The notes under the pieces were generated by a model. It was not told the DNA's origin and searched no databases. It was given only the letters and a program-made list of their open reading frames with translations. A DNA stretch of 64,000 nt from Galbibacter kalidii (GTDB lineage: Bacteria > Bacteroidota > Bacteroidia > Flavobacteriales > Flavobacteriaceae). Numbering within the stretch: position 1 is the stretch's first letter; the number at the start of each line of letters is the position of its first letter. Shown piece after piece: positions 1 to 64,000 of this stretch. The translations under genes and the position numbers were made by a program. The stretch lies in contig NZ_JAPFGA010000005.1 of assembly GCF_026241135.1 (NCBI RefSeq), forward strand, positions 1 to 64,000, in the 5' to 3' direction.

Positions 1-2
1 AG

Positions 3-80
3 GAAACAATATTTAATAACCTTATTACCAAAATGGTCAATAGTGATGTTGTATATCAATCGAAATTGATAAGTAACTAA
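3..80 (+). CDS. C-terminal end of a CDS cut by the window edge (unknown product)
   Basis: Frame 3 is open from the first base to a TAA at 78-80 and gives about 25 residues ending VVYQSKLISN. The composition looks like a real protein tail, and a repeat element with a terminator-like hairpin follows. The piece is too short to assign a family. The two other forward frames stop or look less protein-like here. It could also be a chance open stretch. Confidence 0.35.
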   Translation, partial: ETIFNNLITKMVNSDVVYQSKLISN

Positions 81-93
81 CTACTGACCTCTA

Positions 94-245
94 TAAAACT
101 TTTTTGATTGAAGCGAAAAATAGAGATTTTTGCCCCAGATGAAGGCTTTTTTGCGCTGCATAGCTAAGGCTATGGAGCAAAAAAAGACAAAATATGGGGT
201 GAAAAGATTATTTTGTAGCCAATTAGAGAAAGTTTAAATGAGTTC
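94..245. repeat. Dispersed GAACTC-type hairpin element, copy 1 (long form)
   Basis: The left part reads AAACTTTTTTGATTGAAGCG and the right part ends AGAAAGTTTAAATGAGTTC. The same core and ends recur at 6526, 10967, 16534 and 53301. This is the longest copy. At 145-186 it contains a nested hairpin (CTTTTTTGC ... GCAAAAAAAG with a CATAGC/GCTATG stem) that could act as a bidirectional terminator. Copy 5 has the same flanks without this inner part. No reading frame is carried. Confidence 0.7.
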
Positions 246-269
246 TTTTAATATATTGCAAAAAAAATA

Positions 270-1043
270 GTGATGATAAAACAGTTTCTTAGGACGTTTT
301 TGTTGCTGACGTTCATTTTTTTGGTGGGATGTTCAAAAGATGATGATCCACAGAATACTCCAAATCCCATTCCAAGCAACAGATTAAGCACAGGTGATTC
401 TGCCGCCGACTTTCTTTCTGATGAGCTTTTTTCAAGTTTAGTGATAGAGGTAGTTTATGTGGAAGGTTATCAACCTTCTCAGCAATCATTGGATAATTTA
501 GTGAGTTTTATCAATACCAGATGTCATAAATCGGGGGGTGTGGAACTCAATATGCGTTCTATTGCAGAACCCGGAGATGGAGATTACGATATCCAAGAGA
601 TTGATGATATTGAGCAAGATATCAGAAGTCAGTTTAACACCGAAAACAGGCTGGCGTTATTTGCCATGTTTATAAATGGGAAGTGGCATGAAGACACAGA
701 TAATTCTGTTGTTTTAGGGGTTGCATATAGAAATACATCCTTCGTGATTTTTGAAGAAACTTTACAAAGATTTAGCGATCAAGCCACCGAACCCGATCGT
801 GTTGTGATGGAGACTACGGTGTTTAATCACGAATTTGGACATTTGTTAGGGCTGGTAGATTTGGGGACTGATATGCAAAGCGATCATCTGGATACCGAAA
901 ACGGTCATCATTGTGATGTTGAAGACTGTTTGATGAACTACCGTGTGGAAGCGGGAATCAGTATCGGGAATATATCCGGAGGTGATGTACCACAACTCGA
1001 TAGTCAGTGTATAGCCGATCTACAAGCCAACGGTGGGAAATAG
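270..1043 (+). CDS. Secreted lipoprotein with a metzincin-like zinc protease motif
   Basis: This is a 257-residue protein with a lipoprotein signal peptide: a hydrophobic stretch at residues 6-20, then lipobox LVGC with Cys21, then an acidic SKDDD spacer. It is therefore expected to be anchored in the cell envelope. The motif HEFGHLLGLVD (His187, Glu188, His191, Gly194) is a zinc-protease signature with Asp in place of the usual third ligand. Further on, HHC-x4-C-L-M (213-222) resembles the C-x4-C-x-M arrangement and Met-turn of archaemetzincins (family M54). A complete CxxC after the Met-turn is missing. The middle third has no family I recognise. Either Met1 or Met2 could be the start. The gene stands alone between repeat copy 1 and the ffh leader. 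Peptidase activity and substrate are inferred only from the motif. Confidence 0.7.
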   Translation: MMIKQFLRTFLLLTFIFLVGCSKDDDPQNTPNPIPSNRLSTGDSAADFLSDELFSSLVIEVVYVEGYQPSQQSLDNLVSFINTRCHKSGGVELNMRSIAEPGDGDYDIQEIDDIEQDIRSQFNTENRLALFAMFINGKWHEDTDNSVVLGVAYRNTSFVIFEETLQRFSDQATEPDRVVMETTVFNHEFGHLLGLVDLGTDMQSDHLDTENGHHCDVEDCLMNYRVEAGISIGNISGGDVPQLDSQCIADLQANGGK

Positions 1044-1114
1044 TCTTGGGTAAGATTTAAAAATTAAGGGCTGAAGAAGTCCAAAATTACTTTCCAACTT
1101 CACTTACAAATGCT

Positions 1115-1122
1115 TAAATTTG
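1115..1122 (+). promoter_or_regulatory. Bacteroidota -7 box TAAATTTG upstream of the ffh leader
   Basis: TAAATTTG fits the TAnnTTTG consensus. The expected -33 TTTG about 19 bases upstream is weak (TTTCC at 1091-1095). Transcription would start near 1129, so ffh would have a leader of about 145 nt containing the two conserved modules described next. Confidence 0.5.
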
Positions 1123-1143
1123 CACTTCCTGTAAAAACAGGAT

Positions 1144-1262
1144 TAAATTACCTCGGGATGCGAGGCATTAGATGGAAAATCTAAAAGACATTGTCGACGC
1201 CCGCCTGAACGGAATGGGCAGGCAAGTGTCGGGGCATTTAAAATCTCACTTAGTGAGTAAAA
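1144..1262 (+). promoter_or_regulatory. Two-module structured leader, copy 1, upstream of ffh
   Basis: The 5' module TAAATTACCTCGGG (1144-1157) and the 3' module ending CTCACTTAGTGAGTAAA (1236-1262) recur upstream of tRNA-Thr (11416-11537) and coaD (52077-52225). Between them lie variable hairpins, here including GCCCGCCTGAACGG...GGGCAGGC. CTCAC-TTA-GTGAG can form a tight stem-loop. The ffh ATG follows 13 bases after the 3' module. It could be a cis-regulatory RNA. A known Bacteroidota RNA motif such as flavo-1 is one candidate, which I cannot verify from sequence alone. Confidence 0.6.
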
Positions 1263-1275
1263 GAAGAAATACAAT

Positions 1276-2604
1276 ATGTTTGATAGTTTAAGCGAAAAGT
1301 TAGATAAGGCGTTTCACGTTTTAAAAGGACACGGACAAATCACCGAGGTGAACGTTGCGGAAACACTTAAGGAAGTGCGCCGTGCGTTGCTCGATGCCGA
1401 TGTGAATTTTAAAACGGCTAAAGAATTTACCAATACAGTAAAAGAAAAAGCGCTGGGGCAAAATGTATTAACGACATTGAAGCCCGGGCAGCTTATGGTT
1501 AAGCTTGTTAAGGATGAGCTTTCAGAATTGATGGGCGGTGAGGCAGCCGGAGTTGACCTTTCAGGTGATCCGTCTGTGATTTTGATGGCGGGTCTGCAAG
1601 GTTCTGGTAAAACGACTTTTTCCGGTAAGCTGGCTAATTTCCTAAAAAACAAAAAAACAAAGAAACCTTTATTGGTGGCCTGTGATGTTTACCGTCCGGC
1701 AGCGATCAATCAGCTTCACGTAGTGGGGGAACAGGTTGGTGTTGAGGTCTATTCTGATAAGGGAAATTCTGATCCTGTTGCCATCGCAAAAGCAGCCATT
1801 TCCCATGCAAAGTCCAACGGACATAACGTGGTGATTGTCGATACAGCAGGTCGTTTAGCTGTGGATGAACAGATGATGAAGGAGATTTCCAATATCCATA
1901 AGGCGATCCAACCGAATGAGACCTTGTTTGTTGTGGATTCCATGACTGGTCAAGATGCGGTAAACACGGCCAAGGCATTTAACGATGTTTTGGACTTCAA
2001 CGGAGTGATCCTGACCAAATTGGACGGTGATACACGAGGGGGTGCTGCGCTTTCTATTAAATCGGTTGTGAACAAGCCGATCAAATTCATCGGTACCGGA
2101 GAAAAAATGGATGCTGTTGATGTGTTCTATCCGGCACGTATGGCCGATCGTATTTTGGGAATGGGAGATGTAGTTTCCTTAGTGGAAAGAGCCCAGGAAC
2201 AATATGACGAAGAGGAAGCGAGGAAACTTCACAAAAAGATCGCTAAAAACCAGTTTGGTTTTGATGATTTTCTGAATCAGATTCAGCAGATTAAGAAAAT
2301 GGGAAGCATGAAAGACCTGATGGGAATGATTCCCGGAGCAGGAAAAGCGCTTAAAGGAATGGATATCGACGACGATGCTTTTAAAGGAATAGAGGCTATT
2401 ATTCATTCGATGACCCCAGAGGAACGTTCTGATCCGAAGTTGATGAATGGGAGTAGGAAAAAGCGAATTGCTAAAGGAAGCGGAACTTCTGTTCAGGAAG
2501 TGAATCAGCTGTTGAAACAATTCAACCAAATGAGCAAAATGATGAAGATGATGCAAGGTGGCGGCGGACGAAAAATGATGCAGATGATGAGCGGATTGAA
2601 GTAG
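1276..2604 (+). CDS. ffh: Signal recognition particle protein Ffh
   Basis: This is the GTPase that binds 4.5S RNA and signal peptides of nascent membrane or secreted proteins and docks with FtsY. The 442 residues are normal for the family. The N domain (about 1-90, starting MFDSLSEKLDKAF) is followed by the G domain with P-loop GLQGSGKTTFSGKLA, DTAGR and TKLDGD. The M domain ends in a methionine-rich tail (MSKMMKMMQGGGGRKMMQMM) that forms the signal-peptide groove. The gene is complete, with ATG 13 bases after the conserved leader hairpin. folD follows on the same strand after about 96 bases of repeat-rich spacer, so cotranscription is possible. A regulated leader on ffh would be unusual. Confidence 0.97.
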   Translation: MFDSLSEKLDKAFHVLKGHGQITEVNVAETLKEVRRALLDADVNFKTAKEFTNTVKEKALGQNVLTTLKPGQLMVKLVKDELSELMGGEAAGVDLSGDPSVILMAGLQGSGKTTFSGKLANFLKNKKTKKPLLVACDVYRPAAINQLHVVGEQVGVEVYSDKGNSDPVAIAKAAISHAKSNGHNVVIVDTAGRLAVDEQMMKEISNIHKAIQPNETLFVVDSMTGQDAVNTAKAFNDVLDFNGVILTKLDGDTRGGAALSIKSVVNKPIKFIGTGEKMDAVDVFYPARMADRILGMGDVVSLVERAQEQYDEEEARKLHKKIAKNQFGFDDFLNQIQQIKKMGSMKDLMGMIPGAGKALKGMDIDDDAFKGIEAIIHSMTPEERSDPKLMNGSRKKRIAKGSGTSVQEVNQLLKQFNQMSKMMKMMQGGGGRKMMQMMSGLK

Positions 2605-2607
2605 GCT

Positions 2608-2687
2608 ATTCAAAGTTCAAATAACACCAAAAAGGGCATTAAACCTTAAATCTTGAACTTTAAATTTTAAATCTTGAACTTTGAATC
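2608..2687. repeat. Inverted repeat plus two 21-bp tandem units between ffh and folD
   Basis: ATTCAAAGTTCAA (2608-2620) is perfectly inverted as TTGAACTTTGAAT (2674-2686). Two near-identical 21-bp units with core AAATCTTGAACTTT lie side by side at 2646-2666 and 2667-2687. The spacer also has one AAACCTTAAA, the unit of the array at 45274. There is no T-run typical of a terminator. Confidence 0.65.
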
Positions 2688-2700
2688 TAAAACATAAAAA

Positions 2701-3591
2701 ATGACAATCTTAGACGGTAAAAAAATATCCAACCAGATAAAAGACGAAATTACTGCTGAAGTTGATAAAATGAGGGAACGCGGAGAAAAGGTACCTCACT
2801 TAGCCGCTGTTCTCGTAGGAAACGACGGAGCGAGTTTGACCTACGTGGGTAGTAAAGTGAAATCCTGTGAGCGTGTTGGTTTTGAATCTACTTTGGTAAA
2901 ACTTCCGAATACCACCAGCGAGCTGGAGCTACTCAATAAAATAGAAGAGTTGAACAATGACGAGGATATCGACGGATTTATAGTGCAACTTCCGTTACCG
3001 GATCAGATTGACGAACAAAAGGTATTGATGGCTGTAGATCCTGATAAGGATGTGGATGGTTTTCATCCGATGAATTTTGGGAAAATGGCCTTGGATATGA
3101 GTACGTTTATTCCGGCTACACCTTTCGGGATTTTGGAGTTATTGGAACGTTATGGAGTAGAAACCAAAGGAAAACATACAGTTGTTATTGGTCGTTCGCA
3201 TATTGTGGGGCGCCCTATGAGTATTTTGATGGGGAGAAAAGGTTTCCCAGGAAATTCAACGGTGACACTTACCCACAGTCACACCAAAAACATTACGCAG
3301 ATCACTTCTCAAGCAGATATTATCATTACAGCCTTGGGATCTCCTAATTTCTTAAAAGCAGAGATGGTAAAAGATGATGCTGTAATTATCGATGTGGGGA
3401 TTACACGCGTTCCGGATGAAGACAGACCTAAAGGATACAGAATCACAGGTGATGTGGATTTTGAGAATGTGAGCAAAAAAGCCAGCTTTATCACTCCGGT
3501 TCCCGGGGGAGTAGGTCCTATGACCATCGCTATGTTGTTAAAAAACACCCTTTTGGCAAGAGAACGTCATAGAAACAAAACAGAATTATAA
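2701..3591 (+). CDS. folD: Bifunctional methylenetetrahydrofolate dehydrogenase / methenyltetrahydrofolate cyclohydrolase
   Basis: FolD interconverts 5,10-methylene-, 5,10-methenyl- and 10-formyl-tetrahydrofolate using NADP, supplying one-carbon units for purines and formyl-Met. The 296 residues are full length. The catalytic region YVGSKVKSCERVGF holds the family Tyr and Lys. GFIVQLPLPDQ and the cofactor loop VVIGRSHIVGRPMS follow, and the C-terminal signature PVPGGVGPMTIAML is intact. The ATG start follows the repeat-containing spacer after ffh. A small gap separates its stop from the convergent MscS gene. Confidence 0.97.
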   Translation: MTILDGKKISNQIKDEITAEVDKMRERGEKVPHLAAVLVGNDGASLTYVGSKVKSCERVGFESTLVKLPNTTSELELLNKIEELNNDEDIDGFIVQLPLPDQIDEQKVLMAVDPDKDVDGFHPMNFGKMALDMSTFIPATPFGILELLERYGVETKGKHTVVIGRSHIVGRPMSILMGRKGFPGNSTVTLTHSHTKNITQITSQADIIITALGSPNFLKAEMVKDDAVIIDVGITRVPDEDRPKGYRITGDVDFENVSKKASFITPVPGGVGPMTIAMLLKNTLLARERHRNKTEL

Positions 3592-3598
3592 GTAGATA

Positions 3599-4534
3599 TT
3601 AAGGCTTATCAGTAAATTTTTCTTCTGAATTTTTAACAAGTATCCTTGTTTTTGGAAGGCTGTCCGGATATTCCCTTTGGACAAATTCGATTAGTTTTTC
3701 ACGAATATACACACGAAGATCCCATGCTTGTGGAGAGTTTTTAGCGCTCATCAATGCCCTTATCTCCACATAATTTTCTTTACAATCGGTTACTTGAATT
3801 ACATTGGCTTTTCCGTCCCATAGCGGATTACCTTCAAGTAACCGGTTGAGTTCTTTCCGAAGGACATCAAAGGGAATGTTGTAGTCGGTATAAATAAAAA
3901 CAGTTCCTAAAATATCGGCATTGGTGCGTGTCCAGTTTTGAAAGGGTTTTTCAATAAAATAGGTGGTGGGTAATATAAGGCGACGCTTGTCCCATATTCT
4001 CACTACGACAAAGGTTAAGGTTATTTCTTCAACCCAGCCCCATTCACCTTCAACTACTAAAACATCATCTAGCCTTATAGGTTGCGAAATGGCAATTTGT
4101 AAACCCGCTAAAATGGATCCTATGACCTTTTGTGCGGCCAAACCTAATATGATCCCGGCAACTCCGGCAGAAGCAAATAGGCTAATGCCTACTTTACGAA
4201 CTCCTTCAAAAAGCAATAATATGGATGCAATGGCAATAAGGACAATAATAAAGATGCTGATTCTCTCGAGGATATTAAACTGCGTGTAGAGTTTTCGAGC
4301 GTCAAGGTTGTTTTCTTGCTCAAGGTTATAACGCTTCAGATATCGCTTTTTAAAAACTTTCAGAAGAATAATTAATGCCCAAGTAATACTAATGATCAAT
4401 AATATAGAACTAAGCTTCTCAATAAGAAATGTGGTGTCTCTGTTGAAATCGAAGAAGCTTTGATTGCCCCATTTAAAAAAAATGGCGACCAAGAATAGAA
4501 TGATAGGGGTGGTGAATTTCTTTAAAGGAATCAT
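3599..4534 (-). CDS. MscS-family mechanosensitive ion channel
   Basis: This 311-residue inner-membrane protein is expected to open on membrane tension and release solutes during osmotic downshock. The N-terminal half has about four hydrophobic segments (roughly residues 10-30, 38-60, 90-112 and 118-140). The pore-lining helix region contains GIILGLAAQKVIGSILAG, followed by the MscS beta-domain (QPIRLDDVLVVEGEWGWVEE) and a cytoplasmic domain ending near residue 300. It is close in length to E. coli MscS (286), so it is the simple form without large extra domains. It is convergent with folD, with 7 bases between stop codons. Confidence 0.9.
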   Translation of the reverse strand: MIPLKKFTTPIILFLVAIFFKWGNQSFFDFNRDTTFLIEKLSSILLIISITWALIILLKVFKKRYLKRYNLEQENNLDARKLYTQFNILERISIFIIVLIAIASILLLFEGVRKVGISLFASAGVAGIILGLAAQKVIGSILAGLQIAISQPIRLDDVLVVEGEWGWVEEITLTFVVVRIWDKRRLILPTTYFIEKPFQNWTRTNADILGTVFIYTDYNIPFDVLRKELNRLLEGNPLWDGKANVIQVTDCKENYVEIRALMSAKNSPQAWDLRVYIREKLIEFVQREYPDSLPKTRILVKNSEEKFTDKP

Positions 4535-4632
4535 AAACTGTTATTTTTCAGTAAATTATAAAAAAATACGGATATAGCGAATTCATTAACAGTCTTATAA
4601 CCTATATCGATATATGGAAAGTATTAAATAAA

Positions 4633-4664
4633 AAAAATCCTGCCTCATGAAAGACAGGATTTTT
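4633..4664 (-). terminator. Rho-independent terminator after rho
   Basis: ATCCTG and CAGGAT arms surround a 12-base loop, flanked by A-runs on the left and T-runs on the right, so it could work in both directions. It lies 25 bases beyond the rho stop codon. The MscS gene on the same strand begins about 100 bases further on. Confidence 0.75.
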
Positions 4665-4688
4665 GAATATTATACTTGGAAGAATTAT

Positions 4689-6350
4689 TTACTGATTCAT
4701 CGTCATTAAAAATTCTTCGTTATTCTTGGTTACTTTTATGCGTTGTTCCATGAATTCCATCGCTTCCAGTGGATTCATATCTGACAGATATTTGCGCATG
4801 ATCCACATACGTTGGATGGAGTTTTCGTCCAATAACAAGTCGTCGCGACGTGTGGAAGAGGAGATAAGGTCGATAGCAGGGAAGATACGTCTGTTGGCAA
4901 TTCGCCTGTCGAGTTGTAGTTCCATGTTACCGGTTCCTTTAAATTCTTCAAAGATCACTTCGTCCATTTTAGAGCCTGTATCGGTAAGTGCGGTTGCAAT
5001 AATCGTTAGCGATCCACCACCTTCAATATTTCTCGCAGCACCAAAGAAACGTTTTGGTTTGTGTAGCGCATTGGCATCAACACCCCCACTTAATACTTTA
5101 CCACTGGCAGGTTGAACAGTGTTATAGGCTCTTGCTAAACGCGTAATGGAGTCTAGAAGCACCACTACATCATGACCACATTCTACCAAACGTTTTGCTT
5201 TTTCCAAAACAATGTTAGCCACTTTTACGTGTCTATCGGCAGGTTCATCAAAAGTAGAAGCGATCACTTCACCTCTAACGTTACGCTGCATATCGGTTAC
5301 CTCTTCAGGACGCTCATCGATCAAAAGGATAAGCTGAAATACTTCAGGGTGGTTGGCAGCAATAGCATTTGCAATGTCTTTCAGCAACATGGTTTTACCA
5401 GTTTTTGGCTGAGAAACGATCATACCACGCTGTCCTTTTCCTATAGGAGAAAACAAATCGACAATCCTTGTAGAGATCGTACTTTGTTTTTCTGCCAATC
5501 TGAATTTTTCATCCGGAAAAAGAGGTGTGAGATGCTCAAAAGAAACACGATCTCTTACCACTTGTGGGTCGAGTCCGTTGATTTGATTTACCTTGATAAG
5601 CGGAAAATATTTCTCACCTTCTTTTGGAGGTCTTACGGTACCTTTTACAGTATCTCCCGTTTTTAGACCAAACAAACGTATTTGTGATTGTGATACATAA
5701 ATGTCATCAGGAGAAGACAGATAGTTGTAGTCACTACTTCTTAAAAATCCGTAACCATCTTGCATGATATCAAGAACACCTTCACTTTCTACGATGCCAT
5801 CAAACTCAAAATCGGGTTCTCTATATCGGTTTTTCTTTTCCTTGTCATAGTTATCCCTGTCTTTTGGCGAACTTTTTTTGTGTTGATGTGATTGAGATTG
5901 ATTACGGCTTGAGCTACTGTCTTTGCGTTGTTGACCACTTTTATGGTCTTTGCTCGCCGTTTTATGTTGTTTTTGATCCACGCTTTTTTGTTGTTCTTTT
6001 TTGGGAACAGCAGCGGTTTTGCTCTCCTTTTTTGTGTTTTCCACCTCTTTTTGGGGTTTTTCCGCTGTTTTTTGAGGAGTGTTTTTTGAAGCCGAGCTAG
6101 TTGCAGGGCTTGTTGTCTTTTTTGTTGTTCTGGCTGTTCTTTTCCTTTGAACAGGTTTCCGTGCAGGGGTTTTCTTTTCCCTTTCTTCTTTTTCTTTTGC
6201 CACCGCTTCCGGGCTAGCTGCCTGTATATCTAGGATTTGGTATATTAAATCGTCTTTTTTAAGGGATTTGTATTTAGGAATTCCCGCTACTTTGGCAATT
6301 TCCTGTAGCTCAGCAAGTTTTTTTGCTTTTAAATCTGAAATTTCAAACAT
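4689..6350 (-). CDS. rho: Transcription termination factor Rho with a long charged N-terminal insertion
   Basis: Rho is the hexameric RNA-dependent ATPase that ends transcription. This copy has 553 residues against about 420 in E. coli. The Rho N-terminal helical domain (residues 1-50, [13 protein letters not shown]) is followed by about 140 residues of low-complexity Lys/Ser/Gln/Thr-rich sequence. Next come the cold-shock-like RNA-binding domain ([18 protein letters not shown]) and the ATPase core with P-loop SQPKTGKTM, Walker [17 protein letters not shown] and the Q/R-loop region [18 protein letters not shown]. The insertion is a known Bacteroidota feature and is probably disordered. The upstream region shared with the divergent DUF4293 gene holds repeat copy 2. 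Confidence 0.96.
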
Positions 6351-6525
6351 TGATAAAATAAATAATTATGAGTTTGAGGTAAAATGATATTTTCTCTCGA
6401 AAAAATTAATAGAAGTGCAAATACAATCGTAGTAAAGTACTTGTTCCGAATTGACTACGCAATAATACAAATTTATTTTAACAAACAAGCACATTTTTTC
6501 AAAAAGAACGTTATTTTTGCCCAAT

Positions 6526-6597
6526 GAACTCATTAAAATATTTTGATTGAAGCGAAAATCACTCTTTTAAGCCGATTAAAAATATTTAAGCGAGTTC
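6526..6597. repeat. GAACTC-type hairpin element, copy 2
   Basis: The element starts GAACTCATTAAAATATTTTG, holds the core GATTGAAGCGAAAA and ends AATATTTAAGCGAGTTC. Its ends are inverted repeats of each other. It sits between the divergent rho and DUF4293 genes, 16 bases before the latter's start codon. Confidence 0.75.
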
Positions 6598-6613
6598 AAT
6601 AAAAAGCAAAAAA

Positions 6614-7024
6614 GTGATACAACGCATACAAAGCATATATTTACTGATTGTTGTTATTGTGAGTAGCGCTTTACCATTTTTGGTAAATTTGTGGACAAAC
6701 AATGATGGACAAAAAGTGTATGCAACCGATAATATGTTGTATTTAGGATTGTTTATCGGGATTGCTGCACTTGCTTTTGTTGCTATATTCCTATTTAAAA
6801 ACAGAAAAAATCAATTTGTCTTGAACAGATTGAACATGATATTGAATCTTTTTTTACTAGGATTTTTCGTTTATCGGTCGCTAATCTTATCCGGAGAAAG
6901 TAATATTTCTGAGAAGGGTATTGGGATGCTTCTACCTATTGTTTCTATCGTTTTTTTAGTGTTGGCCAATAAGGCCATTAAAAAGGACGAAGATCTCGTA
7001 AAATCTGTTGATCGGTTACGATAA
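6614..7024 (+). CDS. DUF4293 family membrane protein
   Basis: This is a 136-residue integral membrane protein with four predicted segments (about residues 5-25, 40-60, 70-92 and 102-120) and a charged C-terminal tail. The opening MIQRIQSIYLL is characteristic of the DUF4293 family, which in Flavobacteriaceae is typically encoded next to rho. Its function is unknown. The start is GTG at 6614, chosen because this family begins exactly at MIQRIQ. No ATG upstream fits. Confidence 0.85.
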   Translation: MIQRIQSIYLLIVVIVSSALPFLVNLWTNNDGQKVYATDNMLYLGLFIGIAALAFVAIFLFKNRKNQFVLNRLNMILNLFLLGFFVYRSLILSGESNISEKGIGMLLPIVSIVFLVLANKAIKKDEDLVKSVDRLR

Positions 7025-7053
7025 ACCTAACATCTTAGTATATTAGTGCGTGA

Positions 7054-7081
7054 AGCCCGGGTGGAGATCCGGGCTTTTTTT
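7054..7081 (+). terminator. Rho-independent terminator after the DUF4293 gene
   Basis: AGCCCGG and CCGGGCT arms with an 8-base loop are followed directly by a run of seven T. The stem is strong and GC-rich. It lies 30 bases downstream of the stop codon. Confidence 0.88.
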
Positions 7082-7095
7082 GTTCCCCCCTTAAT

Positions 7096-7220
7096 CCCCC
7101 CGAAGGCCCGAAGGGGGGAGATTTCATAATTTTCAAGCACTAAGTTTAAGACGATATTAACGGGATTCTCTAATAAAAGCAGAGAAATATGCTCCCCTCC
7201 TTAGGAGGCGTTGGGGGAGG
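7096..7220. repeat. Two GC-rich palindromic repeats in a non-coding spacer
   Basis: CCCCCCGAAGGCCCGAAGGG (hairpin 7096-7119) and CTCCCCTCCTTAGGAGG plus GTTGGGGGAGG (7192-7220) stand out from the AT-rich surroundings. The second has the same form as the repeat inside trpG at 63931-63965. Together with the terminators on each side they fill the 266-base gap between the DUF4293 gene and prfC. No gene is seen in it. Confidence 0.6.
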
Positions 7221-7235
7221 ACTTTATAAGTTTAG

Positions 7236-7276
7236 AAAATAGAAATACGAAGTTGGAAGTATTTCGTATTTCTATT
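7236..7276 (-). terminator. Terminator-like long hairpin after prfC
   Basis: AATAGAAATACGAA (7238-7251) and TTCGTATTTCTATT (7263-7276) form a perfect 14-bp stem with an 11-base loop. Read on the minus strand it is followed by TTTTC. It begins 14 bases past the prfC stop. Confidence 0.65.
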
Positions 7277-7290
7277 CTGGTATTTCGTAA

Positions 7291-8880
7291 TTATTTATAC
7301 TCCGAGACAAAATGTAGTTTTACATTCGGGTATTTTTGTTGTGTCATTTGGATAGAAAAAGCAGAGTCGGCTAAAAACACCAATTGTCCCTGTTTGTCTT
7401 TAGCGAGGAATTTTTGTTTTACACGTTTGAACTCGGCAAACTCTTCACTGTTCAGATCTTCAGGTTCTACCCAACAGGCTTTGTGAACAGGAAGGTTCTC
7501 GTAGGTGCATTTTGCTCCGTATTCGTGTTCCAGACGGTATTGGATTACTTCGTATTGAAGTGCTCCAACCGTTCCTATTATTTTTCGGTTGTTCATTTCC
7601 AAGGTGAAAAGCTGTGCCACACCTTCATCCATCAACTGGTTGATCCCTTTGTTCAATTGTTTGGCTTTCATAGGATCGGCATTGTTGATATACCTAAAGT
7701 GCTCGGGAGAGAAACTCGGAATCCCTTTAAAATTCAGAACTTCACCTTGTGTTAGGGTATCACCGATCTTAAAATTTCCGGTATCATGTAAACCGACAAT
7801 ATCACCTGCATAGGAAACGTCTACGATCTCTTTTTTTTCAGCAAAAAAAGCATTCGGACTCGAAAACTTGAGTTTTTTGTTATTTCGAACGTGTAAATAG
7901 GGGGTGTTTCTTTCAAAAGTTCCTGAAACTATTTTAATGAAAGCGAGTCGGTCGCGATGTTTTGGATCCATATTGGCGTGGATTTTAAATACAAAACCTG
8001 AAAAATCGTTTTCGTTAGGTTTTACCAGGCGCTCTTCAGCTTTTTTGGGCAGCGGGGGAGGGGCGATCTCCACAAAACAATCCAACAGTTCCCTCACTCC
8101 AAAATTGTTTAATGCCGAACCAAAGAAAACAGGTTGGAGCTCTCCTTTTATGTATTCTTCCCGATCAAAATCAGGATAGACCTCATACACCAATTCAAGG
8201 TTTTCCCGGAGTTCATCAGCTGCATCTTCCCCGATGATCTTTTCGAGTTCCGGACTTTCTACATTGTCGAAAGCGATGGTTTCTTCGATATTCTTTTTGC
8301 TGTCACCGCTAAAAAGATTGATGTTTTTCTCCCAAACATTATAAATTCCTTTAAAATCATATCCCATTCCGATAGGGAAACTCAGCGGAGTTACTTTCAG
8401 GTTCAATTTTTGCTCCACCTCGTCCAAAAGATCGAAAGCGTCTTTTCCTTCGCGGTCCAGTTTGTTGATGAAAACGATCATAGGGATGTTACGCATGCGG
8501 CAAACCTCGACCAGTTTTTCGGTTTGTTCCTCCACTCCTTTGGCAACGTCGATCACTACGATAACACTATCCACGGCAGTAAGGGTTCTAAAGGTATCTT
8601 CAGCAAAATCCTTATGGCCCGGTGTATCGAGAATGTTTATCTTTTTGTTTTTATAGTTGAATGCCAAAACCGAAGTAGCTACCGAGATCCCCCTTTGGCG
8701 TTCGATCTCCATAAAATCACTGGTTGCTCCCTTTTTGATCTTATTGCTTTTTACGGCGCCAGCTTCTTGTATGGCACCACCAAAAAGCAGTAGCTTTTCA
8801 GTTAAAGTGGTTTTACCCGCATCGGGGTGGGAAATAATCCCGAATGTTCTTCTTTTTTTGATCTCTTCTTCTAAACGCAT
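7291..8880 (-). CDS. prfC: Peptide chain release factor 3 (RF3)
   Basis: RF3 is a translational GTPase that recycles RF1/RF2 from the ribosome after peptide release. The 529 residues match the usual length. G motifs are HPDAGKTTLTEKL (G1, from residue 18), the IERQRGISV switch I region, DTPGHKDF (G3) and NKLDREGKD (G4). These are followed by the EF-Tu-like beta barrel and the RF3 C-terminal domain. The gene stands alone: the idi promoter region lies upstream and a long hairpin downstream. Confidence 0.97.
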   Translation of the reverse strand: MRLEEEIKKRRTFGIISHPDAGKTTLTEKLLLFGGAIQEAGAVKSNKIKKGATSDFMEIERQRGISVATSVLAFNYKNKKINILDTPGHKDFAEDTFRTLTAVDSVIVVIDVAKGVEEQTEKLVEVCRMRNIPMIVFINKLDREGKDAFDLLDEVEQKLNLKVTPLSFPIGMGYDFKGIYNVWEKNINLFSGDSKKNIEETIAFDNVESPELEKIIGEDAADELRENLELVYEVYPDFDREEYIKGELQPVFFGSALNNFGVRELLDCFVEIAPPPLPKKAEERLVKPNENDFSGFVFKIHANMDPKHRDRLAFIKIVSGTFERNTPYLHVRNNKKLKFSSPNAFFAEKKEIVDVSYAGDIVGLHDTGNFKIGDTLTQGEVLNFKGIPSFSPEHFRYINNADPMKAKQLNKGINQLMDEGVAQLFTLEMNNRKIIGTVGALQYEVIQYRLEHEYGAKCTYENLPVHKACWVEPEDLNSEEFAEFKRVKQKFLAKDKQGQLVFLADSAFSIQMTQQKYPNVKLHFVSEYK

Positions 8881-8976
8881 GCTTCACAGTTAAGGTCTGC
8901 AAAAATAATTGAATCTATAAGAAGAACCATTATTTAGGATGATTTTATTGTTTTATGATATGCTTAACCAATTTTG

Positions 8977-8984
8977 TAGCTTTG
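8977..8984 (+). promoter_or_regulatory. Candidate -7 box (TAGCTTTG) for idi-queD
   Basis: TAGCTTTG fits TAnnTTTG and lies 41 bases before the idi ATG, in the divergent spacer between prfC and idi. The matching -33 box is poor, so this is only a candidate. Confidence 0.4.
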
Positions 8985-9025
8985 TTGTGTACTTTTAGAG
9001 CTTAATTTGAATGAAAAAGAGCTGA

Positions 9026-9553
9026 ATGGGAAAAGAAAAAGTAATTCTTGTTAACGAACAGGATGAGCAAATAGGCTTGATGGAGAAGATCGAAGCACAT
9101 GAAAAAGCATTGTTGCACAGGGCTTTTTCTGTCTTTGTTTTTAATGACAAAGGTGAGACCATGATCCAGCAACGCGCCTTACATAAATATCATTCTCCGG
9201 GATTGTGGACCAACACCTGTTGCAGTCACCAGCGAGAGGGCGAGAGCAATATTGAAGCCGGAAAAAGACGCCTTATGGAAGAGATGGGCTTTACAACCGA
9301 TTTGGAAAATGTATTGTCTTTTATCTACAAGGTGCCGTTTGATAACGGTCTTACCGAACACGAATACGACCATATCATGATAGGGAAGTTCAACGGCGAA
9401 CCTAATATTAATTCTGATGAGGTTGTTGCATGGAAATGGGTGTCGCTACAAGACATCAAAAAAGATATGGAAGTGAATCCGGAGATATACACGGCTTGGT
9501 TCAAGATCATTTTTGATAAATTTTATGAACATATAGACCCATCAACGATATGA
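9026..9553 (+). CDS. idi: Isopentenyl-diphosphate delta-isomerase, type I
   Basis: This NUDIX-fold enzyme interconverts isopentenyl and dimethylallyl diphosphate for isoprenoid synthesis. The 175 residues are typical. TNTCCSHQREGE contains the catalytic Cys. RLMEEMGF is the NUDIX-like box, and EHEYDHIMIG carries the catalytic Glu and metal-binding residues. The stop codon overlaps the queD start (ATGA at 9550-9553), so the two are probably translated from one message. Confidence 0.95.
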   Translation: MGKEKVILVNEQDEQIGLMEKIEAHEKALLHRAFSVFVFNDKGETMIQQRALHKYHSPGLWTNTCCSHQREGESNIEAGKRRLMEEMGFTTDLENVLSFIYKVPFDNGLTEHEYDHIMIGKFNGEPNINSDEVVAWKWVSLQDIKKDMEVNPEIYTAWFKIIFDKFYEHIDPSTI

Positions 9554-9957
9554 GGTTGAAAGTAAGCAGAAAAGCACATTTTAATGCCGGACATCGGTTG
9601 TATCGTAAGGATTGGAGTGATGAAAAGAACAGGGAGGTCTTTGGCAAATGCAGTAATCCGAATTACCACGGGCACAATTACGATCTTACAGTTAGTGTTA
9701 TCGGGGAAGTAGATCCCGAAACCGGATTTGTAATCGACTTGAAGATATTGAAAGATCTTATCGTCAGGGAAGTTGAAGAACACTTTGATCATAAAAACCT
9801 GAATATCGAAGTGCCTGAGTTCAAATCGCTCAATCCGACGGTGGAAAATATAGCTGTGGTGATCTACAATCGCTTGAAACCATTTTTAGAGCAGTATGAG
9901 CTCGAAATCAAGCTTTATGAAACACCAAGAAATTTTGTGACCTACAACGGTGCATAA
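9550..9957 (+). CDS. queD: 6-carboxytetrahydropterin synthase / PTPS family (QueD-like)
   Basis: This 135-residue member of the 6-pyruvoyl-tetrahydropterin synthase family is likely to make 6-carboxy-tetrahydropterin in queuosine/7-deazaguanine synthesis. The zinc ligands are His in FNAGHRL and the pair in NYHGHNYDL. The catalytic region includes GKCSNPNYHG (Cys) and the later FDHKNLN. C-terminal LYETPRNFVTYNG is typical. It overlaps idi by 4 bases. The pairing may be only transcriptional, since the pathways are unrelated. A role in a different pterin pathway cannot be excluded from sequence. Confidence 0.9.
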   Translation: MRLKVSRKAHFNAGHRLYRKDWSDEKNREVFGKCSNPNYHGHNYDLTVSVIGEVDPETGFVIDLKILKDLIVREVEEHFDHKNLNIEVPEFKSLNPTVENIAVVIYNRLKPFLEQYELEIKLYETPRNFVTYNGA

Positions 9958-9997
9958 ATTATTACTAATTAAAAGACAGTAGTCACCATCATTACAA

Positions 9998-10966
9998 ATG
10001 AATTTATATCCATTGAAATTTTCCCCTATTTTTAAAGAATATCTATGGGGAGGAACTAAACTAAAAGAAGTATTAGGAAAAAACGTAAAAACTGAAACTG
10101 CCGCAGAAAGTTGGGAAATATCAGCAGTGGAAAACAATGTTTCGGTAGTCAAAAGCGGTGCTTTGGAAGGAAAAACACTTCAAGAGCTTATCGACAGCTA
10201 TAAAGCGGAGTTGTTGGGAAGAAGCGTTTATGAGCGTTTTGGTAGCAAATTTCCGATTCTAATCAAGTTTATCGACGCCAAACTCGACCTTTCGGTACAA
10301 TTGCACCCTAACGATGCCTTGGCAAAAGAAAGGCATAATTCCTTCGGAAAAACAGAAATGTGGCATGTGATGCAAGCCGATGAAGGATCAGAATTGATAC
10401 TCGGGTTTAAAGAAACCTTGACCAAAGAAGAATACCTAAAGCATCTTAAAGAGGGGAAATTACTCGAGATTTTAAATGCCGAAAAGGTAAAGGCTGGAGA
10501 TACCTTCTTTATCAATACCGGAAAAGTACACGCCATTGGTGCAGGGATTTTATTGGCTGAAATCCAACAAACTTCAGACGTGACTTACCGTATTTATGAT
10601 TACGAACGTAAGGATAAAGACGGTAACACAAGGGAGCTGCATACAGAATTGGCCGTTGATGCCATCGACTACGAAAAGAAAGATGATTATTTGGTTTTGT
10701 ATGATAAGGAGTACAATTCGTCAAACAACATGGTGCGTTGTCCATATTTTACCACCAATTACATCAATGTGGTGGGGACTTTTGTAAAGCAGCTGGTGAA
10801 CCGTGATTCGTTCAGTATTTATATCTGTGTGGATGGAAAAGCACAGGTGAGCTCAGGAGAATATAAAGAAAGCCTGAACCAAGGGGAGACAATTTTAATT
10901 CCGGCATCGGTCAACGAAATTAGTATTAGTGCCCAAAACGCAAAGATTTTGGAAGTCCATATATAA
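9998..10966 (+). CDS. manA: Mannose-6-phosphate isomerase, class I
   Basis: This enzyme interconverts fructose-6-phosphate and mannose-6-phosphate. The 322 residues match the shorter Gram-positive/Bacteroidota type. Zinc-site motifs are LSVQLHPNDALA and KTEMWHVM, and a further zinc-site His and an active-site segment are in GKVHAIGAGILLAEIQQ. NPL-type enzymes share RPWG-like starts, here represented by FKEYLWGGTKL. It begins 40 bases after queD on the same strand. Repeat copy 3 begins right after its stop codon and probably serves as its terminator. Confidence 0.93.
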   Translation: MNLYPLKFSPIFKEYLWGGTKLKEVLGKNVKTETAAESWEISAVENNVSVVKSGALEGKTLQELIDSYKAELLGRSVYERFGSKFPILIKFIDAKLDLSVQLHPNDALAKERHNSFGKTEMWHVMQADEGSELILGFKETLTKEEYLKHLKEGKLLEILNAEKVKAGDTFFINTGKVHAIGAGILLAEIQQTSDVTYRIYDYERKDKDGNTRELHTELAVDAIDYEKKDDYLVLYDKEYNSSNNMVRCPYFTTNYINVVGTFVKQLVNRDSFSIYICVDGKAQVSSGEYKESLNQGETILIPASVNEISISAQNAKILEVHI

Positions 10967-11014
10967 AACTCATTTAAGCTTTTTCGCTTCCATCAAAAAA
11001 GTTTAAACGAGTTC
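10967..11014. repeat. GAACTC-type hairpin element, copy 3 (short form)
   Basis: AACTCATTTAAGCTTTTTCG opens the element, the core is in reverse orientation (TTTTTCGCTTCCATCAAAA), and it closes with GTTTAAACGAGTTC. It starts on the base after the manA stop codon. The stem and A/T-rich flanks could terminate manA transcription. Confidence 0.72.
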
Positions 11015-11054
11015 ATGAAAAATAATGTATTTTTATATTTAAATCTTGATAATT

Positions 11055-11336
11055 ATGGCTAGTATAAGAGACTTAAAGAAGGATATCAACTATGAGTTGG
11101 GTGAAATCATTGAAGCGGTATATGTTTGGGAGATCAGCACCAATAATCCGAACTCAAAAAAAGGCGACAAAATAATAGATGAAGCCATTGAAATTTTTGA
11201 TGACCTGATCGTTAAGGTAAACGATAAGGATGTGAAAAAAGAGGATAAAAAAACGCATTTCAAAGCCATCAGGAAAGAGCTGGACGACAAGGCTAAAAAG
11301 TTAGTTGAAAAATTGAATAAACTTCCGACTTCCTGA
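11055..11336 (+). CDS. Small conserved hypothetical protein, charged and helical
   Basis: This is a 93-residue, highly charged and probably all-helical cytoplasmic protein (MASIRDLKKDINYELGEIIE ... KAKKLVEKLNKLPTS). It has no signal peptide or membrane segment. I recognise no functional domain. The sequence style matches small conserved proteins found in many Flavobacteriia. The ATG at 11055 is preferred over TTG three codons earlier. Position and codon usage are like the neighbours, so it is very likely real. Function unknown. Confidence 0.8.
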   Translation: MASIRDLKKDINYELGEIIEAVYVWEISTNNPNSKKGDKIIDEAIEIFDDLIVKVNDKDVKKEDKKTHFKAIRKELDDKAKKLVEKLNKLPTS

Positions 11337-11371
11337 TTGTAAATCAGATACATTTTTTTCAAAATAAAAAG

Positions 11372-11402
11372 TTTGCAAAAATAATTTTCAGGATTATATT
11401 TG
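11372..11402 (+). promoter_or_regulatory. Consensus promoter for the tRNA-Thr transcript
   Basis: TTTG (11372-11375), a 19-base spacer, then TATATTTG (11395-11402) is a perfect match to the Bacteroidota consensus. Transcription would start near 11409, about 130 bases before the tRNA, so the precursor includes the two-module leader. Confidence 0.85.
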
Positions 11403-11415
11403 CGGACATTTTTAA

Positions 11416-11537
11416 TGTAAAATACTTCGGGGTAAGCCTGCCTGCCGACAAAGGCAGGCCCAAAAGGCACTAGGGACAACCTAAAAAATATTTAAGTGTA
11501 AGCTTCGAGATATTTAAAATCTCACTTAGTGAGTAAA
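11416..11537 (+). promoter_or_regulatory. Two-module structured leader, copy 2, immediately upstream of tRNA-Thr
   Basis: The 5' module TGTAAAATACTTCGGGG (11416-11432), the hairpin GCCTGCCTGCCGAC/AAAGGCAGGC (11436-11459) and the 3' module (11512-11537) match the leaders of ffh and coaD. The 26-base 3' module is identical to that of ffh. Only one base separates it from the tRNA. This is odd for a translation-controlling leader and argues either for an independent small RNA or for a control acting on transcription or processing. Confidence 0.6.
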
Positions 11538-11538
11538 G

Positions 11539-11612
11539 GCCGATGTAGCTCAGCTGGCTAGAGCAGCTGATTTGTAATCAGCAGGTCGTGGGTTCGAGTC
11601 CCTCCATCGGCT
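11539..11612 (+). tRNA. tRNA-Thr (anticodon TGT)
   Basis: The acceptor stem GCCGATG/CATCGGC, the D-arm GCTCAGCTGGCTAGAGC, the anticodon stem-loop GCTGA-TTTGTAA-TCAGC and the T-arm GTGGGTTCGAGTCCC.. are all present. The loop gives anticodon TGT, reading ACA-type threonine codons. CCA is not encoded. The 3' end is duplicated downstream at 11717-11738. Confidence 0.95.
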
Positions 11613-11738
11613 CAAAAGAAAGCCTCTCAAAAATTGAGAGGCCTTTTTTGTTTGTGACGTCGTTGATGAAAATAAAATTAGAGGGGCGAGAAGCCTGTCC
11701 TGAGCGTAGACGAAGGGAGTCCCTCCATCGGCTCAAAA
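11596..11738. repeat. Direct duplication of the tRNA-Thr 3' end
   Basis: Twenty-two bases covering the last 17 of the tRNA plus the next five (core GTCCCTCCATCGGCTCAAAA) occur at 11596-11617 and again, identical, at 11717-11738. The 99 bases between hold a terminator and a GCCTGTCCTGAGCG... repeat fragment. Such a duplication resembles att-site scars made by integration into a tRNA 3' end, but no integrase is nearby. Confidence 0.8.
11619..11649 (+). terminator. Rho-independent terminator after tRNA-Thr
   Basis: GCCTCTCAA-AAA-TTGAGAGGC is a perfect 9-bp stem with a 3-base loop, followed by CTTTTTTG. It lies seven bases after the mature tRNA end. Confidence 0.92.
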
Positions 11739-11740
11739 AA

Positions 11741-11860
11741 GCTGTAAATTCAGATGTCATGCTGAGCTTGTCGAAGCATAATTTATTGAAGTTCAATATG
11801 TTTTCGACAGGCTCAGACTGACAAATCAAATTCACTAAGGGCTTTTTAGACAACCTCTTT
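11741..11860. repeat. Dispersed long-hairpin repeat (TGTCATGCTGAGC type), copy 1
   Basis: Arms TGTCATGCTGAGCTTGTCGA (from 11755) and TTCGACAGGCTCAGACTGAC (from 11803) form a long imperfect hairpin around ATTGAAGTTCAAT, itself a palindrome. Nearly the whole 120 bases recurs inverted at 45041-45192. It sits between the tRNA-Thr duplication and the 3' end of the cupin gene. This kind of repeat is widespread in Bacteroidota intergenic DNA. Confidence 0.75.
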
Positions 11861-11864
11861 TTGT

Positions 11865-12218
11865 TTACAGGATTTCGACTTCTTCCGGTACTATAAACAG
11901 GATAACACAACCTGTTTCTGTTTTTACCGAATGCTTAAAATTTGGTGGGGTATATAAGTAGTCACCAGCATGTAAAGTTGCTCCTTCAATGATGGCCGAT
12001 CCTTCCAATACGTACAACTCTTCTCCTGATGGATGGTTGTGGTAGGGATAACTCGCATTTGGTTCAAATTTGAGTATTATGCTGGTAGAACGCTGGGATG
12101 TTTTGTCATATCGTAATGATTTAACATACATCCCTTTGTAATGAGTTCCTTTTTCAACTAACGGTTGCCAGTCCATGTTGGGTGTTTTAACGATGTAATC
12201 TTGAATGTTTGTGTTCAT
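11865..12218 (-). CDS. Cupin-domain protein (ChrR-like)
   Basis: This 117-residue single-domain cupin has metal-site motifs YPYHNHPSGEELYVLEG (His, His, Glu) and later GDYLYTPPNFKHSV (His), giving the full 3-His/1-Glu set. It resembles the anti-sigma ChrR-type C-terminal cupin and small oxygenase-like cupins. The natural ligand is unknown. There is no signal peptide. It lies 106 bases downstream of the AraC-family gene on the same strand and is a plausible target or partner of that regulator. Confidence 0.8.
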   Translation of the reverse strand: MNTNIQDYIVKTPNMDWQPLVEKGTHYKGMYVKSLRYDKTSQRSTSIILKFEPNASYPYHNHPSGEELYVLEGSAIIEGATLHAGDYLYTPPNFKHSVKTETGCVILFIVPEEVEIL

Positions 12219-12324
12219 TTTTTTTGATTTTTGGTTAAAAAAATAATGCTATGTTTATAAACACAAATTTGGTGTATTAGGGAAAGGTAAAAAATAGACG
12301 ATTTTAAGAAAGGGATGTAAAATC

Positions 12325-13113
12325 TTATAAAGAATGGGTTTTTCTGTAGGATTTTGGAGAGGTGTTGGTATATTTTTTGAAAAAGTTTGAAAAATAATAT
12401 GGGTCATTGAAACCAAGTTCGAAAGCTATTTCTTTGATTGATATTTTTTGGTAGATCAGCATTCGTTTTGCTTCTGAAACAACAAGACTGTATATCACAT
12501 TCTGTGCTGTTTTATCAGTGTGTAGTTTTGATAGTTCATTTAATTTTAATTCCGTGGTATGAAGTTTATCGGCAAATTGGCTCACATTGTAGTTGTCCTT
12601 AAAATGCTTTCTGACATGTTCTAAAAAATTTAAAAACAATGCATCCGGCTTCCAAATTTCATCTCCATTTTCAATCTTTGTTCTGTTGATCTCCACCAAA
12701 AGAAGTTCTATATAAGAACGAATAGAGATTAAGTATTGGTATGGTTTTTCAATCAGCTCATTATTTATTTTACGACATAGTTCAGAAAACATTTTCGGGT
12801 CTTTTAAAGTGATGATTTCATTCATACCGAAATGACAAAAGAGGCCATTGTGAAAAATGAGCTCGATATCATTATCGTCTTTACAAAAGAAATCCAATGT
12901 AAATTCCAAAATAGACAATGCCCCATTTAATTCTTTAATAAAATGTATTTGACCGGAAGTAATGGTAATGACTTGATCTTTATAAAGACGGTATTCTTTA
13001 TCATCGATCATTAGAGTGGTGCTTCCATCCTTGCAGTGTAGAAGTACGTATTTTAAAATCCTTCTCGGGTTTAGTTCTTCATTGAGAGTGCTTATAGTTT
13101 TAAAGTTAATCAT
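12325..13113 (-). CDS. AraC-family transcriptional regulator
   Basis: This is a 262-residue DNA-binding regulator. The N-terminal half has a cupin-like effector/dimerisation fold (HCKDGSTTLMIDDKEYRLYK, then ITSGQIHFIKELNG). The C-terminal 100 residues hold two helix-turn-helix motifs, the second clear in ISIKEIAFELGFNDPYYFS followed by FFKKYTNTSPKSYRK, the AraC signature. The effector is unknown. The cupin gene downstream on the same strand is the obvious candidate for co-regulation. Confidence 0.9.
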   Translation of the reverse strand: MINFKTISTLNEELNPRRILKYVLLHCKDGSTTLMIDDKEYRLYKDQVITITSGQIHFIKELNGALSILEFTLDFFCKDDNDIELIFHNGLFCHFGMNEIITLKDPKMFSELCRKINNELIEKPYQYLISIRSYIELLLVEINRTKIENGDEIWKPDALFLNFLEHVRKHFKDNYNVSQFADKLHTTELKLNELSKLHTDKTAQNVIYSLVVSEAKRMLIYQKISIKEIAFELGFNDPYYFSNFFKKYTNTSPKSYRKTHSL

Positions 13114-13206
13114 AAATAATTTTTCTTAATAAGATAAAAGTTAGTTGTTTTTTATAAAATTGATTTATCAAAAGAACAAACCTTTTTTAACTATTCTGTT
13201 TGATCA

Positions 13207-13779
13207 TTATTTAACAAGTCGGCTTACTCTTTCCTGTAATACCGGAATGACATCGGTTTCAAACCAACTATTTTTCCTTAACCAAATATTATTTCTAGGG
13301 GATGGATGTGGTAAAGGCAGATATTTTGGTAAATAGGAATCGTAGTTTTTAACGGTTTCTGTCAAAGTTCTTTTTGCGTCATTTGCCAAATAGTATTTCT
13401 GTGCATAGAGTCCAATGAGAATAATCAGTTCAGCCTCTTTCATATGGGTAAAAACCTGCTGATGCCACTTTGGGGCACATTCTTTTCTCGGGGGTAAATC
13501 ACCCGATTTTCCTGTACCGGGAAAACAAAAACCCATAGGGATCAATGCGAATAGTTTCTCGTCATAAAATTGTTGTTTATCCACAGCCAACCATTTCCTT
13601 AAATTGTTTCCGCTGGCATCATCCCATGGGATACCGCTATTTTGCACTTTTTGCCCGGGAGCCTGACCAATGATGATTATTTTGGAAGATGAACTCGCCT
13701 GCAGAATTGGCCTTGGTTCGTTTGGGAGATAATCTTCGCATATTGTGCAATTTCTGATTTCCTTGATTAGATTTTCCAT
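13207..13779 (-). CDS. Uracil-DNA glycosylase superfamily protein, Fe-S family-4-like
   Basis: This 190-residue protein is expected to excise uracil or related damaged bases. Four cysteines (Cys11, Cys14, Cys85, Cys101; CTIC, then GFCFPGTG and KECAPKW) have the spacing of the [4Fe-4S] ligands in family 4 enzymes. Active-site motif A is IIIGQAPGQK (GQAPG rather than GEAPG) and motif B is LPHPSPRNN. The Gln in motif A and HPSPRN differ from classical family 4, so substrate preference may differ. It ends 93 bases before the divergent-side spacer of the AraC gene. The SnoaL-like gene just upstream is separated by 2 bases and is probably cotranscribed. Confidence 0.85.
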   Translation of the reverse strand: MENLIKEIRNCTICEDYLPNEPRPILQASSSSKIIIIGQAPGQKVQNSGIPWDDASGNNLRKWLAVDKQQFYDEKLFALIPMGFCFPGTGKSGDLPPRKECAPKWHQQVFTHMKEAELIILIGLYAQKYYLANDAKRTLTETVKNYDSYLPKYLPLPHPSPRNNIWLRKNSWFETDVIPVLQERVSRLVK

Positions 13780-13781
13780 AC

Positions 13782-14138
13782 TTATTCCTGTAACTTTCTT
13801 TCATCACGTATTTTACCAATATGGTAATAGGCTATAACCTTTTTAATCAGATGATCTTTAAAATAATACCATTCACTTACATCCAGAGTGAAATCATTTC
13901 CTTGTTTTGTCGTGTAGCGGACACAGGCACGGTCGTCTTCGTAAATTCCATCGTGTATTTCAAAAGTTTGATTCAGGAATTTATCTTCATTTTTCTTCAC
14001 CAAATCGAGATAGGCTTGCTTTCCGTTGATTGTACCAAACGGACTTATATGTCGGAAATTCTCTGAAATCGGCAAGTCGAAATAATTTCCTTTTTCCCAT
14101 TTGTCAAACCACTCTTTAACTAAGATTTCAGAGTTCAT
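13782..14138 (-). CDS. SnoaL-like / NTF2-fold nuclear transport factor 2 family protein
   Basis: This is a 118-residue single-domain alpha+beta cone fold: MNSEILVKEWFDKWEKGNYF, then the FRHISPFGTINGKQAYLDLV segment and a beta-rich half (DDRACVRYTTKQGNDFTLDVSEWYYF) ending IKKVIAYYHIGK. These proteins often bind small hydrophobic molecules. The function here is unknown. Two bases separate it from the glycosylase gene downstream, suggesting one transcript. Confidence 0.8.
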   Translation of the reverse strand: MNSEILVKEWFDKWEKGNYFDLPISENFRHISPFGTINGKQAYLDLVKKNEDKFLNQTFEIHDGIYEDDRACVRYTTKQGNDFTLDVSEWYYFKDHLIKKVIAYYHIGKIRDERKLQE

Positions 14139-14264
14139 ATTGCAAATTTATTGGTGAATTTGTTTTTTTATGATGGTTGTTATTGTAGGTAAAATAATAT
14201 CCACATCCTCTCAAAGATACTATTTTTTTAAAGTCAGGGAAAGTTGGATGGGGGCATAACAAAA

Positions 14265-14301
14265 CACCCTGTCGGTCTATTTTAGATAGTCAAACAGGGT
14301 G
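14265..14301 (-). terminator. Terminator after the DUF4369 lipoprotein gene
   Basis: CACCCTGT (14265-14272) and ACAGGGTG (14294-14301) form an 8-bp stem around a 21-base AT-rich loop. On the minus strand the stem is followed by TTTTGTT. It lies 27 bases past the stop codon. Confidence 0.75.
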
Positions 14302-14327
14302 AATTGTATTTTTAAAAAGTTAGCTGT

Positions 14328-15056
14328 TTACTGAATAGAGTCCTTTACAGCTTCTTGTAGTTCTTTTCGCTTGTCGATATATTCAGCAAGCATTTTTCCG
14401 TACTTAGAATTGCTTATTTCTGAACTCAAGGTCTTGTTGATGGAATCTAAAAACTTGACATTGATGTTGTCGGCATTGCTCAAGATGATATATGGTGCTG
14501 CATATGATTCCTTGTTGTTTATGGCAAAATTCAAGGTGTACAAATAACTACGTCTCATATTATTATCAGAAACTTTTTGAAGGGAATCTGCCAAGATGGT
14601 GTCCCCACTTTTAGTAGCGTCGAGTGTCTCTTTTATCAAATCGAGATTTTTATTACTGAATTTAGAGATCATTTTTTTGTATTCAGCCAATTTTTCATGG
14701 CTTTTAGAGCCTTCCACTTGAGCTTCAGGCGCAAAATAATCCCTAGTGGTGTTGATAGTGATCGTACCTTCTTCCCCAAAAAACTCGAATCGGTCGTTCA
14801 GTGGATTCCCATCGTTTTTGTCAAGGTACAGGTAGAAAATCTCCGGATTTTCAACATTGGTGGAGAAGGTAAAATCGGCATTGCCATCAATCGTCAATGA
14901 ATCGATGGATACGATACTACTATCCCCATTTTTTTGGAAATACAAGGTTCCTTTTTTCAGTCCTTCGACATTTCCTTTTACAATCATATTGGCTTTTTCT
15001 TTTCCACATGAAAAAAGAAAGAGGGCCAGAAGTCCGGTTATTAGTATTCGGTACAT
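14328..15056 (-). CDS. DUF4369 domain lipoprotein
   Basis: This 242-residue lipoprotein has signal ITGLLALFLFSC with Cys17 lipidated. DUF4369 covers the N-terminal half (VKGNVEGLKKGTLYFQK, then SIDSLTIDGNADFTF), with the typical pattern of small beta-strands about substance and energy release to thioredoxin-like domains. In many relatives a thioredoxin/AhpC domain follows. Here only a helical C-terminal region is present, so this is the short form. Location: periplasmic face of a membrane. Function unknown. Confidence 0.85.
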   Translation of the reverse strand: MYRILITGLLALFLFSCGKEKANMIVKGNVEGLKKGTLYFQKNGDSSIVSIDSLTIDGNADFTFSTNVENPEIFYLYLDKNDGNPLNDRFEFFGEEGTITINTTRDYFAPEAQVEGSKSHEKLAEYKKMISKFSNKNLDLIKETLDATKSGDTILADSLQKVSDNNMRRSYLYTLNFAINNKESYAAPYIILSNADNINVKFLDSINKTLSSEISNSKYGKMLAEYIDKRKELQEAVKDSIQ

Positions 15057-15146
15057 ATTTTGTTTTTTTCCCTTTGAAAAGTTCTGTATGCTATCCTCTG
15101 GGTAATTAATTTGAAGGGCAAATATGCGTAATTCTTATATAAATTG

Positions 15147-16412
15147 CTACACTTTGGATGCGATTTCCATCAAATAAGCACATAAAATGGCGCCATAGGT
15201 TCCAACAGCATATCCAAAAACGGCCAACAACACCCCGACGGTTGCCAAAGAAGGGTGGAAAGCTGCTGCAACTACAGGAGCTGAAGCTGCCCCACCAACA
15301 TTTGCCTGACTACCAACGGCCAGGAAGAAGTACGGAGCTTTGATGAGTTTGGCTACTAAGATCAACAAACCGGCATGGAAGGCCATCCAAACAAAACCGA
15401 TAGCAATAAGCCCGGGGTTTTCAAAAATCCTAAAGACATTCATTTTCATACCAATGGTGGCTACCAGAATATAAATACAGATTGATCCTATTTTACCTGC
15501 ACCGGCACCTTCATAATTTTTAAACTTTGTGAATGAAAGTACAATTCCGATAACAGTCGCGATAGTGATCATCCAAAAGAACTGCGAACCAAAAGAAGAA
15601 AGTGCGTTTTTAGAATCGCTGATGGATTCAAAATTATTGGTGAGAAAAGTAGAAATATTGTTGGCTCCCCAATGTGCAAATCCTACAGCAACGAATGCAA
15701 TGGCGAGGATCATAACCAGATCTCCAAGAGAAGGAACACGGGTTACTTTTTCAGTAAACGTTATTACCTTGTTTTTTAGGGTTTCTATGGCAGTGTTGTC
15801 TGCTTTGAACCAGCGGTCTATTCGTTTGCTTTTTCCGATTCCCAATAGTACGATGGCCATCCATAGGTTAGCCATAACAATGTCTACAAGCACCATACCA
15901 CCGTATTTTTCAGGGTTATATTGGAAAATTTCGAGCATGGCAGCTTGGTTGGCGCCTCCGCCAATCCAACTTCCGGCCAAGGTGGCCAAGCCTCTCCATA
16001 CAGCATCAGGACCAATACCACCCACGGTTTCCGGCGATACGGCAGAAATAAGCAAGATAGCCAATGGTCCGCCTATAATAATCCCGATCGTTCCTGTAAA
16101 AAACATGATAAGCGCTTTTGGTCCGAGATTGAAAACAGCTTTTAGGTCGATACTCAGGGTCATTAACACCAGTGAGGCAGGAAGTAAATACCTGCTGGCA
16201 ATAAAATAGAGGTTTGATGTTTCGTCTGAAATCACCCCAAAAGAACTGAAAAGGGAAGGGAGTAAATAGCACATCAGTACCGAAGGCACTATTTTATAGA
16301 ACTTGTTCCAAAATCCTGTTTTTATGGCTGAAGTATAGAAAACAAAGCCTAAACACAACATGATAATACCAAATACAATAGTGTCGTCTGTAAAGATGGG
16401 TGTTTCTTGCAT
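15147..16412 (-). CDS. DUF819 family integral membrane protein
   Basis: This 421-residue protein has about ten to twelve hydrophobic segments across its length and matches the DUF819 (YjcL-like) family by its GLATLAGSWIGGGANQAAML and ANVGGAASAPVVAAAFHPSL segments. The two Gly/Asn-rich loops in inverted-repeat positions suggest a transporter of the CPA/BASS type. The substrate is unknown. ATG at 16412 is preferred to the TTG at 16430, because MQETPIFTDD fits the family start. Confidence 0.85.
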   Translation of the reverse strand: MQETPIFTDDTIVFGIIMLCLGFVFYTSAIKTGFWNKFYKIVPSVLMCYLLPSLFSSFGVISDETSNLYFIASRYLLPASLVLMTLSIDLKAVFNLGPKALIMFFTGTIGIIIGGPLAILLISAVSPETVGGIGPDAVWRGLATLAGSWIGGGANQAAMLEIFQYNPEKYGGMVLVDIVMANLWMAIVLLGIGKSKRIDRWFKADNTAIETLKNKVITFTEKVTRVPSLGDLVMILAIAFVAVGFAHWGANNISTFLTNNFESISDSKNALSSFGSQFFWMITIATVIGIVLSFTKFKNYEGAGAGKIGSICIYILVATIGMKMNVFRIFENPGLIAIGFVWMAFHAGLLILVAKLIKAPYFFLAVGSQANVGGAASAPVVAAAFHPSLATVGVLLAVFGYAVGTYGAILCAYLMEIASKV

Positions 16413-16471
16413 GAAAAAAATTTTGGGCAAAATACAAAAATGGAAACAAAACCGAACAATCCTACAAAAAA

Positions 16472-16497
16472 ACAGCCGACTTAATTAAGCCGGCTGT
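16472..16497 (-). terminator. Terminator for gltBD
   Basis: ACAGCCGACTTAA/TTAAGCCGGCTGT is a nearly perfect 26-bp palindrome with an A-run on its left (a T-run on the minus strand). It ends the leftward gltB-gltD transcript about 80 bases after the gltD stop, beyond repeat copy 4. Confidence 0.8.
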
Positions 16498-16533
16498 CTT
16501 ACTCATAACTAATCAAAAATAAATATTTAACCT

Positions 16534-16577
16534 AAGAGCATTTTTCGCTTCAATCAAACCAGTTTAAACATGCTCTA
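16534..16577. repeat. GAACTC-type hairpin element, copy 4 (divergent ends)
   Basis: AAGAGCATTTTTCGCTTCAA carries the reverse-oriented core, and CAGTTTAAACATGCTCT closes it, with AGAGCA/TGCTCT replacing GAACTC/GAGTTC as terminal arms. The compensating change at both ends keeps the hairpin. Its right end includes the gltD stop codon. Confidence 0.68.
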
Positions 16578-18032
16578 AGCAGAAGGAAGATCTCCGTTCC
16601 CTTTTAGAGGGAGGGCAGAAGTGCCCATCAGAAATTTATCTACATGATGTGCAGCTTCCCTACCTTCAGAAATCGCCCAAACGATCAATGACTGACCTCT
16701 GCGCATATCTCCTGCAGTAAATATATGAGGGATATTGGTTTGATAATCATTACCTTCGATGTTGCTTCTGTCGTCTGTGTGAAGTCCTAATTGCTCACTC
16801 AAAGTAGCTTCCGGACCTGTAAATCCTAAAGCCAATAATGCTAATTCGCAAGGCCATTCTTTTTCAGTTCCTTCAACTTCTTGTAGTTGAGGTCGCTCCC
16901 CTGGAATTTTTTTCCATTTTACATCAACAGTCTTAATACCTTTCAGGTTCCCTTTTCCGTCTTTTACAAACTCTTTGGTAAGTATACTCCAGTTTCTATC
17001 ACAACCCTCTTCGTGTGAAGAGGTTGTTTTTAACGTGAAAGGCCAAAATGGCCATGGGTTGTCCTCTGTACGCATGCTTGAAGGCATAGGCATAATTTCA
17101 AAATTGGTCACTGATTTTGCTCCATGTCTGTTGGATGTCCCAACACAGTCAGAACCGGTATCTCCACCACCAATGACGATGACATTCTTTCCTTTGGCAT
17201 GCAATGCTTCAGTAGGTTCTTCGAGTCCGTCTACAACTTCGTTGTTACGCTTTAGGAATTCCATGGCTTGAACAACACCCTTTGCGTCGGCACCGGGAAT
17301 AGGGAGCTTTCTTCGTTGTGTAGCTCCACCGCACAATACCACTGCATCAAAATCGTTTAGTTTTTCCACGTCGTAATTCTTACCTACGTGAACATTGGTT
17401 TTGAATTCGATGCCTTCTTCTTTCATAATATCAAGACGGCGGTCTATCACCTTTTTCTCTAATTTAAAATCAGGAATTCCGTAGCGCAGTAATCCGCCAA
17501 TTTTTTTGTCTCGTTCAAAAACGGTTACTGTGTGTCCGGCTCGGTTGAGTTGTTGTGCTGCCGCAAGTCCTGCCGGTCCGGAACCAACAACGGCTACAGT
17601 TTTTCCAGTGCGATTTTCAGGTGGATTTGGCTTTATCCATCCTTCTTTAAAGCCTCGCTCTACAATATATTTTTCTATAAGTTCGATAGATACCGGAGGT
17701 TGAATGATTCCCAAAACACAAGATGATTCACAAGGTGCGGGACACAATCTTCCGGTGAACTCAGGAAAATTATTGGTTGAATGAAGAATGCGCAGGGCTT
17801 TACTCCAGTCGTTCTTGTATACGGCATCGTTAAAATCAGGAATAAGGTTTCCAAGCGGGCACCCACTATGGCAAAAGGGAATGCCACAATCCATACACCG
17901 ACCGCCTTCTTTATTCAGTTCTTCGGTATCGAGCTCTTTGGTGTACTCGTTATAATTTTTTACACGTTCGTCAACAACAACAGTATCTTCATCTTGTCTG
18001 TCGTATTCTAAAAATCCTCTTAGCTTTCCCAT
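16575..18032 (-). CDS. gltD: Glutamate synthase small subunit
   Basis: This NAD(P)H-oxidising FAD/Fe-S subunit of glutamate synthase passes electrons to GltB. The 485 residues are typical. The N-terminal Fe-S region CMDCGIPFCHSGCPLGN and RLCPAPCESSC carry the ligands. A dinucleotide fold VAVVGSGPAGLAAAQQL, a second one VIVIGGGDTGSDCVG and the C-terminal FAD contact FTAGDMRRGQSLIVWA follow. One base separates it from the upstream gltB, a tight two-gene operon. Confidence 0.97.
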   Translation of the reverse strand: MGKLRGFLEYDRQDEDTVVVDERVKNYNEYTKELDTEELNKEGGRCMDCGIPFCHSGCPLGNLIPDFNDAVYKNDWSKALRILHSTNNFPEFTGRLCPAPCESSCVLGIIQPPVSIELIEKYIVERGFKEGWIKPNPPENRTGKTVAVVGSGPAGLAAAQQLNRAGHTVTVFERDKKIGGLLRYGIPDFKLEKKVIDRRLDIMKEEGIEFKTNVHVGKNYDVEKLNDFDAVVLCGGATQRRKLPIPGADAKGVVQAMEFLKRNNEVVDGLEEPTEALHAKGKNVIVIGGGDTGSDCVGTSNRHGAKSVTNFEIMPMPSSMRTEDNPWPFWPFTLKTTSSHEEGCDRNWSILTKEFVKDGKGNLKGIKTVDVKWKKIPGERPQLQEVEGTEKEWPCELALLALGFTGPEATLSEQLGLHTDDRSNIEGNDYQTNIPHIFTAGDMRRGQSLIVWAISEGREAAHHVDKFLMGTSALPLKGNGDLPSA

Positions 18033-18033
18033 A

Positions 18034-21000
18034 TTATGCTGTTGTTAATTGTTCTACTTTGTTTTCTTGTTTTTCTAGCATCTCCAATGCCTTTTTATAT
18101 TCTGTTGGCATAACTTTGACGAACTTTTTACTGTTTTTCTCCCAATCGGCCACAATTCGTTTTGCAAGTGGACTGTCGGTATATTCAATATGCTTATTGA
18201 TCAAACGGCTCAGTTCTTTTTCATCTTTATCCGTCAGTTCTTCCAATTCGACCATTTCCATATTGATATTATTGGTGTCTAAAGAATTGTCAGGATTGTA
18301 GATATAAGCAATACCACCGCTCATACCGGCAGCGAAATTTCGTCCTATCTTACCAAGGATTACCGCAATACCTCCGGTCATATACTCACAACCGTGGTCT
18401 CCGATACCTTCAACTACAGCTTTCACTCCGGAATTTCTAACCAAGAAACGCTCACCGGCAATTCCGTTGATGTAGGCTTCCCCGTTGATGGCTCCATACA
18501 TGGCAACATTTCCGATGATGACATTTTCTTCCGGTTTGAAGGTTGCGCCTTCAGGAACTTTTACAACCAGTTTAGCGCCTGAAAGTCCTTTTCCGAAGTA
18601 ATCGTTGGTATTTCCGTTTACTTTTAAGGTCAATCCTTTGGTTGAAAAAGCACCAAAACTCTGTCCGGCCGATCCTGTGAAATTAAGGGTAAGCGTATCT
18701 TCCGGAAGTCCATTTTCTCCATGAATTTTTGAGATTTCATTACTCAAGATCGCTCCAGTGGTTCGGTTGATGTTTGTGATTGGGAAATCCAAACTCATTT
18801 TTTCTTTTCGATACACAGCTGGGTGTGCTAGACGCAGAATCTCAAAGTCGAGCACATTGTCCAGTTGATGGTCTTGTTTTTCTGTGTTGTATAGTTTTAC
18901 ATGCTCAGGAACTCTTGGTTTGTACAAGATGTTTGAAAGGTCGATTCCTTGAGCTTTATAATGTTCAATGGCTTTATTCATGTCAATTTTCTGACTTTGC
19001 CCCACCATTTCATCAATGGACCTAAAGCCGAGATCGGCCATGATCTGTCTCAATTCCTGAGCGATGAAATACATGAAGTTGATCACATGCTCAGGGGTTC
19101 CTTTAAAGTTTTTACGCAATTCAGGATCCTGTGTGGCAATACCTACCGGACAAGTGTTTAGGTGGCAGGCACGCATCATGATGCATCCTGAAGCTACTAA
19201 GGGAGCGGTGGCAAAACCAAATTCTTCAGCACCCAACAAACAGGCAATAGCAACATCACGTCCGGTTTTTAACTGTCCGTCACATTCTACAACAATCCTG
19301 CTGCGGAGGTCATTCAAAACCAATGTTTGTTGTGCTTCGGCAATTCCCAATTCCCACGGCAATCCGGCATGTCTCAACGAGGTGAGGGGAGAAGCTCCCG
19401 TACCTCCATCAAAACCGGAAATAAGAACTACGTCGGCTTTTGCTTTGGCAACTCCGGCAGCAATGGTTCCAACACCCACTTCAGAAACGAGTTTTACATT
19501 TACTCGCGCTTCGCGATTGGCATTTTTCAGGTCGAAGATGAGCTGTGCCAAATCCTCAATAGAATAAATATCGTGGTGTGGGGGTGGCGAGATTAAACCT
19601 ACATAAGGTGTGGAATTTCTTGTTTTTGCAATCGCCGGATTTACTTTTGGTCCTGGCAATTGTCCTCCTTCACCGGGCTTAGCCCCTTGTGCCATTTTTA
19701 TTTGGATCTCCTTGGCATTGCTCAAGTAGTTGATCGATACACCAAAACGTCCGGAGGCAACCTGTTTGATTGCACTGTTTCTCCAGTTTCCATTAAGGTC
19801 TTTATGGAAACGATCCGGATTTTCTCCACCTTCACCCGAATTACTTTTTCCTTGTATCCTGTTCATCGCGATAGCAAGGTTCTCATGCGCTTCCTTACTA
19901 ATCGATCCAAACGACATAGCTCCGGTCTTAAAGCGTTTTACGATATCTGTCCACGGTTCTACTTCATCAATAGAAATAGGATTGAGTTCTTTAAATTTGA
20001 ACATACCTCTTAATGTCATCAAGCGTTCACTTTGCTCGTTGATCATGTTTGAGTATTCCTTGTAGCTGTCAAATTTATTGCTTCTTACGGCCTGTTGAAG
20101 TTTTGCTACGGTAGTTGGGTTGAACATATGGCGTTCTCCATTCCTGCGCCAACGGTAATCACCGCCAATTTCCAGGTCAAGGGCTGCTTCACTTTCGGTA
20201 AAAGCTTTAGTAAATCGCTCTTGAATTTCTCTTTCTATTTCATAAATACCGATTCCTTCAATTCGGGTTGCAGTACCGCGGAAATATTTATCGACAAACT
20301 TCTTGTTGAGCCCTAAAGCTTCAAATATTTGAGCCCCTCTATAGGAATGCAAAGTGGAAATACCGATTTTGTTCATGATTTTCACGATACCTTTTCCTAT
20401 GGCTATGTTGAAGTTGTTAATAGCTTCTTCAAAGCTGGAGTTTACTTCGCCATCGGTAACCATTTTGGCAATAATCTCATTAACCATATACGGGTTGATG
20501 GCACTGGCACCATAACCGAACAAGAGCGCGAAATGATGTGGTTCCCTTGGTTCGGCAGATTCTATAATGATTCCAATAGACGACCTTTTTCCTTTTTTCT
20601 TCAGCGAGTGGTGTACATAAGAACACGCTAAAGCAGAAGGAATAGGTGCCATCTTGGAAGAAACATTTCTATCAGATAGGATAATAATGTTGTGACCTTC
20701 GTCAATAGCAGATGAAATCTCTTCTACGATTTCATCTAAACGAGCTTCAAGGCCATTCAATCCTTTATTGATATCATAAAGGATTGAAATTGAAACGGCC
20801 TTAAAGTCCGGGTGGTTAATATATTTGATTTTGTCAAGGTCTTCGTTGGATATTACCGGATTCTGAATTTTCAGTTTTTTGGCTTGTTCCGGAACAATAT
20901 CAAAGATGTTTCGGTCGCCACCAATCGATAGACTGATGTCTGTGACGATCTCTTCACGGATACCATCTAAAGGTGGATTGGTCACCTGGGCAAACAACTG

Positions 21001-22545
21001 CTTGAAGTAGTTAAAAAGCAATTGAGGTTTATCAGACAATACCGCCAAAGGCGTATCTGTTCCCATAGATCCAATGGCTTCTTTCCCCAATCCTGCCATA
21101 GGGGCAATAATGGTTTTGAGATCTTCTATAGTATATCCGAATAATTTTTGTCTTTTTACGAAATCTTCTTTTTCTACAGGAGTTTTGTTTCCGGTATAAG
21201 GAACGTCAGCCAATGGTAATAGGTTTTCATCCAACCATTTTCTATATGGCCTTTTGGTAACAATACTTTCTTTTACCTCCTCGTCACCCACAATTTTTCC
21301 TTCGATCATATCTACCAAGAACATACGTCCTGGCTCCAACCTTCCGTGTAGTTCTACATTTTCAGGTTTTACGTCGATCACCCCGGTTTCAGAAGACATG
21401 ATTACATAACCGTCTTTGGTAACGGTATATCGGGAAGGTCTCAAACCGTTTCTGTCCAGCAGGGCACCGATATAATTTCCGTCGGTAAAAGGAATAGAAG
21501 CCGGTCCGTCCCATGGTTCCATGATACACGAATTGTACTCATAGAACGCTTTTTTGGTATCGGACATCGATTGGTGTTTTTCCCATGCTTCGGGTACCAT
21601 CATCATCATGATTTCCGGTAGCGAACGTCCTGTTTGTAGCAGAAGCTCTAGGACCATATCCATAGAGGCAGAATCTGATTTCCCTTCCAAAACCACAGGA
21701 GGAATATCTTTTAGGGTGTCTCCAAAAAGATCACTTTTGAAAAGTTCTTCACGAGCTTTCATTCTACTCAGGTTCCCTCTTAGGGTATTGATCTCTCCAT
21801 TGTGGCACATATAGCGGAATGGCTGAGCCAAATCCCAGGTAGGGAAGGTGTTGGTCGAGAAACGTTGGTGTACCAAGGCAAGTTTGGTCACCACTTCAGG
21901 TTGCATCAGGTCTTTGTAATACCTGCTGATATCCTGAGGCATTAAAAGTCCTTTATATATAATAGTTGTTGTTGATAGACTCGAAAAGTAAAAATATTCA
22001 GCTTCGGAAAGGTTGGAAGCTAAAATTTGATGCTCAGCAATCTTTCTTCCCGCAAAAAGTTTTGCGTTGAATTCTTCATCTGAAAGACCTTGTCCGTTTT
22101 TACCAATAAAAACCTGCTTGATCCCGGGTTCTGTTTCAGCAGCAATTTCTCCGATACAGTTATGATCAACAGGAACATCACGCCAGCCAATGATATTGAG
22201 CCCTTGCTTTTTGATGTTCTCCTCAAAAATATCAATACACATTTTGGATTGATTTTCAGATTTAGGCAAGAAAAGCATTCCTGCGGCATATTCTTTAGCT
22301 TCAGGGATATCAAAATCACATGCTTTTTTAAAGAAATCGTGAGGGATTTCAATAAGGATTCCCGCACCATCCCCGGTTTTTCCGTCGGCACTTACGGCAC
22401 CGCGGTGTTCCAAGCGGATTAAGATATCAAGTGCTTTGTGAATGATATCGTTTGTGCGTACTCCATTTAGGTTACAGATAAAGCCTGCACCGCAATTGTC
22501 ATGTTCAAACTCCGGAGAGTATAGTCCTTGTTCTTGTGGCTTCAT
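18034..22545 (-). CDS. gltB: Glutamate synthase large subunit
   Basis: This subunit makes two glutamates from glutamine and 2-oxoglutarate. It has 1503 residues. ATG at 22545 gives [18 protein letters not shown], where Cys18 becomes the N-terminal nucleophile of the class-II glutaminase domain after propeptide removal. TTG at 22566 is less likely because the promoter -7 box lies over it. Domains in order are glutaminase (to about 420), central domain, FMN-binding synthase domain ([24 protein letters not shown], Fe-S cysteines in CHLNTCPVG) and the C-terminal beta-helix ([20 protein letters not shown]). Confidence 0.97.
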
Positions 22546-22563
22546 AAATTTACGTGGTTTCCA

Positions 22564-22595
22564 CAAAAATAGTCAGAAAGATGTCAATTTTTCAA
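22564..22595 (-). promoter_or_regulatory. Candidate gltB promoter
   Basis: On the minus strand TTG (22595-22593), a 21-base spacer and TATTTTTG (22571-22564) fit TTG-N21-TAnnTTTG. The start site would be near 22557, about 12 bases before the ATG at 22545. This supports that ATG over the upstream TTG. Confidence 0.6.
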
Positions 22596-22717
22596 GATTT
22601 TGAATCAAAAGATGAAATAAATCAATCGTTAGGAATTAATTGTTGTCAAAAATTCAATATCAAAATTTTGGGGTATGGCAAATTATCAAATTGTTAATTT
22701 AAGATCAAAATATTGCT

Positions 22718-22844
22718 AACCCCTATAATTTTGAGGGGTTATTTCATTTTTTATTGATAATTTGATCACTATACCGTGTAAACAGGAGAGTGTTTGGGTA
22801 TAAAACTAATTATTTTCAGAAAACCCCTTATTTTTTAGGGGGTT
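22718..22844. terminator. Two AACCCC/GGGGTT hairpins in the acyl-CoA dehydrogenase-gltB spacer
   Basis: AACCCCT-ATAATTTTG-AGGGGTT (22718-22740) and AAACCCC-TTATTTTTTAG-GGGGTT (22821-22844) are two similar stem-loops 80 bases apart. The nearer one lies 50 bases past the acyl-CoA dehydrogenase stop and probably terminates it. The second may be a backup. The rest of the 348-base gap is AT-rich with the gltB promoter at its left end. No gene is seen. Confidence 0.6.
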
Positions 22845-22893
22845 GTTTTAAAAACCATACTTTTTATTTAAAAAACTTTTGTTTTACCAGGGG

Positions 22894-24036
22894 CTATTCT
22901 GATAAAAGACTTCGCGAAATTACAATTTTTTGAATTTCTGAAGTACCTTCATAGATCTGGGTGATCTTAGCGTCCCGCATGAGTCGTTCTACATGATATT
23001 CTTTTACGTAGCCGTTTCCTCCATGTATCTGTACGGCTTCAATAGTGGTATTCATAGCAACTTCCGAAGCATACAACTTGGCCATGGAGCCTGAAATATC
23101 ATAATCTTCATCTATGTCTTTGTCCCAAGCTGCTTTAAGCACAAGATGTTCTGCTGCTTTAATTTGGGTATGCATATCGGCCAGTTTGAAGGCAATAGCC
23201 TGATGGTTGCAAATTTCAGTACCAAAAGCTTTTCTCACTTTTGAGTATTCTTTGGCAAGTTCATAAGCTCCCCATGCTATTCCAAGGGCTTGGGCGGCAA
23301 TTCCTATTCTTCCACCGGAAAGGGTTTTCATGGCGAATTTAAATCCGAAGCCATCTTCTCCAATGAGATTTTCTTTTGGGACTTTTACATCGTTGAAAAT
23401 AAGGGAATGGGTGTCGCTTCCGCGGATTCCGAGTTTTTGTTCCTTTGGACCTATTTCAAAACCGGGCATGCCTTTTTCGAGTATAAGTGCGTTGATGCCC
23501 TTATGTTTTTTTTCAGGATATGTTTGTGCAATAACCAGATAAACATCGGCAGAGTTCCCGTTGGTGATCCAGTTCTTGGTACCGTTTACGATATAGTGAT
23601 CACCTTTGTCTATAGCCGTGGTTTTTTGTGAAGTCGCATCACTGCCCGCTTCAGGCTCAGACAGGCAAAAAGCGCCTATGATGTCTCCCGAAGCCAATCG
23701 GGTTAAATATTTTTTCTTTTGTTGTTCGGTGCCGTATTTTTCCAATCCCCAGCAAACCAAAGAATTGTTTACGCTTACAATAACTGATGAGGAAGCGTCT
23801 ATTTTTGACAGTTCCTTCATGACCAAGACATAAGAAATGGTATCCATCCCACTTCCACCATATTCAGGTGATGTCATCATTCCTAAAAAACCAAGCTCCC
23901 CCATTTTCTTTACTTGTTCTTTTGGAAACTCTTGTTTTTCATCTCTTTCGATAACTCCGGGAAGCAGTTCTGTTTTTGCAAAATCCCTGGCCGCTTGTTG
24001 AATCATTAATTGTTCTTCGGAAAGTCTGAAATCCAT
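22894..24036 (-). CDS. Acyl-CoA dehydrogenase
   Basis: This 380-residue FAD enzyme oxidises an acyl-CoA to the enoyl-CoA in fatty-acid or branched-chain amino-acid breakdown. The N-terminal helical domain (MDFRLSEEQLMIQQAARDFA) is followed by the beta domain with FAD-contact motif CLSEPEAGSDATS and WITNG. The C-terminal helical domain ends with VQIHGGNGYVKEY and QIYEGTSEIQKIVISR, where Glu in IYEGTS is the usual catalytic base of short-chain types. Chain-length specificity is not readable. It is transcribed away from anmK. Confidence 0.95.
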   Translation of the reverse strand: MDFRLSEEQLMIQQAARDFAKTELLPGVIERDEKQEFPKEQVKKMGELGFLGMMTSPEYGGSGMDTISYVLVMKELSKIDASSSVIVSVNNSLVCWGLEKYGTEQQKKKYLTRLASGDIIGAFCLSEPEAGSDATSQKTTAIDKGDHYIVNGTKNWITNGNSADVYLVIAQTYPEKKHKGINALILEKGMPGFEIGPKEQKLGIRGSDTHSLIFNDVKVPKENLIGEDGFGFKFAMKTLSGGRIGIAAQALGIAWGAYELAKEYSKVRKAFGTEICNHQAIAFKLADMHTQIKAAEHLVLKAAWDKDIDEDYDISGSMAKLYASEVAMNTTIEAVQIHGGNGYVKEYHVERLMRDAKITQIYEGTSEIQKIVISRSLLSE

Positions 24037-24067
24037 GCTATTTTTGTGATATTTTTAATAGATTGCC

Positions 24068-24098
24068 CAAATATAATTTTAAAATGTAACATTTTCAA
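24068..24098 (-). promoter_or_regulatory. Promoter for the acyl-CoA dehydrogenase gene
   Basis: On the minus strand TTG (24098-24096), a 20-base spacer and TATATTTG (24075-24068) match the Bacteroidota consensus. They lie 32 bases before the ATG, in the 87-base divergent spacer with anmK. Confidence 0.75.
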
Positions 24099-24123
24099 TG
24101 ATTCTTATTTATTTTTACCGAAT

Positions 24124-25182
24124 ATGAAAAAGAATTACTATAACGTTGTAGGAGTGATGTCGGGTACATCGCTGGACGGAATCGATTTGGTGAACGTCCG
24201 ATTTGAAAATAAAGCCTCTTGGAGTTTTGATGTAATTTGTTGTGAGACAATTCCGTATAATGACCAGTGGAGGAATCGCTTGAAAAATGCGATTCATCTA
24301 TCCCAAGAAGCCTTAGAAAAACTGGACAAAGAATACACTATTTATTTAGCTGATGTTATATCGGACTTTATTTCAAAAAATAACTTGTCTGATATAGACT
24401 TTGTGGCTTCACATGGGCATACGGTTTTTCATGAACCCGAAAAAGGAATCACATATCAAATAGGGAATCTTCCATGTATTTCAGAAAAGACAGGAAAGAC
24501 GGTGGTTTGTGATTTTCGGGTAGACGATGTGAAATTGGGCGGACAAGGAGCGCCCTTGGTGCCTGTGGGTGACAAGCTGCTTTTTGCTGAATATGATTTT
24601 TGTTTGAATATTGGCGGCTTTGCCAATGTTTCAACTAAGATCGGTGATGAATATAAGGCTTTTGATATCTGTGCGGCAAACAATGTGTTGAATCATTATG
24701 TGGCCACATTGGGTTTTGAATATGATGATGGTGGGAAAATAGCATCAACGGGAGAAGTGAATAATGCCTTGTTGGATAAACTAAATGATCTTCCGTTTTA
24801 TAAAAAGCCATATCCGAAATCGTTGGGGATAGAATGGGTAGAACAGGAAGTGCTCCCTATGATTGATGCAGCTCAAGCATCGGTTGAAGCTGTTTTACGA
24901 ACCTATGTGGAGCATATTGCAATTCAAATAGCGGCGGTTTTAAAGCCTTCAGCTAAAGTTTTGGTGACAGGAGGAGGTGCGTATAACAATCTTTTGATGC
25001 AGCGATTAAAGGATTTGAGTAAAGCGGATATTGTGATACCCGAAAAAGCGATAATCGAATTTAAGGAAGCGATTATTTTTGGCTTTTTAGGCGTGTTGAA
25101 AATGCGAAATGAAGTGAATTGCCTGAAGAGCATTACAGGAAGTAGCAAAGATCATAGTAGTGGAAAAATATACAAACCATAA
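24124..25182 (+). CDS. anmK: Anhydro-N-acetylmuramic acid kinase
   Basis: AnmK hydrolyses and phosphorylates 1,6-anhydro-MurNAc from peptidoglycan turnover to MurNAc-6-phosphate. With ATG at 24124 it has 352 residues, similar to the family. The opening VVGVMSGTSLDGIDLVNV is the phosphate-binding signature. DFRVDDVKLGGQGAPLVPVG and the ATP-site segment LVTGGGAYNNLLM are characteristic. Upstream in-frame codons were rejected because they would run through the promoter region of the divergent gene. The recycling gene murQ is not in the window. Confidence 0.93.
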   Translation: MKKNYYNVVGVMSGTSLDGIDLVNVRFENKASWSFDVICCETIPYNDQWRNRLKNAIHLSQEALEKLDKEYTIYLADVISDFISKNNLSDIDFVASHGHTVFHEPEKGITYQIGNLPCISEKTGKTVVCDFRVDDVKLGGQGAPLVPVGDKLLFAEYDFCLNIGGFANVSTKIGDEYKAFDICAANNVLNHYVATLGFEYDDGGKIASTGEVNNALLDKLNDLPFYKKPYPKSLGIEWVEQEVLPMIDAAQASVEAVLRTYVEHIAIQIAAVLKPSAKVLVTGGGAYNNLLMQRLKDLSKADIVIPEKAIIEFKEAIIFGFLGVLKMRNEVNCLKSITGSSKDHSSGKIYKP

Positions 25183-25247
25183 AATATTGTAAGGCGTGAA
25201 GCTGAGGCCTTATAGTTTAAATATATTTATAAAGTTTAAAAATCAGA

Positions 25248-26474
25248 ATGAAAGAACTGCTTAAACAATACGAAGAAAAATCCCCTGAAATTATATTTAA
25301 CTGGAAAGACCCTGAAACTGAAGCGGAAGGGTGGACAGTGATCAATTCCCTTCGCGGAGGAGCTGCCGGTGGCGGTACGAGAATGCGCGTTGGCTTGGAT
25401 GCAAACGAGGTTTTATCGCTTGCCAAGACTATGGAAGTGAAATTTACTGTTTCGGGTCCGGCCATTGGAGGTGCTAAATCCGGAATCAATTTTGATCCTA
25501 AAGATCCTCGTAAAAAAGAGGTTTTGGAGCGTTGGTACAAAGCTGTGTCTCCCTTGTTGAAAAGTTACTACGGAACCGGAGGCGACCTGAATGTTGATGA
25601 AATTCATGAAGTAATCCCCATTACGGAAGATTGTGGGGTGTGGCATCCGCAGGAGGGGGTGTTCAACGGACATTTCAGACCAACGGAGGCGGACAAGATT
25701 AACCGTATCGGACAATTGAGACAGGGGGTGATCAAAGTTTTGGAAAACGAACGCTTTTCTCCCGATGTAAAAAGAAAGTACACCGTTGCAGATATGATCA
25801 CCGGGTATGGGGTGGCAGAATCGGTAAAACATTATTACAACATATACAGAGGAGCTGTAAAAGGTAAAAAAGCAATCGTACAAGGATTTGGAAATGTAGG
25901 AGCCGCCGCAGCCTATTATCTCTCCCAAATGGGAGTGAAAATTGTAGGGATTATCGATATTGACGGAGGTGTGATCAATGAAGAAGGTTTTGCTTTTGAA
26001 GAGATAAAATCATTTTTCTTGGCTAAAAAGGGAAGTACCTTGGCACTGGAAAATATGATTCCGTTTAAAGAAATGAATGAAAGAATCTGGAGTCTTTCCG
26101 CAGAGATATTTATGCCCTGTGCCGCTTCGCGATTGATCACCAAAGAACAAATAACCAAATTGATCGATACAGGTTTGGAGGTGGTAACATGCGGAGCCAA
26201 TGTGCCTTTTGCCGATAAAGAGATATTTTTTGGACCGATTATGGAATATACAGACCAACGTATCAGTTTGATACCGGATTTTATTTCAAATTGTGGTATG
26301 GCTCGTGTTTTCGCTTATTTTATGGAACGGCGAACAGAAATGACAGACAAAGCGATTTTTGAAGACACATCAAATACCATTAAAAAAGCCCTGCAAAATA
26401 CCTTCAAACAAAGTGTTAATAAAACAAATATTAGCAGCACCGCTTTTGAAATCGCATTAAAACAATTAATTTAG
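25248..26474 (+). CDS. Glu/Leu/Phe/Val dehydrogenase family protein
   Basis: This is a 408-residue NAD(P)-dependent amino-acid dehydrogenase. The catalytic-lysine region is PAIGGAKSGINFDPK, and YGTGGDLNVDEIHEV follows. The dinucleotide fold is KKAIVQGFGNVGAAAAYYLSQ. Later CGANVPFADKE and ISNCGMARVFAYFMER complete the fold. The motif order is right for the family, but substrate choice (glutamate, leucine or valine) cannot be told from sequence. In Flavobacteriaceae this gene is generally found beside anmK and nhaD, as here. Confidence 0.9.
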   Translation: MKELLKQYEEKSPEIIFNWKDPETEAEGWTVINSLRGGAAGGGTRMRVGLDANEVLSLAKTMEVKFTVSGPAIGGAKSGINFDPKDPRKKEVLERWYKAVSPLLKSYYGTGGDLNVDEIHEVIPITEDCGVWHPQEGVFNGHFRPTEADKINRIGQLRQGVIKVLENERFSPDVKRKYTVADMITGYGVAESVKHYYNIYRGAVKGKKAIVQGFGNVGAAAAYYLSQMGVKIVGIIDIDGGVINEEGFAFEEIKSFFLAKKGSTLALENMIPFKEMNERIWSLSAEIFMPCAASRLITKEQITKLIDTGLEVVTCGANVPFADKEIFFGPIMEYTDQRISLIPDFISNCGMARVFAYFMERRTEMTDKAIFEDTSNTIKKALQNTFKQSVNKTNISSTAFEIALKQLI

Positions 26475-26517
26475 GCCCGGATTTTATACTAACAATCAAA
26501 AAAATTAAACTATCCCT

Positions 26518-27885
26518 ATGGAAATGATAATTATTATTGTATTTGTTCTTGGGTATTTGGCTATTACTTTAGAGCACAATTTAAAAGTAGATAAACTGAT
26601 TCCTGCTTTGGGAATGATGGCGCTGTTATGGGCGATAATAGCCTTGACCCATATGGATGTTTTTGAGGTCAATGCCGAGCTGAAAGAACTTGAAGCCACC
26701 CATATCGATGAGATTTTGCTACATCATTTAGGGAAAACAGCCGAGATATTGATATTCCTGCTGGGAGCGATGACCATAGTGGAAATCATTGATTATTTTG
26801 ATGGTTTTGCAACTATAAAGGGATATATAAAGACAAGAAGTAAACGGAAGCTGCTTTGGATTTTTTCAATTTTGGCTTTCGTGCTTTCTGCGATTATAGA
26901 CAACTTGACTGCGACTATCGTACTTATCACTATTCTTCAAAAAGTGTTGGATGATAAAAAAACGCGTTTGTGGTTTGCAGGACTTATCGTTATTGCTGCA
27001 AATGCCGGAGGGGCTTGGTCTCCGATAGGGGATGTTACAACTACCATGTTGTGGATCGGTGATAAAGTATCGACTGCACAATTGATAGAACATGTATTGG
27101 TGCCTTCCATCTTTTGTATGGTCATACCTACCTTTATTGCTTCACGAATGAAGGTATTTCAAGGGAAAATAGAAGGTGAATTCACTAACGGATCTAAAAA
27201 ATCCAAATACGGAACGATCATGTTGTACCTCGGATTGGGGATGATTGTTTTTGTTCCGATTTTTAAGACGATAACACACTTGCCTCCCTATGTTGGAATG
27301 ATGCTTTCTTTGGCTGTTGTGGCCACTTTGGCTGAGATATATAGTAACAGGAAGTTTACCATTTCGGCAGCTATTGAGCACAGTGAAGCCGATGCTCAAG
27401 GACACCATAGTCCGGTACACCAATCCCTTTCACGGATAGAATTGCCGAGTATCTTGTTCTTCTTAGGTATTTTGATGGCTGTAGCAGCTTTGGAATCCTT
27501 AGGAATGCTATTCCATTTTGCTGAAACATTAGATGAAAGTATGCCAATGTTGGGGACAGAAGGGGTAGGTGAAAAAGTTTCGGATTTGGTAATACTCATA
27601 CTAGGTGTCGGTTCAGCTATTATAGATAATGTGCCGTTGGTGGCAGCCAGTATGGGAATGTTCTCTGTAGGAATGGACGATCCTGTTTGGCATTTTATTG
27701 CCTATTCTGCCGGAACGGGCGGTAGTATGCTTATTATTGGTTCTGCTGCCGGAGTTGTAGCAATGGGAATGGAAAAAATTGATTTTTTCTGGTATCTTAA
27801 AAAAATAGCTTGGTTGGCATTTGTCGGTTTTATAGCCGGTGCCGGAGTTTTTATATTGATAAGAAATTTAATTCTGAACGGATAA
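26518..27885 (+). CDS. nhaD: Na+/H+ antiporter, NhaD type
   Basis: This 455-residue membrane protein of the ion-transporter superfamily exports Na+ in exchange for H+. It has about twelve hydrophobic segments. Conserved stretches are LLGAMTIVEIIDYFDGF, SAIIDNLTATIVLITILQK and NAGGAWSPIGDVTTTMLWIG, with a second half repeating the pattern (GSAIIDNVPLVAASMGM, then YSAGTGGSMLIIGSAAG). A salt-adapted habitat is plausible but not proved. It starts 43 bases after the dehydrogenase gene. Confidence 0.92.
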   Translation: MEMIIIIVFVLGYLAITLEHNLKVDKLIPALGMMALLWAIIALTHMDVFEVNAELKELEATHIDEILLHHLGKTAEILIFLLGAMTIVEIIDYFDGFATIKGYIKTRSKRKLLWIFSILAFVLSAIIDNLTATIVLITILQKVLDDKKTRLWFAGLIVIAANAGGAWSPIGDVTTTMLWIGDKVSTAQLIEHVLVPSIFCMVIPTFIASRMKVFQGKIEGEFTNGSKKSKYGTIMLYLGLGMIVFVPIFKTITHLPPYVGMMLSLAVVATLAEIYSNRKFTISAAIEHSEADAQGHHSPVHQSLSRIELPSILFFLGILMAVAALESLGMLFHFAETLDESMPMLGTEGVGEKVSDLVILILGVGSAIIDNVPLVAASMGMFSVGMDDPVWHFIAYSAGTGGSMLIIGSAAGVVAMGMEKIDFFWYLKKIAWLAFVGFIAGAGVFILIRNLILNG

Positions 27886-27934
27886 TTTTACGACTAAATC
27901 ACCGTTATTAACCTAACCTATATAAATATAACAT

Positions 27935-28624
27935 ATGGTATTATTTCAAGAAGCGACCCAGGAAGTGGCAGAAGAAGCACTTTCTGAAGAAAAGACATTA
28001 TCGGTTATAGACTTGATTGCAAACGGAGGAACTGGAAGTGTAGTCATAATAGCGATACTTTTTGTCTTGTTGTTTGTAGCGCTGTATATCTATTTTGAAC
28101 GGATTTTTGCGATTAAAGCTGCGTCGAAGATCGATAAAAACTTTATGAACCAGATTCGGGACCATGTTTCCAACGGCAAGTTGGAAGCGGCCAAAATATT
28201 ATGTGCACAAACAGATTCACCGGTAGCACGACTCACGGAAAAAGGAATTTCACGTATAGGAAAACCTTTGGACGATATCAATAAAGCGATAGAGAATGCC
28301 GGTACTTTAGAGGTCTATAAATTGGAAAAGAATGTGAGTATTTTGGCAACCGTAGCGGGAGCTGCCCCAATGATAGGTTTCTTGGGAACTGTGATCGGTA
28401 TGATCATTGCTTTCCATCAAATGGCGACCAGTGGCGGACAAGCCGAAATGGGGCAATTGGCCGGAGGTATTTATACGGCGATGACAACTACCGTTGGTGG
28501 ACTTATAGTAGGGATTATAGCATATATTGGTTATAATCATGTTGTAGTTCGTACAGATAAGGTAGTCCACAATATGGAAGCCAATGCGGTTCAATTCCTA
28601 GACTTGTTGAATGAGCCTGTATAG
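27935..28624 (+). CDS. exbB: MotA/TolQ/ExbB proton channel family protein
   Basis: This 229-residue inner-membrane protein has segments near residues 34-55, 125-150 and 165-190, giving the usual three-helix ExbB/TolQ topology. The conserved MotA/TolQ/ExbB stretch is VAGAAPMIGFLGTVIGMIIA, followed by LAGGIYTAMTTTVGGLIVGI. With the next two genes it would form a proton-motive-force driven complex energising outer-membrane transport or envelope stability. The ExbD gene follows after a 205-base gap containing nothing I recognise. Confidence 0.9.
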   Translation: MVLFQEATQEVAEEALSEEKTLSVIDLIANGGTGSVVIIAILFVLLFVALYIYFERIFAIKAASKIDKNFMNQIRDHVSNGKLEAAKILCAQTDSPVARLTEKGISRIGKPLDDINKAIENAGTLEVYKLEKNVSILATVAGAAPMIGFLGTVIGMIIAFHQMATSGGQAEMGQLAGGIYTAMTTTVGGLIVGIIAYIGYNHVVVRTDKVVHNMEANAVQFLDLLNEPV

Positions 28625-28829
28625 GTTCTTCTTCGTTATTAGATTAAATTTAAGAATATGAAACATTTATAATCAGCTTAAATTCATTATATTATAAAGA
28701 TGATTATGGATGTTTTTGTGATATAAAAATATATTTATGAAATACCCATGGTAAAGTTTCTTTTTAATACAAAATGGAGATGAATGTGGGTGTTCCATGT
28801 GACCTTTGAAAAATAAATAAAACAGACTC

Positions 28830-29216
28830 ATGAAACTAAAAGGAAGAAACAAAGTGTCGCCGGAATTCAGTATGAGTTCCATGACTGATATTGTTTTTTT
28901 GCTCTTGGTGTTCTTTATGCTTACCTCAAATACGCCAAACGCATTAGACCTGCTTTTGCCTAAAGCTAAAGGAAAATCAACAAATGTTCAGAACGTTTCT
29001 GTAAGTATCAATAACAATCTCGATATTTATGTAGATGATCAGAAAGTAAAGCCGGAATTTGTTGAAACCGAGCTCAGACGAAGGCTAAAGGATGTTGAAA
29101 CACCAACAATTATCTTAAGAGCCGAAAAGAGCGTACCTATCGATAATGCAGTAAACATTATGGATATTGCCAATCAGAACAATTATAAAGTAATACTGGC
29201 TGTAAGACCTAAATAA
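28830..29216 (+). CDS. exbD: ExbD/TolR family biopolymer transport protein
   Basis: This 128-residue protein has one N-terminal membrane helix (about 15-35, MTDIVFLLLVFFMLTSN), in which the Asp in SMTDIVF is the conserved proton-pathway residue. A periplasmic domain ends in VPIDNAVNIMDIANQNNYKV, typical of ExbD/TolR. It is followed after one base by the TonB-like gene, a conserved arrangement. Confidence 0.92.
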   Translation: MKLKGRNKVSPEFSMSSMTDIVFLLLVFFMLTSNTPNALDLLLPKAKGKSTNVQNVSVSINNNLDIYVDDQKVKPEFVETELRRRLKDVETPTIILRAEKSVPIDNAVNIMDIANQNNYKVILAVRPK

Positions 29217-29217
29217 A

Positions 29218-30108
29218 ATGTCTTTTTTAGATACCCGACATAAGAAAAAATCGTTTACAATAACAACGGTGTTGCTCAGTGCACTCATCTTGTTAATGTT
29301 TTATATTGGGTTGTCTTATTTAGATCCACCCATAGAGAGTGGTATATCTGTAAACTTTGGCACTACCAATTTCGGTAGCGGAAATGTACAGCCAAAGGAA
29401 AAAATTAAAAGCACTCCTGTAGAAAAGCCTGAGCCGAAAAAAACTTCTGAAACAGCAAAACCAACGCCTACAACACCTGAAGAGTCTGTTGAAAAGTCCG
29501 AGGAAGTGGTAACCCAAAATAACGAGGAGTCTATCGTTATAAAAAAGAAAAAAGAAGCTGAGGCTAAGAAAAAAGCCGAGGAGGAAGCGAAGCGTAAAGC
29601 ACAGGCTGAAGCCGAACGCCTTGAGAGAGAGCGAAAAGTGGAAGAAGAACGCATCAGAAAAGAACAGGAAGCCAAAAAAGAGAGCTTGGACGCACTAATG
29701 GGCGGACTTAATAATTCCGACGGTGAAGCCAGTGGAGGCGAAGGTGATGATGACAGAGCAGGGGATAAAGGACAACCTGACGGCGACCCTTATGCAAGCA
29801 GTTATTATGGCGGTGCCGGAAGCGGATCGGGAGGAACAGGTTACGGACTTAACGGCCGTAGTTTGATGTCAGGGGATAAGTTTGTGCAGGATTGTAACGA
29901 GTCCGGAACGGTCGTTGTCAAGATCGAAGTAGACAGGTCGGGGAAAGTTGTAAGTACAACATCCGGAGTTAAAGGAACGACCAATACGGCACAATGTTTA
30001 AAAGAAGCAGCAGATAAAACTGCGAGGTCCTACAAATGGAATGCAGATTCTAATGCTCCTTCACGTCAAATAGGATTTGTAGTCGTTAATTTTAAACTCA
30101 GAGGATAG
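29218..30108 (+). CDS. TonB-like energy transducer with coiled coil
   Basis: This 296-residue protein has a single N-terminal membrane helix (about 17-37, VLLSALILLMFYIGLSYLD), then a Pro/Lys/Glu-rich linker (57-95) and a long charged coiled coil (about 105-155, KKKEAEAKKKAEEEAKRKAQ and on). A Gly-rich segment (about 175-210) precedes a TonB/TolA-type C-terminal domain (GTVVVKIEVDRSGKVVSTTS, with two Cys). It fits the third partner of an ExbB-ExbD complex spanning the periplasm. The coiled coil recalls TolA. The target receptor is unknown. folC starts 3 bases later. Confidence 0.87.
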   Translation: MSFLDTRHKKKSFTITTVLLSALILLMFYIGLSYLDPPIESGISVNFGTTNFGSGNVQPKEKIKSTPVEKPEPKKTSETAKPTPTTPEESVEKSEEVVTQNNEESIVIKKKKEAEAKKKAEEEAKRKAQAEAERLERERKVEEERIRKEQEAKKESLDALMGGLNNSDGEASGGEGDDDRAGDKGQPDGDPYASSYYGGAGSGSGGTGYGLNGRSLMSGDKFVQDCNESGTVVVKIEVDRSGKVVSTTSGVKGTTNTAQCLKEAADKTARSYKWNADSNAPSRQIGFVVVNFKLRG

Positions 30109-30111
30109 CAA

Positions 30112-31320
30112 ATGACATACGATCAAACGCTAAACTGGATGTTTGGCCGCTTGTCTATGTATCAAAAACAGGGGCAATCAGCTTTTAATCCTAAACTTAC
30201 CAATACCATTGCTTTTGCAAAACACCTTGGAAACCCGGAATTGGGCTTTAGATCCATTCACGTGGCAGGAACCAACGGAAAAGGTTCCACAAGTCATATG
30301 TTGGCTTCTGTTCTACAAGAAGCGGGATATAAGGTGGGTTTGTATACCTCACCGCACCTTAAAGATTTTAGGGAACGCATAAAAATTAACGGGGAAGATG
30401 TTACTGAAGATTTTGTAGTTGATTTTATAGCTAAAAATAAAACCTTTTTGGAGGATAATCAGCTGTCTTTTTTTGAAATGACCGTCGGTATGGCGTTTCG
30501 CTATTTTGCTGATGAAAAAGTAGATATCGCTGTTGTTGAAGTTGGATTGGGAGGACGATTTGATTCGACAAACATCATTACTCCTGAAGTGTCTTTGATT
30601 ACCAATATCGGTTATGATCATACCGATATGTTGGGCGATACGCTGGAGAAGATTGCTTGGGAAAAAGCGGGAATTATCAAGCCTGATGTGCCGGTGGTGA
30701 TCAGTGAATATGATGAATCGACATTTCCGGTATTTCAATCTGTTGCCAAGGAAGTCAATTCGCCTCTTTTTTTGGCTGCTGAGACTAGTTGTAGTTATAA
30801 AAGTGATTTGCTGGGCGATTATCAGGAAAAGAACATTAAGGCAGTTGTAACTGTGTTAAAACAGCTTAAAAGCTTTCAAATTTCAGAAGGACACATAAAA
30901 AACGGACTTCTACATACCGTAAAGAACACCGGACTTATGGGGAGGTGGCAAAAAATGGCAGAAAAGCCCACTGTAATTTGTGATACTGCCCATAATAAGG
31001 AAGGGCTTTCCATTGTGATCAATCAAATTTTAAAACAGGCATTCGGCAAGCTACATATTGTGTTAGGCTTTGTAAAAGGCAAAAAGTTGGATGAGATTCT
31101 CCCTTTGTTTCCGAAAGATGCGATTTTTTATTTTTGTTCCCCGGATATTTTAAGAGCTATGGATGCCAAAGTTCTACAGCAAAAAGCAGCATATTTTTCA
31201 TTGAAAGGTGAGGTATACGGTTCAGTTTCAGAAGCTTTGGACGCTGCTAAAAATAGGGCATCAGAGGATGATTTTATATTTGTTGGAGGTAGCAATTTTG
31301 TGGTAGCAGAAATAGTTTAA
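30112..31320 (+). CDS. folC: Folylpolyglutamate synthase / dihydrofolate synthase
   Basis: FolC adds glutamate to dihydropteroate or folates. The 402 residues are typical. ATP loop HVAGTNGKGSTSHMLAS, folate site YTSPHLKDFRERIKINGE, central VEVGLGGRFDSTN and NIGYDHTDMLGDTLEKIAWE, and the C-terminal domain (CDTAHNKEGLSI, then LGFVKGKKLDEIL) are all present. It may be the last gene of the exbB-exbD-TonB transcript. A consensus promoter for tRNA-Val follows immediately. Confidence 0.95.
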   Translation: MTYDQTLNWMFGRLSMYQKQGQSAFNPKLTNTIAFAKHLGNPELGFRSIHVAGTNGKGSTSHMLASVLQEAGYKVGLYTSPHLKDFRERIKINGEDVTEDFVVDFIAKNKTFLEDNQLSFFEMTVGMAFRYFADEKVDIAVVEVGLGGRFDSTNIITPEVSLITNIGYDHTDMLGDTLEKIAWEKAGIIKPDVPVVISEYDESTFPVFQSVAKEVNSPLFLAAETSCSYKSDLLGDYQEKNIKAVVTVLKQLKSFQISEGHIKNGLLHTVKNTGLMGRWQKMAEKPTVICDTAHNKEGLSIVINQILKQAFGKLHIVLGFVKGKKLDEILPLFPKDAIFYFCSPDILRAMDAKVLQQKAAYFSLKGEVYGSVSEALDAAKNRASEDDFIFVGGSNFVVAEIV

Positions 31321-31337
31321 TTTTTTTCATTTTTTCT

Positions 31338-31368
31338 TTTGTGGGATTGAAAAACTGTTCTATATTTG
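31338..31368 (+). promoter_or_regulatory. Consensus promoter for tRNA-Val
   Basis: TTTG (31338-31341), a 19-base spacer and TATATTTG (31361-31368) are a perfect Bacteroidota promoter. The predicted start near 31375 leaves a leader of about 17 bases before the tRNA. Confidence 0.88.
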
Positions 31369-31391
31369 CATCCGCAATAAGGAAATAAAAA

Positions 31392-31469
31392 GGGCGATTA
31401 GCTCAGTTGGTTCAGAGCGGCTGGTTTACACCCAGTAGGTCGGGGGTTCGAATCCCTCATCGCCCACCA
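31392..31469 (+). tRNA. tRNA-Val (anticodon TAC)
   Basis: Acceptor stem GGGCGAT/ATCGCCC, D-arm GCTCAGTTGGTTCAGAGC, anticodon stem-loop GCTGG-TTTACAC-CCAGT and a T-arm with GGTTCGAATCC are all present. The loop reads TAC, giving valine. Unlike tRNA-Thr here, the 3' CCA is encoded (31467-31469). Confidence 0.95.
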
Positions 31470-31479
31470 GCTTTTTAGA

Positions 31480-31511
31480 AAAACCATTCAATTTCTTGAA
31501 TGGTTTTTTGT
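31480..31511 (+). terminator. Rho-independent terminator after tRNA-Val
   Basis: AAACCATTCAA and TTGAATGGTTT (31481-31491 / 31496-31506) form an 11-bp stem with a 4-base loop, followed by TTTG. The 270 bases from here to the OmpA gene are AT-rich with no other recognisable feature. Confidence 0.88.
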
Positions 31512-31781
31512 TTTATATACAAACTTTACGAATATTAAAGATTTGGGAATGAGAGTCCTAAAGTGAACCAAATGCGATTTCGGATTATAAAAATTGTACG
31601 ATAATTAGTCGTTTTGTTGTAAGGTTTATATTTATAAAATGGTAAAGTATTGATTATCAGAGTGTAGTACTTCTCTCTATTGATTGTTATCTGCCGACTT
31701 TTTAGGTGGCTTTATAGTAGTTTTTTTGTCGAAGAGGTTATTTGGGGTACCTTCTACCAACTAATCAACTACTATAATTAT

Positions 31782-32864
31782 ATGAAACTTTTAAAACTAC
31801 TCTCAATTTTATTCTTTTTTGTAGCTGAAGTACACGCACAGGAAGGGGATAATTTTTGGTTATTAGGCATTGGGTTTAATGTGGTAGACGACATGGGAAT
31901 TAAAAGCAGGCAATATGCTGATGTGGATGATAATTGGCATATGGTGCCTTTTCCTTCAAGGGCCTCGGTTGGTTATTTTCTTAATAACGGTTTAGGCTTT
32001 CAACTTATAGGGACTTATAATCATTACAAAAGCGGGAGAATGGTAGATGGAACCGAGCTTTTGGGAGATAGAGATTATGTAGGCATTGATACTCAGATAA
32101 GTTATAGCTTGAATAGGGTTTTCGGACATATGGGATGGTTTGATCCTTATTTGGCTGCGGGTGGTGGTTATACATGGGTTGGAGATATAGGAAGGCCTAC
32201 ATTAAATGCTGGAGGTGGTTCTAATATATGGTTGAGCGATAGAGTAGGCATAAATTTGAACGCTGTCGGAAAGTTTTCTGTAAAAGATAGAGAGGTAGCG
32301 ACCAATCATGCACAGTATTCAATTGGTGTTGTGTTTAAATTGACGAACTCCAAAGGAGAAGAACTTTTGACCAATGAAAATATTGTAGAGGTAGAATCAG
32401 TGCCTGAACCTGTAGCAGATACCACAAGTGTTGTTGAAATAGAAAAAGAAAAAATCATAGATGCAGGGCCTACTGAAGCTGAATTGTTACGACAAAAGAT
32501 TTTAAATGAATTTGAAGCTGTTAAACAAGTGTATTTTGCATTCGATTCGTCTCATTTAACATCGGAAAGCAAAGAGAGGCTAGATGTGCTTGTTGCATTT
32601 ATGGATATGTATCCTGATGTTGTGGTTTCCTTTGGGGCACATGCCGATTCTAGAGGGCCGGCTACATACAATATTGGGCTAACAGAACGTAGAGCTGCCG
32701 CAGTAGCCGATTATTTAAACTTAAAAGGATTGTCCAGTGAGCGGTTTTATGCTAAGGGTTATGGTGAATCTAATTTGGTCAACCATTGCTCAGATGGTGT
32801 GAAATGCACGGAAGAAGAACATCGGTTGAACAGAAGGGCTTCTTTTGAGCTGCTTGAAGATTAA
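31782..32864 (+). CDS. OmpA-family outer-membrane protein
   Basis: ATG at 31782 gives a 360-residue protein with a clear signal peptide (MKLLKLLSILFFFVAEVHAQ, cleavage after AHA-like VHA). Earlier in-frame codons would precede the signal. Residues about 25-210 form a beta-barrel of the OmpA type (alternating strands, many Trp/Tyr/Gly). After a Pro/Glu linker comes a C-terminal OmpA peptidoglycan-binding domain: VYFAFDSSHLTSESKERLDV, GAHADSRGPATYNIGLTERR and a LNRRASFELL end. The two Cys in HCSDGVKCTEEE lie in the domain's usual disulphide-like loop. It probably links outer membrane and wall. Confidence 0.92.
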   Translation: MKLLKLLSILFFFVAEVHAQEGDNFWLLGIGFNVVDDMGIKSRQYADVDDNWHMVPFPSRASVGYFLNNGLGFQLIGTYNHYKSGRMVDGTELLGDRDYVGIDTQISYSLNRVFGHMGWFDPYLAAGGGYTWVGDIGRPTLNAGGGSNIWLSDRVGINLNAVGKFSVKDREVATNHAQYSIGVVFKLTNSKGEELLTNENIVEVESVPEPVADTTSVVEIEKEKIIDAGPTEAELLRQKILNEFEAVKQVYFAFDSSHLTSESKERLDVLVAFMDMYPDVVVSFGAHADSRGPATYNIGLTERRAAAVADYLNLKGLSSERFYAKGYGESNLVNHCSDGVKCTEEEHRLNRRASFELLED

Positions 32865-32900
32865 GTGTCAACAACAAAATCATTTTAGGGGTTTTGAATT

Positions 32901-34178
32901 TTACAAACAATCCAAAACCCTTTCCAAAGCCATACCCCTGGATCCTTTTATCAAAATGGCGCTATCATTTGGTAGCGGATTTTTAACAAGGTAATTTTTA
33001 AGCTCTTCAAAACTGTTGAATTTTGATGCACTTGTCTTTGTGCGGTAAAAATTTTCGCCTATCAAAAGCACCTTTTCAAAATTCATTGCTATAGCGAGTT
33101 CGGCTATGTTTTGATGTTCTTTTTCAGATTCGCTACCCAATTCAAACATATCACCTAGAATAATCACTTTGTTATCGCCGTTCATGGCTTTAAAATTCTC
33201 CAGAGCTACTTTCATGCTACTTGGATTGGCATTGTAAGCATCCATGACGATTTTGTGCTTTTCAGTGTTCAGAATTTGGGAGCGATTGTTTGTAGGGGTG
33301 TAGTCTCTTATCGCTTCTTTGATCTTTGTCATCGGAATATTAAAATAAAGTCCGATAGCAACCGCTGCAGCAATGTTTGTGAAATTATAGCTGCCAATAA
33401 GCCTGGAGTTTATAGAAGCTCCCTGTGCGGTTATACAAACAAATGGGGCTGTTTTGTCAAGGTGAATTTCGACATCGCCATTGTTTGTTGTGCTAAAGCC
33501 GAACTTTTTCTCGTAGTTTTTTAGTTTTTCGGTTTGAATAGGGTCATCGGAATTATAAAAAATCGTTTTGTTATTGGAGATAAGGTGATCATAGAGTTCA
33601 CTTTTACCTTGAATAACACCTTCAATATTTCCAAAACCTTCAAGGTGTGCTTTTCCGAAATTGGTGATATAGCCGAAATCAGGATGGGTGATTTTGCAGA
33701 GGGATTCAATTTCTTTCAAGTGATTGGCACCCATTTCCACAATTCCTATTTCGGTCGATTTATCCATGGAGAGTAGGGTGAGCGGTACACCAATGTGATT
33801 GTTTAAGTTGCCTTTGGTGGCAACAGTGTTGAATTTCTTAGACAACACAGCATTGATGAGTTCTTTGGTAGTTGTTTTCCCGTTACTTCCGGTTAGCGAT
33901 ATGATAGGGAGTTTCAAAAAACTTCTGTGGTGGTTAGCGAGTTGCTGCAAGCTTTTCAAGACATCTTCAACCAAGATGGTTTTTTCTGAAATTTGAAATT
34001 CCTTTTCGTCTATAACAGCATAATCAGCTCCTTTGTCAAGGGCATCTTTAGCAAATTGATTTCCGTTAAAATTTGCTCCCTTTAAAGCGAAAAAAATGGT
34101 GTTCTTTTCAATTTTCCGGGTATCGGTAACAACTCCGTTTGTGTTTAGGAATATGCGGTGTAGCTCTTCAATTTTCAT
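32901..34178 (-). CDS. murF: UDP-N-acetylmuramoyl-tripeptide--D-alanyl-D-alanine ligase
   Basis: MurF adds D-Ala-D-Ala to the UDP-MurNAc tripeptide in the last cytoplasmic step of peptidoglycan precursor synthesis. It has 425 residues. The uridine domain starts MKIEELHRIFLNTNGVVTDT, the ATP loop is SLTGSNGKTTTKELIN, and the Mur ligase C-terminal part holds DAYNANPSSMKVALENF. The gldJ terminator lies just upstream. The murF-gldJ-porV order is typical of Flavobacteriaceae. Confidence 0.95.
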   Translation of the reverse strand: MKIEELHRIFLNTNGVVTDTRKIEKNTIFFALKGANFNGNQFAKDALDKGADYAVIDEKEFQISEKTILVEDVLKSLQQLANHHRSFLKLPIISLTGSNGKTTTKELINAVLSKKFNTVATKGNLNNHIGVPLTLLSMDKSTEIGIVEMGANHLKEIESLCKITHPDFGYITNFGKAHLEGFGNIEGVIQGKSELYDHLISNNKTIFYNSDDPIQTEKLKNYEKKFGFSTTNNGDVEIHLDKTAPFVCITAQGASINSRLIGSYNFTNIAAAVAIGLYFNIPMTKIKEAIRDYTPTNNRSQILNTEKHKIVMDAYNANPSSMKVALENFKAMNGDNKVIILGDMFELGSESEKEHQNIAELAIAMNFEKVLLIGENFYRTKTSASKFNSFEELKNYLVKNPLPNDSAILIKGSRGMALERVLDCL

Positions 34179-34192
34179 GGATTAAAAGTATA

Positions 34193-34217
34193 AAAAAAGC
34201 CCTGAAATATTCAGGGC
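34193..34217 (-). terminator. Terminator after gldJ
   Basis: GCCCTGA-AATA-TTCAGGGC is a strong short hairpin, with seven A before it on the plus strand (a T-run after it on the minus strand). It separates gldJ from the murF gene that starts 15 bases further on, so murF needs its own promoter or read-through. Confidence 0.88.
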
Positions 34218-34244
34218 CTCTTATGAAAAAATGTGGAATATTTT

Positions 34245-35888
34245 TTAATGTCTCGGTGTCTTTTTCTCTTTTGCTTTAGAACCTACCCTTGACATGGCAC
34301 AACGGAAACCGATATAGTCGGTCGCCATATACTGTGGTAGATACCTTCTCTGTGCAGGATCGATCCAGTATGCTCTGTCTCTCCATGAACCACCTTTGTA
34401 CACGCGAACCTCGTCACTGATGAGCGTTGTTCTGGTATTGGATTCATCAAATTTTTTGATAAGGTTCCCTAATGAATCTCTTTCGGTTTTGTGTTCAGGA
34501 GAGTTATACATCTTTTCAGCATTTTCATTGTCTTCCGGATTAAACAAGTCATAATATCTTGTAGAACCAGGATCTCCATCTCTGTAGTTTCTATTGTCAC
34601 TCTTGCTGAAATTGGTTCTCAAATAAGTATCATTCTTATCAACAGGAACCATGGCGATCTCTCCGGGGAGGTCACGGGCAACAATTCTACCGTTGGGCAA
34701 GGTGTCATAACGGATAAAGTCTTTTCCTACGATTTTTACTTTTCCGTCTTCACCGATGGAAGTTTTCATGTACACATTTCCACGGTAGTAGTTAAAATCG
34801 TTTGCTTCATCGTCTACGATTGGGCGATACACGTCAGCAACCCATTCAGCAACGTTACCAGCCATATCATATAATCCCCAGTCGTTTGGCGGGTATGATT
34901 TTACTTCAGCAGTAATATCGGCACCGTCGTCAGACCAACCGGCAATTCCACCATAATCTCCTTTTCCTTGTTTGAAATTGGCTAACTGATCACCACGATT
35001 TCTTCTTTTTCCTGAGCGGGTGTATTCCCCTTGCCAAGGATATTTCTTTCTACCTCTGTAGTTGTTGTATTCTCTGGTTTCTATAATGGCCTGAGCAGCA
35101 TATTCCCATTCCGTTTCGGTAGGAAGTCTATACTGCGGCATGATAACCCCAGTAGATCTTTCAGCATAAGTGCTGGTAGTAGAATCCTTACCGGCCTTTT
35201 TTCCTAGATGGGAATCTATTTGTCCGCCATATGAACTTGAAGGACTGTTCAAATAGGTTTCTGAACTAAAACCGCCATCAACTTGACCGTCTATAGCAGC
35301 ATATTTACTGTTTTTGGCAAGATAACCTTCGCGTTCCAGCATCAATTCGTTTACACGATCGGTTCTCCATTCAGAAAACTGAACAGCTTGAACCCAATTC
35401 ACTCCAACTACGGGATATTCCGCATAGGCAGGGTGTCTTAGGTAATTGTTGGTCATCACTTCGTTATAACCAAGTCTGTTTCTCCACACTAATGTGTCCG
35501 GCAATGCACCTTTGTAGATGTTTGCGTAGGCAGGATTATCCGGAGGATAAACGCTTTTCAGGTAATCAAGATATTCCATGTACATCTTGTTGGTTACCTC
35601 AGTCTCATCCATGTAAAAAGACTGAACGTGTTGTTTTGTAGGTGTGTTGTTCCAGTCGTGCATTACATCGTCTTGAACCTTTCCTCTGGTGAATGTTCCA
35701 CCTTCGAGAAAGACCAATCCGGGAGCGGTTTCCTGTTCTTTAAAATCTGTGTTGTATTGAAAGCCACCTTCTTTTGAGTTGATTTGCCAACCGGTAGCCC
35801 TGGAAGTGTTTTTAGAATTTTTACAGCTTGTAAAACTCACAAACCCTACCAAACATAACACGTATACGTTTAATAGATACTTTTTCAT
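34245..35888 (-). CDS. gldJ: Gliding motility lipoprotein GldJ
   Basis: GldJ is an outer-membrane-linked lipoprotein needed for gliding motility and stability of the GldK/type IX secretion ring. The 547 residues have lipobox region VSFTSC with Cys22. Sulfatase-modifying-factor (FGE-like) domain motifs follow: FLEGGTFTRGKVQDDVMHDW, FYMDETEVTNKMYMEYLDYL, YRLPTETEWEYAAQA, GLYDMAGNVAEWVADVY and VYKGGSWRDRAYWIDPAQRR, ending IGFRCAMSRVG. The FGE-like fold is structural here. Catalytic Cys residues of true FGE are not expected. It is divergent from porV with 378 bases between. Confidence 0.95.
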   Translation of the reverse strand: MKKYLLNVYVLCLVGFVSFTSCKNSKNTSRATGWQINSKEGGFQYNTDFKEQETAPGLVFLEGGTFTRGKVQDDVMHDWNNTPTKQHVQSFYMDETEVTNKMYMEYLDYLKSVYPPDNPAYANIYKGALPDTLVWRNRLGYNEVMTNNYLRHPAYAEYPVVGVNWVQAVQFSEWRTDRVNELMLEREGYLAKNSKYAAIDGQVDGGFSSETYLNSPSSSYGGQIDSHLGKKAGKDSTTSTYAERSTGVIMPQYRLPTETEWEYAAQAIIETREYNNYRGRKKYPWQGEYTRSGKRRNRGDQLANFKQGKGDYGGIAGWSDDGADITAEVKSYPPNDWGLYDMAGNVAEWVADVYRPIVDDEANDFNYYRGNVYMKTSIGEDGKVKIVGKDFIRYDTLPNGRIVARDLPGEIAMVPVDKNDTYLRTNFSKSDNRNYRDGDPGSTRYYDLFNPEDNENAEKMYNSPEHKTERDSLGNLIKKFDESNTRTTLISDEVRVYKGGSWRDRAYWIDPAQRRYLPQYMATDYIGFRCAMSRVGSKAKEKKTPRH

Positions 35889-35919
35889 AATTAAGATTTG
35901 AGTTGTCTTAAATAAGTGT

Positions 35920-35949
35920 GCAATATAGCAATTAAGTGATTTAATTCAA
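35920..35949 (-). promoter_or_regulatory. Promoter for gldJ
   Basis: On the minus strand TTG (35949-35947), a 19-base spacer and TATATTGC (35927-35920) are one base from the TAnnTTTG consensus. They lie 31 bases before the gldJ ATG. Confidence 0.65.
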
Positions 35950-36216
35950 TTTTTTTCATGAAAATTGTGTGGATTATGTTGCCAAAGTCCCTTATGCTGT
36001 TGTATAACGAACAAAACCTGACTTTATTATACCTGTTTTTGTGGATTTCTACTTAGATTAACGGATAGGCAATTTTCTTTTCTCTTATTATTGTTATTTC
36101 ATCATATAAAAAGATGATTTCATCGATACTTTCTGCCGATTAACAAGAAATCAAGGGCTATTGTATAAGAATATTGCAAAGAATCCGTTAATAGGAAACT
36201 AACGATTGTTGGTGGA

Positions 36217-36247
36217 TTTGTTGAACTGCAAGAATCGATTATATTTG
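36217..36247 (+). promoter_or_regulatory. Consensus promoter for porV
   Basis: TTTG (36217-36220), a 19-base spacer and TATATTTG (36240-36247) match perfectly. The start near 36254 leaves a leader of about 13 bases. Between this and the gldJ promoter the 378-base divergent spacer is AT-rich with no gene. AGATTAACGG near 36056 and CCGTTAATAG near 36187 form a 10-bp inverted pair. Confidence 0.85.
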
Positions 36248-36266
36248 TTTAAAATAACCAAATCTC

Positions 36267-37421
36267 ATGAAGATAAACTATTTGCTCCTTGGTATACTGT
36301 TTCTCTCAAATCTGTTAAGGGCTCAGGAAGACTCTCGGATGATAACAACCGCAGTGCCTTTTCTTGCTATTGCGTCTGATGCTAAAGCCGGAGGAATGGG
36401 TGAACTTGGAGCAACAACTACCCCCGATGTTTATTCACAACAATGGAATCCTGCAAAATACACTTTTGCTACTCGACAAATAGGGGTAGGAATCAGTTAT
36501 ACACCATATTTAAGTAAGTTGGTAAACGATATAGCCTTGTTGAATGCCACATACTACAATAGGGTCAGTGAACGAAGTGCCTGGGCAGCCAGTTTTAGGT
36601 ATTTCAGCTTGGGGGATATTGAATTTATTACCGAAAATGAAGCCCTGCAAGGCCTACAACCTATTATTGAAAGACCTAACGAATTGGCTTTGGACGTTTC
36701 TTATTCATTAAGGCTCAGTCAAAACTATTCCATGGCTGTTGTTGTAAGATATTTAAGGTCTGACCTGAAAATCAGGGACGAAAATATTGATGCTTCGGCG
36801 GCGAGTTCTTTTGCTGTGGATGTGGCCGGATATTTTCAGTCGAACGAAATTGCTTATGAAAATTTCAACGGACGCTGGAAAGGGGGATTTAATATTTCCA
36901 ATGTTGGTCCCAAAATAAAGTATGATGCAGAAGGAAGGGAAAGTTATCTGCCAACGAATCTAAAATTGGGTGGGGGCTTTGATTTTTTGTTTGATATACA
37001 AAATAAGCTGTCCCTGGATGCAGAGTTTAATAAATTGTTGGTGCCTACGCCGAGTGACTCCAATGGAGACGGAGAGATAAACACTGAAGACGATTATTAT
37101 ACGCAGAGTTTCTTTAAAGGGATGTTTTCATCTTTTGGCGATGCGCCCGATGGTTTTAGCGAAGAATTGAAAGAGATTACCTGGGCTTTGGGAGCAGAAT
37201 ATATGTATAATGATGCTTTTGCTTTACGAACAGGTTATTTTCATGAAAGTGATGAAAAAGGAGCCCGAAAGTTTTTTACATTGGGAGCAGGGTTCAGATT
37301 TAAAGCCACTTCAATAGACTTTTCTTATTTGTTTTCTACTTCCAGGGTTCGGAATCCGCTGGAAAATACCTTGCGTTTTTCGCTTACCTTCAATTTGGGA
37401 GACGAGTATAGCGATTATTAA
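36267..37421 (+). CDS. porV: Type IX secretion outer-membrane protein PorV (LptO)
   Basis: PorV is a FadL-like 14-strand outer-membrane barrel that shuttles type IX cargo from the SprA translocon to the surface attachment complex. The 384 residues have signal peptide MKINYLLLGILFLSNLLRAQ. The typical opening TTAVPFLAIASDAKAGGMGE and ATTTPDVYSQQWNPAKY identify the family. The barrel ends with LRFSLTFNLGDEYSDY. The gene follows the order gldJ / porV-cdd-pdhA-pdhC known in this family. Confidence 0.95.
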   Translation: MKINYLLLGILFLSNLLRAQEDSRMITTAVPFLAIASDAKAGGMGELGATTTPDVYSQQWNPAKYTFATRQIGVGISYTPYLSKLVNDIALLNATYYNRVSERSAWAASFRYFSLGDIEFITENEALQGLQPIIERPNELALDVSYSLRLSQNYSMAVVVRYLRSDLKIRDENIDASAASSFAVDVAGYFQSNEIAYENFNGRWKGGFNISNVGPKIKYDAEGRESYLPTNLKLGGGFDFLFDIQNKLSLDAEFNKLLVPTPSDSNGDGEINTEDDYYTQSFFKGMFSSFGDAPDGFSEELKEITWALGAEYMYNDAFALRTGYFHESDEKGARKFFTLGAGFRFKATSIDFSYLFSTSRVRNPLENTLRFSLTFNLGDEYSDY

Positions 37422-37595
37422 AAACCCGAAAAGGGGATCGCTTAATATTAAAATTCTACGTATGCTAGTTTGGCAATTCTGGGTGAGGTAAATTAAAAAA
37501 TTTCTTAAGATTTTTTAATTGTTGTATTTTCGGGGAGTCGCAAGCTTCTCAGGTTAAGCCGAAGAGGTAATGGACGAAATCTTGTATGTAATAAT

Positions 37596-38087
37596 ATGAA
37601 GAAACTAGAAATAAAAGCAAGCCTTACCGTTTTTGATTCTTTAGACGAATTATCCGATGATGCAAGGGAATTGATGCTCAAAGCGATTAGCGTAAGGAAA
37701 AATGCCTATGCTCCTTATTCCAAATTCAGGGTAGGAGCGGCACTTGAATTGGAAAACGAAGAAGTGATTGTAGGAAGTAATCAGGAAAATGCAGCATTTC
37801 CATCAGGTTTATGTGCAGAACGGGTGGCGATTTTTCAAGCGGGAACCCAATTTCCCGATGTTGCCGTGAAAACAATGGCTATTTCGGCAGCCTCAGATAC
37901 ATATAGCGTGTTAACACCAACACCGCCATGTGGAGCTTGCCGGCAGTCGATAGCCGAATATGAAGAACGACAAAAACGCCCCATAGCCCTTTATTTTATG
38001 GGAGAAACAGGAAAAGTAGTAAAAGCCGATTCACTAAAAGATCTTCTTCCTTTGATTTTTGGAAAAGCATCCCTGAACAATATTTAA
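37596..38087 (+). CDS. cdd: Cytidine deaminase
   Basis: This enzyme deaminates cytidine and deoxycytidine to uridine forms in pyrimidine salvage. The 163 residues match the small tetrameric type. Zinc-site motifs are CAERVAIF (Cys, Glu) and PPCGACRQ (two Cys), and substrate contact NQENAAFPSGLC is intact. The 174-base spacer from porV contains a stem-loop (TTCGG near 37532 pairing with CCGAA near 37559) of unknown meaning. Confidence 0.95.
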   Translation: MKKLEIKASLTVFDSLDELSDDARELMLKAISVRKNAYAPYSKFRVGAALELENEEVIVGSNQENAAFPSGLCAERVAIFQAGTQFPDVAVKTMAISAASDTYSVLTPTPPCGACRQSIAEYEERQKRPIALYFMGETGKVVKADSLKDLLPLIFGKASLNNI

Positions 38088-38118
38088 CAAAAATCTTGTA
38101 TAAAAGCAGTTTTTCATT

Positions 38119-38148
38119 TTTGCACTTTTAACGAAAACGCTACTTTTG
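38119..38148 (+). promoter_or_regulatory. Promoter for pdhA-pdhC
   Basis: TTTG (38119-38122), an 18-base spacer and TACTTTTG (38141-38148) fit the consensus. The start near 38155 leaves a leader of about 94 bases. Confidence 0.75.
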
Positions 38149-38248
38149 TATTGCGTTAAAAAAAGCCTTTTTATAATGATGAAGGTTTATTGCATTTAAT
38201 ATTCATAAGGTGTTAAATGCTGAATGTTTTTTCAAAAGAAAATTACAC

Positions 38249-39247
38249 ATGAAGAAAGTTACAAAACAAGTTTACTTGAAATGGTATGAAGACATGCTGT
38301 TTTGGAGAAAGTTTGAAGATAAGCTAGCGGCTGTTTATATTCAACAAAAGGTGAGAGGATTTCTTCACCTTTATAATGGTCAGGAAGCTGTGTTGGCAGG
38401 TACCTTGCATGCTATCGATCCCAAAAAAGATAAATTGATTACTGCTTACCGTAACCACGTTCAACCTATCGGATTGGGGGTTGACCCTAAAAGAGTGATG
38501 GCAGAGTTATACGGAAAAGCAACAGGAACATCTCAAGGTTTGGGTGGTTCGATGCATATCTTCTCCAAAGAATACAACTTTTATGGAGGTCACGGGATTG
38601 TTGGCGGACAGATTCCATTGGGGGCCGGACTTGCGTTTGCCGATAAATATTTCAAGAGAGACGGTGTAACTTTGTGTTATATGGGTGATGGTGCTGTGCG
38701 CCAGGGATCACTTCATGAATCGTTTAACTTGGCGATGTTGTGGAACCTTCCGGTTGTATTTATCTGTGAAAATAACGGATATGCAATGGGAACCTCAGTA
38801 GCGAGAACATCCAAGGAGCAAGAAATCTGGAAACTGGGACTTGGTTATGATATGCCATGTGGACCGGTGGACGGAATGAACCCGGTAGAAGTAGCAGAAG
38901 CCATTCATGAAGCAGTAGAAAGAGCACGTTCTGGAGGCGGACCTACTTTCCTTGAAATGAAAACATATCGATACAGAGGTCACTCAATGTCTGATGCACA
39001 ACACTACAGAACCAAAGAAGAAGTAGAAGAGTACAAGAAAATAGATCCGATCACTCAGGTTAGGGATATTATTTTGAAAAAGAAATATGCAAAAGAGGCA
39101 GACCTTGATAAAATAGGCAAAGAAGTTAGGGAGAGGGTGAAAGAATGTGAGAAATTTGCTGAAGAATCACCATATCCGGAGAAGAATGTTATGTACGACG
39201 TTGTTTACGACCAGGAAGATTATCCATTTTTACCGCATAAACTTTAA
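38249..39247 (+). CDS. pdhA: Pyruvate dehydrogenase E1 component, alpha subunit
   Basis: The thiamine-diphosphate dependent E1 alpha subunit decarboxylates pyruvate. ATG at 38249 gives 332 residues, starting MKKVTKQVYLKWYEDMLFWR. The cofactor motif runs from GDGAVRQGSLHESFN to NNGYAMGTS. The phosphorylation-loop equivalent YRYRGHSMSDAQHYR is conserved. The GTG upstream start was rejected for lack of family match. pdhC follows 5 bases later. The beta subunit gene is absent from the window, as in other Flavobacteriaceae where it lies elsewhere. Confidence 0.95.
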   Translation: MKKVTKQVYLKWYEDMLFWRKFEDKLAAVYIQQKVRGFLHLYNGQEAVLAGTLHAIDPKKDKLITAYRNHVQPIGLGVDPKRVMAELYGKATGTSQGLGGSMHIFSKEYNFYGGHGIVGGQIPLGAGLAFADKYFKRDGVTLCYMGDGAVRQGSLHESFNLAMLWNLPVVFICENNGYAMGTSVARTSKEQEIWKLGLGYDMPCGPVDGMNPVEVAEAIHEAVERARSGGGPTFLEMKTYRYRGHSMSDAQHYRTKEEVEEYKKIDPITQVRDIILKKKYAKEADLDKIGKEVRERVKECEKFAEESPYPEKNVMYDVVYDQEDYPFLPHKL

Positions 39248-39252
39248 AAATA

Positions 39253-40869
39253 ATGGCAGAAATCATTAACATGCCGCGATTGAGCGACACCATGGAAGAA
39301 GGTGTAGTTGCTAAGTGGCTTAAAAAAGTAGGAGATAAAGTAGAAGAAGGCGATATCTTAGCCGAAATCGAAACCGATAAAGCTACAATGGAGTTTGAAT
39401 CCTTTCACGAAGGGGTGTTGCTTCATATTGGTATTGAAGAAGGCGATGGTGCACCAGTAGATTCCCTTTTGGCAATTATTGGAGAAAAAGGAGAAGATAT
39501 TTCCGGTTTGCTAAACGGAAATACAGCCGAAGCTAAAGAAGAAACTACTGAAGAAAAACCTACTGAGGAAGTGAAAACTGAAGCTGCTACAGAAATCCCT
39601 GCAGGAGTGGAAGTGGTTAGTATGCCGCGATTGAGCGACACCATGGAAGAAGGAACCGTAGCTTCTTGGCTCAAGAAAGTAGGAGACGATGTTGAAGAAG
39701 GCGATATTTTAGCCGAAATCGAAACCGATAAAGCGACGATGGAGTTTGAATCGTTCTACTCCGGAAAATTGCTGTATATCGGTATTGAAGAAGGACAATC
39801 AGCTCCGGTTGATGATGTTTTGGCTATCATTGGACCTGATGGAACAGATGTTGACGCCGTATTGGCTGCTGCAAAATCTGGAGGTACTGCCGCTAAAGAA
39901 GAAAGTACTCCTGCTGCCCCCGAAAAGAAAGAGGCAGTTAAAGAAGAGAAAAAAGAAGTGGTAACGTCTACTTCAAACGGAAGGATTTTTGTTTCTCCAT
40001 TGGCGAAAAAAATGGCGGCGGAGAAAGGCATTGACCTGACTAAGGTTCAAGGTTCTGGAGAGAACGGACGAATCGTTAAAAAAGATATTGAAAATTATAT
40101 ACCTGTTGCTGAAAGTGCAGCGACTCCGGCTACAGATAAAGCCGCCGCCGCCGCTTCAAATGTGATGCCTTTTGTCCCTGCAGGGGAAGAAAGCGTAGAA
40201 GAGAAGAAGAATTCTCAAATGCGTAAAACCATTGCCAAGAGACTTGGTGAATCTAAATTCTCGGCACCACATTACTATTTGACCATAGAGGCAGATATGA
40301 GCAATGCCATGGCATCCCGCGTACAGATCAATGAATTGCCGGATATCAAAGTATCGTTTAACGATATGGTTGTGAAAGCATGTGCAATGGCATTGAAAAA
40401 GCATCCGCAAGTAAACACCAGTTGGAAAGATGATGTAACGGTGTACAACCACCATATTCACATTGGAGTAGCTGTAGCTGTTGACGAAGGTCTTTTAGTA
40501 CCTGTATTGAAATTCACAGATCAAATGAGTTTGACACAAATAGGAGGGAAAGTTCGTGAATTGGCTGGAAAAGCGAGGGATAAAAAGATCACTCCTCAGG
40601 AAATGGAAGGCAGTACGTTTACGGTTTCCAACTTGGGAATGTTCGGTATTCAGGAATTTACCTCGATTATAAATCAGCCCAATTCCGCTATTCTTTCCGT
40701 AGGAAGCATCGTTGAAAAACCAGTGGTTAAAAACGGAGAGATTGTAGTAGGACACACGATGAAAGTTACTTTAGCTTGCGACCACAGAACAGTGGATGGT
40801 GCTACAGGAGCTCAGTTCCTGCAAACCTTACAGGCTTACTTGGAAAACCCTGTAACTATGTTGGCGTAA
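39253..40869 (+). CDS. pdhC: Pyruvate dehydrogenase E2, dihydrolipoamide acetyltransferase
   Basis: The 538-residue E2 core transfers acetyl to CoA. Two N-terminal lipoyl domains (about 1-78 and 119-196) each carry EIETDKATMEFESF with the lipoylated Lys. They are nearly identical, also in DNA. Ala/Glu/Lys-rich linkers separate them. The E1/E3-binding domain is VSPLAKKMAAEKGIDL to KKDIENY. The catalytic domain ends with CDHRTVDGATGAQF (His and Asp). Confidence 0.96.
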   Translation: MAEIINMPRLSDTMEEGVVAKWLKKVGDKVEEGDILAEIETDKATMEFESFHEGVLLHIGIEEGDGAPVDSLLAIIGEKGEDISGLLNGNTAEAKEETTEEKPTEEVKTEAATEIPAGVEVVSMPRLSDTMEEGTVASWLKKVGDDVEEGDILAEIETDKATMEFESFYSGKLLYIGIEEGQSAPVDDVLAIIGPDGTDVDAVLAAAKSGGTAAKEESTPAAPEKKEAVKEEKKEVVTSTSNGRIFVSPLAKKMAAEKGIDLTKVQGSGENGRIVKKDIENYIPVAESAATPATDKAAAAASNVMPFVPAGEESVEEKKNSQMRKTIAKRLGESKFSAPHYYLTIEADMSNAMASRVQINELPDIKVSFNDMVVKACAMALKKHPQVNTSWKDDVTVYNHHIHIGVAVAVDEGLLVPVLKFTDQMSLTQIGGKVRELAGKARDKKITPQEMEGSTFTVSNLGMFGIQEFTSIINQPNSAILSVGSIVEKPVVKNGEIVVGHTMKVTLACDHRTVDGATGAQFLQTLQAYLENPVTMLA

Positions 40870-40892
40870 ATAAGACTAACGATTATAAAAAG

Positions 40893-40918
40893 AATCCCGC
40901 GCTTTATGCGGGATTTTT
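40893..40918 (+). terminator. Terminator after pdhC
   Basis: AATCCCGC and GCGGGATT around GCTTTAT-type loop bases are followed by TTTT. It lies 24 bases past the stop codon and closes the pdhA-pdhC unit. Confidence 0.88.
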
Positions 40919-40993
40919 GTTATATTTAAATATTAGCTAATTATTTATAAAGTGAATTTAAACCCCCATAGTCATCTTAGAAAGCTAGATATT

Positions 40994-41009
40994 GTCCCCT
41001 TGAGGGGAC
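40994..41009. repeat. GC-rich palindrome in the pdhC-M28 spacer
   Basis: GTCCCCTTGAGGGGAC is a perfect palindrome followed by TTTAGGGGTGTTTTTTG. Similar short G/C palindromes are at 7096-7220 and inside trpG (63931). It may act as a second terminator. Confidence 0.5.
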
Positions 41010-41093
41010 TTTAGGGGTGTTTTTTGAATTTTTCAAAAGATAGCTAATATTGTGTCATTAAAAATGATTTCCAAAATTAACCTTGATTTATCA

Positions 41094-42098
41094 ATGAAAA
41101 AATATCTATTTGTATTATCTGCGCTGGTCATAGGGTGTAAATCCGCTTCTGTCCCGGATGCAGGAACAATTTCAGAAAGCACTTCAACTGCATCAGAAAT
41201 TCAATCCACCGTATCGTCAAAAGTAAAAGAGGTAACCCGAGCCGCTAAAGTAGGTGAGATCATTACTTTTTTGTCTTCTGATGAACTTAGCGGAAGGGAA
41301 GCCGGGAGTGAAGGTATTAATGCTGCTGCCACCTATATTGAAGAAATTTTCAAGAAAAACGGACTCAAACCGTATTTCAAAACTTATAGGGATACACTTT
41401 CTACTTTCGACCAACCGGCTTTTAATATCGTGGGAATGGTGGAAGGGAATGATCCCGGATTGAAAAACGAATACATTGTTGTCGGAGCCCATTATGACCA
41501 TATTGGGAATGGAAAGCCTGAAGATGGAGACGAGATTGCCAATGGGGCAAATGACAATGCTTCAGGAACCACAGCTGTGATTGAAATGGCTAAATATTTT
41601 GGAAAAAACAAAACCAATAAAAGAAGTTTGCTGTTCGTATTGTTCTCTGCGGAAGAAAAAGGACTTTTAGGATCGAAACATTTGGCGGCAAAACTGAAAA
41701 AAGAGGATTTTAACCTTTATACGATGGTCAATTTTGAAATGATCGGAGTGCCGATGCAACGTGAAACCTTGACGTATATCACCGGTTTTAAAGAAAGTAA
41801 TATGGCAGAGAAGATGAATGCCTATGCCGGAAAGGATGTGGTTGGATTTCTGCCTAAAGCAGTTGAATATCAATTGTTTAAAAGATCGGATAATTATCCT
41901 TTCTACAACGAGTTCAAAGTGCCATCGCAAACGGTTTGTACCTTTGATTTTGAAAACTATCCGTATTATCACCACGTAGATGATGAAAGCTCGGAGTTGG
42001 ATTTTGTCCATATGGCAAAGGTTATTAACGAAATGATTCCCGTGCTCGAAAAAATGACTAACACTCCGGAGAAAGAGATTAAAATGAACGCAAAGTAA
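41094..42098 (+). CDS. M28 family zinc aminopeptidase, lipoprotein
   Basis: ATG at 41094 gives a 334-residue lipoprotein (LFVLSALVIGC, Cys15), so it is membrane-anchored outside the cytoplasm. The zinc-peptidase core shows VVGAHYDHIGNG (His, Asp), GANDNASGTTAVIEMA (Asp) and LFSAEEKGLLGSKHL (catalytic Glu and ligand Glu). Later VNFEMIGVP and YHHVDDESSELDF supply the last ligands, matching M28. A role in peptide scavenging is likely. The SDR gene follows 8 bases later. Confidence 0.92.
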   Translation: MKKYLFVLSALVIGCKSASVPDAGTISESTSTASEIQSTVSSKVKEVTRAAKVGEIITFLSSDELSGREAGSEGINAAATYIEEIFKKNGLKPYFKTYRDTLSTFDQPAFNIVGMVEGNDPGLKNEYIVVGAHYDHIGNGKPEDGDEIANGANDNASGTTAVIEMAKYFGKNKTNKRSLLFVLFSAEEKGLLGSKHLAAKLKKEDFNLYTMVNFEMIGVPMQRETLTYITGFKESNMAEKMNAYAGKDVVGFLPKAVEYQLFKRSDNYPFYNEFKVPSQTVCTFDFENYPYYHHVDDESSELDFVHMAKVINEMIPVLEKMTNTPEKEIKMNAK

Positions 42099-42106
42099 TT
42101 GGTTTA

Positions 42107-42790
42107 ATGGGGAAAAACATCATCATCACCGGAACAAGCAGGGGGATAGGCTATGAATTGGTGCAACTGTTTGCTGAAGCAGGCCATAAAGTCTTGGCGT
42201 TATCGCGAAATAGTAAGCCCGTTTATACGCTTGACCTCAAAAATGTCACCGCTTTCGATTTTGATATCAACAACCAGGACTGTCTTAATGAGGTAAATAC
42301 TTTTATTGAAAAAGAATGGAAAACCGTTGATGTTTTGATCAATAATGCCGGACAATTGCATAATGAGCCCTTCAGTAAAACTCCTATGGATGCTTTTGAA
42401 GCGGTTTACAAAGTAAATGTATTTGGCTTAGCAGCCTTGACACAACTGGTGTTGCCGTTTATGAAAAAAGACGGACATGTACTCAACATCAGCAGTATGG
42501 GCGGCGTACAGGGAAGTATGAAATTTGCCGGTTTGTCGGCATACAGTTCGTCAAAAGGAGCTGTGATTACCTTAACCGAATTGTTGGCAGAGGAATATAA
42601 GGAAACTGGGCCCTCTTTTAATGTGTTGGCATTAGGGGCCGTACAAACCGAAATGCTGGAAGAAGCTTTCCCGGGATATAAAGCGCCGAACACAGCAAAA
42701 GAAATGGCTGCTTATATTTTTGATTTCTCATTGAACGGAAACCGATTTTACAACGGAAAGTTACTGCAGGTAAGCAATAGCACTCCGTAA
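42107..42790 (+). CDS. Short-chain dehydrogenase/reductase
   Basis: This 227-residue Rossmann-fold NAD(P)-dependent oxidoreductase has cofactor motif TGTSRGIGYELVQLF, DVLINNAGQLHN and the active site LNISSMGG with SAYSSSKGAVITLTE (Tyr-x3-Lys). The substrate is unknown. It lies between an M28 peptidase and a SprT-like gene on one strand with small gaps, so the three may be cotranscribed. Confidence 0.92.
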   Translation: MGKNIIITGTSRGIGYELVQLFAEAGHKVLALSRNSKPVYTLDLKNVTAFDFDINNQDCLNEVNTFIEKEWKTVDVLINNAGQLHNEPFSKTPMDAFEAVYKVNVFGLAALTQLVLPFMKKDGHVLNISSMGGVQGSMKFAGLSAYSSSKGAVITLTELLAEEYKETGPSFNVLALGAVQTEMLEEAFPGYKAPNTAKEMAAYIFDFSLNGNRFYNGKLLQVSNSTP

Positions 42791-42803
42791 AAAAAATTAA
42801 TCC

Positions 42804-43403
42804 ATGCAGGAGGTTTTAAGGAAATACTTGCCGGAAAGAGCGGTGGAACCTTGTTTTGAGTTGATAAGAGTCAACCACGTGCACCTAAAGATTGTCAATG
42901 AGCGAGTGACAAGGCATGGCGATTACAGGACAATGCCCGATGGAAGTCATCAGATCACTGTAAATGCCAATCTGAATAAATACCGTTTTTTGATCACTTT
43001 GGTACATGAAATAGCACATTTGGTTGCTTTTACAAAATATGGTCGATCCATAAAACCGCATGGGGTAGAATGGAAAAAGACCTTTCAGAAAATGATGCTT
43101 CCTTTTATCAGGCCAGAAATTTTTCCTTCTTCTTTATTACCTGTTTTGGCCAATCATTTCCGGAATCCGAGGGCGAGTAGTGATACCGATGCACATCTTT
43201 CGGTGGCTTTAAAGGAATTTGATCCACAGAATGATAAAAATTATATCTTTGAATTACCTTATGGAAGTCTTTTCCGTATTTATAACGGAAGGGTGTTCAA
43301 AAAAGGGAATAAACGTGTGAAAAGATATGAGTGTGTTGAAGTGAAGTCGGGAAAAACATATCTTTTTCAACCCAATGCCGAGGTAGAATTACTTAGAGAT
43401 TGA
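42804..43403 (+). CDS. SprT-like zinc metalloprotease-domain protein
   Basis: This 199-residue cytoplasmic protein has metal motif LVHEIAHLVAF (HExxH) and a third His in SIKPHGVEWKKTFQ, the SprT arrangement. The C-terminal part has a KRVKRYECVEVKSGKTYLF beta region like the zinc-ribbon position of SprT but without a complete set of Cys, so metal binding there is doubtful. Eukaryotic Spartan relatives cut DNA-protein crosslinks. Function in bacteria is not established. Confidence 0.85.
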   Translation: MQEVLRKYLPERAVEPCFELIRVNHVHLKIVNERVTRHGDYRTMPDGSHQITVNANLNKYRFLITLVHEIAHLVAFTKYGRSIKPHGVEWKKTFQKMMLPFIRPEIFPSSLLPVLANHFRNPRASSDTDAHLSVALKEFDPQNDKNYIFELPYGSLFRIYNGRVFKKGNKRVKRYECVEVKSGKTYLFQPNAEVELLRD

Positions 43404-43497
43404 TTATAAAATTCTTAACCCAACCCCAAGGAAAAGAACACGATGTAGAAAGAACTTCTCCTGACAATATGATGTGGTTGTTTTAAAAATAATATCT

Positions 43498-45024
43498 ATG
43501 GAAGAAAATAAAAACAATAATTTGGGGCAGGACGGCGATGTTTCAGCAAAGAAGGAGCAAGAAGAAAAAATAAAAAAAGAAGAAATAAGGGAGGAAATAA
43601 AAGAAGAAAAGAAAAAAGAGGAAAAAGCCAAAAAGGATTTTTCCGGTTTTATGAGGAGCTTCAGGGTGTTTTTTACCGGTCTCTTGGATATACGGAGTAA
43701 TACCGATCAAGAAACGACTAAAGAAAGTATTATCAATGATATTCCCTTTAGGGGACACACTTCGTGGATATTGATTTGTTCCATCTTTATTGCATCGGTC
43801 GGATTGAATGCCAATTCAACTGCGGTTGTTATTGGAGCCATGTTAATTTCGCCGCTTATGGGACCTATTCTCGGGATAGGAATGTCGCTGGCCATTAATG
43901 ACATTGATACTTTGCGCAGATCCTTGAAGAACTTCGGGATCATGGTTTTTTTAAGTATTCTCACGGCTTTTTTATTCTTTAAGTTCTTTCCGATTAGAGA
44001 AGAATCTTCAGAGTTATTGGCGAGAACAGCACCCGATATCCGTGATGTGTTGATTGCCTTTTTCGGTGGTCTGGCCTTGGTGATTGCACGGGCCAAAAAA
44101 GGAACCGTAGCTACTGTTATTTTTGGAGTAGCGATTGCTACAGCTTTGATGCCGCCTTTGTGTACCGTTGGTTTCGGTTTGGCTATTTGGAATATGGAGT
44201 ATACTTTTGGAGCGATGTATTTGTTTACCATCAACACCATTTTTATTGCTTTGGCCACTTTCTTGGTGTTAAAGTTCCTTCGTTTTCCAATGGTAAAATA
44301 TGCCAATTCCAAGAAGCGGAAAAGAATTGCCCAAGCTGCTTCCGTTATAGCGATACTGATTATGATCCCGGCCGGATATACTTTTTATAATGTCTGGAAA
44401 GAATCAACCTTTAAAGATCAGGCTGCTAAATTTATCAAAGAAAATGTAAAGATATATCAATTTGCAGAGGGGGGATTTCTGTTGGATGAATTTTCATCTA
44501 TTGATTATAATAAAGGGGAAAATCCATCTATCGAATTGGTTTTTATGGGCGATGAATTGATTCCGGATAATGTAGTTCAAACGTGGAGAGCACAAATGCA
44601 AAGCTATTCACGGTTGAAGGAAGCCAATCTTGTGATCAAAGGTGGGGGAAATGATTCTGAAGAGAAGTTTCAATATGTAAGCGAACTTTATGAAGCCAAA
44701 AAACAGGAAATAGCAACAAAAGATCAGAAAATTAGGGTGTTGGAAGATGAAATCATCCGATTGAGGAAGTTTGCCTATAATGCTGTTCCTTTTGAGGAAA
44801 TAAGTAAAGAGGTAAAGATCAATTATGAAGATGTAACAGAGTTAGGCTTTGGGAACGAGATAAAAACCGATTTTAAAACAACCGATACGGTCCCTGTTTT
44901 TATTGTGAAGTGGAAAAAAGAAATGGCCAATGCAAAGAAGCAAGAAGAGTTAAAAAAACTCACCCAATGGCTTAAAGTACGAGTAGATAATGAAAAGATT
45001 GAAGTGAAGGAATTTACCGAATAG
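43498..45024 (+). CDS. DUF389 family membrane protein
   Basis: ATG at 43498 gives 508 residues. The first 50 are almost only Glu/Lys/Asp/Asn (a low-complexity cytoplasmic head). DUF389 covers about residues 70-290 with six to seven hydrophobic segments and conserved GLNANSTAVVIGAMLISPLM and ALMPPLCTVGFGLAIW. A long C-terminal soluble part with a coiled coil (about 395-430) follows. The family is found in transport contexts but its function is unknown. The next gene is convergent. Confidence 0.87.
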   Translation: MEENKNNNLGQDGDVSAKKEQEEKIKKEEIREEIKEEKKKEEKAKKDFSGFMRSFRVFFTGLLDIRSNTDQETTKESIINDIPFRGHTSWILICSIFIASVGLNANSTAVVIGAMLISPLMGPILGIGMSLAINDIDTLRRSLKNFGIMVFLSILTAFLFFKFFPIREESSELLARTAPDIRDVLIAFFGGLALVIARAKKGTVATVIFGVAIATALMPPLCTVGFGLAIWNMEYTFGAMYLFTINTIFIALATFLVLKFLRFPMVKYANSKKRKRIAQAASVIAILIMIPAGYTFYNVWKESTFKDQAAKFIKENVKIYQFAEGGFLLDEFSSIDYNKGENPSIELVFMGDELIPDNVVQTWRAQMQSYSRLKEANLVIKGGGNDSEEKFQYVSELYEAKKQEIATKDQKIRVLEDEIIRLRKFAYNAVPFEEISKEVKINYEDVTELGFGNEIKTDFKTTDTVPVFIVKWKKEMANAKKQEELKKLTQWLKVRVDNEKIEVKEFTE

Positions 45025-45040
45025 CTCAGGGGTAAAAAAT

Positions 45041-45192
45041 TAAGAGGCTTCTAAAAAGCCCTTAGTGAATATGATTTGTCAGTCTGAGCCTGCCTACCGT
45101 CAGGCAGGCCTGTCGAAGACCTATTGAACTTCAATAAATTATGCTTCGACAAGCTCAGCATGACATCTGGATTCACAACTTTTCAGACAGCC
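45041..45192. repeat. Dispersed long-hairpin repeat (TGTCATGCTGAGC type), copy 2, inverted
   Basis: Read on the minus strand this repeats 11741-11860 almost base for base, from AGATGTCATGCTGAGCTTGT to CACTAAGGGCTTTTTAGA. It carries one extra 22-base palindrome GCCTGCCTACCG/TCAGGCAGGC (45088-45109). It fills the left half of the 336-base spacer after the DUF389 gene. The right half holds a terminator and a tandem array. Confidence 0.78.
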
Positions 45193-45210
45193 TTTCCCGT
45201 TAACATAAAT

Positions 45211-45250
45211 AAAAAAGCCAGTCCAAATTAATTTTCAGACTGGCTTTTGT
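45211..45250. terminator. Bidirectional terminator between convergent genes
   Basis: AAAAGCCAGTC and GACTGGCTTTT form an 11-bp stem around a 14-base loop, with A-run and T-run on both flanks. It can serve both the DUF389 gene and the leftward SRPBCC gene. Confidence 0.88.
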
Positions 45251-45273
45251 TATTTTATTTTTTATTGAAATTA

Positions 45274-45365
45274 CCTTAAACCTTAAACCTTAAACCTTAA
45301 ACCTTAAACCTTAAACCTTAAACCTTAAACCTTAAACCTTAAACCTTAAACCTTTAAACCTTAAA
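45274..45365. repeat. Tandem CCTTAAA 7-bp array, 13 units
   Basis: Thirteen head-to-tail units of CCTTAAA run from 45274 to 45365. The twelfth has one extra T (CCTTTAAA). The last three bases of the array overlap the stop codon and last Val codon region of the SRPBCC gene (stop at 45361-45363). No spacers are present, so it is not a CRISPR. It is likely to vary in copy number. Confidence 0.92.
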
Positions 45366-45756
45366 CGACCTTGCCCATATTTTCAGTCAGCGTATTGATA
45401 AAATTGGTGATCGGACCTTTGATCATCATCCCCATCATGGCGTTGAATTCGCCTTCAAAAACCAAATTGACTTCACTTTTGTCGCTTTCCAGACTATCTA
45501 TATTGGCTGTTAGCGTAAAGGGTAATTTATCGTTTGCGGCTCCCAAAACAAGTTTGTCGTGAGGGTACTTTTCTTTTACTTTTAATTCGATTTCAGGCAT
45601 TCCTTTTAAGGCAAAAACAAATTTGTCTTCTTCTAAAACCTCAAACCTACTAGTGTTTTCGGGCATCAATTTTTCAAAATTCTTGACATCTCCCAAGAAA
45701 TCGAACAATTCTTCAGCCGATTTATTTATAGTTTTTTTTTGTGTTTCTAACTTCAT
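45361..45756 (-). CDS. SRPBCC (START-like) superfamily protein
   Basis: ATG at 45756 gives a 131-residue single-domain protein of the SRPBCC fold: MKLETQKKTINKSAEELFDF opens the cavity-forming first strand and helix, VKNFEKLMPENTSRFEV is typical, and the long C-terminal helix ends TNFINTLTENMGKVV. These proteins bind lipid-like molecules. The ligand is unknown. The first 13 in-frame residues upstream overlap pyrE and are unlikely to be used. It follows pyrE on the same strand after 8 bases. Its 3' end runs into the CCTTAAA array. Confidence 0.82.
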   Translation of the reverse strand: MKLETQKKTINKSAEELFDFLGDVKNFEKLMPENTSRFEVLEEDKFVFALKGMPEIELKVKEKYPHDKLVLGAANDKLPFTLTANIDSLESDKSEVNLVFEGEFNAMMGMMIKGPITNFINTLTENMGKVV

Positions 45757-45764
45757 GTTATAAT

Positions 45765-46403
45765 TTATTTCCAGTTTCCCGGATCTTTTCTCCAATCTTG
45801 GAGCGTTTCTAATTCTTTTTCACTAATATAATTGGTCTCCACAGCTTGTTCCAGCAAGTATTCATAACTGCTTAGCGTATGAAGGGTAACATTATTGTCT
45901 TTAAAATTGTTTTCCGCAACGTCAAAACCATAAGTGAAAATGGCGATCATACCTTTTACGGTAGCCCCTTCTTCTTTTAAGGCTTTTACAGCATTCAAAC
46001 TGCTTTTCCCAGTGCTGATGAGGTCTTCTACAACAACAACACTTTGTCCGCTGTCCAAAAAACCTTCAATTTGATTGCCCCGACCGTGTTTTTTTGGTTC
46101 AGGTCTTACGTAAACAAAAGGAAGGCTCATGACCTCGGCTACCAGCATACCAATGCCAATGGCACCTGTTGCTACACCGGCGATAACATCCGGTTTTCCG
46201 TAGGTTTGTTCTAATTGCTTGGCCATATGCTCACGAATGTAATTTCTGATAGGTGGAAAGGAAAGAACAATTCTGTTATCACAGTAAATGGGTGACTTCC
46301 ATCCGGATGCCCATGTAAAAGGATTTTTTGGATTCAACTTTATTGCATTAATTTGCAATAAGAGTTCTGCTGTTTTTTTAGCGGTATCTTTATCTAAAAC
46401 CAT
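45765..46403 (-). CDS. pyrE: Orotate phosphoribosyltransferase
   Basis: PyrE transfers phosphoribose to orotate, making OMP in pyrimidine synthesis. The 212 residues are typical. The substrate loop is KHGRGNQIEG, the PRPP motif VVVVEDLISTGKSSLNAV and the orotate-site segment SGWKSPIYCDNR are intact. It is divergent from the NUDIX gene with 7 bases between the start codons, an unusual arrangement. Its promoter box overlaps the other gene's ATG. Confidence 0.95.
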   Translation of the reverse strand: MVLDKDTAKKTAELLLQINAIKLNPKNPFTWASGWKSPIYCDNRIVLSFPPIRNYIREHMAKQLEQTYGKPDVIAGVATGAIGIGMLVAEVMSLPFVYVRPEPKKHGRGNQIEGFLDSGQSVVVVEDLISTGKSSLNAVKALKEEGATVKGMIAIFTYGFDVAENNFKDNNVTLHTLSSYEYLLEQAVETNYISEKELETLQDWRKDPGNWK

Positions 46404-46407
46404 GGTG

Positions 46408-46415
46408 CAAATGTA
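46408..46415 (-). promoter_or_regulatory. Candidate pyrE -7 box overlapping the NUDIX start codon
   Basis: On the minus strand TACATTTG (46415-46408) fits TAnnTTTG and ends 5 bases before the pyrE ATG. The -33 partner is weak (TTG about 16 bases upstream). If real, the pyrE message is leaderless or nearly so, and the box includes the ATG of the divergent NUDIX gene. Confidence 0.45.
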
Positions 46416-47013
46416 TGAAGTTTTTGTAAATCAACATCGCATTATTTTAACTAACCAGATATCAAAAGAAACTGATTTTAAGTTGTTTCTTATGGAAACG
46501 GTTGATATTGATGATGTTATTGATCAACTGAATAAAGGAAAAATAAAAAAGGCACATATTTATTATAAGGATGAAAAGGTGTTGATGAAAAAATTCCTGA
46601 AGAAGATTCCTTTGGTTATCGCAGCGGGCGGATTGGTGAGAAACAAAAAAGGGCAGCTATTGTTTATTTTCAGGAATGGAAAATGGGATTTGCCTAAAGG
46701 GAAAGTGGATAAAGGTGAAAAAATAGAAGATGCCGCCATCCGGGAAGTGGAAGAAGAAACCGGAGCGAAAAAAATCAAGATAGACTCATTTCTGAAAAAA
46801 ACCTATCACATTTTTAAAAGGAATGGGACGTATAAACTTAAAGAAACCTATTGGTTTTCCATGAATAGTAAATACAAAGGGGAATTAGTCCCGGAGTATA
46901 AGGAAAACATAGAAAAAGCAGAATGGAAAGACGAGGAAGAGCTTCCAAAACTCATGGAAAACTCTTATGAGAATATCAAATCGCTCCTTACAGTTCCAGT
47001 ATTCGATAAATAG
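46411..47013 (+). CDS. NUDIX hydrolase
   Basis: ATG at 46411 gives 200 residues. The NUDIX box is GKVDKGEKIEDAAIREVEEE followed by TGA, with the metal-binding Glu residues all present. Before it, GLVRNKKGQLLFIFRNGKWD is the usual first strand pair. The N-terminal 65 residues (MYEVFVNQHRIILTNQ) form an extra domain I do not recognise. The substrate is unknown. ATG at 46402 is an alternative, but it would overlap the pyrE start codon. The 3' end overlaps the convergent M14 gene by 26 bases. Confidence 0.9.
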   Translation: MYEVFVNQHRIILTNQISKETDFKLFLMETVDIDDVIDQLNKGKIKKAHIYYKDEKVLMKKFLKKIPLVIAAGGLVRNKKGQLLFIFRNGKWDLPKGKVDKGEKIEDAAIREVEEETGAKKIKIDSFLKKTYHIFKRNGTYKLKETYWFSMNSKYKGELVPEYKENIEKAEWKDEEELPKLMENSYENIKSLLTVPVFDK

Positions 47014-48727
47014 GATATCTGAGATGTGCTTTTTCATAATTGGGTGATCTTTTATGAATCCAATCCAGTTGGGCATACCAATTTTTGGCAAAAGTAGAAT
47101 CTTGATCCTTTTTATTTTCAAATTCAGTTTTTAACGATGGATTTTCATTTAGGAATTCCAAAGCTTTGTCTTCCCAAACATAGGGAGAGAAACCTTCTTT
47201 TTGTTGTAGTATGGTGTCGAAGAAATTCCAATTGAAGAACGAATCCACTGCTTCCGGTTCCAGGGTTTCCAATATATAACGAATGGATGACTGTCGTGTT
47301 TTCACTAAATAAAAATCATCAGGATTTACGGTTATTTCTTCTGTACTTGTGGTAATCTCAGTGTTTTTGTGGAGGTAATGTCCCTCATACGGATTTCCTC
47401 TTGTTTCAAAATTTGCAATATGGTAGACTTCAACAGTATATTTTTGATCACGCTCAGGGGATGAAAGTGCTACCTTATTCAGTTTTAACAACTTAATAAT
47501 CTTGTTCCAGGCTTTTGGGATTAGGTATGCCTCCGGGATTTTCACCCTTTTTGTTGGCTTAAAATAATTGCTGTAGGTCACCTTTTTAGTAAAAGGTTTG
47601 TTTCTGTCGTATTTAAGGCGGGATAAGCCTGTTACCTCACTAGTGATTTGTTCACCTTCATAGCCTTTAAAATCTAGGGTAGTGGATTTACTTTTGTCTA
47701 CTTCCCATTGTATGGGATATGTTTTGGCGTTTAAAAAAGTCGAGTTGGTAGCTTCTCTAACTTCCTTGATCTTTCTATGCTCTTTTTCGATGATATCAAT
47801 CATACTTTTCATCAATTCATAAGTGCCATGAACACGTTTGTCATAGGGTTTGAGCATGTGGGTCTCTACCATCATTCCCAAGCTGTTCCACAGAGTAGTG
47901 TATCCAGTGGAATAACGGGGCGAGTCAAAAAACTGTGAAAACCCTTTTTCTGGAACTGCATTAAATACATTGACATAGGGAGTGATGTCAAGATCTTTTT
48001 TGTTCAATGAGGTGATGAGATCAGGCACTAACCGATTGTGCAGGTATGTACCAGCTTCGCCACCCAATTTGTTGTGTTGGGTGAACAAATGTGTGAGCAC
48101 ATATTGATAATCGGCACCATTACTCACATGGTTATCGATAAAAACATCGGGTTTTAAAAAGTGGTAAATTTCTGCAAAAGCGCGGGCGTTTTTGGTATCA
48201 TTCTTAATAAAATCCCTGTTCAGGTCGTAATTTTTTGCATTTCCCCTGAAACCGTACTCCAAAGGACCATTCTGATTGGTTCTGGAAGTACTGTTCCTGT
48301 TAAGCGAACCCCCGATGTTGTAAATGGGAATGGTAGCTAAAACAGTATGTTTAGGAGTGTCTATTTTTCCTTGAACAATGTCCCTGTACAACATCATAGT
48401 GGCATCAATACCATCGGGTTCTCCAGGATGTATACCGTTGTTGATAAAAAGGATTCTTTTGGTGTCGCGGAGTTTTTCAATGTCGAATTTCCGATCAGGA
48501 CTTAGCAGTATGAGATGAAGGTTCTTACCGCTGTCTGTTATTCCTTTTTCAACCACCTTGATTGATGGATATTCGGCTTCGAGTTTTTTATAATATGCAA
48601 TGGTTTGATCGTAAGTAGCGGTTGCTTTTCCTTTGGATTTTTCAAATTCGGTAGTGAAGTCTTTTTGTTGTGCGTAGAGGCTTAGTTGAAATACAAATAA
48701 GACTAGGAAGAGCAAAGAGTTTTTCAT
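46988..48727 (-). CDS. M14 family zinc carboxypeptidase, secreted
   Basis: ATG at 48727 gives a 579-residue protein with signal peptide MKNSLLFLVLFVFQLSLYAQ. The carboxypeptidase fold shows FINNGIHPGEPDGIDATMML (HxxE zinc site), NLDRDF-like NYDLNRDFIKN and VFIDNHVSNGADYQYV (third His). The long C-terminal region (about 330-579) has a different fold and may bind substrate or wall. An outward carboxypeptidase role is inferred. The start is 205 bases from the response regulator, and a promoter box lies between. Confidence 0.9.
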   Translation of the reverse strand: MKNSLLFLVLFVFQLSLYAQQKDFTTEFEKSKGKATATYDQTIAYYKKLEAEYPSIKVVEKGITDSGKNLHLILLSPDRKFDIEKLRDTKRILFINNGIHPGEPDGIDATMMLYRDIVQGKIDTPKHTVLATIPIYNIGGSLNRNSTSRTNQNGPLEYGFRGNAKNYDLNRDFIKNDTKNARAFAEIYHFLKPDVFIDNHVSNGADYQYVLTHLFTQHNKLGGEAGTYLHNRLVPDLITSLNKKDLDITPYVNVFNAVPEKGFSQFFDSPRYSTGYTTLWNSLGMMVETHMLKPYDKRVHGTYELMKSMIDIIEKEHRKIKEVREATNSTFLNAKTYPIQWEVDKSKSTTLDFKGYEGEQITSEVTGLSRLKYDRNKPFTKKVTYSNYFKPTKRVKIPEAYLIPKAWNKIIKLLKLNKVALSSPERDQKYTVEVYHIANFETRGNPYEGHYLHKNTEITTSTEEITVNPDDFYLVKTRQSSIRYILETLEPEAVDSFFNWNFFDTILQQKEGFSPYVWEDKALEFLNENPSLKTEFENKKDQDSTFAKNWYAQLDWIHKRSPNYEKAHLRYPIYRILEL

Positions 48728-48748
48728 TACAGAATGATTTTTAAGGTT

Positions 48749-48756
48749 CAAAAATA
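48749..48756 (-). promoter_or_regulatory. Candidate -7 box for the M14 peptidase gene
   Basis: TATTTTTG on the minus strand (48756-48749) fits TAnnTTTG and lies 21 bases before the ATG. The -33 element is imperfect (TTT at about 18 bases). Confidence 0.45.
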
Positions 48757-48932
48757 CATAATTTTTTTCGTTGTAAATCACACAAACACAATGGAAAAAA
48801 ATATGGATTTTCCCGAGGTGATACTAAAATTTGTATTTTATTTTATTCCAAATTTTTAGTTTTTTACAAAGGAAACTTAATCAAAAATCCACAATATGAT
48901 AGTTGAAGTTATCTATAGAAGGAGGGAGTGGC

Positions 48933-49328
48933 CTATGATAGCGATAGCGAATTGAGTTTTTCTTTTGTGACCGGTTTGATAAGGTGTTTTATAGAAAACG
49001 GATATTTCTTGTCATACTCTTTTGCTTTATCAATATCAGCCGGGTTGATCGAAGAAGTGAGAATGTAGATTGTGGTTTTTTTGCTTACGGAAAGCTCACT
49101 AAAAGCATCGATAAACTCCCATCCGTCAATGATGGGCATATTGAGATCCAAGAGGATCAATTCAGGAAAAAAACTTTCCTCATCATTTTTATAATATTCC
49201 AAAGCTTCCTGACCGTTGTTGAAGGTCATAGTTTTCTTTGTGATCTGAGTGACCTCGATCAGCTTTTTGATACTGAAAATGGTAATCGGGTCATCGTCAA
49301 TAAGACAAATGGCGTTAATAGTTTTCAT
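48933..49328 (-). CDS. Single-domain response regulator
   Basis: ATG at 49328 gives a 131-residue CheY-like receiver and nothing else, so it has no DNA-binding output domain. The acidic pair is in ICLIDDDPITIF, the phosphoacceptor Asp61 in LILLDLNMPIIDGW, and the Lys in IKHLIKPVTKEK completes the active site. Its start overlaps the kinase gene's end by 14 bases, which suggests translational coupling and makes the kinase its partner. Output may pass through protein-protein contact. Confidence 0.92.
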   Translation of the reverse strand: MKTINAICLIDDDPITIFSIKKLIEVTQITKKTMTFNNGQEALEYYKNDEESFFPELILLDLNMPIIDGWEFIDAFSELSVSKKTTIYILTSSINPADIDKAKEYDKKYPFSIKHLIKPVTKEKLNSLSLS

Positions 49329-51564
49329 TAAAGTAAATTTTAAATTTGGTTCCTTTACCGGGCTCACTTTCGGCTTCAATTTTGCCTTTCATAGCCTCGA
49401 TTTGGTTTTTGGTTATGAAAAGCCCTATTCCGCGCGCATCTCTGTTTCCGTGGAAGGTTTTATACATACCGAATAGTTTGTGTCCGTGTTTTTTAAGGTC
49501 TACACCCAAGCCATTGTCTTCAATGGTTAATACAAGATACCCTTTTATTTTTTCATAATCGATCTTGATCTTAGGGTAGCGGTTGGGGGCTTTATATTTT
49601 ATGGCATTGGTAAAAATATTTAGCAAAATGCTTTCCAGATAAGCTTTTACCACTTTTATGTTGAGGTCATCCGGAATATTGTTTTCCACTTCCACAAAAT
49701 TGTTTTTCATGAGTTCACTGATATTAGTGAAAGCTTCATTAATCTCATCATTCAAATTGGCCACTTGGGTTTTGATGTTCAAATTGGTGTTGATGGCAAT
49801 GATCTCGTTCAGGTTGGCAATGGTTTCCAGCATTTTTTTTGAAGCAGAATTGAGCATCTCTATGATCTCTACCTTTTTGAAAATATCGTCTTCTATACCC
49901 AAAAGCTCGATAAGCATGGAAAAATTGGAAGCATGTGACCGTAGGTTGTGGGAAACAATATGAGCGAAATTCAATAATCGGTTGTTTTGCTCGCTGGCCA
50001 CATTGATTACCTCCATAAGCTCTTCTTCTTTTTCCTTGATGTGGCTGATATCTTGTATTACAGACCAAATCAATTTTCTTCCGGCAGAATTGGTGATAAG
50101 CACTCTTGTAATCAAAGCGGGAACCAATTCGTTGTTTTTGCTTACATATCGTCCTTCATAGGGTCCGTATCGACCGTTGTCAAGAACCTCTTTTAAAGCC
50201 CTAAGTTCTTTTTTCTTGTCTTCCGGCGGAACGGTGTCGAGGTGATTCATTTTGAGAAGTTCCCTATCTGAATAACCAATGGCGGCTTTAAACGATTCGT
50301 TCATATCCAGAAATTCTCCTGACATGGCATCGTTGAGCACCAAACCTGTGGGGGAGAGTTCGAGAAGCGTTCGGTGGAGTTTCTCACTTTCCTTCAGTTT
50401 TTTCCTGGCTTCAACCATCTCTTGGATAACCCTTCCTTCAGCAATAAGGAAATTGACCCTGTTTTTGTTGTCCAGGACAGGTTTTAAGGAGAAATCGATA
50501 TAGATAGTTTCTTTGTTCTTATCCAAAATTTTGGCCTCATACCTGATAAACTCTCCTTTAACGGCTTTTTTGAAGTTGTTTTTTAGTTTTTTCTGTTCTT
50601 TTTCCGAATCCTGCCACCAAAAGGTGTCCCAAAAATATTTATTGATAACGTCTTCTACCTTTAAACCACCTATATTCAAAGCAGGTTCGTTGATGTCGAT
50701 TACCTTTCCTTTGATGTTCAAAAAACCGGTAAATTGAAAAGTGGAATTAAAGATGCTTGTAAATAGCTGTTTGTTTTTGTCAAGAGCCCTTTTTGAGTTT
50801 TTTCTATCCCTCTCACTGATGGTAAGGCGCGATTCTGTTGTCTTTTTATCGTTGATGTCTTGGCAAATGCCATAAATGACAGAGCGGTCACCTTCTTTTA
50901 CGGTTTTGCCGGTAATTCGTATCCACTTTTCTTTGTTATTGGGAGTAATGATCTGAACCTCCTGATCTATAGGATTTCCTTTGCTAACGGCGTTATTGAT
51001 GTTCTTGACCAACTTTTTGACATGCATTTCCTCTTTAAGAAGTTTTAGCGCCGATGTTGGGTCTGGAACAAAATCATTCGGGACTTCATAGATCTTTTTG
51101 GTGTCGGCAGACCATTCCAAAGTTTCGTTATCAATATCAAAAAACCATGTGCCTGTTTGCGTAACCCTGTTGGTCTCTTCCAAAAAAACAGGGATTTTTT
51201 CATATTCTTTTAGTTTTGTGATATCTTCGAGATAGAGAAGGATCCCATTTACAATTCCGTTTTCATCTATCCAGGGTTGGGTTTCATATTTCAGCCATTG
51301 TATTTCCTCATTATCATTGTAGAAATAATCCTGTCCCTTTTTGATTTCAAGGGTTCCGAGATTTTTTTCAATGATGTTTTTGAGTGAAGTGGCATGCTTG
51401 GGAAGCAGTTGGGCATACAATTTTCCGTTACTGTTCTCTTTGTCTTGCTTAAAGTGGTTAAACCAATTGTTTGAAGCAATGAGCAAACATAAATTGTTGT
51501 CAAACAATGCCACAGGAACAGGGCAATGCTCAATGAATTGTAGGCTTGTAGTAGTAGAGGTCAA
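49315..51564 (-). CDS. PAS-domain sensor histidine kinase
   Basis: This 749-residue cytoplasmic kinase has no membrane segment. It has about four PAS-type sensor units (roughly 8-125, 130-240, 265-380 and 395-515, with PAC-like WKYEXXP-style or VIQDISHIK ends). The H-box AHIVSHNLRSHASNF has the phosphorylated His at about 539. The ATPase has N-box LNIFTNAIKYKAPN, G1 IEDNGLGVDLKKHG and GIGLFITKNQIEAMKG. The signal is unknown. coaD lies upstream on the same strand, 38 bases away. Confidence 0.92.
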   Translation of the reverse strand: MTSTTTSLQFIEHCPVPVALFDNNLCLLIASNNWFNHFKQDKENSNGKLYAQLLPKHATSLKNIIEKNLGTLEIKKGQDYFYNDNEEIQWLKYETQPWIDENGIVNGILLYLEDITKLKEYEKIPVFLEETNRVTQTGTWFFDIDNETLEWSADTKKIYEVPNDFVPDPTSALKLLKEEMHVKKLVKNINNAVSKGNPIDQEVQIITPNNKEKWIRITGKTVKEGDRSVIYGICQDINDKKTTESRLTISERDRKNSKRALDKNKQLFTSIFNSTFQFTGFLNIKGKVIDINEPALNIGGLKVEDVINKYFWDTFWWQDSEKEQKKLKNNFKKAVKGEFIRYEAKILDKNKETIYIDFSLKPVLDNKNRVNFLIAEGRVIQEMVEARKKLKESEKLHRTLLELSPTGLVLNDAMSGEFLDMNESFKAAIGYSDRELLKMNHLDTVPPEDKKKELRALKEVLDNGRYGPYEGRYVSKNNELVPALITRVLITNSAGRKLIWSVIQDISHIKEKEEELMEVINVASEQNNRLLNFAHIVSHNLRSHASNFSMLIELLGIEDDIFKKVEIIEMLNSASKKMLETIANLNEIIAINTNLNIKTQVANLNDEINEAFTNISELMKNNFVEVENNIPDDLNIKVVKAYLESILLNIFTNAIKYKAPNRYPKIKIDYEKIKGYLVLTIEDNGLGVDLKKHGHKLFGMYKTFHGNRDARGIGLFITKNQIEAMKGKIEAESEPGKGTKFKIYFNENY

Positions 51565-51602
51565 AATATTAATAGTTTAGGGATTTGGTTTAAGGTATTA
51601 AT

Positions 51603-52067
51603 TTAGGTTTTTTCTTTAAAACGGACGGTTTCCGGCACGAGTCCTGTATAATCCCCATTGTTTCGGATAACATCCCTGACAATGGAGGAAGATATGTAGC
51701 TTTTGCCCGAGGATGTAAGCAAAAACACGGTCTCTATTTCAGAAAGTTTTCTGTTGGTATGTGCGATGGCCTTTTCAAACTCGAAGTCGCCCGGATTGCG
51801 CAAACCTCGTAAAATGAACTGCGCATCGATCTTTTTACAAAATTCCACAGTCAAGCCTTCATAAATCATTACCTTGACTTTCGGTTCGTGTTTAAAAGCT
51901 TCTTCAATAAAGCGCTTGCGCTCTTCGAGAGAGAACATGTATTTTTTTTCGGCATTGATGCCAATAGCGATCACAAGTTCATCGAATAGAGTAACGCCAC
52001 GGACAATAATGTCGTAGTGCCCCAGTGTAATGGGGTCAAATGATCCTGGAAAAATGGCTCTACGCAT
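51603..52067 (-). CDS. coaD: Pantetheine-phosphate adenylyltransferase
   Basis: CoaD joins ATP and phosphopantetheine to dephospho-CoA. The 154 residues match the family. The TxGH nucleotidyl-transfer motif is in FPGSFDPITLGHYDI, then FILRGLRNPGDFEFE and SYISSSIVRDVI (ISSTxxR-like). A conserved two-module leader ends 9 bases before its ATG. The kinase gene follows 38 bases downstream, so the leader may affect both. Confidence 0.97.
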   Translation of the reverse strand: MRRAIFPGSFDPITLGHYDIIVRGVTLFDELVIAIGINAEKKYMFSLEERKRFIEEAFKHEPKVKVMIYEGLTVEFCKKIDAQFILRGLRNPGDFEFEKAIAHTNRKLSEIETVFLLTSSGKSYISSSIVRDVIRNNGDYTGLVPETVRFKEKT

Positions 52068-52076
52068 ACGCTATAT

Positions 52077-52225
52077 TTTACTCACTAAGTGGGATTTTGA
52101 ATATTCCGATCTTGCGCCGAAATGCTTTTAAGATTTTCCGCCCAACCAGCTCGACTGTATCATTCAGGCGGGTGTCTCACGAGCCTACCTTTGTCGGCAG
52201 ACAAGCTTCCCCGAGGTGATTTACA
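52077..52225 (-). promoter_or_regulatory. Two-module structured leader, copy 3, upstream of coaD
   Basis: Read on the minus strand it starts TGTAAATCACCTCGGGG (52225-52209), contains TCTGCCGACAAAGGTAGGC, and ends with the AAAATCCCACTTAGTGAGTA module (52102-52077), one base different from the copies upstream of ffh and tRNA-Thr. The spacer between ddl and coaD therefore holds little else. Confidence 0.6.
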
Positions 52226-52296
52226 TAAAATTAACATTAGTGCTGTAAATATAGCAAAATTGAATTAGGATGTTAAAAATAATTAAAACCAAGGTT

Positions 52297-53271
52297 TTAT
52301 CTCAAGGCTTCCTCAATTGCGTTTTCAAACAATTCGTTCAGGGAAATGCCTGCTTTTGTGGCTTGTTGTGGTAAAATACTTTCAGTTGTAAGTCCGGGAA
52401 CAGTGTTTACTTCCAAAAGGTAAGGTTCGTTATCCACAAAAATATACTCACTTCGACTAAAGCCTTTCATTTTTAATATTTCATACACTTTTTTTGCTAC
52501 TGAACTCACTTTTTGCGCCATTTCCCCATTGATACGGGCAGGAGTTATTTCTTGTGATTTCCCCAAATATTTGGCTTCATAATCAAAAAAGTCGTTTTCA
52601 GTAACAATTTCGGTGATCGGTAAAACATTAATATCTCCTTTATAGGTGATAACCCCTACGGAAACCTCGGTGCCATCCAAAAATGATTCGATGATCAGTT
52701 CATCATCTTCCTTAAAAGAATCCTCAATAGCTGGAAGAAGGTCTTCTTTTGTATTCACTTTGGAAACCCCAAAGCTCGATCCCGCCTTGTTGGCTTTTAC
52801 AAAACAAGGAAGTCCCACCTTGGCAATGATATCACTGGTGTCGATATTTTGTCCTTTGTTAAGATAATAGGAAGTAGCACATTTGATACCAAAAGGTTTC
52901 AGTGCAGCCAAACAATCACGTTTATTGAAGGTCAATGCAGCCTGGTACATAGGGCAGGAGGTGTGCGGAATGTTCAGTAATTCCAAATACCCTTGCAAGA
53001 AACCATCCTCCCCCGGAGTGCCGTGAATAGCGTTGAAAATACAATCAAAATGAATAGTTTCCTCATCAATAGAAAGCGTGAAATCCCCTTTATTGATCAA
53101 TGTTTCTTTTCCTTCTTCGGAAACGTAAATCCATTTGTCTTTTAATATGTGGAGCCTGAAGATGTTATACTTTTCAGGATTCAGGTGTTTGCAAACCACA
53201 TCTCCACTTTTCAGGGAAATTTGATATTCAGATGAATATCCTCCCATAACAACGCCAATGTTTTTCTTCAT
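52297..53271 (-). CDS. ddl: D-alanine--D-alanine ligase
   Basis: This ATP-grasp enzyme makes D-Ala-D-Ala for the wall. The 324 residues are typical. The N-terminal GVVMGGYSSEYQISLKSG, ATP-contact PCFVKANKAGSSFGV and DGTEVSVGVITYKG, and the metal-binding end YIFVDNEPYLLEVNTVPGLT are intact. MurF, which uses its product, is elsewhere in this window at 32901. Repeat copy 5 lies in the divergent spacer with the PASTA gene. Confidence 0.95.
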   Translation of the reverse strand: MKKNIGVVMGGYSSEYQISLKSGDVVCKHLNPEKYNIFRLHILKDKWIYVSEEGKETLINKGDFTLSIDEETIHFDCIFNAIHGTPGEDGFLQGYLELLNIPHTSCPMYQAALTFNKRDCLAALKPFGIKCATSYYLNKGQNIDTSDIIAKVGLPCFVKANKAGSSFGVSKVNTKEDLLPAIEDSFKEDDELIIESFLDGTEVSVGVITYKGDINVLPITEIVTENDFFDYEAKYLGKSQEITPARINGEMAQKVSSVAKKVYEILKMKGFSRSEYIFVDNEPYLLEVNTVPGLTTESILPQQATKAGISLNELFENAIEEALR

Positions 53272-53300
53272 TTGTATATTATAAAACCGTTTTTAACGTT

Positions 53301-53389
53301 GAACTTATTCAAACTTTATTCATTGAAGCGAAAAATATGGGGTGAAAAGATCATTTTTGCAACCAATTGGAGAAAGTTTGAATAAGTTC
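53301..53389. repeat. GAACTC-type hairpin element, copy 5
   Basis: GAACTTATTCAAACTTTATT opens it, the core CATTGAAGCGAAAAATATGG follows, and AGAAAGTTTGAATAAGTTC closes it as an inverted repeat of the start. It matches copy 1 on both flanks but lacks the inner 60-base hairpin part. It sits between the divergent ddl and PASTA genes. Confidence 0.75.
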
Positions 53390-53466
53390 ATTAACCAAAA
53401 GTATTAAAAGTAAAAGAAACTTAAAGCTAAATATATACAGAAAACAAAATAGGTGTCGAGTTTTTA

Positions 53467-53474
53467 TATATTTG
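53467..53474 (+). promoter_or_regulatory. Candidate -7 box for the PASTA gene
   Basis: TATATTTG is a perfect -7 box, 18 bases before the ATG at 53492. No good TTTG lies 19 bases upstream. Confidence 0.5.
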
Positions 53475-53491
53475 CTGAATAATTATTGTCC

Positions 53492-54094
53492 ATGAAGAAT
53501 TTCATTAAATCAATTTCAAGTAAATATAGTTTTATAAAATTTATAACGAGTAAGACTTTTTTAAAGCATATAGGCTTAGCGGTTCTTGTTACCATCGTTC
53601 TGACGATCTTGGTTCTTAAATTGTTGAAAGTAACGACCAACCACGGAGAATTTGTGTTGGTTCCCGATCTTTCCAAAAAATCGCTTCGGGAAGTGGAAGA
53701 GATCATTGATAAGGCAGATTTGAATTATGTCGTACTCGATTCTACCAACTACAACCCTGATTATCCTAGGTTTTCTGTGATAGAACAAAACCCATTGGCA
53801 AATAAAGAAGTAAAAAAAGGAAGAAAGATATATCTTACCATCAATCCGTCGGGATACAGAAAAGTAAGTGTACCCAATGTGATACAGGTCACCAAAAGAA
53901 ATGCCGAATCCATGCTTAAGGCTGTTGGATTGAGTGTAGGAAAGGTGTCTTACATCAACGAGATCGGAAAAGATATGGTTTATTATGTGAGGTATGAAGG
54001 TAAAAATATATTACCGGGTCATCAATTGCCTAAAACGACTGAGGTAGAACTTGTTTGTGGAAACGGTAATCGTGCATCGGTGGTCGTGGAATAA
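53492..54094 (+). CDS. PASTA-domain membrane protein
   Basis: ATG at 53492 gives 200 residues: a basic cytoplasmic head of about 25 residues, one membrane helix (about 28-48, IGLAVLVTIVLTILVLKLLK), and two to three extracytoplasmic PASTA repeats (LVPDLSKKSLREVEEIIDKA, VPNVIQVTKRNAESMLKAVG). PASTA domains in other bacteria bind peptidoglycan or muropeptides on penicillin-binding proteins and Ser/Thr kinases. This protein has no kinase or PBP domain. The RluA-family gene follows after 15 bases. Confidence 0.88.
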   Translation: MKNFIKSISSKYSFIKFITSKTFLKHIGLAVLVTIVLTILVLKLLKVTTNHGEFVLVPDLSKKSLREVEEIIDKADLNYVVLDSTNYNPDYPRFSVIEQNPLANKEVKKGRKIYLTINPSGYRKVSVPNVIQVTKRNAESMLKAVGLSVGKVSYINEIGKDMVYYVRYEGKNILPGHQLPKTTEVELVCGNGNRASVVVE

Positions 54095-54109
54095 TATACA
54101 GAAGAAAGA

Positions 54110-55147
54110 ATGGTAGAAGGGAATCACGAAGAATTCAATCAGGAAGATGAGCTTTATGAACACTACAGTTTTAAAGCGGGAAAGGGACAGGAACCCCTTC
54201 GGGTGGATAAATTCCTGATGAATTTTATCGAAAACGCTACCCGGAATAAAATTCAACAAGCCGCCAAAAACGGAAATATTTATATCAACGGGACTGTTGT
54301 TAAGTCCAGTCACAAAGTAAAGGCGAATGATGAGGTCAAGGTATTGTTTGAGCACCCGCCACATGAATATCTGCTAACCCCCGAAAATATACCTTTGGAT
54401 ATTGTTTTTGAAGATGATCAGCTTTTGGTGGTCAATAAATCGGCCGGTATGGTGGTGCATCCCGGACATGGAAACTATTCGGGAACTTTGATCAACGCAT
54501 TGATTTATCATTTTGAGAACCTTCCGATGAACAGTGATGAACGCCCCGGATTGGTACATCGTATTGATAAAGATACCAGCGGACTCTTGGTCGTAGCCAA
54601 AACAGAACATGCACTTAGCCATCTTTCCAAACAATTTTTTGATAAAACCAGTGAACGTGAATATTTAGCCTTGGTTTGGGGTGATGTGGCTGATGATGAG
54701 GGAATGATTGAAGGTCATATCGGCAGGCATCCCAAAAACCGCCTACAAATGACCGTTTTTCCTGAAGGAGACCATGGAAAGGAAGCCGTTACACACTATA
54801 AAGTAGTCGAACGTTTTGGTTATGTAACCTTGGTTTCCTGTAAATTGGAAACCGGACGCACACACCAAATACGTGTACATATGAAAAATGCCGGCCATAC
54901 CTTGTTCAATGATGAACGGTATGGCGGCAATAAAATCCTTAAAGGAACCACATTTTCTAAATACAAACAATTTGTAGAAAATTGCTTTAAAGTACTTCCA
55001 CGTCAAGCTTTACATGCCAAAACCCTGGGGTTTGAGCATCCACTTACGGGAGAGCTTATGAGTTTTGATTCCCAAATGCCTGAAGACATGCAGCAGTGCA
55101 TTGAAAAATGGCGCAACTATGCCAGACATATGGAAACAAAAGAGTAG
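54110..55147 (+). CDS. RluA-family pseudouridine synthase (RluD-like)
   Basis: This 345-residue enzyme makes pseudouridine in RNA. The N-terminal S4 domain is LRVDKFLMNFIENATRNKIQ to KVKANDEVKV. The catalytic domain has VHRIDKDTSGLLVVAKT with the active-site Asp. LVSCKLETGRTHQIRVHMK is the other family signature. Bacteroidota proteins of this type are usually 23S rRNA helix-69 enzymes (RluD), but the exact site is not readable here. Confidence 0.92.
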   Translation: MVEGNHEEFNQEDELYEHYSFKAGKGQEPLRVDKFLMNFIENATRNKIQQAAKNGNIYINGTVVKSSHKVKANDEVKVLFEHPPHEYLLTPENIPLDIVFEDDQLLVVNKSAGMVVHPGHGNYSGTLINALIYHFENLPMNSDERPGLVHRIDKDTSGLLVVAKTEHALSHLSKQFFDKTSEREYLALVWGDVADDEGMIEGHIGRHPKNRLQMTVFPEGDHGKEAVTHYKVVERFGYVTLVSCKLETGRTHQIRVHMKNAGHTLFNDERYGGNKILKGTTFSKYKQFVENCFKVLPRQALHAKTLGFEHPLTGELMSFDSQMPEDMQQCIEKWRNYARHMETKE

Positions 55148-55154
55148 TTTTTTA

Positions 55155-55502
55155 TCATCCGTTTGATACTTCTAAAATCATACTTAATAGATCTGTTTCA
55201 TTTTTGAATAATGATTTCTTCAGCTCTTGCATCTCGTTTTCCATACTTTGACGCATCTGTTTTTTTAGGTTTTCCGTAAAGGATAACCTAAAATGTTTTT
55301 CGTACAAGAATTTATGGTTGGAAAGGGTTACTTTTCCATCCTCGATGCACAGCGATATTTCTTTATCGTTATCAATCAAATAATATTCATCAGAAATAGG
55401 TGAAATCATTTTCTTGACAGCATCATTTTCAGCATACTTGGAAACAATATCCTGTATGTGCTTCTCGTCTTTCGTTAATTCTACTTTCTTAAAACCAAAC
55501 AT
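55155..55502 (-). CDS. Hypothetical cytoplasmic protein
   Basis: This 115-residue protein (MFGFKKVELTKDEKHIQDIV, a central beta-rich part EISLCIEDGKVTLSNHKFLY, then a helical C-terminus with QSMENEMQELKKSLF) has no signal or membrane segment. I recognise no domain. The composition and codon use are like the neighbours. It is convergent with the RluA gene, 7 bases away, and has no frameshift or truncation sign. Confidence 0.7.
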   Translation of the reverse strand: MFGFKKVELTKDEKHIQDIVSKYAENDAVKKMISPISDEYYLIDNDKEISLCIEDGKVTLSNHKFLYEKHFRLSFTENLKKQMRQSMENEMQELKKSLFKNETDLLSMILEVSNG

Positions 55503-55814
55503 AACATGTATTTTAAAGTTAATACTTATACAGTGTTTAATTTTAATTGGGTTGATTACACTGATTATATCAAACGGCGTGCCAAATGTTAAAAATAAAA
55601 ATTAAATAGTTGATAATCAGTAATTTAAATTATTTGTAATTCAGGATAATATAAGGTGATTTTAGGTATCGATTTTCTTAATAGGATTATCAATATCACC
55701 TTTTCTAAAAAGTTGATGGATTGCCGGCTATATCGTACTTTTGATTGGTGTATTGAGGAGAAAATCCCAAAAATATGTTAGGGCAATAGTTTTACAATAA
55801 ATTGATAGGTAAAA
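55503..55814. other. 312-base intergenic region with one hairpin
   Basis: This AT-rich gap lies between the divergent hypothetical gene and the VOC gene. AAGGTGAT (55653-55660) and ATCACCTT (55695-55702) form an 8-bp stem with a 34-base loop. No small ORF, tRNA or clear consensus promoter is seen. Confidence 0.5.
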
Positions 55815-56468
55815 ATGAAGGTAACAGAGCTCATACTAAATACGAATTCTTTAGAATCTCAGAAAGATTTTTATGTGGATGTATTGGGTTTAGACATCAT
55901 TGCGTATGAAAACAGTAAAATTTCATTTCGGGTAGGAAGCAGTGTGTTGTCGTTTATTCCGGAAAAACCAGCAGGTGTTTATCATTTTGCGTTCAATATT
56001 CCGCCATATCAAGAAAAAGAAGCATTAAAATGGTTAAAGAAACGGGTAAAAGTGTTGCCTTTTGAAACGGATGAGATTATCGATTTTTCTAGTTGGAATG
56101 CACGTGCCATCTATTTTTACGATGCCGACAAGAATATAGTTGAATTTATTTCCAGAAGAGACTTAAAACATGAAAAAGGAAAGAAGTTTTCAGCCAAAAG
56201 TTTAATGAATATCAGTGAAGTGGGTATTGCCTCAACTGATATAGGAACAATTTATTCCACTTTAAACAATCAGAAAAAATTACCTGTGTATGACGGGTCT
56301 TTTAGAGAGTTCTGTGCTGCTGGAAATGAAGAAGGATTGTTTATATTGGTGAATAAAAATGAAAAAAAGTGGTTTCCAACAGACGATGAGATTTTTATCT
56401 CAGACCTTAAAGTCGTTGGGGACTTTAATTTTGAATATAAAAGCGGAAAAATAATTAAGAGCTTATGA
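55815..56468 (+). CDS. VOC superfamily protein (glyoxalase/dioxygenase fold)
   Basis: This 217-residue protein has [20 protein letters not shown] and [20 protein letters not shown], typical of the first VOC module. [20 protein letters not shown] and [20 protein letters not shown] follow. A second degenerate module runs from [12 protein letters not shown]. Metal-ligand His in YHFAF and Glu in IVEFI positions are plausible. The substrate is unknown. Its end overlaps the yaaA start by 4 bases (ATGA), so the two are coupled. Confidence 0.85.
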
Positions 56469-57226
56469 AAATAGTAATATCACCCGCCAAATCGTTGGAT
56501 TTTGAAAGTAAGTTACCTACAACAAAATATACAGAGCCCGAATTTCTAAACGAGGCTGAAAAGTTGAATGCTGCCCTTCAAAAGAAAACCCCAAAAAAGC
56601 TTTCAACTTTGATGGGTATTTCAAACAAGTTGGCCGAACTGAATTGGGAGCGCAATCAGCAGTTCAAGACGCCTTTTACGCCTGAAAATGCAAGACCGGC
56701 AGTATATGCTTTTAATGGAGATGTCTATAACGGCTTGGACGCTTATACCATTCCGAGTGAAAAATTGGAGGCTCTTCAGGAGAAATTGCGAATTTTGAGC
56801 GGACTTTACGGAATGTTGAAGCCTTTGGACCTTATTCAGCCGTATCGATTGGAAATGGGAACCAAACTAAGGATAGGCCACAAAAAAAACCTGTATGATT
56901 TCTGGAAAAAGAAAGTAACCGCAAAATTGAATGATGAACTGGAAGAAGGCGAATTGTTCTTAAACCTTGCCAGTAACGAGTATTTTGGAGCCGTAGACGG
57001 GAAAAAATTGAAAACACCTGTAATCACCCCTGTTTTTAAAGATTGGAAAAACGACAAACTAAAAGTGATCAGCTTTTTCGCTAAAAAGGCAAGAGGTTCT
57101 ATGGTGCGTTACATTATCGACACCAATGCTACCACAGTAGAAGATATCAAAGGCTTCAATTACGACGGATATGCGTTTAGTGAAGAGCATAGCGTTAAGG
57201 AAAACGAACTCGTTTTTGTGCGGTAG
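56465..57226 (+). CDS. yaaA: Peroxide stress protein YaaA
   Basis: YaaA (DUF328) lowers the damage from intracellular iron and peroxide in E. coli. The 253 residues start [20 protein letters not shown] and hold the family segments [39 protein letters not shown] and [10 protein letters not shown]. The C-terminal basic region [16 protein letters not shown] fits its DNA-binding role. It overlaps the VOC gene by 4 bases. Confidence 0.94.
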
Positions 57227-57247
57227 TGTTTGTATAGTACAAAAAAT

Positions 57248-57404
57248 AAGGTTTCTAAAAAGATTCTTTACTGTCAGTTCGAGCATTATCGAGATTCAAA
57301 ATATATTTTGATTTGAAGATACCAAGCGAAGCTTGTCGAGAACTAAATAATCACTAGAAAATAATAGGTTTCGACTGCGCTCAACCTGACATAAGGATCA
57401 TAAC
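57248..57404. repeat. Diverged long-hairpin repeat, copy 3 of the TGTCA family
   Basis: TACTGTCAGTTCGAGCATTA at the left and GGTTTCGACTGCGCTCAACC then TGACAT at the right recall the ends of the repeats at 11741 and 45041, with a TTCTAAAAAG flank. The interior (AGCGAAGCTTGTCGAGAAC) is different. It occupies the space between yaaA and the bTHX gene. No gene lies in it. Confidence 0.45.
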
Positions 57405-57533
57405 TTATTTTTTGGTATCAACGCTTACTTTTTCCTCAACGTGTTTTCGTTTTTTAATTTTTCGAGGTCTTCTCGCTCCATATGTACCGCGATAGATTTT
57501 ACCCCGTTTTGTTTTTCTGTCTCCTTTTCCCAT
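57405..57533 (-). CDS. 30S ribosomal protein THX (bTHX)
   Basis: This 42-residue, very basic protein reads [20 protein letters not shown], then [15 protein letters not shown], ending TKK. The [16 protein letters not shown] signature is that of the small bTHX protein that binds the 30S head. It is shorter than usual annotation cut-offs, so it is easily missed. The start ATG is at 57533. The gene stands alone between yaaA and the UDG gene, on the opposite strand. Confidence 0.95.
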
Positions 57534-57744
57534 AATCTATTTCATTTTTTTACATGAATATATTTAAGTTAAATAATTGATTTTAACCACATTAAATAAT
57601 TTAAGCAAATAATCACTACCTCTTAAAAACTTTTGATGTATTCATCTCCTTTTGTTGAGGCAATTGCCTTGGCTATACTAAATCCCTCTATGAGGGTTTC
57701 ATTGTCGTATAAAGTTAGTTAATTTGTGACATCAAGACAAATCC

Positions 57745-58410
57745 ATGTTTTTACACCAGCATCCTTATCCGCCATTTATCACTGAAAATACGACCAAGCT
57801 TATTGTTGGAACCTTGCCGCCTCCACGATTTTCCACAGGAGAATTTAAAGAAGGTGATGTTGATTTTTGCTACGGAAGTCGGGATGGGCAATTATGGCAA
57901 ATTTTGAATCGGATTTTTAAACTGAATTTAGTATTTGAAACTACCGATGAGGCGGTTCAACAACGAAAAGATTTTCTATTGAAGTACAACATTGGGGTTT
58001 GTGACATTGTAGCATCGGCTGAAAGGGCTAAAATAGATGCATCAGACTTGGGAATGACGCGTATAAAATGCAGGGATTTAGTTGGGTACTTAAAACAATA
58101 TCCAAAAATAGATACCTTGCTATTCACCGGAGGGAACAGCAAAAATGGTCCGGAATATCTCTTCAGAAGGCATCTTAAAGATTATGGTTTGAAACTGAAT
58201 GCCCTTTCAGATGAAGTCCCGAGAATTCATGAGTTGAAATTTGATCTGGAGATGGGTGTTAGGCGAATTAAAACCGTTTCGTTAATAGCGCCATCCGGAG
58301 CAGCGAATAGGGCAGTGGGAGCTATTCCGAAGTATAAAACATTAAAAAAGAAAAACCCTGAATTCAATACGATTGATTTCAGGGTGCTGCAATATGCTGA
58401 ATATTTTTAA
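57745..58410 (+). CDS. Uracil-DNA glycosylase superfamily protein (MUG-like)
   Basis: This 221-residue protein has LIVGTLPPPRFSTGEFKEGD followed by CYGSRDGQLWQILNRIF, resembling motif A and the Trp-x-x-L region of the mismatch-uracil group, and LIAPSGAANRAVG resembling motif B. No Fe-S cysteines of the 13207 protein are seen. A second glycosylase of a different family is therefore likely, but the substrate is uncertain. Its stop overlaps the convergent trpA stop. Confidence 0.8.
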   Translation: MFLHQHPYPPFITENTTKLIVGTLPPPRFSTGEFKEGDVDFCYGSRDGQLWQILNRIFKLNLVFETTDEAVQQRKDFLLKYNIGVCDIVASAERAKIDASDLGMTRIKCRDLVGYLKQYPKIDTLLFTGGNSKNGPEYLFRRHLKDYGLKLNALSDEVPRIHELKFDLEMGVRRIKTVSLIAPSGAANRAVGAIPKYKTLKKKNPEFNTIDFRVLQYAEYF

Positions 58411-59168
58411 CGGATGGTCTTTACAAAAACGTCAATATCTTCAATGGGGTGTTCTTTAATGAATTTGATAAAAGCCGAACCGATAATAGCGCCTTTAGCA
58501 TGCTGTGTAGCTGAGTTGAAGGTCTCTTTATTACTGATTCCAAAACCGACAATTTGTGGGGCGTTTAAGTTCATATGGGCAATTCTCTTGAAATAATCAG
58601 TTTGAATATCGCCAAAGGTGTTTTTAGCTCCCGTAACACTGGCAGAACTCACCATGTAAATGAATCCGTTGGAAACCTTATCGATAAACCGAACGCGTTC
58701 TTCTGAAGTCTGCGGAGTAATTAAGAACACATTGATAAGTCCGTATTTTTCAAATATAGCTTTGTATTCATCGTGAAAAACATCAGCGGGTAAATCAGGA
58801 ATGATGAGTCCGTCGACACCTATTTCTGAACATTTTTTACAGAAATTCTCAACTCCATATTGCAGTATGGGATTAAAATACCCCATAATAATCAATGGAA
58901 TATGAACTGTTTTTCGAATATTCTTGAGTTGTTCGAACAATTTTTCGGTTGTCATACCATTTTTTAAGGCTTGAGTCGAACTTTTTTGAATGGTAGGCCC
59001 ATCAGCAAGCGGATCGCTAAAGGGGAGTCCGATTTCCAATAGGTCAACACCGCTTTCCTGTAACTTTTCAATAATAGGGACGGTATCTTCCAATTGCGGA
59101 TATCCGGCAGTAAAATATATGGAAAGTAATTTCTTATCTTCTTCTAATTTCTGATTGATTCTGTTCAT
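58407..59168 (-). CDS. trpA: Tryptophan synthase alpha subunit
   Basis: TrpA cleaves indole-glycerol phosphate to indole and glyceraldehyde-3-phosphate. The 253 residues are typical. LLEIGLPFSDPLADGPTIQK carries the catalytic Glu and Asp. GLIIPDLPADVFHDEY is the second catalytic-loop region and IYMVSSASVTGAK the third. It is the last gene of the leftward trp operon, 16 bases after trpB. Confidence 0.96.
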   Translation of the reverse strand: MNRINQKLEEDKKLLSIYFTAGYPQLEDTVPIIEKLQESGVDLLEIGLPFSDPLADGPTIQKSSTQALKNGMTTEKLFEQLKNIRKTVHIPLIIMGYFNPILQYGVENFCKKCSEIGVDGLIIPDLPADVFHDEYKAIFEKYGLINVFLITPQTSEERVRFIDKVSNGFIYMVSSASVTGAKNTFGDIQTDYFKRIAHMNLNAPQIVGFGISNKETFNSATQHAKGAIIGSAFIKFIKEHPIEDIDVFVKTIR

Positions 59169-59184
59169 TGTTTCGGTATTGATA

Positions 59185-60366
59185 TTACAAATTGAAATAA
59201 TCGATATACGTGTTTAAATCCTTATCGCCCCTACCAGACAGGTTGATCACCACAACATCATTTTCTTTAAATGTTTTGTGTTTAAAAACTGCCAACGCAT
59301 GTGCACTTTCAATGGCAGGAATGATCCCTTCGGTTTTGGATAACTCCAATCCGGCCTTCATGGCATCGTCATCGGTAATCGAATAAAACTCACCTCTTCC
59401 CGAACGATACAAATGGGCGTGTAACGGGCCGACTCCCGGATAATCCAATCCGGCAGAAATGGAATAAGGCTCTGTTATTTGTCCGTCGTCGGTTTGCATC
59501 AACAGTGTTTTACAACCGTGAATGATGCCTTCTTTCCCGAGTACAGATGTAGCAGCACTCTCACCTGAATTGATTCCTTTTCCGGCAGCTTCAATGGCTA
59601 CGATACCCACATCGGGATTGTCGAGAAAATGATAATACGCTCCGGCAGCATTACTTCCTCCGCCAATACAAGCGATGACATAATCGGGATTTTCACGTCC
59701 CTCTTTTTCCTTCAGTTGCCATTTTATTTCTTCGGAAATAATACTTTGAAAACGGGTCACCATATCAGGGTAGGGATGTGGCCCAATAGCCGAACCGATA
59801 ATGTAGTGGGTATCCACCGGATTGTTGATCCAATCTCTAATGGCTTCGTTGGTCGCATCTTTCAAGGTTCTGCTCCCTGACAAGGCTGGCCTTACTTCGG
59901 CACCGAGCATTTTCATACGGGCTACATTTGGCGCTTGTCTGGCAATATCGATCTCACCCATATACACCACACATTCAATTCCCATCAAGGCACAAACCGT
60001 AGCTGTGGCCACACCGTGTTGTCCGGCACCGGTTTCGGCAATGATACGGTTTTTTCCAAGGCGTTGCGCCATTAAAATCTGTCCGATGGTATTGTTGATC
60101 TTATGCGCACCGGTATGGTTGAGGTCTTCCCGCTTCAGATAGATCTTTGCTCCGTATTCTTCTGATAATCGTTCAGCAAAATAAAGCGGGGAAGGACGCC
60201 CTACATAATCTTTTAGTAATTGTTGGAATTCGTTTTGGAACTCCGGTTCTGCCATCACTTTTAAATAGTTTTGGCGTAACTCTTCCACGTTTGGATAGAG
60301 CATTTCCGGGATGTAAGCCCCGCCAAATTCGCCGTAATATCCTTTATTGTTGATATTGTAACTCAT
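59185..60366 (-). CDS. trpB: Tryptophan synthase beta subunit
   Basis: This PLP enzyme joins indole and serine. The 393 residues match the family. The PLP Lys is in LNHTGAHKINNTIGQ, the catalytic Glu follows in IAETGAGQHGVATA, and the phosphate loop is ACIGGGSNAAGAYY. It overlaps trpF by 4 bases. Confidence 0.97.
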   Translation of the reverse strand: MSYNINNKGYYGEFGGAYIPEMLYPNVEELRQNYLKVMAEPEFQNEFQQLLKDYVGRPSPLYFAERLSEEYGAKIYLKREDLNHTGAHKINNTIGQILMAQRLGKNRIIAETGAGQHGVATATVCALMGIECVVYMGEIDIARQAPNVARMKMLGAEVRPALSGSRTLKDATNEAIRDWINNPVDTHYIIGSAIGPHPYPDMVTRFQSIISEEIKWQLKEKEGRENPDYVIACIGGGSNAAGAYYHFLDNPDVGIVAIEAAGKGINSGESAATSVLGKEGIIHGCKTLLMQTDDGQITEPYSISAGLDYPGVGPLHAHLYRSGRGEFYSITDDDAMKAGLELSKTEGIIPAIESAHALAVFKHKTFKENDVVVINLSGRGDKDLNTYIDYFNL

Positions 60367-60980
60367 ATTTTTACTTTATCGATAAATTGCTTTAGTTGTT
60401 CTATGTTTTTTTGCCCCGGGGCTATTTCAAACTTGCTATTCACATCAATAGCGTGAATGGGAAGCTTCGGGTCGACCTGTTTTAGCTTTTCAGTATGCTC
60501 CAAACCGATACCACCACTTAAAAAGAAAGGTTTTTTAGAGGGATAATCGGATAGGAGTTTCCAGTTGAACGCATAACCGTTTCCACCGGGAAGCTTTCCT
60601 TTGGTATCGAATAAATAATAATCAACCACGTTTTCGTAAGGGCTCAATACAGAAAAATCAAATTCGTCTTTGACGGAGAATACTTTGATCAACTCGGTTT
60701 CACAAGATCGCTCCCTGATCTCCTCGCAAAACCCCGGCGATTCATTTCCATGTAACTGAACAGCGTCGAGTCCGTAGGTTTTTATTTTTGATACAATATC
60801 TTCAACTGAAGCATCCACAAAAACTCCTGTCTTTTTAATGTTTTCAGGAAGTTTGGGGATTTCACCTTCAAAATAACGAGCGGATTTTTCGTAGAAGATA
60901 AACCCAAGGTAGTCCGGTTGCAATCCTGCAACGGATTTCATGTTTTCCGGGTATTTCATTCCGCAGATTTTCAGTTTCAT
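60363..60980 (-). CDS. trpF: Phosphoribosylanthranilate isomerase
   Basis: TrpF makes CdRP from phosphoribosyl-anthranilate. The 205 residues have LKICGMKYPENM (catalytic Cys), DAVQLHGNESPGFC and FDTKGKLPGGNGYAFNW (catalytic Asp). It overlaps trpC (4 bases) and trpB (4 bases), which suggests translational coupling. Confidence 0.96.
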   Translation of the reverse strand: MKLKICGMKYPENMKSVAGLQPDYLGFIFYEKSARYFEGEIPKLPENIKKTGVFVDASVEDIVSKIKTYGLDAVQLHGNESPGFCEEIRERSCETELIKVFSVKDEFDFSVLSPYENVVDYYLFDTKGKLPGGNGYAFNWKLLSDYPSKKPFFLSGGIGLEHTEKLKQVDPKLPIHAIDVNSKFEIAPGQKNIEQLKQFIDKVKI

Positions 60981-61762
60981 TGCGCTAGCGTTTTTATAAA
61001 TTCAGTCGCACTTACTCCGGGATTGTCGGTTTTCATAAAATTCTCTCCGATCAAAAAACCTTGATATCCGTATTGTTGTAACTCTTTGATGGCTTCTATA
61101 TTGCTAATGCCACTTTCTGATACTTTTACAAAATCGTTCGGGATTTTTTCAGAAAGGGATTTGCTAATGTCGAGGTTCACCTCAAAAGTTTTTAGGTTGC
61201 GGTTGTTAACACCGATCATGTCCAGGCTTGGCATGATCGATTTGTTTAATTCTTCTTCGTTATGAACTTCCAGTAATACATTCAAACCAATGCTTTTTGC
61301 CATTTCTGAAAAGGTTTTGATTTTCTCTTTGCTGAGAATGGCTGCAATCAACAGAATGACATCAGCACCAAAGGCTTTAGCTTCAATAATTTGATAAGGA
61401 TCAATAATGAATTCTTTTCGCAATAATGGAATATCGGCTGATGCCCTTGCCAGCAATAAATCATCAAGAGAACCTCCAAAATATTTTCCGTCGGTGAGGA
61501 TCGACATGCCACAAACCCCAGCATTTTCATAGCCTTTTGCAACATCCTGTACATTCAAAGATTGGTTGATAACTGATTTGGAAGGCGAACGTCGTTTGTG
61601 TTCAGCAATAATTCCCGTATTGCTTGCCTTTAATTTCTCAGTCAGCGAATTTGCTTTTCTGTCAAACAAAACCGAAGCTTCCAGCTGTGAAACAGGAATG
61701 AGGGTCTTTTTGAGGTTAATTTCTTTGCGTTTATCGGCTACTATTTTGTCTAAAATGTTCAT
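60977..61762 (-). CDS. trpC: Indole-3-glycerol-phosphate synthase
   Basis: TrpC closes the indole ring. The 261 residues are typical: EHKRRSPSKSVIN is the first motif, PLLRKEFIIDPYQIIEA the second and IGVNNRNLKTFEVNL the third. Its start is 49 bases from the stop of the four-helix-bundle gene, and a CGGAAG-type repeat begins 11 bases upstream of its ATG. Confidence 0.96.
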   Translation of the reverse strand: MNILDKIVADKRKEINLKKTLIPVSQLEASVLFDRKANSLTEKLKASNTGIIAEHKRRSPSKSVINQSLNVQDVAKGYENAGVCGMSILTDGKYFGGSLDDLLLARASADIPLLRKEFIIDPYQIIEAKAFGADVILLIAAILSKEKIKTFSEMAKSIGLNVLLEVHNEEELNKSIMPSLDMIGVNNRNLKTFEVNLDISKSLSEKIPNDFVKVSESGISNIEAIKELQQYGYQGFLIGENFMKTDNPGVSATEFIKTLAQ

Positions 61763-61773
61763 ATGTTGTTATT

Positions 61774-61808
61774 GTTGTCCGGAGTCGGAAGACCGAAGTC
61801 CGAAGTTA
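61774..61808. repeat. CGGAAG-type repeat, left border of the four-helix unit
   Basis: GTCCGGAGTCGGAAGACCGA then AGTCCGAAGTTAT is a short GAAGTC(C/G)G tandem. The same stretch is at 63247-63279, where it borders a deleted derivative. It may be the border or a by-product of insertion. Confidence 0.65.
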
Positions 61809-61810
61809 TA

Positions 61811-62170
61811 TTATTTGATGTTTTTTCTAAATGCAATCATCATGTTCATTGAGTTAAAAGCTTCATCATAAAGCATATAAAATTTTTCTGTCGGTATATA
61901 TTTTCTCCTTTTAGCCTTATGTAAACAGGTGATAACTTCAGCTAGAGATCGTATAGCATACCCCATGAACTTTTTAAACTCGGGATTGGTTTGCCCAGTA
62001 GAGCCTTCAGCTATATTTAATGCAATTGAGTCTGCCGCCCTCCTTATTTGAGAGCTAAGGTTGTACATTTCCTTTTGCGGAAAAAGTTCAGCTATATCAT
62101 TAATGGTTTCACCATAATCCATGGCTTTCTGCCAAATGATGATCTTTTCAAACTTAAATTTTGGTTCCAT
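61811..62170 (-). CDS. Four-helix-bundle protein (23S rRNA IVS / S23 family)
   Basis: This 119-residue protein of the S23/IVP family (TIGR02436-type) carries FEKIIIWQKAMDYGETINDI, a FPQKEMYNLSSQIRRAADSI core, and ALNIAEGSTGQTNPEFKKFM. Such genes occur inside rRNA intervening sequences, and relatives act beside diversity-generating retroelements. Here it lies inside the trp operon, between trpD and trpC, on the operon strand and flanked by tandem repeats. It is not a tryptophan enzyme. The location suggests insertion of a small unit. Its function in the operon is unknown. Confidence 0.9.
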   Translation of the reverse strand: MEPKFKFEKIIIWQKAMDYGETINDIAELFPQKEMYNLSSQIRRAADSIALNIAEGSTGQTNPEFKKFMGYAIRSLAEVITCLHKAKRRKYIPTEKFYMLYDEAFNSMNMMIAFRKNIK

Positions 62171-62207
62171 AATTTTAATATACCATGTTTAATTTTTAAT
62201 CATTTAA

Positions 62208-62235
62208 CTCCCGACTCCCGACTCCCGACTCCCGA
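62208..62235. repeat. CTCCCGA tandem repeat, right border of the four-helix unit
   Basis: Four perfect units of CTCCCGA end six bases before the trpD stop codon. A partial version (GGCTCCCGACTTCTGACTCC) lies at 63363-63382 at the end of trpG. Confidence 0.8.
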
Positions 62236-62241
62236 CTTTCA

Positions 62242-63234
62242 TCACGCACTCAACCCCTGTAATTTCTGGAATGCACCCAAGCCTTTCCCGGAAAGCAGGG
62301 ATTCTTTTGCGGTTTCAAAACCTTCCTTCGGACTTAAATCTTTTACGGTGGCGATGGCCATTCCGGCATTAGCACAGACCACATTGATTTGGGCTTCGGT
62401 TCCTTTTCCGCTTAGGATATCCATGAATATCTTTGCAGAGGCTTCAACAGTTTCTCCTCCGGAAATATCATTCTGTTTGTGTTCTTTCACGCCAAAATCT
62501 TCTGCAGTTAACATTTGTTCGGTGTGATTCCGAATGGCTTTGGCCGGTCCGGTAAGGGAAATTTCGTCATAACCATCCAAAGCATGAAGGATGGTGTATT
62601 TTTTATCCGTTTTTTGATACAAATAACTGTATAAGCGTGCCAATTCCAAATTAAAAACACCCACCATTTGATTTTTCGGAAAAGCCGGGTTCACCATGGG
62701 GCCGAGCATATTGAAAAAGGTTTTAACTCCTAATTCTTTTCTAATTGGGGCTACATTTTTCATAGCCGGATGGAAGAGGGCAGCATGTAAAAAACAGATA
62801 CCTGCTTCGTCGACAGACCTTTTCAGGAAATCATTATCGTTGGAGAATCTAATGCCGAGAGATTCCATCACGTTGCTGGAACCACATTTGGAGGAAACGC
62901 CATAATTCCCATGCTTGGTGACATGTACTCCGGCACCGGCCGTAACAAAAGACGCCAAAGTGGAAATGTTGAAGGTGTCTTTGCCATCACCCCCTGTTCC
63001 GCAGAGGTCGATGGTGTTGTAGCCATCCAGGTTTACAGGGAGACACAGTTCTAATAAAGCATTGCGGAAGCCTTCCAGTTCATCGATAGTGATATTCCGC
63101 ATCATATAAACGGTTAAAAATGCGGCAATCTGGCTGTGATTGTACGATCCGTTTGAAATATTAACCAGTACATTCTTGGCCTCTTCTCTCGAAATGGTTT
63201 CGTGATTGATGAGTCTGTTGAGTATTTGTTTCAT
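62242..63234 (-). CDS. trpD: Anthranilate phosphoribosyltransferase
   Basis: TrpD adds phosphoribose to anthranilate. The 330 residues match. The PRPP motif is LCGTGGDGKDTFNISTL, and KHGNYGVSSKCGSSNVMESL and the catalytic-loop HPAMKNVAPIRKELGVKTFF are intact. Its neighbours are repeat-bordered units on both sides, but the gene itself appears unaffected. Confidence 0.97.
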   Translation of the reverse strand: MKQILNRLINHETISREEAKNVLVNISNGSYNHSQIAAFLTVYMMRNITIDELEGFRNALLELCLPVNLDGYNTIDLCGTGGDGKDTFNISTLASFVTAGAGVHVTKHGNYGVSSKCGSSNVMESLGIRFSNDNDFLKRSVDEAGICFLHAALFHPAMKNVAPIRKELGVKTFFNMLGPMVNPAFPKNQMVGVFNLELARLYSYLYQKTDKKYTILHALDGYDEISLTGPAKAIRNHTEQMLTAEDFGVKEHKQNDISGGETVEASAKIFMDILSGKGTEAQINVVCANAGMAIATVKDLSPKEGFETAKESLLSGKGLGAFQKLQGLSA

Positions 63235-63241
63235 GTCAATT

Positions 63242-63382
63242 TTATTGTCCGAGGTCGGAAGTCCGAAGTCGGAAGTTATTTGGTGTTTCTTCTACAAGCG
63301 TATTTTAATTTTATTATACCCTAATCTAATCTTCGTTTTTATTTGGTTTGCTTCGGACTTCAGGCTCCCGACTTCTGACTCC
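63242..63382. repeat. Internally deleted copy of the four-helix-bundle unit
   Basis: Both ends match the intact unit: the left end (GTCCGAGGTCGGAAGTCCGA, then TTTGGTGTTTCTTCTA) aligns with 61774-61840, including the last codons of the protein (read as RRNTK-stop against RKNIK-stop), and the right part (AATTTTATTATACCCTAATC) aligns with the upstream DNA of the gene near 62171-62190. The coding middle, about 320 bases, is missing. It lies between trpD and trpG and enters the trpG 3' end. Confidence 0.65.
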
Positions 63383-63995
63383 TTAACCAATTCTCTAAAA
63401 TCTTTTTTCCATCGGGTGTTAAAACAGATTCGGGGTGATATTGTACACCTGTTACATCATATTCTATATGCCGTAGTGACATCACTTGTCCGTTTTTATC
63501 ATAAGAAGTTGCCTTCAAAACATCGGGTAATTTGGGATCGACTACCCAACTGTGATATCTTCCCACTTCAATTTCTTTTGGAAGCCCCTTGTAGATGGGA
63601 TCGTCTTCTACAATTTTGATTTTAGTGGCTACCCCGTGATATACTTCTTCGATATTAATAAGTTCTCCCCCGAAAACTTCTCCGATGGCTTGTTGTCCCA
63701 AACACACCCCAAAAATACTTTTTGTCGGAGCGTATTTTTCAATAATGGGTTTTAAAAGACCGGCTTCGTCCGGGATTCCCGGTCCGGGGGAAAGCACAAT
63801 TTTTTCAAAAGGTTCTACTTCTTCCAGGCTTAAACGATCATTTCTTTTTACGGTAACTTCATACCCCAGATCCTCTAAATAGTGAACGAGGTTGTAGGTA
63901 AAACTGTCGTAGTTATCTATGACTAGAATCCTCCTCCCCAACCCTCCTCCAAAGGAGGAGGGAGATGATGAACCGATTGTTTTTTCTGTATTCAT
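63360..63995 (-). CDS. trpG: Anthranilate synthase component II (glutamine amidotransferase)
   Basis: TrpG supplies ammonia to TrpE. The 211 residues include ILVIDNYDSFTYNLVHYLED, the catalytic Cys in IFGVCLGQQAIGEVFGG and His/Glu in GVQYHPESVLTPDG. Unusually, residues about 12-21 (PSSFGGGLGR) come from a GC-rich palindromic repeat at 63931-63965 and the tail SQKSGA from a CTCCCGA-type repeat. Most relatives begin just before ILVIDNYD. ATG at 63995 is the only clear start. A TTG at codon 19 is an alternative. Confidence 0.93.
   Translation of the reverse strand: MNTEKTIGSSSPSSFGGGLGRRILVIDNYDSFTYNLVHYLEDLGYEVTVKRNDRLSLEEVEPFEKIVLSPGPGIPDEAGLLKPIIEKYAPTKSIFGVCLGQQAIGEVFGGELINIEEVYHGVATKIKIVEDDPIYKGLPKEIEVGRYHSWVVDPKLPDVLKATSYDKNGQVMSLRHIEYDVTGVQYHPESVLTPDGKKILENWLRSQKSGA
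63931..63965. repeat. GC-rich palindromic repeat inside the trpG start
   Basis: CTCCTCCCCAACCCTCCTCC plus AAAGGAGGAGGG forms a palindrome like that at 7192-7220. It is read in frame as part of the TrpG N-terminus, so either it was inserted without breaking the gene or translation now starts elsewhere. Confidence 0.6.
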
Positions 63996-64000
63996 TATAT

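Follow-up and report, generated by a model that had tools for sequence, protein, structure and literature searches.

Short dispersed hairpin elements of Galbibacter and other Flavobacteriaceae are mobile and probably belong to the palindrome-associated transposable elements

The analysed 64,000 nt of the Galbibacter kalidii genome (hereafter the window) contain three copies of a short element, located at 1144-1261 (+), 11418-11537 (+) and 52077-52223 (-). The first copy lies in the 5' region of ffh (SRP54; 1276..2604, +; Pfam SRP54, SRP_SPB and SRP54_N) and ends 14 nt before its ATG at 1276. The second is separated by 1 nt from tRNA-Thr (TGT; 11539..11613, +; detected by ARAGORN and as Rfam tRNA), and the third by 9 nt from the ATG (52067) of a 154 aa coaD-like gene (51603..52067, -), which owes its name to the original prediction and matches the Pfam CTP_transf_like (cytidylyltransferase-like) domain. 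The original prediction described three two-part copies with a common 3' module ending within 15 bases of these genes, and this description stands at near-identical coordinates. With up to three mismatches, the 17-mer CTCACTTAGTGAGTAAA occurs three times in the window against 0.20 expected, and none of 100 shuffles reached three. The near identity claimed for the 3' module is also borne out: the ffh and tRNA-Thr copies have 26 identical bases in common (11512-11537, 100%), while the coaD copy has a single mismatch within the 17-mer.

The element copy next to ffh extends from its left TAAA to the end of its last hairpin (1144..1257, +) and is followed by another TAAA at 1258..1261 (+). The latter, TTTA on the presumed moving strand, is taken to be a pre-existing target in view of the empty site of a congener, G006 (GTGTAAAAAGAAGC). 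Four hairpins are predicted by folding on the plus strand of this copy: H1 (CCTCGGGATGCGAGG, 1151..1165), supported by covarying pairs; H2 (1168..1184), the worst paired helix (52-67% of cells); H3 (1194..1232), holding an extra hairpin in the loop where other copies have different inserts; and the terminal H4 (CTCAC-TTA-GTGAG, 1245..1257), with 95-99% of cells paired in three alignments. The tRNA-Thr copy occupies 11418..11533 (+) and the coaD copy 52081..52223 (-), with their 3' TAAA at 11534..11537 (+) and 52077..52080 (-), respectively. R1, a covariance model built from 16 copies including two of the three in the window, matched 1144-1264 (98.3 bits, E 2.7e-16), 11418-11540 (75.9 bits, E 4.2e-12) and 52074-52223 (50.3 bits, E 2.5e-7), with no other match in the window at E <0.4.

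These three copies are a sample of a dispersed family. In the whole genome of the window (G000, 4.66 Mb) the 17-mer with at most two mismatches occurs 60 times against one occurrence of the reversed control, and R1 gives 62 matches at E ≤0.01. Other members of the genus contain 12 (G003), 6 (G004), 69 (G005) and 8 (G006) matches, and two have none, so the copy number within one genus is 0, 0, 6, 8, 12, 69 and about 60. Among 39 relatives scanned with R1, matches were found in five, four of them congeneric and one (G007, five matches) of another genus; there were none in the other 32 relatives outside the genus, scoring the best 90 first-look candidates per genome, a procedure that gave 58 matches for G000. 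When about 85,000 species genomes were searched for an exact 21-mer, 60 stretches were returned, in Arenibacter (20), Salegentibacter (14), Aquimarina (13), Sinomicrobium (6), Galbibacter (3), Tenacibaculum (2), Algibacter (1) and one Bacteroidia MAG. As these loci were found by the exact 21-mer, its conservation in them proves nothing. Plasmids and phages searched with one copy as the query gave no match, nor did viral contigs searched with the exact 21-mer. Copies were extracted for 61 of the 62 matches in G000, about 43 of 69 in G005, 11 of 12 in G003, 5 of 6 in G004, 3 of 8 in G006 and 1 of 5 in G007. In two cases (L027/L043 and L244/L385) the same intergenic region is occupied by a copy both in G000 and in G003.

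All three genes flanking the window copies are present in the six congeneric genomes, and at all three sites the element is absent from all six. R1 found nothing below E 0.85 in the 21 congener loci of these sites. At the ffh site G006 reads GGGTGTAAAAAGAAGC, while G000 reads GGATTAAATTACC ... GTGAGTAAAAGAAG; the upstream sequence of the relatives runs on to the gene. At the tRNA-Thr site G003 has TTTTTAATGCAAAC followed by the tRNA, where G000 has TTTTTAATG, the element, TAAAG and the tRNA. The coaD site of the relatives consists of a short stretch before the ATG, with GTAAA in several of them. TAnnTTTG boxes are promoters of Bacteroidota. Upstream of the element all seven genomes have boxes in common (TTAAATTTGCA, TTATATTTGC and CTATATTTACA), which by their sequence are likely to be the promoters of the three genes, so the element would have come between promoter and gene by insertion. 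Since every one of the three genes occurs without it in six of six congeners, the element is mobile. An ancestral regulatory leader is ruled out by the same empty sites; conservation upstream of orthologs, the check named in the original prediction, amounts to none of six congeners at each gene. For copies with a left TCAA (L027, L050, L184, L199 and L200) no clean empty junction was found, the flanks being too diverged.

On the sense strand the element consists of a left TCAA or TAAA, H1 (CCTCG-GGGC-AA-GCCC-A-CGAGG), H2 (TTAGG..CCTAA), H3 (CGACGC-AA-GCGTCG), H4 (CTCAC-TTA-GTGAG) and TAAA. H1 starts 7 nt from the left end, has GTAG at its foot on one strand, and H4 abuts TAAA. The length is mostly 93-165 nt, too short for a transposase gene. 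Extra hairpins are often held in the loops of H1 and H3, which accounts for the "variable hairpins" noticed earlier. Stems vary in a matched fashion among subfamilies: CTCAC/GTGAG, CTCGA/TCGAG, CCCAC/GTGGG and CCCTC/GAGGG for H4, and GGGC/GCCC, GAGC/GCTC, GTGC/GCAC and AGGC/GCCT for the inner stem of H1. The predicted covarying stems are thus present, alongside mobility: both sides had changed at least once in 21, 21 and 19 of 23 pairs in three alignments, and 83% of the cells paired as compared to 71-72% after shuffling and at most 54% in slid controls. Raw MAFFT alignment with RNAalifold gave H1 and H4 only, the structure of R1 was set by hand and the later alignments were fitted to R1, so the pair counts lean to that structure, a bias which the far lower slid controls remove incompletely. 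In H3 the sense strand shows more G.T than A.C pairs (263 to 80), with no such preference in H1, H2 and H4. If the complement were the folding strand, the sense-strand G.T pairs of H3 would be mismatches on it, and their excess would be unexplained. Small nested hairpins such as GCCTGCCTGCCGACAAAGGCAGGC are found in the H1 or H3 loops of the window copies (1200-1223, 11436-11459 and 52183-52206), and the one of the coaD copy also matches places in G000 outside the R1 matches. They recall the small repeats which target the palindromes of palindrome-associated transposable elements (PATEs), as mentioned in the available part of PMC3119063.

The right end of the element is a mostly fixed TAAA, the left end usually TCAA or TAAA. 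Counting only copies whose H4 fell within the search patterns, 84 of the 105 subfamily A copies have TAAA on the right, and on the left 33 have TAAA and 31 TCAA; subfamily B has TCAA on the left in 24 of 29 copies and on the right in two of 29. Left and right tetranucleotides coincide in 24 of the 105 subfamily A copies, and 26.7 are expected from shuffling. As this is no commoner than after shuffling, there is no target duplication. Tandem copies have one joint tetranucleotide at their junction (L213). In Salegentibacter holothuriorum (L088:2767-2885) a second copy starts directly at the TAAA of the first, as expected for a fresh target. When the first 20 nt were compared with the reverse complement of the last 20 in 124 A-type copies, 7.2 positions agreed on average versus 5.2 when the letters of one end were shuffled. 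The excess is slight, and the comparison revealed no extended terminal inverted repeat.

The orientation of the copies follows GC skew in one genome. In the main contig of G005 the element switches orientation in blocks, and these blocks are matched by blocks of third-position GC skew (40 samples of 20 kb). Among the matches listed for contig 1 (52 places, of 69 in the genome), the sense strand is on the C-rich strand in 46 of 52 (third-position skew, p = 1e-8), or in 45 of 52 with slightly different frame calling. For the same 52 places, smoothed and unsmoothed measures agree in 45 and 44 cases by third position, in 47 and 44 by intergenic skew, and in 42 and 32 by plain GC skew, the last value (32/52, unsmoothed plain skew in 20 kb samples) being not significant (p = 0.13). 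Of 37 extracted copies of this contig, agreement was found for all 11 in divergent gaps, all five in convergent gaps, all three in other contexts and 15 of 18 in same-direction gaps. Gene direction alone is therefore insufficient to explain the strand bias in G005.

Elsewhere the bias is weaker. In G000 33 of 52 places (out of 62; 20-kb test) agree (p = 0.07; Wilcoxon p = 0.009), and at places with a skew above 0.1 the figure is 25 of 34 (p = 0.009). Of the window copies, the one at coaD conforms to this trend and those at ffh and tRNA-Thr run counter to it. Third-position skew in short windows around the copies agrees in 49 of 75 cases in G000, 33 of 49 in G005 and 15 of 20 in G003, G004, G006 and G007 taken together, and copies from the 21-mer search of species genomes show no third-position effect (31/61). 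Plain GC skew in short windows did not agree, being negative in only 29 of 75 (G000), 24 of 49 (G005), 7 of 20 (the four smaller sets) and 28 of 61 (21-mer loci). We put the poorer showing of plain GC skew down to the effect of gene direction.

As a usual rule, the G-rich strand is the leading strand. In G005 this assignment is supported by one tRNA match (C1:1492881, +) of the kind that stands beside 16S in G003, G004 and G006; a motif search of 40 sampled windows of G005 found no rRNA or ribosomal protein gene as a leading-strand marker, and a search for 16S in this genome did not find it. With the G-rich strand leading, the complement of the element would lie on the lagging-strand template, as predicted by IS200/IS605 biology in the portion of PMC6006769 devoted to it. 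In one published genome IS605 elements had no strand preference (10/22), and a PATE-like sequence was reported from the same genome (PMC7290912, in part). Block by block tracking of GC skew means that the orientation of the element may mark replication direction and inversions in G005.

The position of the copies relative to genes was assessed for 205 deduplicated copies, with E up to 0.1 admitted for G000 and the 21-mer species loci and with genes called as the longest non-overlapping open frames. A same-strand gene is preceded by 134 of the copies, 23 are in convergent gaps and 14 overlap an open frame. In same-direction gaps 93 of 120 copies are read with the genes (p = 1e-9): 33 of 42 in G000, 23 of 27 in G005, 14 of 15 in G003, G004, G006 and G007, and 23 of 36, which is not significant, in the 21-mer species loci. 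Many copies end 5-40 nt before a start codon. This is not general, distances reaching hundreds of nt. Nearness to genes can arise from target frequency and host tolerance.

Three copies are located within protein genes and keep the reading frame open, all in the same ...KSHLV frame. The hosts are a ThiE-like gene (L032; Pfam TMP-TENI) placed between genes which presumably are thiC and thiD, a PepSY_TM gene (L036; Pfam) and a menC-like gene (L185; Pfam MenC_N and MR_MLE_C matches). The inserts up to the end of H4 are 156, 117 and 99 nt long. In-frame length was found in three of three genic copies versus one of 53, a comparison that is partly circular as genic copies were recognised by the open frame. 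The ThiE-like protein contains a segment of about 46 residues which its counterparts in four congeners lack. The segment of the MenC-like protein lies between the MenC_N match (20-95, below the Pfam cut-off) and the MR_MLE_C match (164-366, above it). PDB 2pge_A aligned with this protein on both sides and left an unaligned middle of 64 vs 66 residues, so no extra length is shown by this alignment. Judging by the open frame, the segments are presumably translated. One could tentatively go further and regard the QQP...KSHLVSK lineage as a mobile protein-insertion cassette, with one stop-free frame, single-strand transposition and lengths divisible by three, which would add 33-52 residues to enzymes (ThiE-like, MenC-like, PepSY) without destroying them: a Rickettsia-type coding palindrome with IS200/IS605-like chemistry. 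We regard this as a speculative reading with the odds against it. With its in-frame copies in metabolic genes, the family offers a case outside Rickettsia in which the addition of protein segments by mobile DNA can be tested. A fourth copy (L184:1492-2742) extends the start of an esterase-like gene as an open N-terminal extension, has lost H4 and stands between direct repeats of 12 nt, AATGAGTCAATT.

Taken together, we consider it probable that the element is a non-autonomous transposable element of the PATE type, most likely moving as single-stranded DNA in the manner of IS200/IS605 by means of a Y1 (HuH) transposase acting in trans. Support for the IS200/IS605-like route is good in one genome and declines in the others, and the results on plain skew and end similarity slightly lowered our confidence in the explanation as a whole. 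The moving strand would be the complement of the one on which the original prediction was based, 5'-TTTA | CTCAC-TAA-GTGAG ... CCTCGTGGGCTTGCCCCGAGG-TAGTTGA | -3', with TTTA as the target staying beside the left end and TTGA or TTTA as the last four bases of the element itself. A Y1 transposase supplied in trans would cut and rejoin this strand, and insertion would occur into the exposed lagging-strand template. The gene-adjacent position and reading direction could then follow from target location, strand bias and host tolerance. We infer the role of a Y1 enzyme and the choice of strand; the activity may come from a TnpA-IS200-like or a REP-associated transposase.

PATEs are the closest named class. 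PATEs of Haloquadratum walsbyi, as described in the available part of PMC3119063, resemble the element in having palindromes near the ends and no target duplication, in being too short for a transposase and in harbouring insertions of other small elements within the terminal palindromes, comparable to the hairpins nested in H1 and H3. The element differs from them, comparing by description only, in being bacterial rather than archaeal and in its four hairpins, measured replication-strand bias and in-frame genic copies (PMC3119063). It resembles IS200/IS605, IS608 and ISDra2 in its subterminal hairpins, in a conserved tetranucleotide next to the left end and a second one closing the right end, and in the use of the lagging-strand template, but has no tnpA inside (sections of PMC6006769). 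RU-1/RU-2/RU-3 (ERIC-like) elements of enterobacteria are also small mobile repeats and also become fused to reading frames, but are MITE-like as described and live in a different host; this comparison, too, is by description only (excerpts of PMC2759123). A literature search among open-licence papers found no description of the element, so as far as searched the family is new in sequence while being of the known PATE type. Rickettsia palindromic elements are small mobile palindromes found in frame inside protein genes. By description only, the in-frame genic copies are like them, though in other bacteria and in a mostly intergenic family. They are cited in the available parts of PMC3733652 and PMC2759123.

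On the complementary strand the element ends with H1 followed by TAGTTGA, and a similar layout was found at two candidate source genes. In G003 and G006, hairpins with the H1 layout (CCCCGACGGCTCTGCCTCGGGGTAGTTCA and GCCTCGGGGCTTGCCCCGAGGATTATTAA) come directly after the stop codon of the IS200-type transposase gene, which matches NF033573 above cut-off. Compared with a profile built from 106 element ends, these hairpins reach scores of 8.3 and 9.5 in the expected polarity; scores of at least 8 occur at 29 per million background positions, true copies included. The third IS200 gene of the genus (L146, G000) has no H1-like hairpin. The right ends of two of the three IS200 genes in the genus therefore resemble H1; their left ends have no clear match. 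The Y1 search took in 20 loci of 35 match rows, and none of these 20 had a transposase gene flanked by the element or a full two-ended transposon (best R1 E 0.027-0.029). Among the 13 of 20 scored with the end profile, the remaining Y1 loci had no H1-like end except L153 of G012. There an H1-like stretch (L153:945-1027, -; score 22.7, R1 E 0.029) lies more than 400 nt from an IS200-type tnpA on the same strand. G012 has 14 Y1 matches and no R1 match at E ≤0.01, and two sister copies of the L153 gene lack such a stretch. Given the distance and the absence from sister copies, it is more likely to be a stray copy than a transposon end.

The same single-strand mechanism could be served by a resident RAYT (REP-associated tyrosine transposase) instead of an IS200 TnpA, which we see as a real but minority prospect. 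An intact RAYT gene is present in both genomes with the highest copy numbers (L157 of G000 and L150 of G005, NF047646 above cut-off), and G002 has zero copies and zero Y1 matches. The G005 gene is followed by CAACTACC and a hairpin, resembling TCAACTACC and H1 of the element. The RAYTs are, however, flanked by other hairpins and by no element copy: up to E 10, R1 matched neither L150 and L157 nor the RAYT-like loci L151 and L158, which stay below the RAYT cut-off. G003 and G006 hold 12 and 8 copies with one Y1 match each, of the IS200 type, and a correlation would need more than these seven genomes. As for known REP/REPIN and RAYT systems, the element is like them in its small dispersed palindromes, GTAG and RAYT in the top two genomes (PMC3733652 and PMC3116915, both in part). 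REPs measure 20-40 bp according to the available part of PMC3733652, whereas the element has about 100 nt, two unlike ends and no copy flanking the tested RAYT-like genes.

Sense-strand folding and replication-strand bias would also be expected of an RNA-based mobile element (group II intron-like or another reverse-transcribed RNA) using the nascent strand as a primer. The G.T excess in H3, the sense orientation with transcription and the strand bias all suit such an element. No intron or other Rfam match was found, the fixed tetranucleotides and the hairpins at IS200 right ends would be unexpected, and removal is unnecessary for the copies inside genes, whose frame stays open. We therefore give the RNA-based explanation little credence, and the PATE-type element remains our preferred reading.

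Of the readings in the original prediction, a regulatory or processing RNA and a mobile leader cassette, the mobile one survives. A leader RNA common to growth genes, riboswitch-like or a processing signal, would account for compensatory changes in the hairpins, the reading of 93 of 120 same-direction copies with the genes, the many ends shortly before start codons and the preference of H3 for the sense strand. It is contradicted by the absence upstream of all three orthologs in every congener, by the spread of about 60 dispersed copies in one genome and from 0 to 69 within the genus, and by copies inside genes and in convergent gaps (23/205), which make it very improbable. A regulatory role of the element is not supported; single copies could still affect their own gene. 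Flavo-1, suggested for comparison, and any other Rfam family were rejected: at gathering scores the window and eight copy-bearing loci (two of them from the window) match no Rfam family except tRNA, and permissive searches with two copies gave matches far below gathering scores, none of them flavo-1. A false lead, the joint leader of ffh, tRNA-Thr and coaD, is thus replaced by a family of Flavobacteriaceae transposable elements which can be searched for by a covariance model.

A classical MITE moved by a DDE transposase would likewise be short, dispersed and non-coding, and its inverted repeats might show as the slight end similarity (7.2 vs 5.2 of 20), but this explanation, hardly credible to us, is rejected on the lack of target duplication and of an extended terminal inverted repeat, with an end similarity barely above chance, and is at odds with the replication-strand bias.

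The window holds other repeats. One is a different dispersed repeat forming a long inverted pair (11733-11870 and 45032-45183), with dozens more matches in G000 and some in congeners. A dispersed motif, AAACTTTTTTGATTGAAGCGAAAAAT and AAAATATGGGGTGAAAAGATNATTTT, is found in both orientations at 85-214, 6532-6566, 10980-11015, 16534-16575 and 53300-53357. Two direct repeats of 243 nt, 76% identical and spaced by 351 nt, are located at 39259-39852, and a head-to-tail array of the 7-mer TTAAACC with a telomere-like look occupies 45269-45379.
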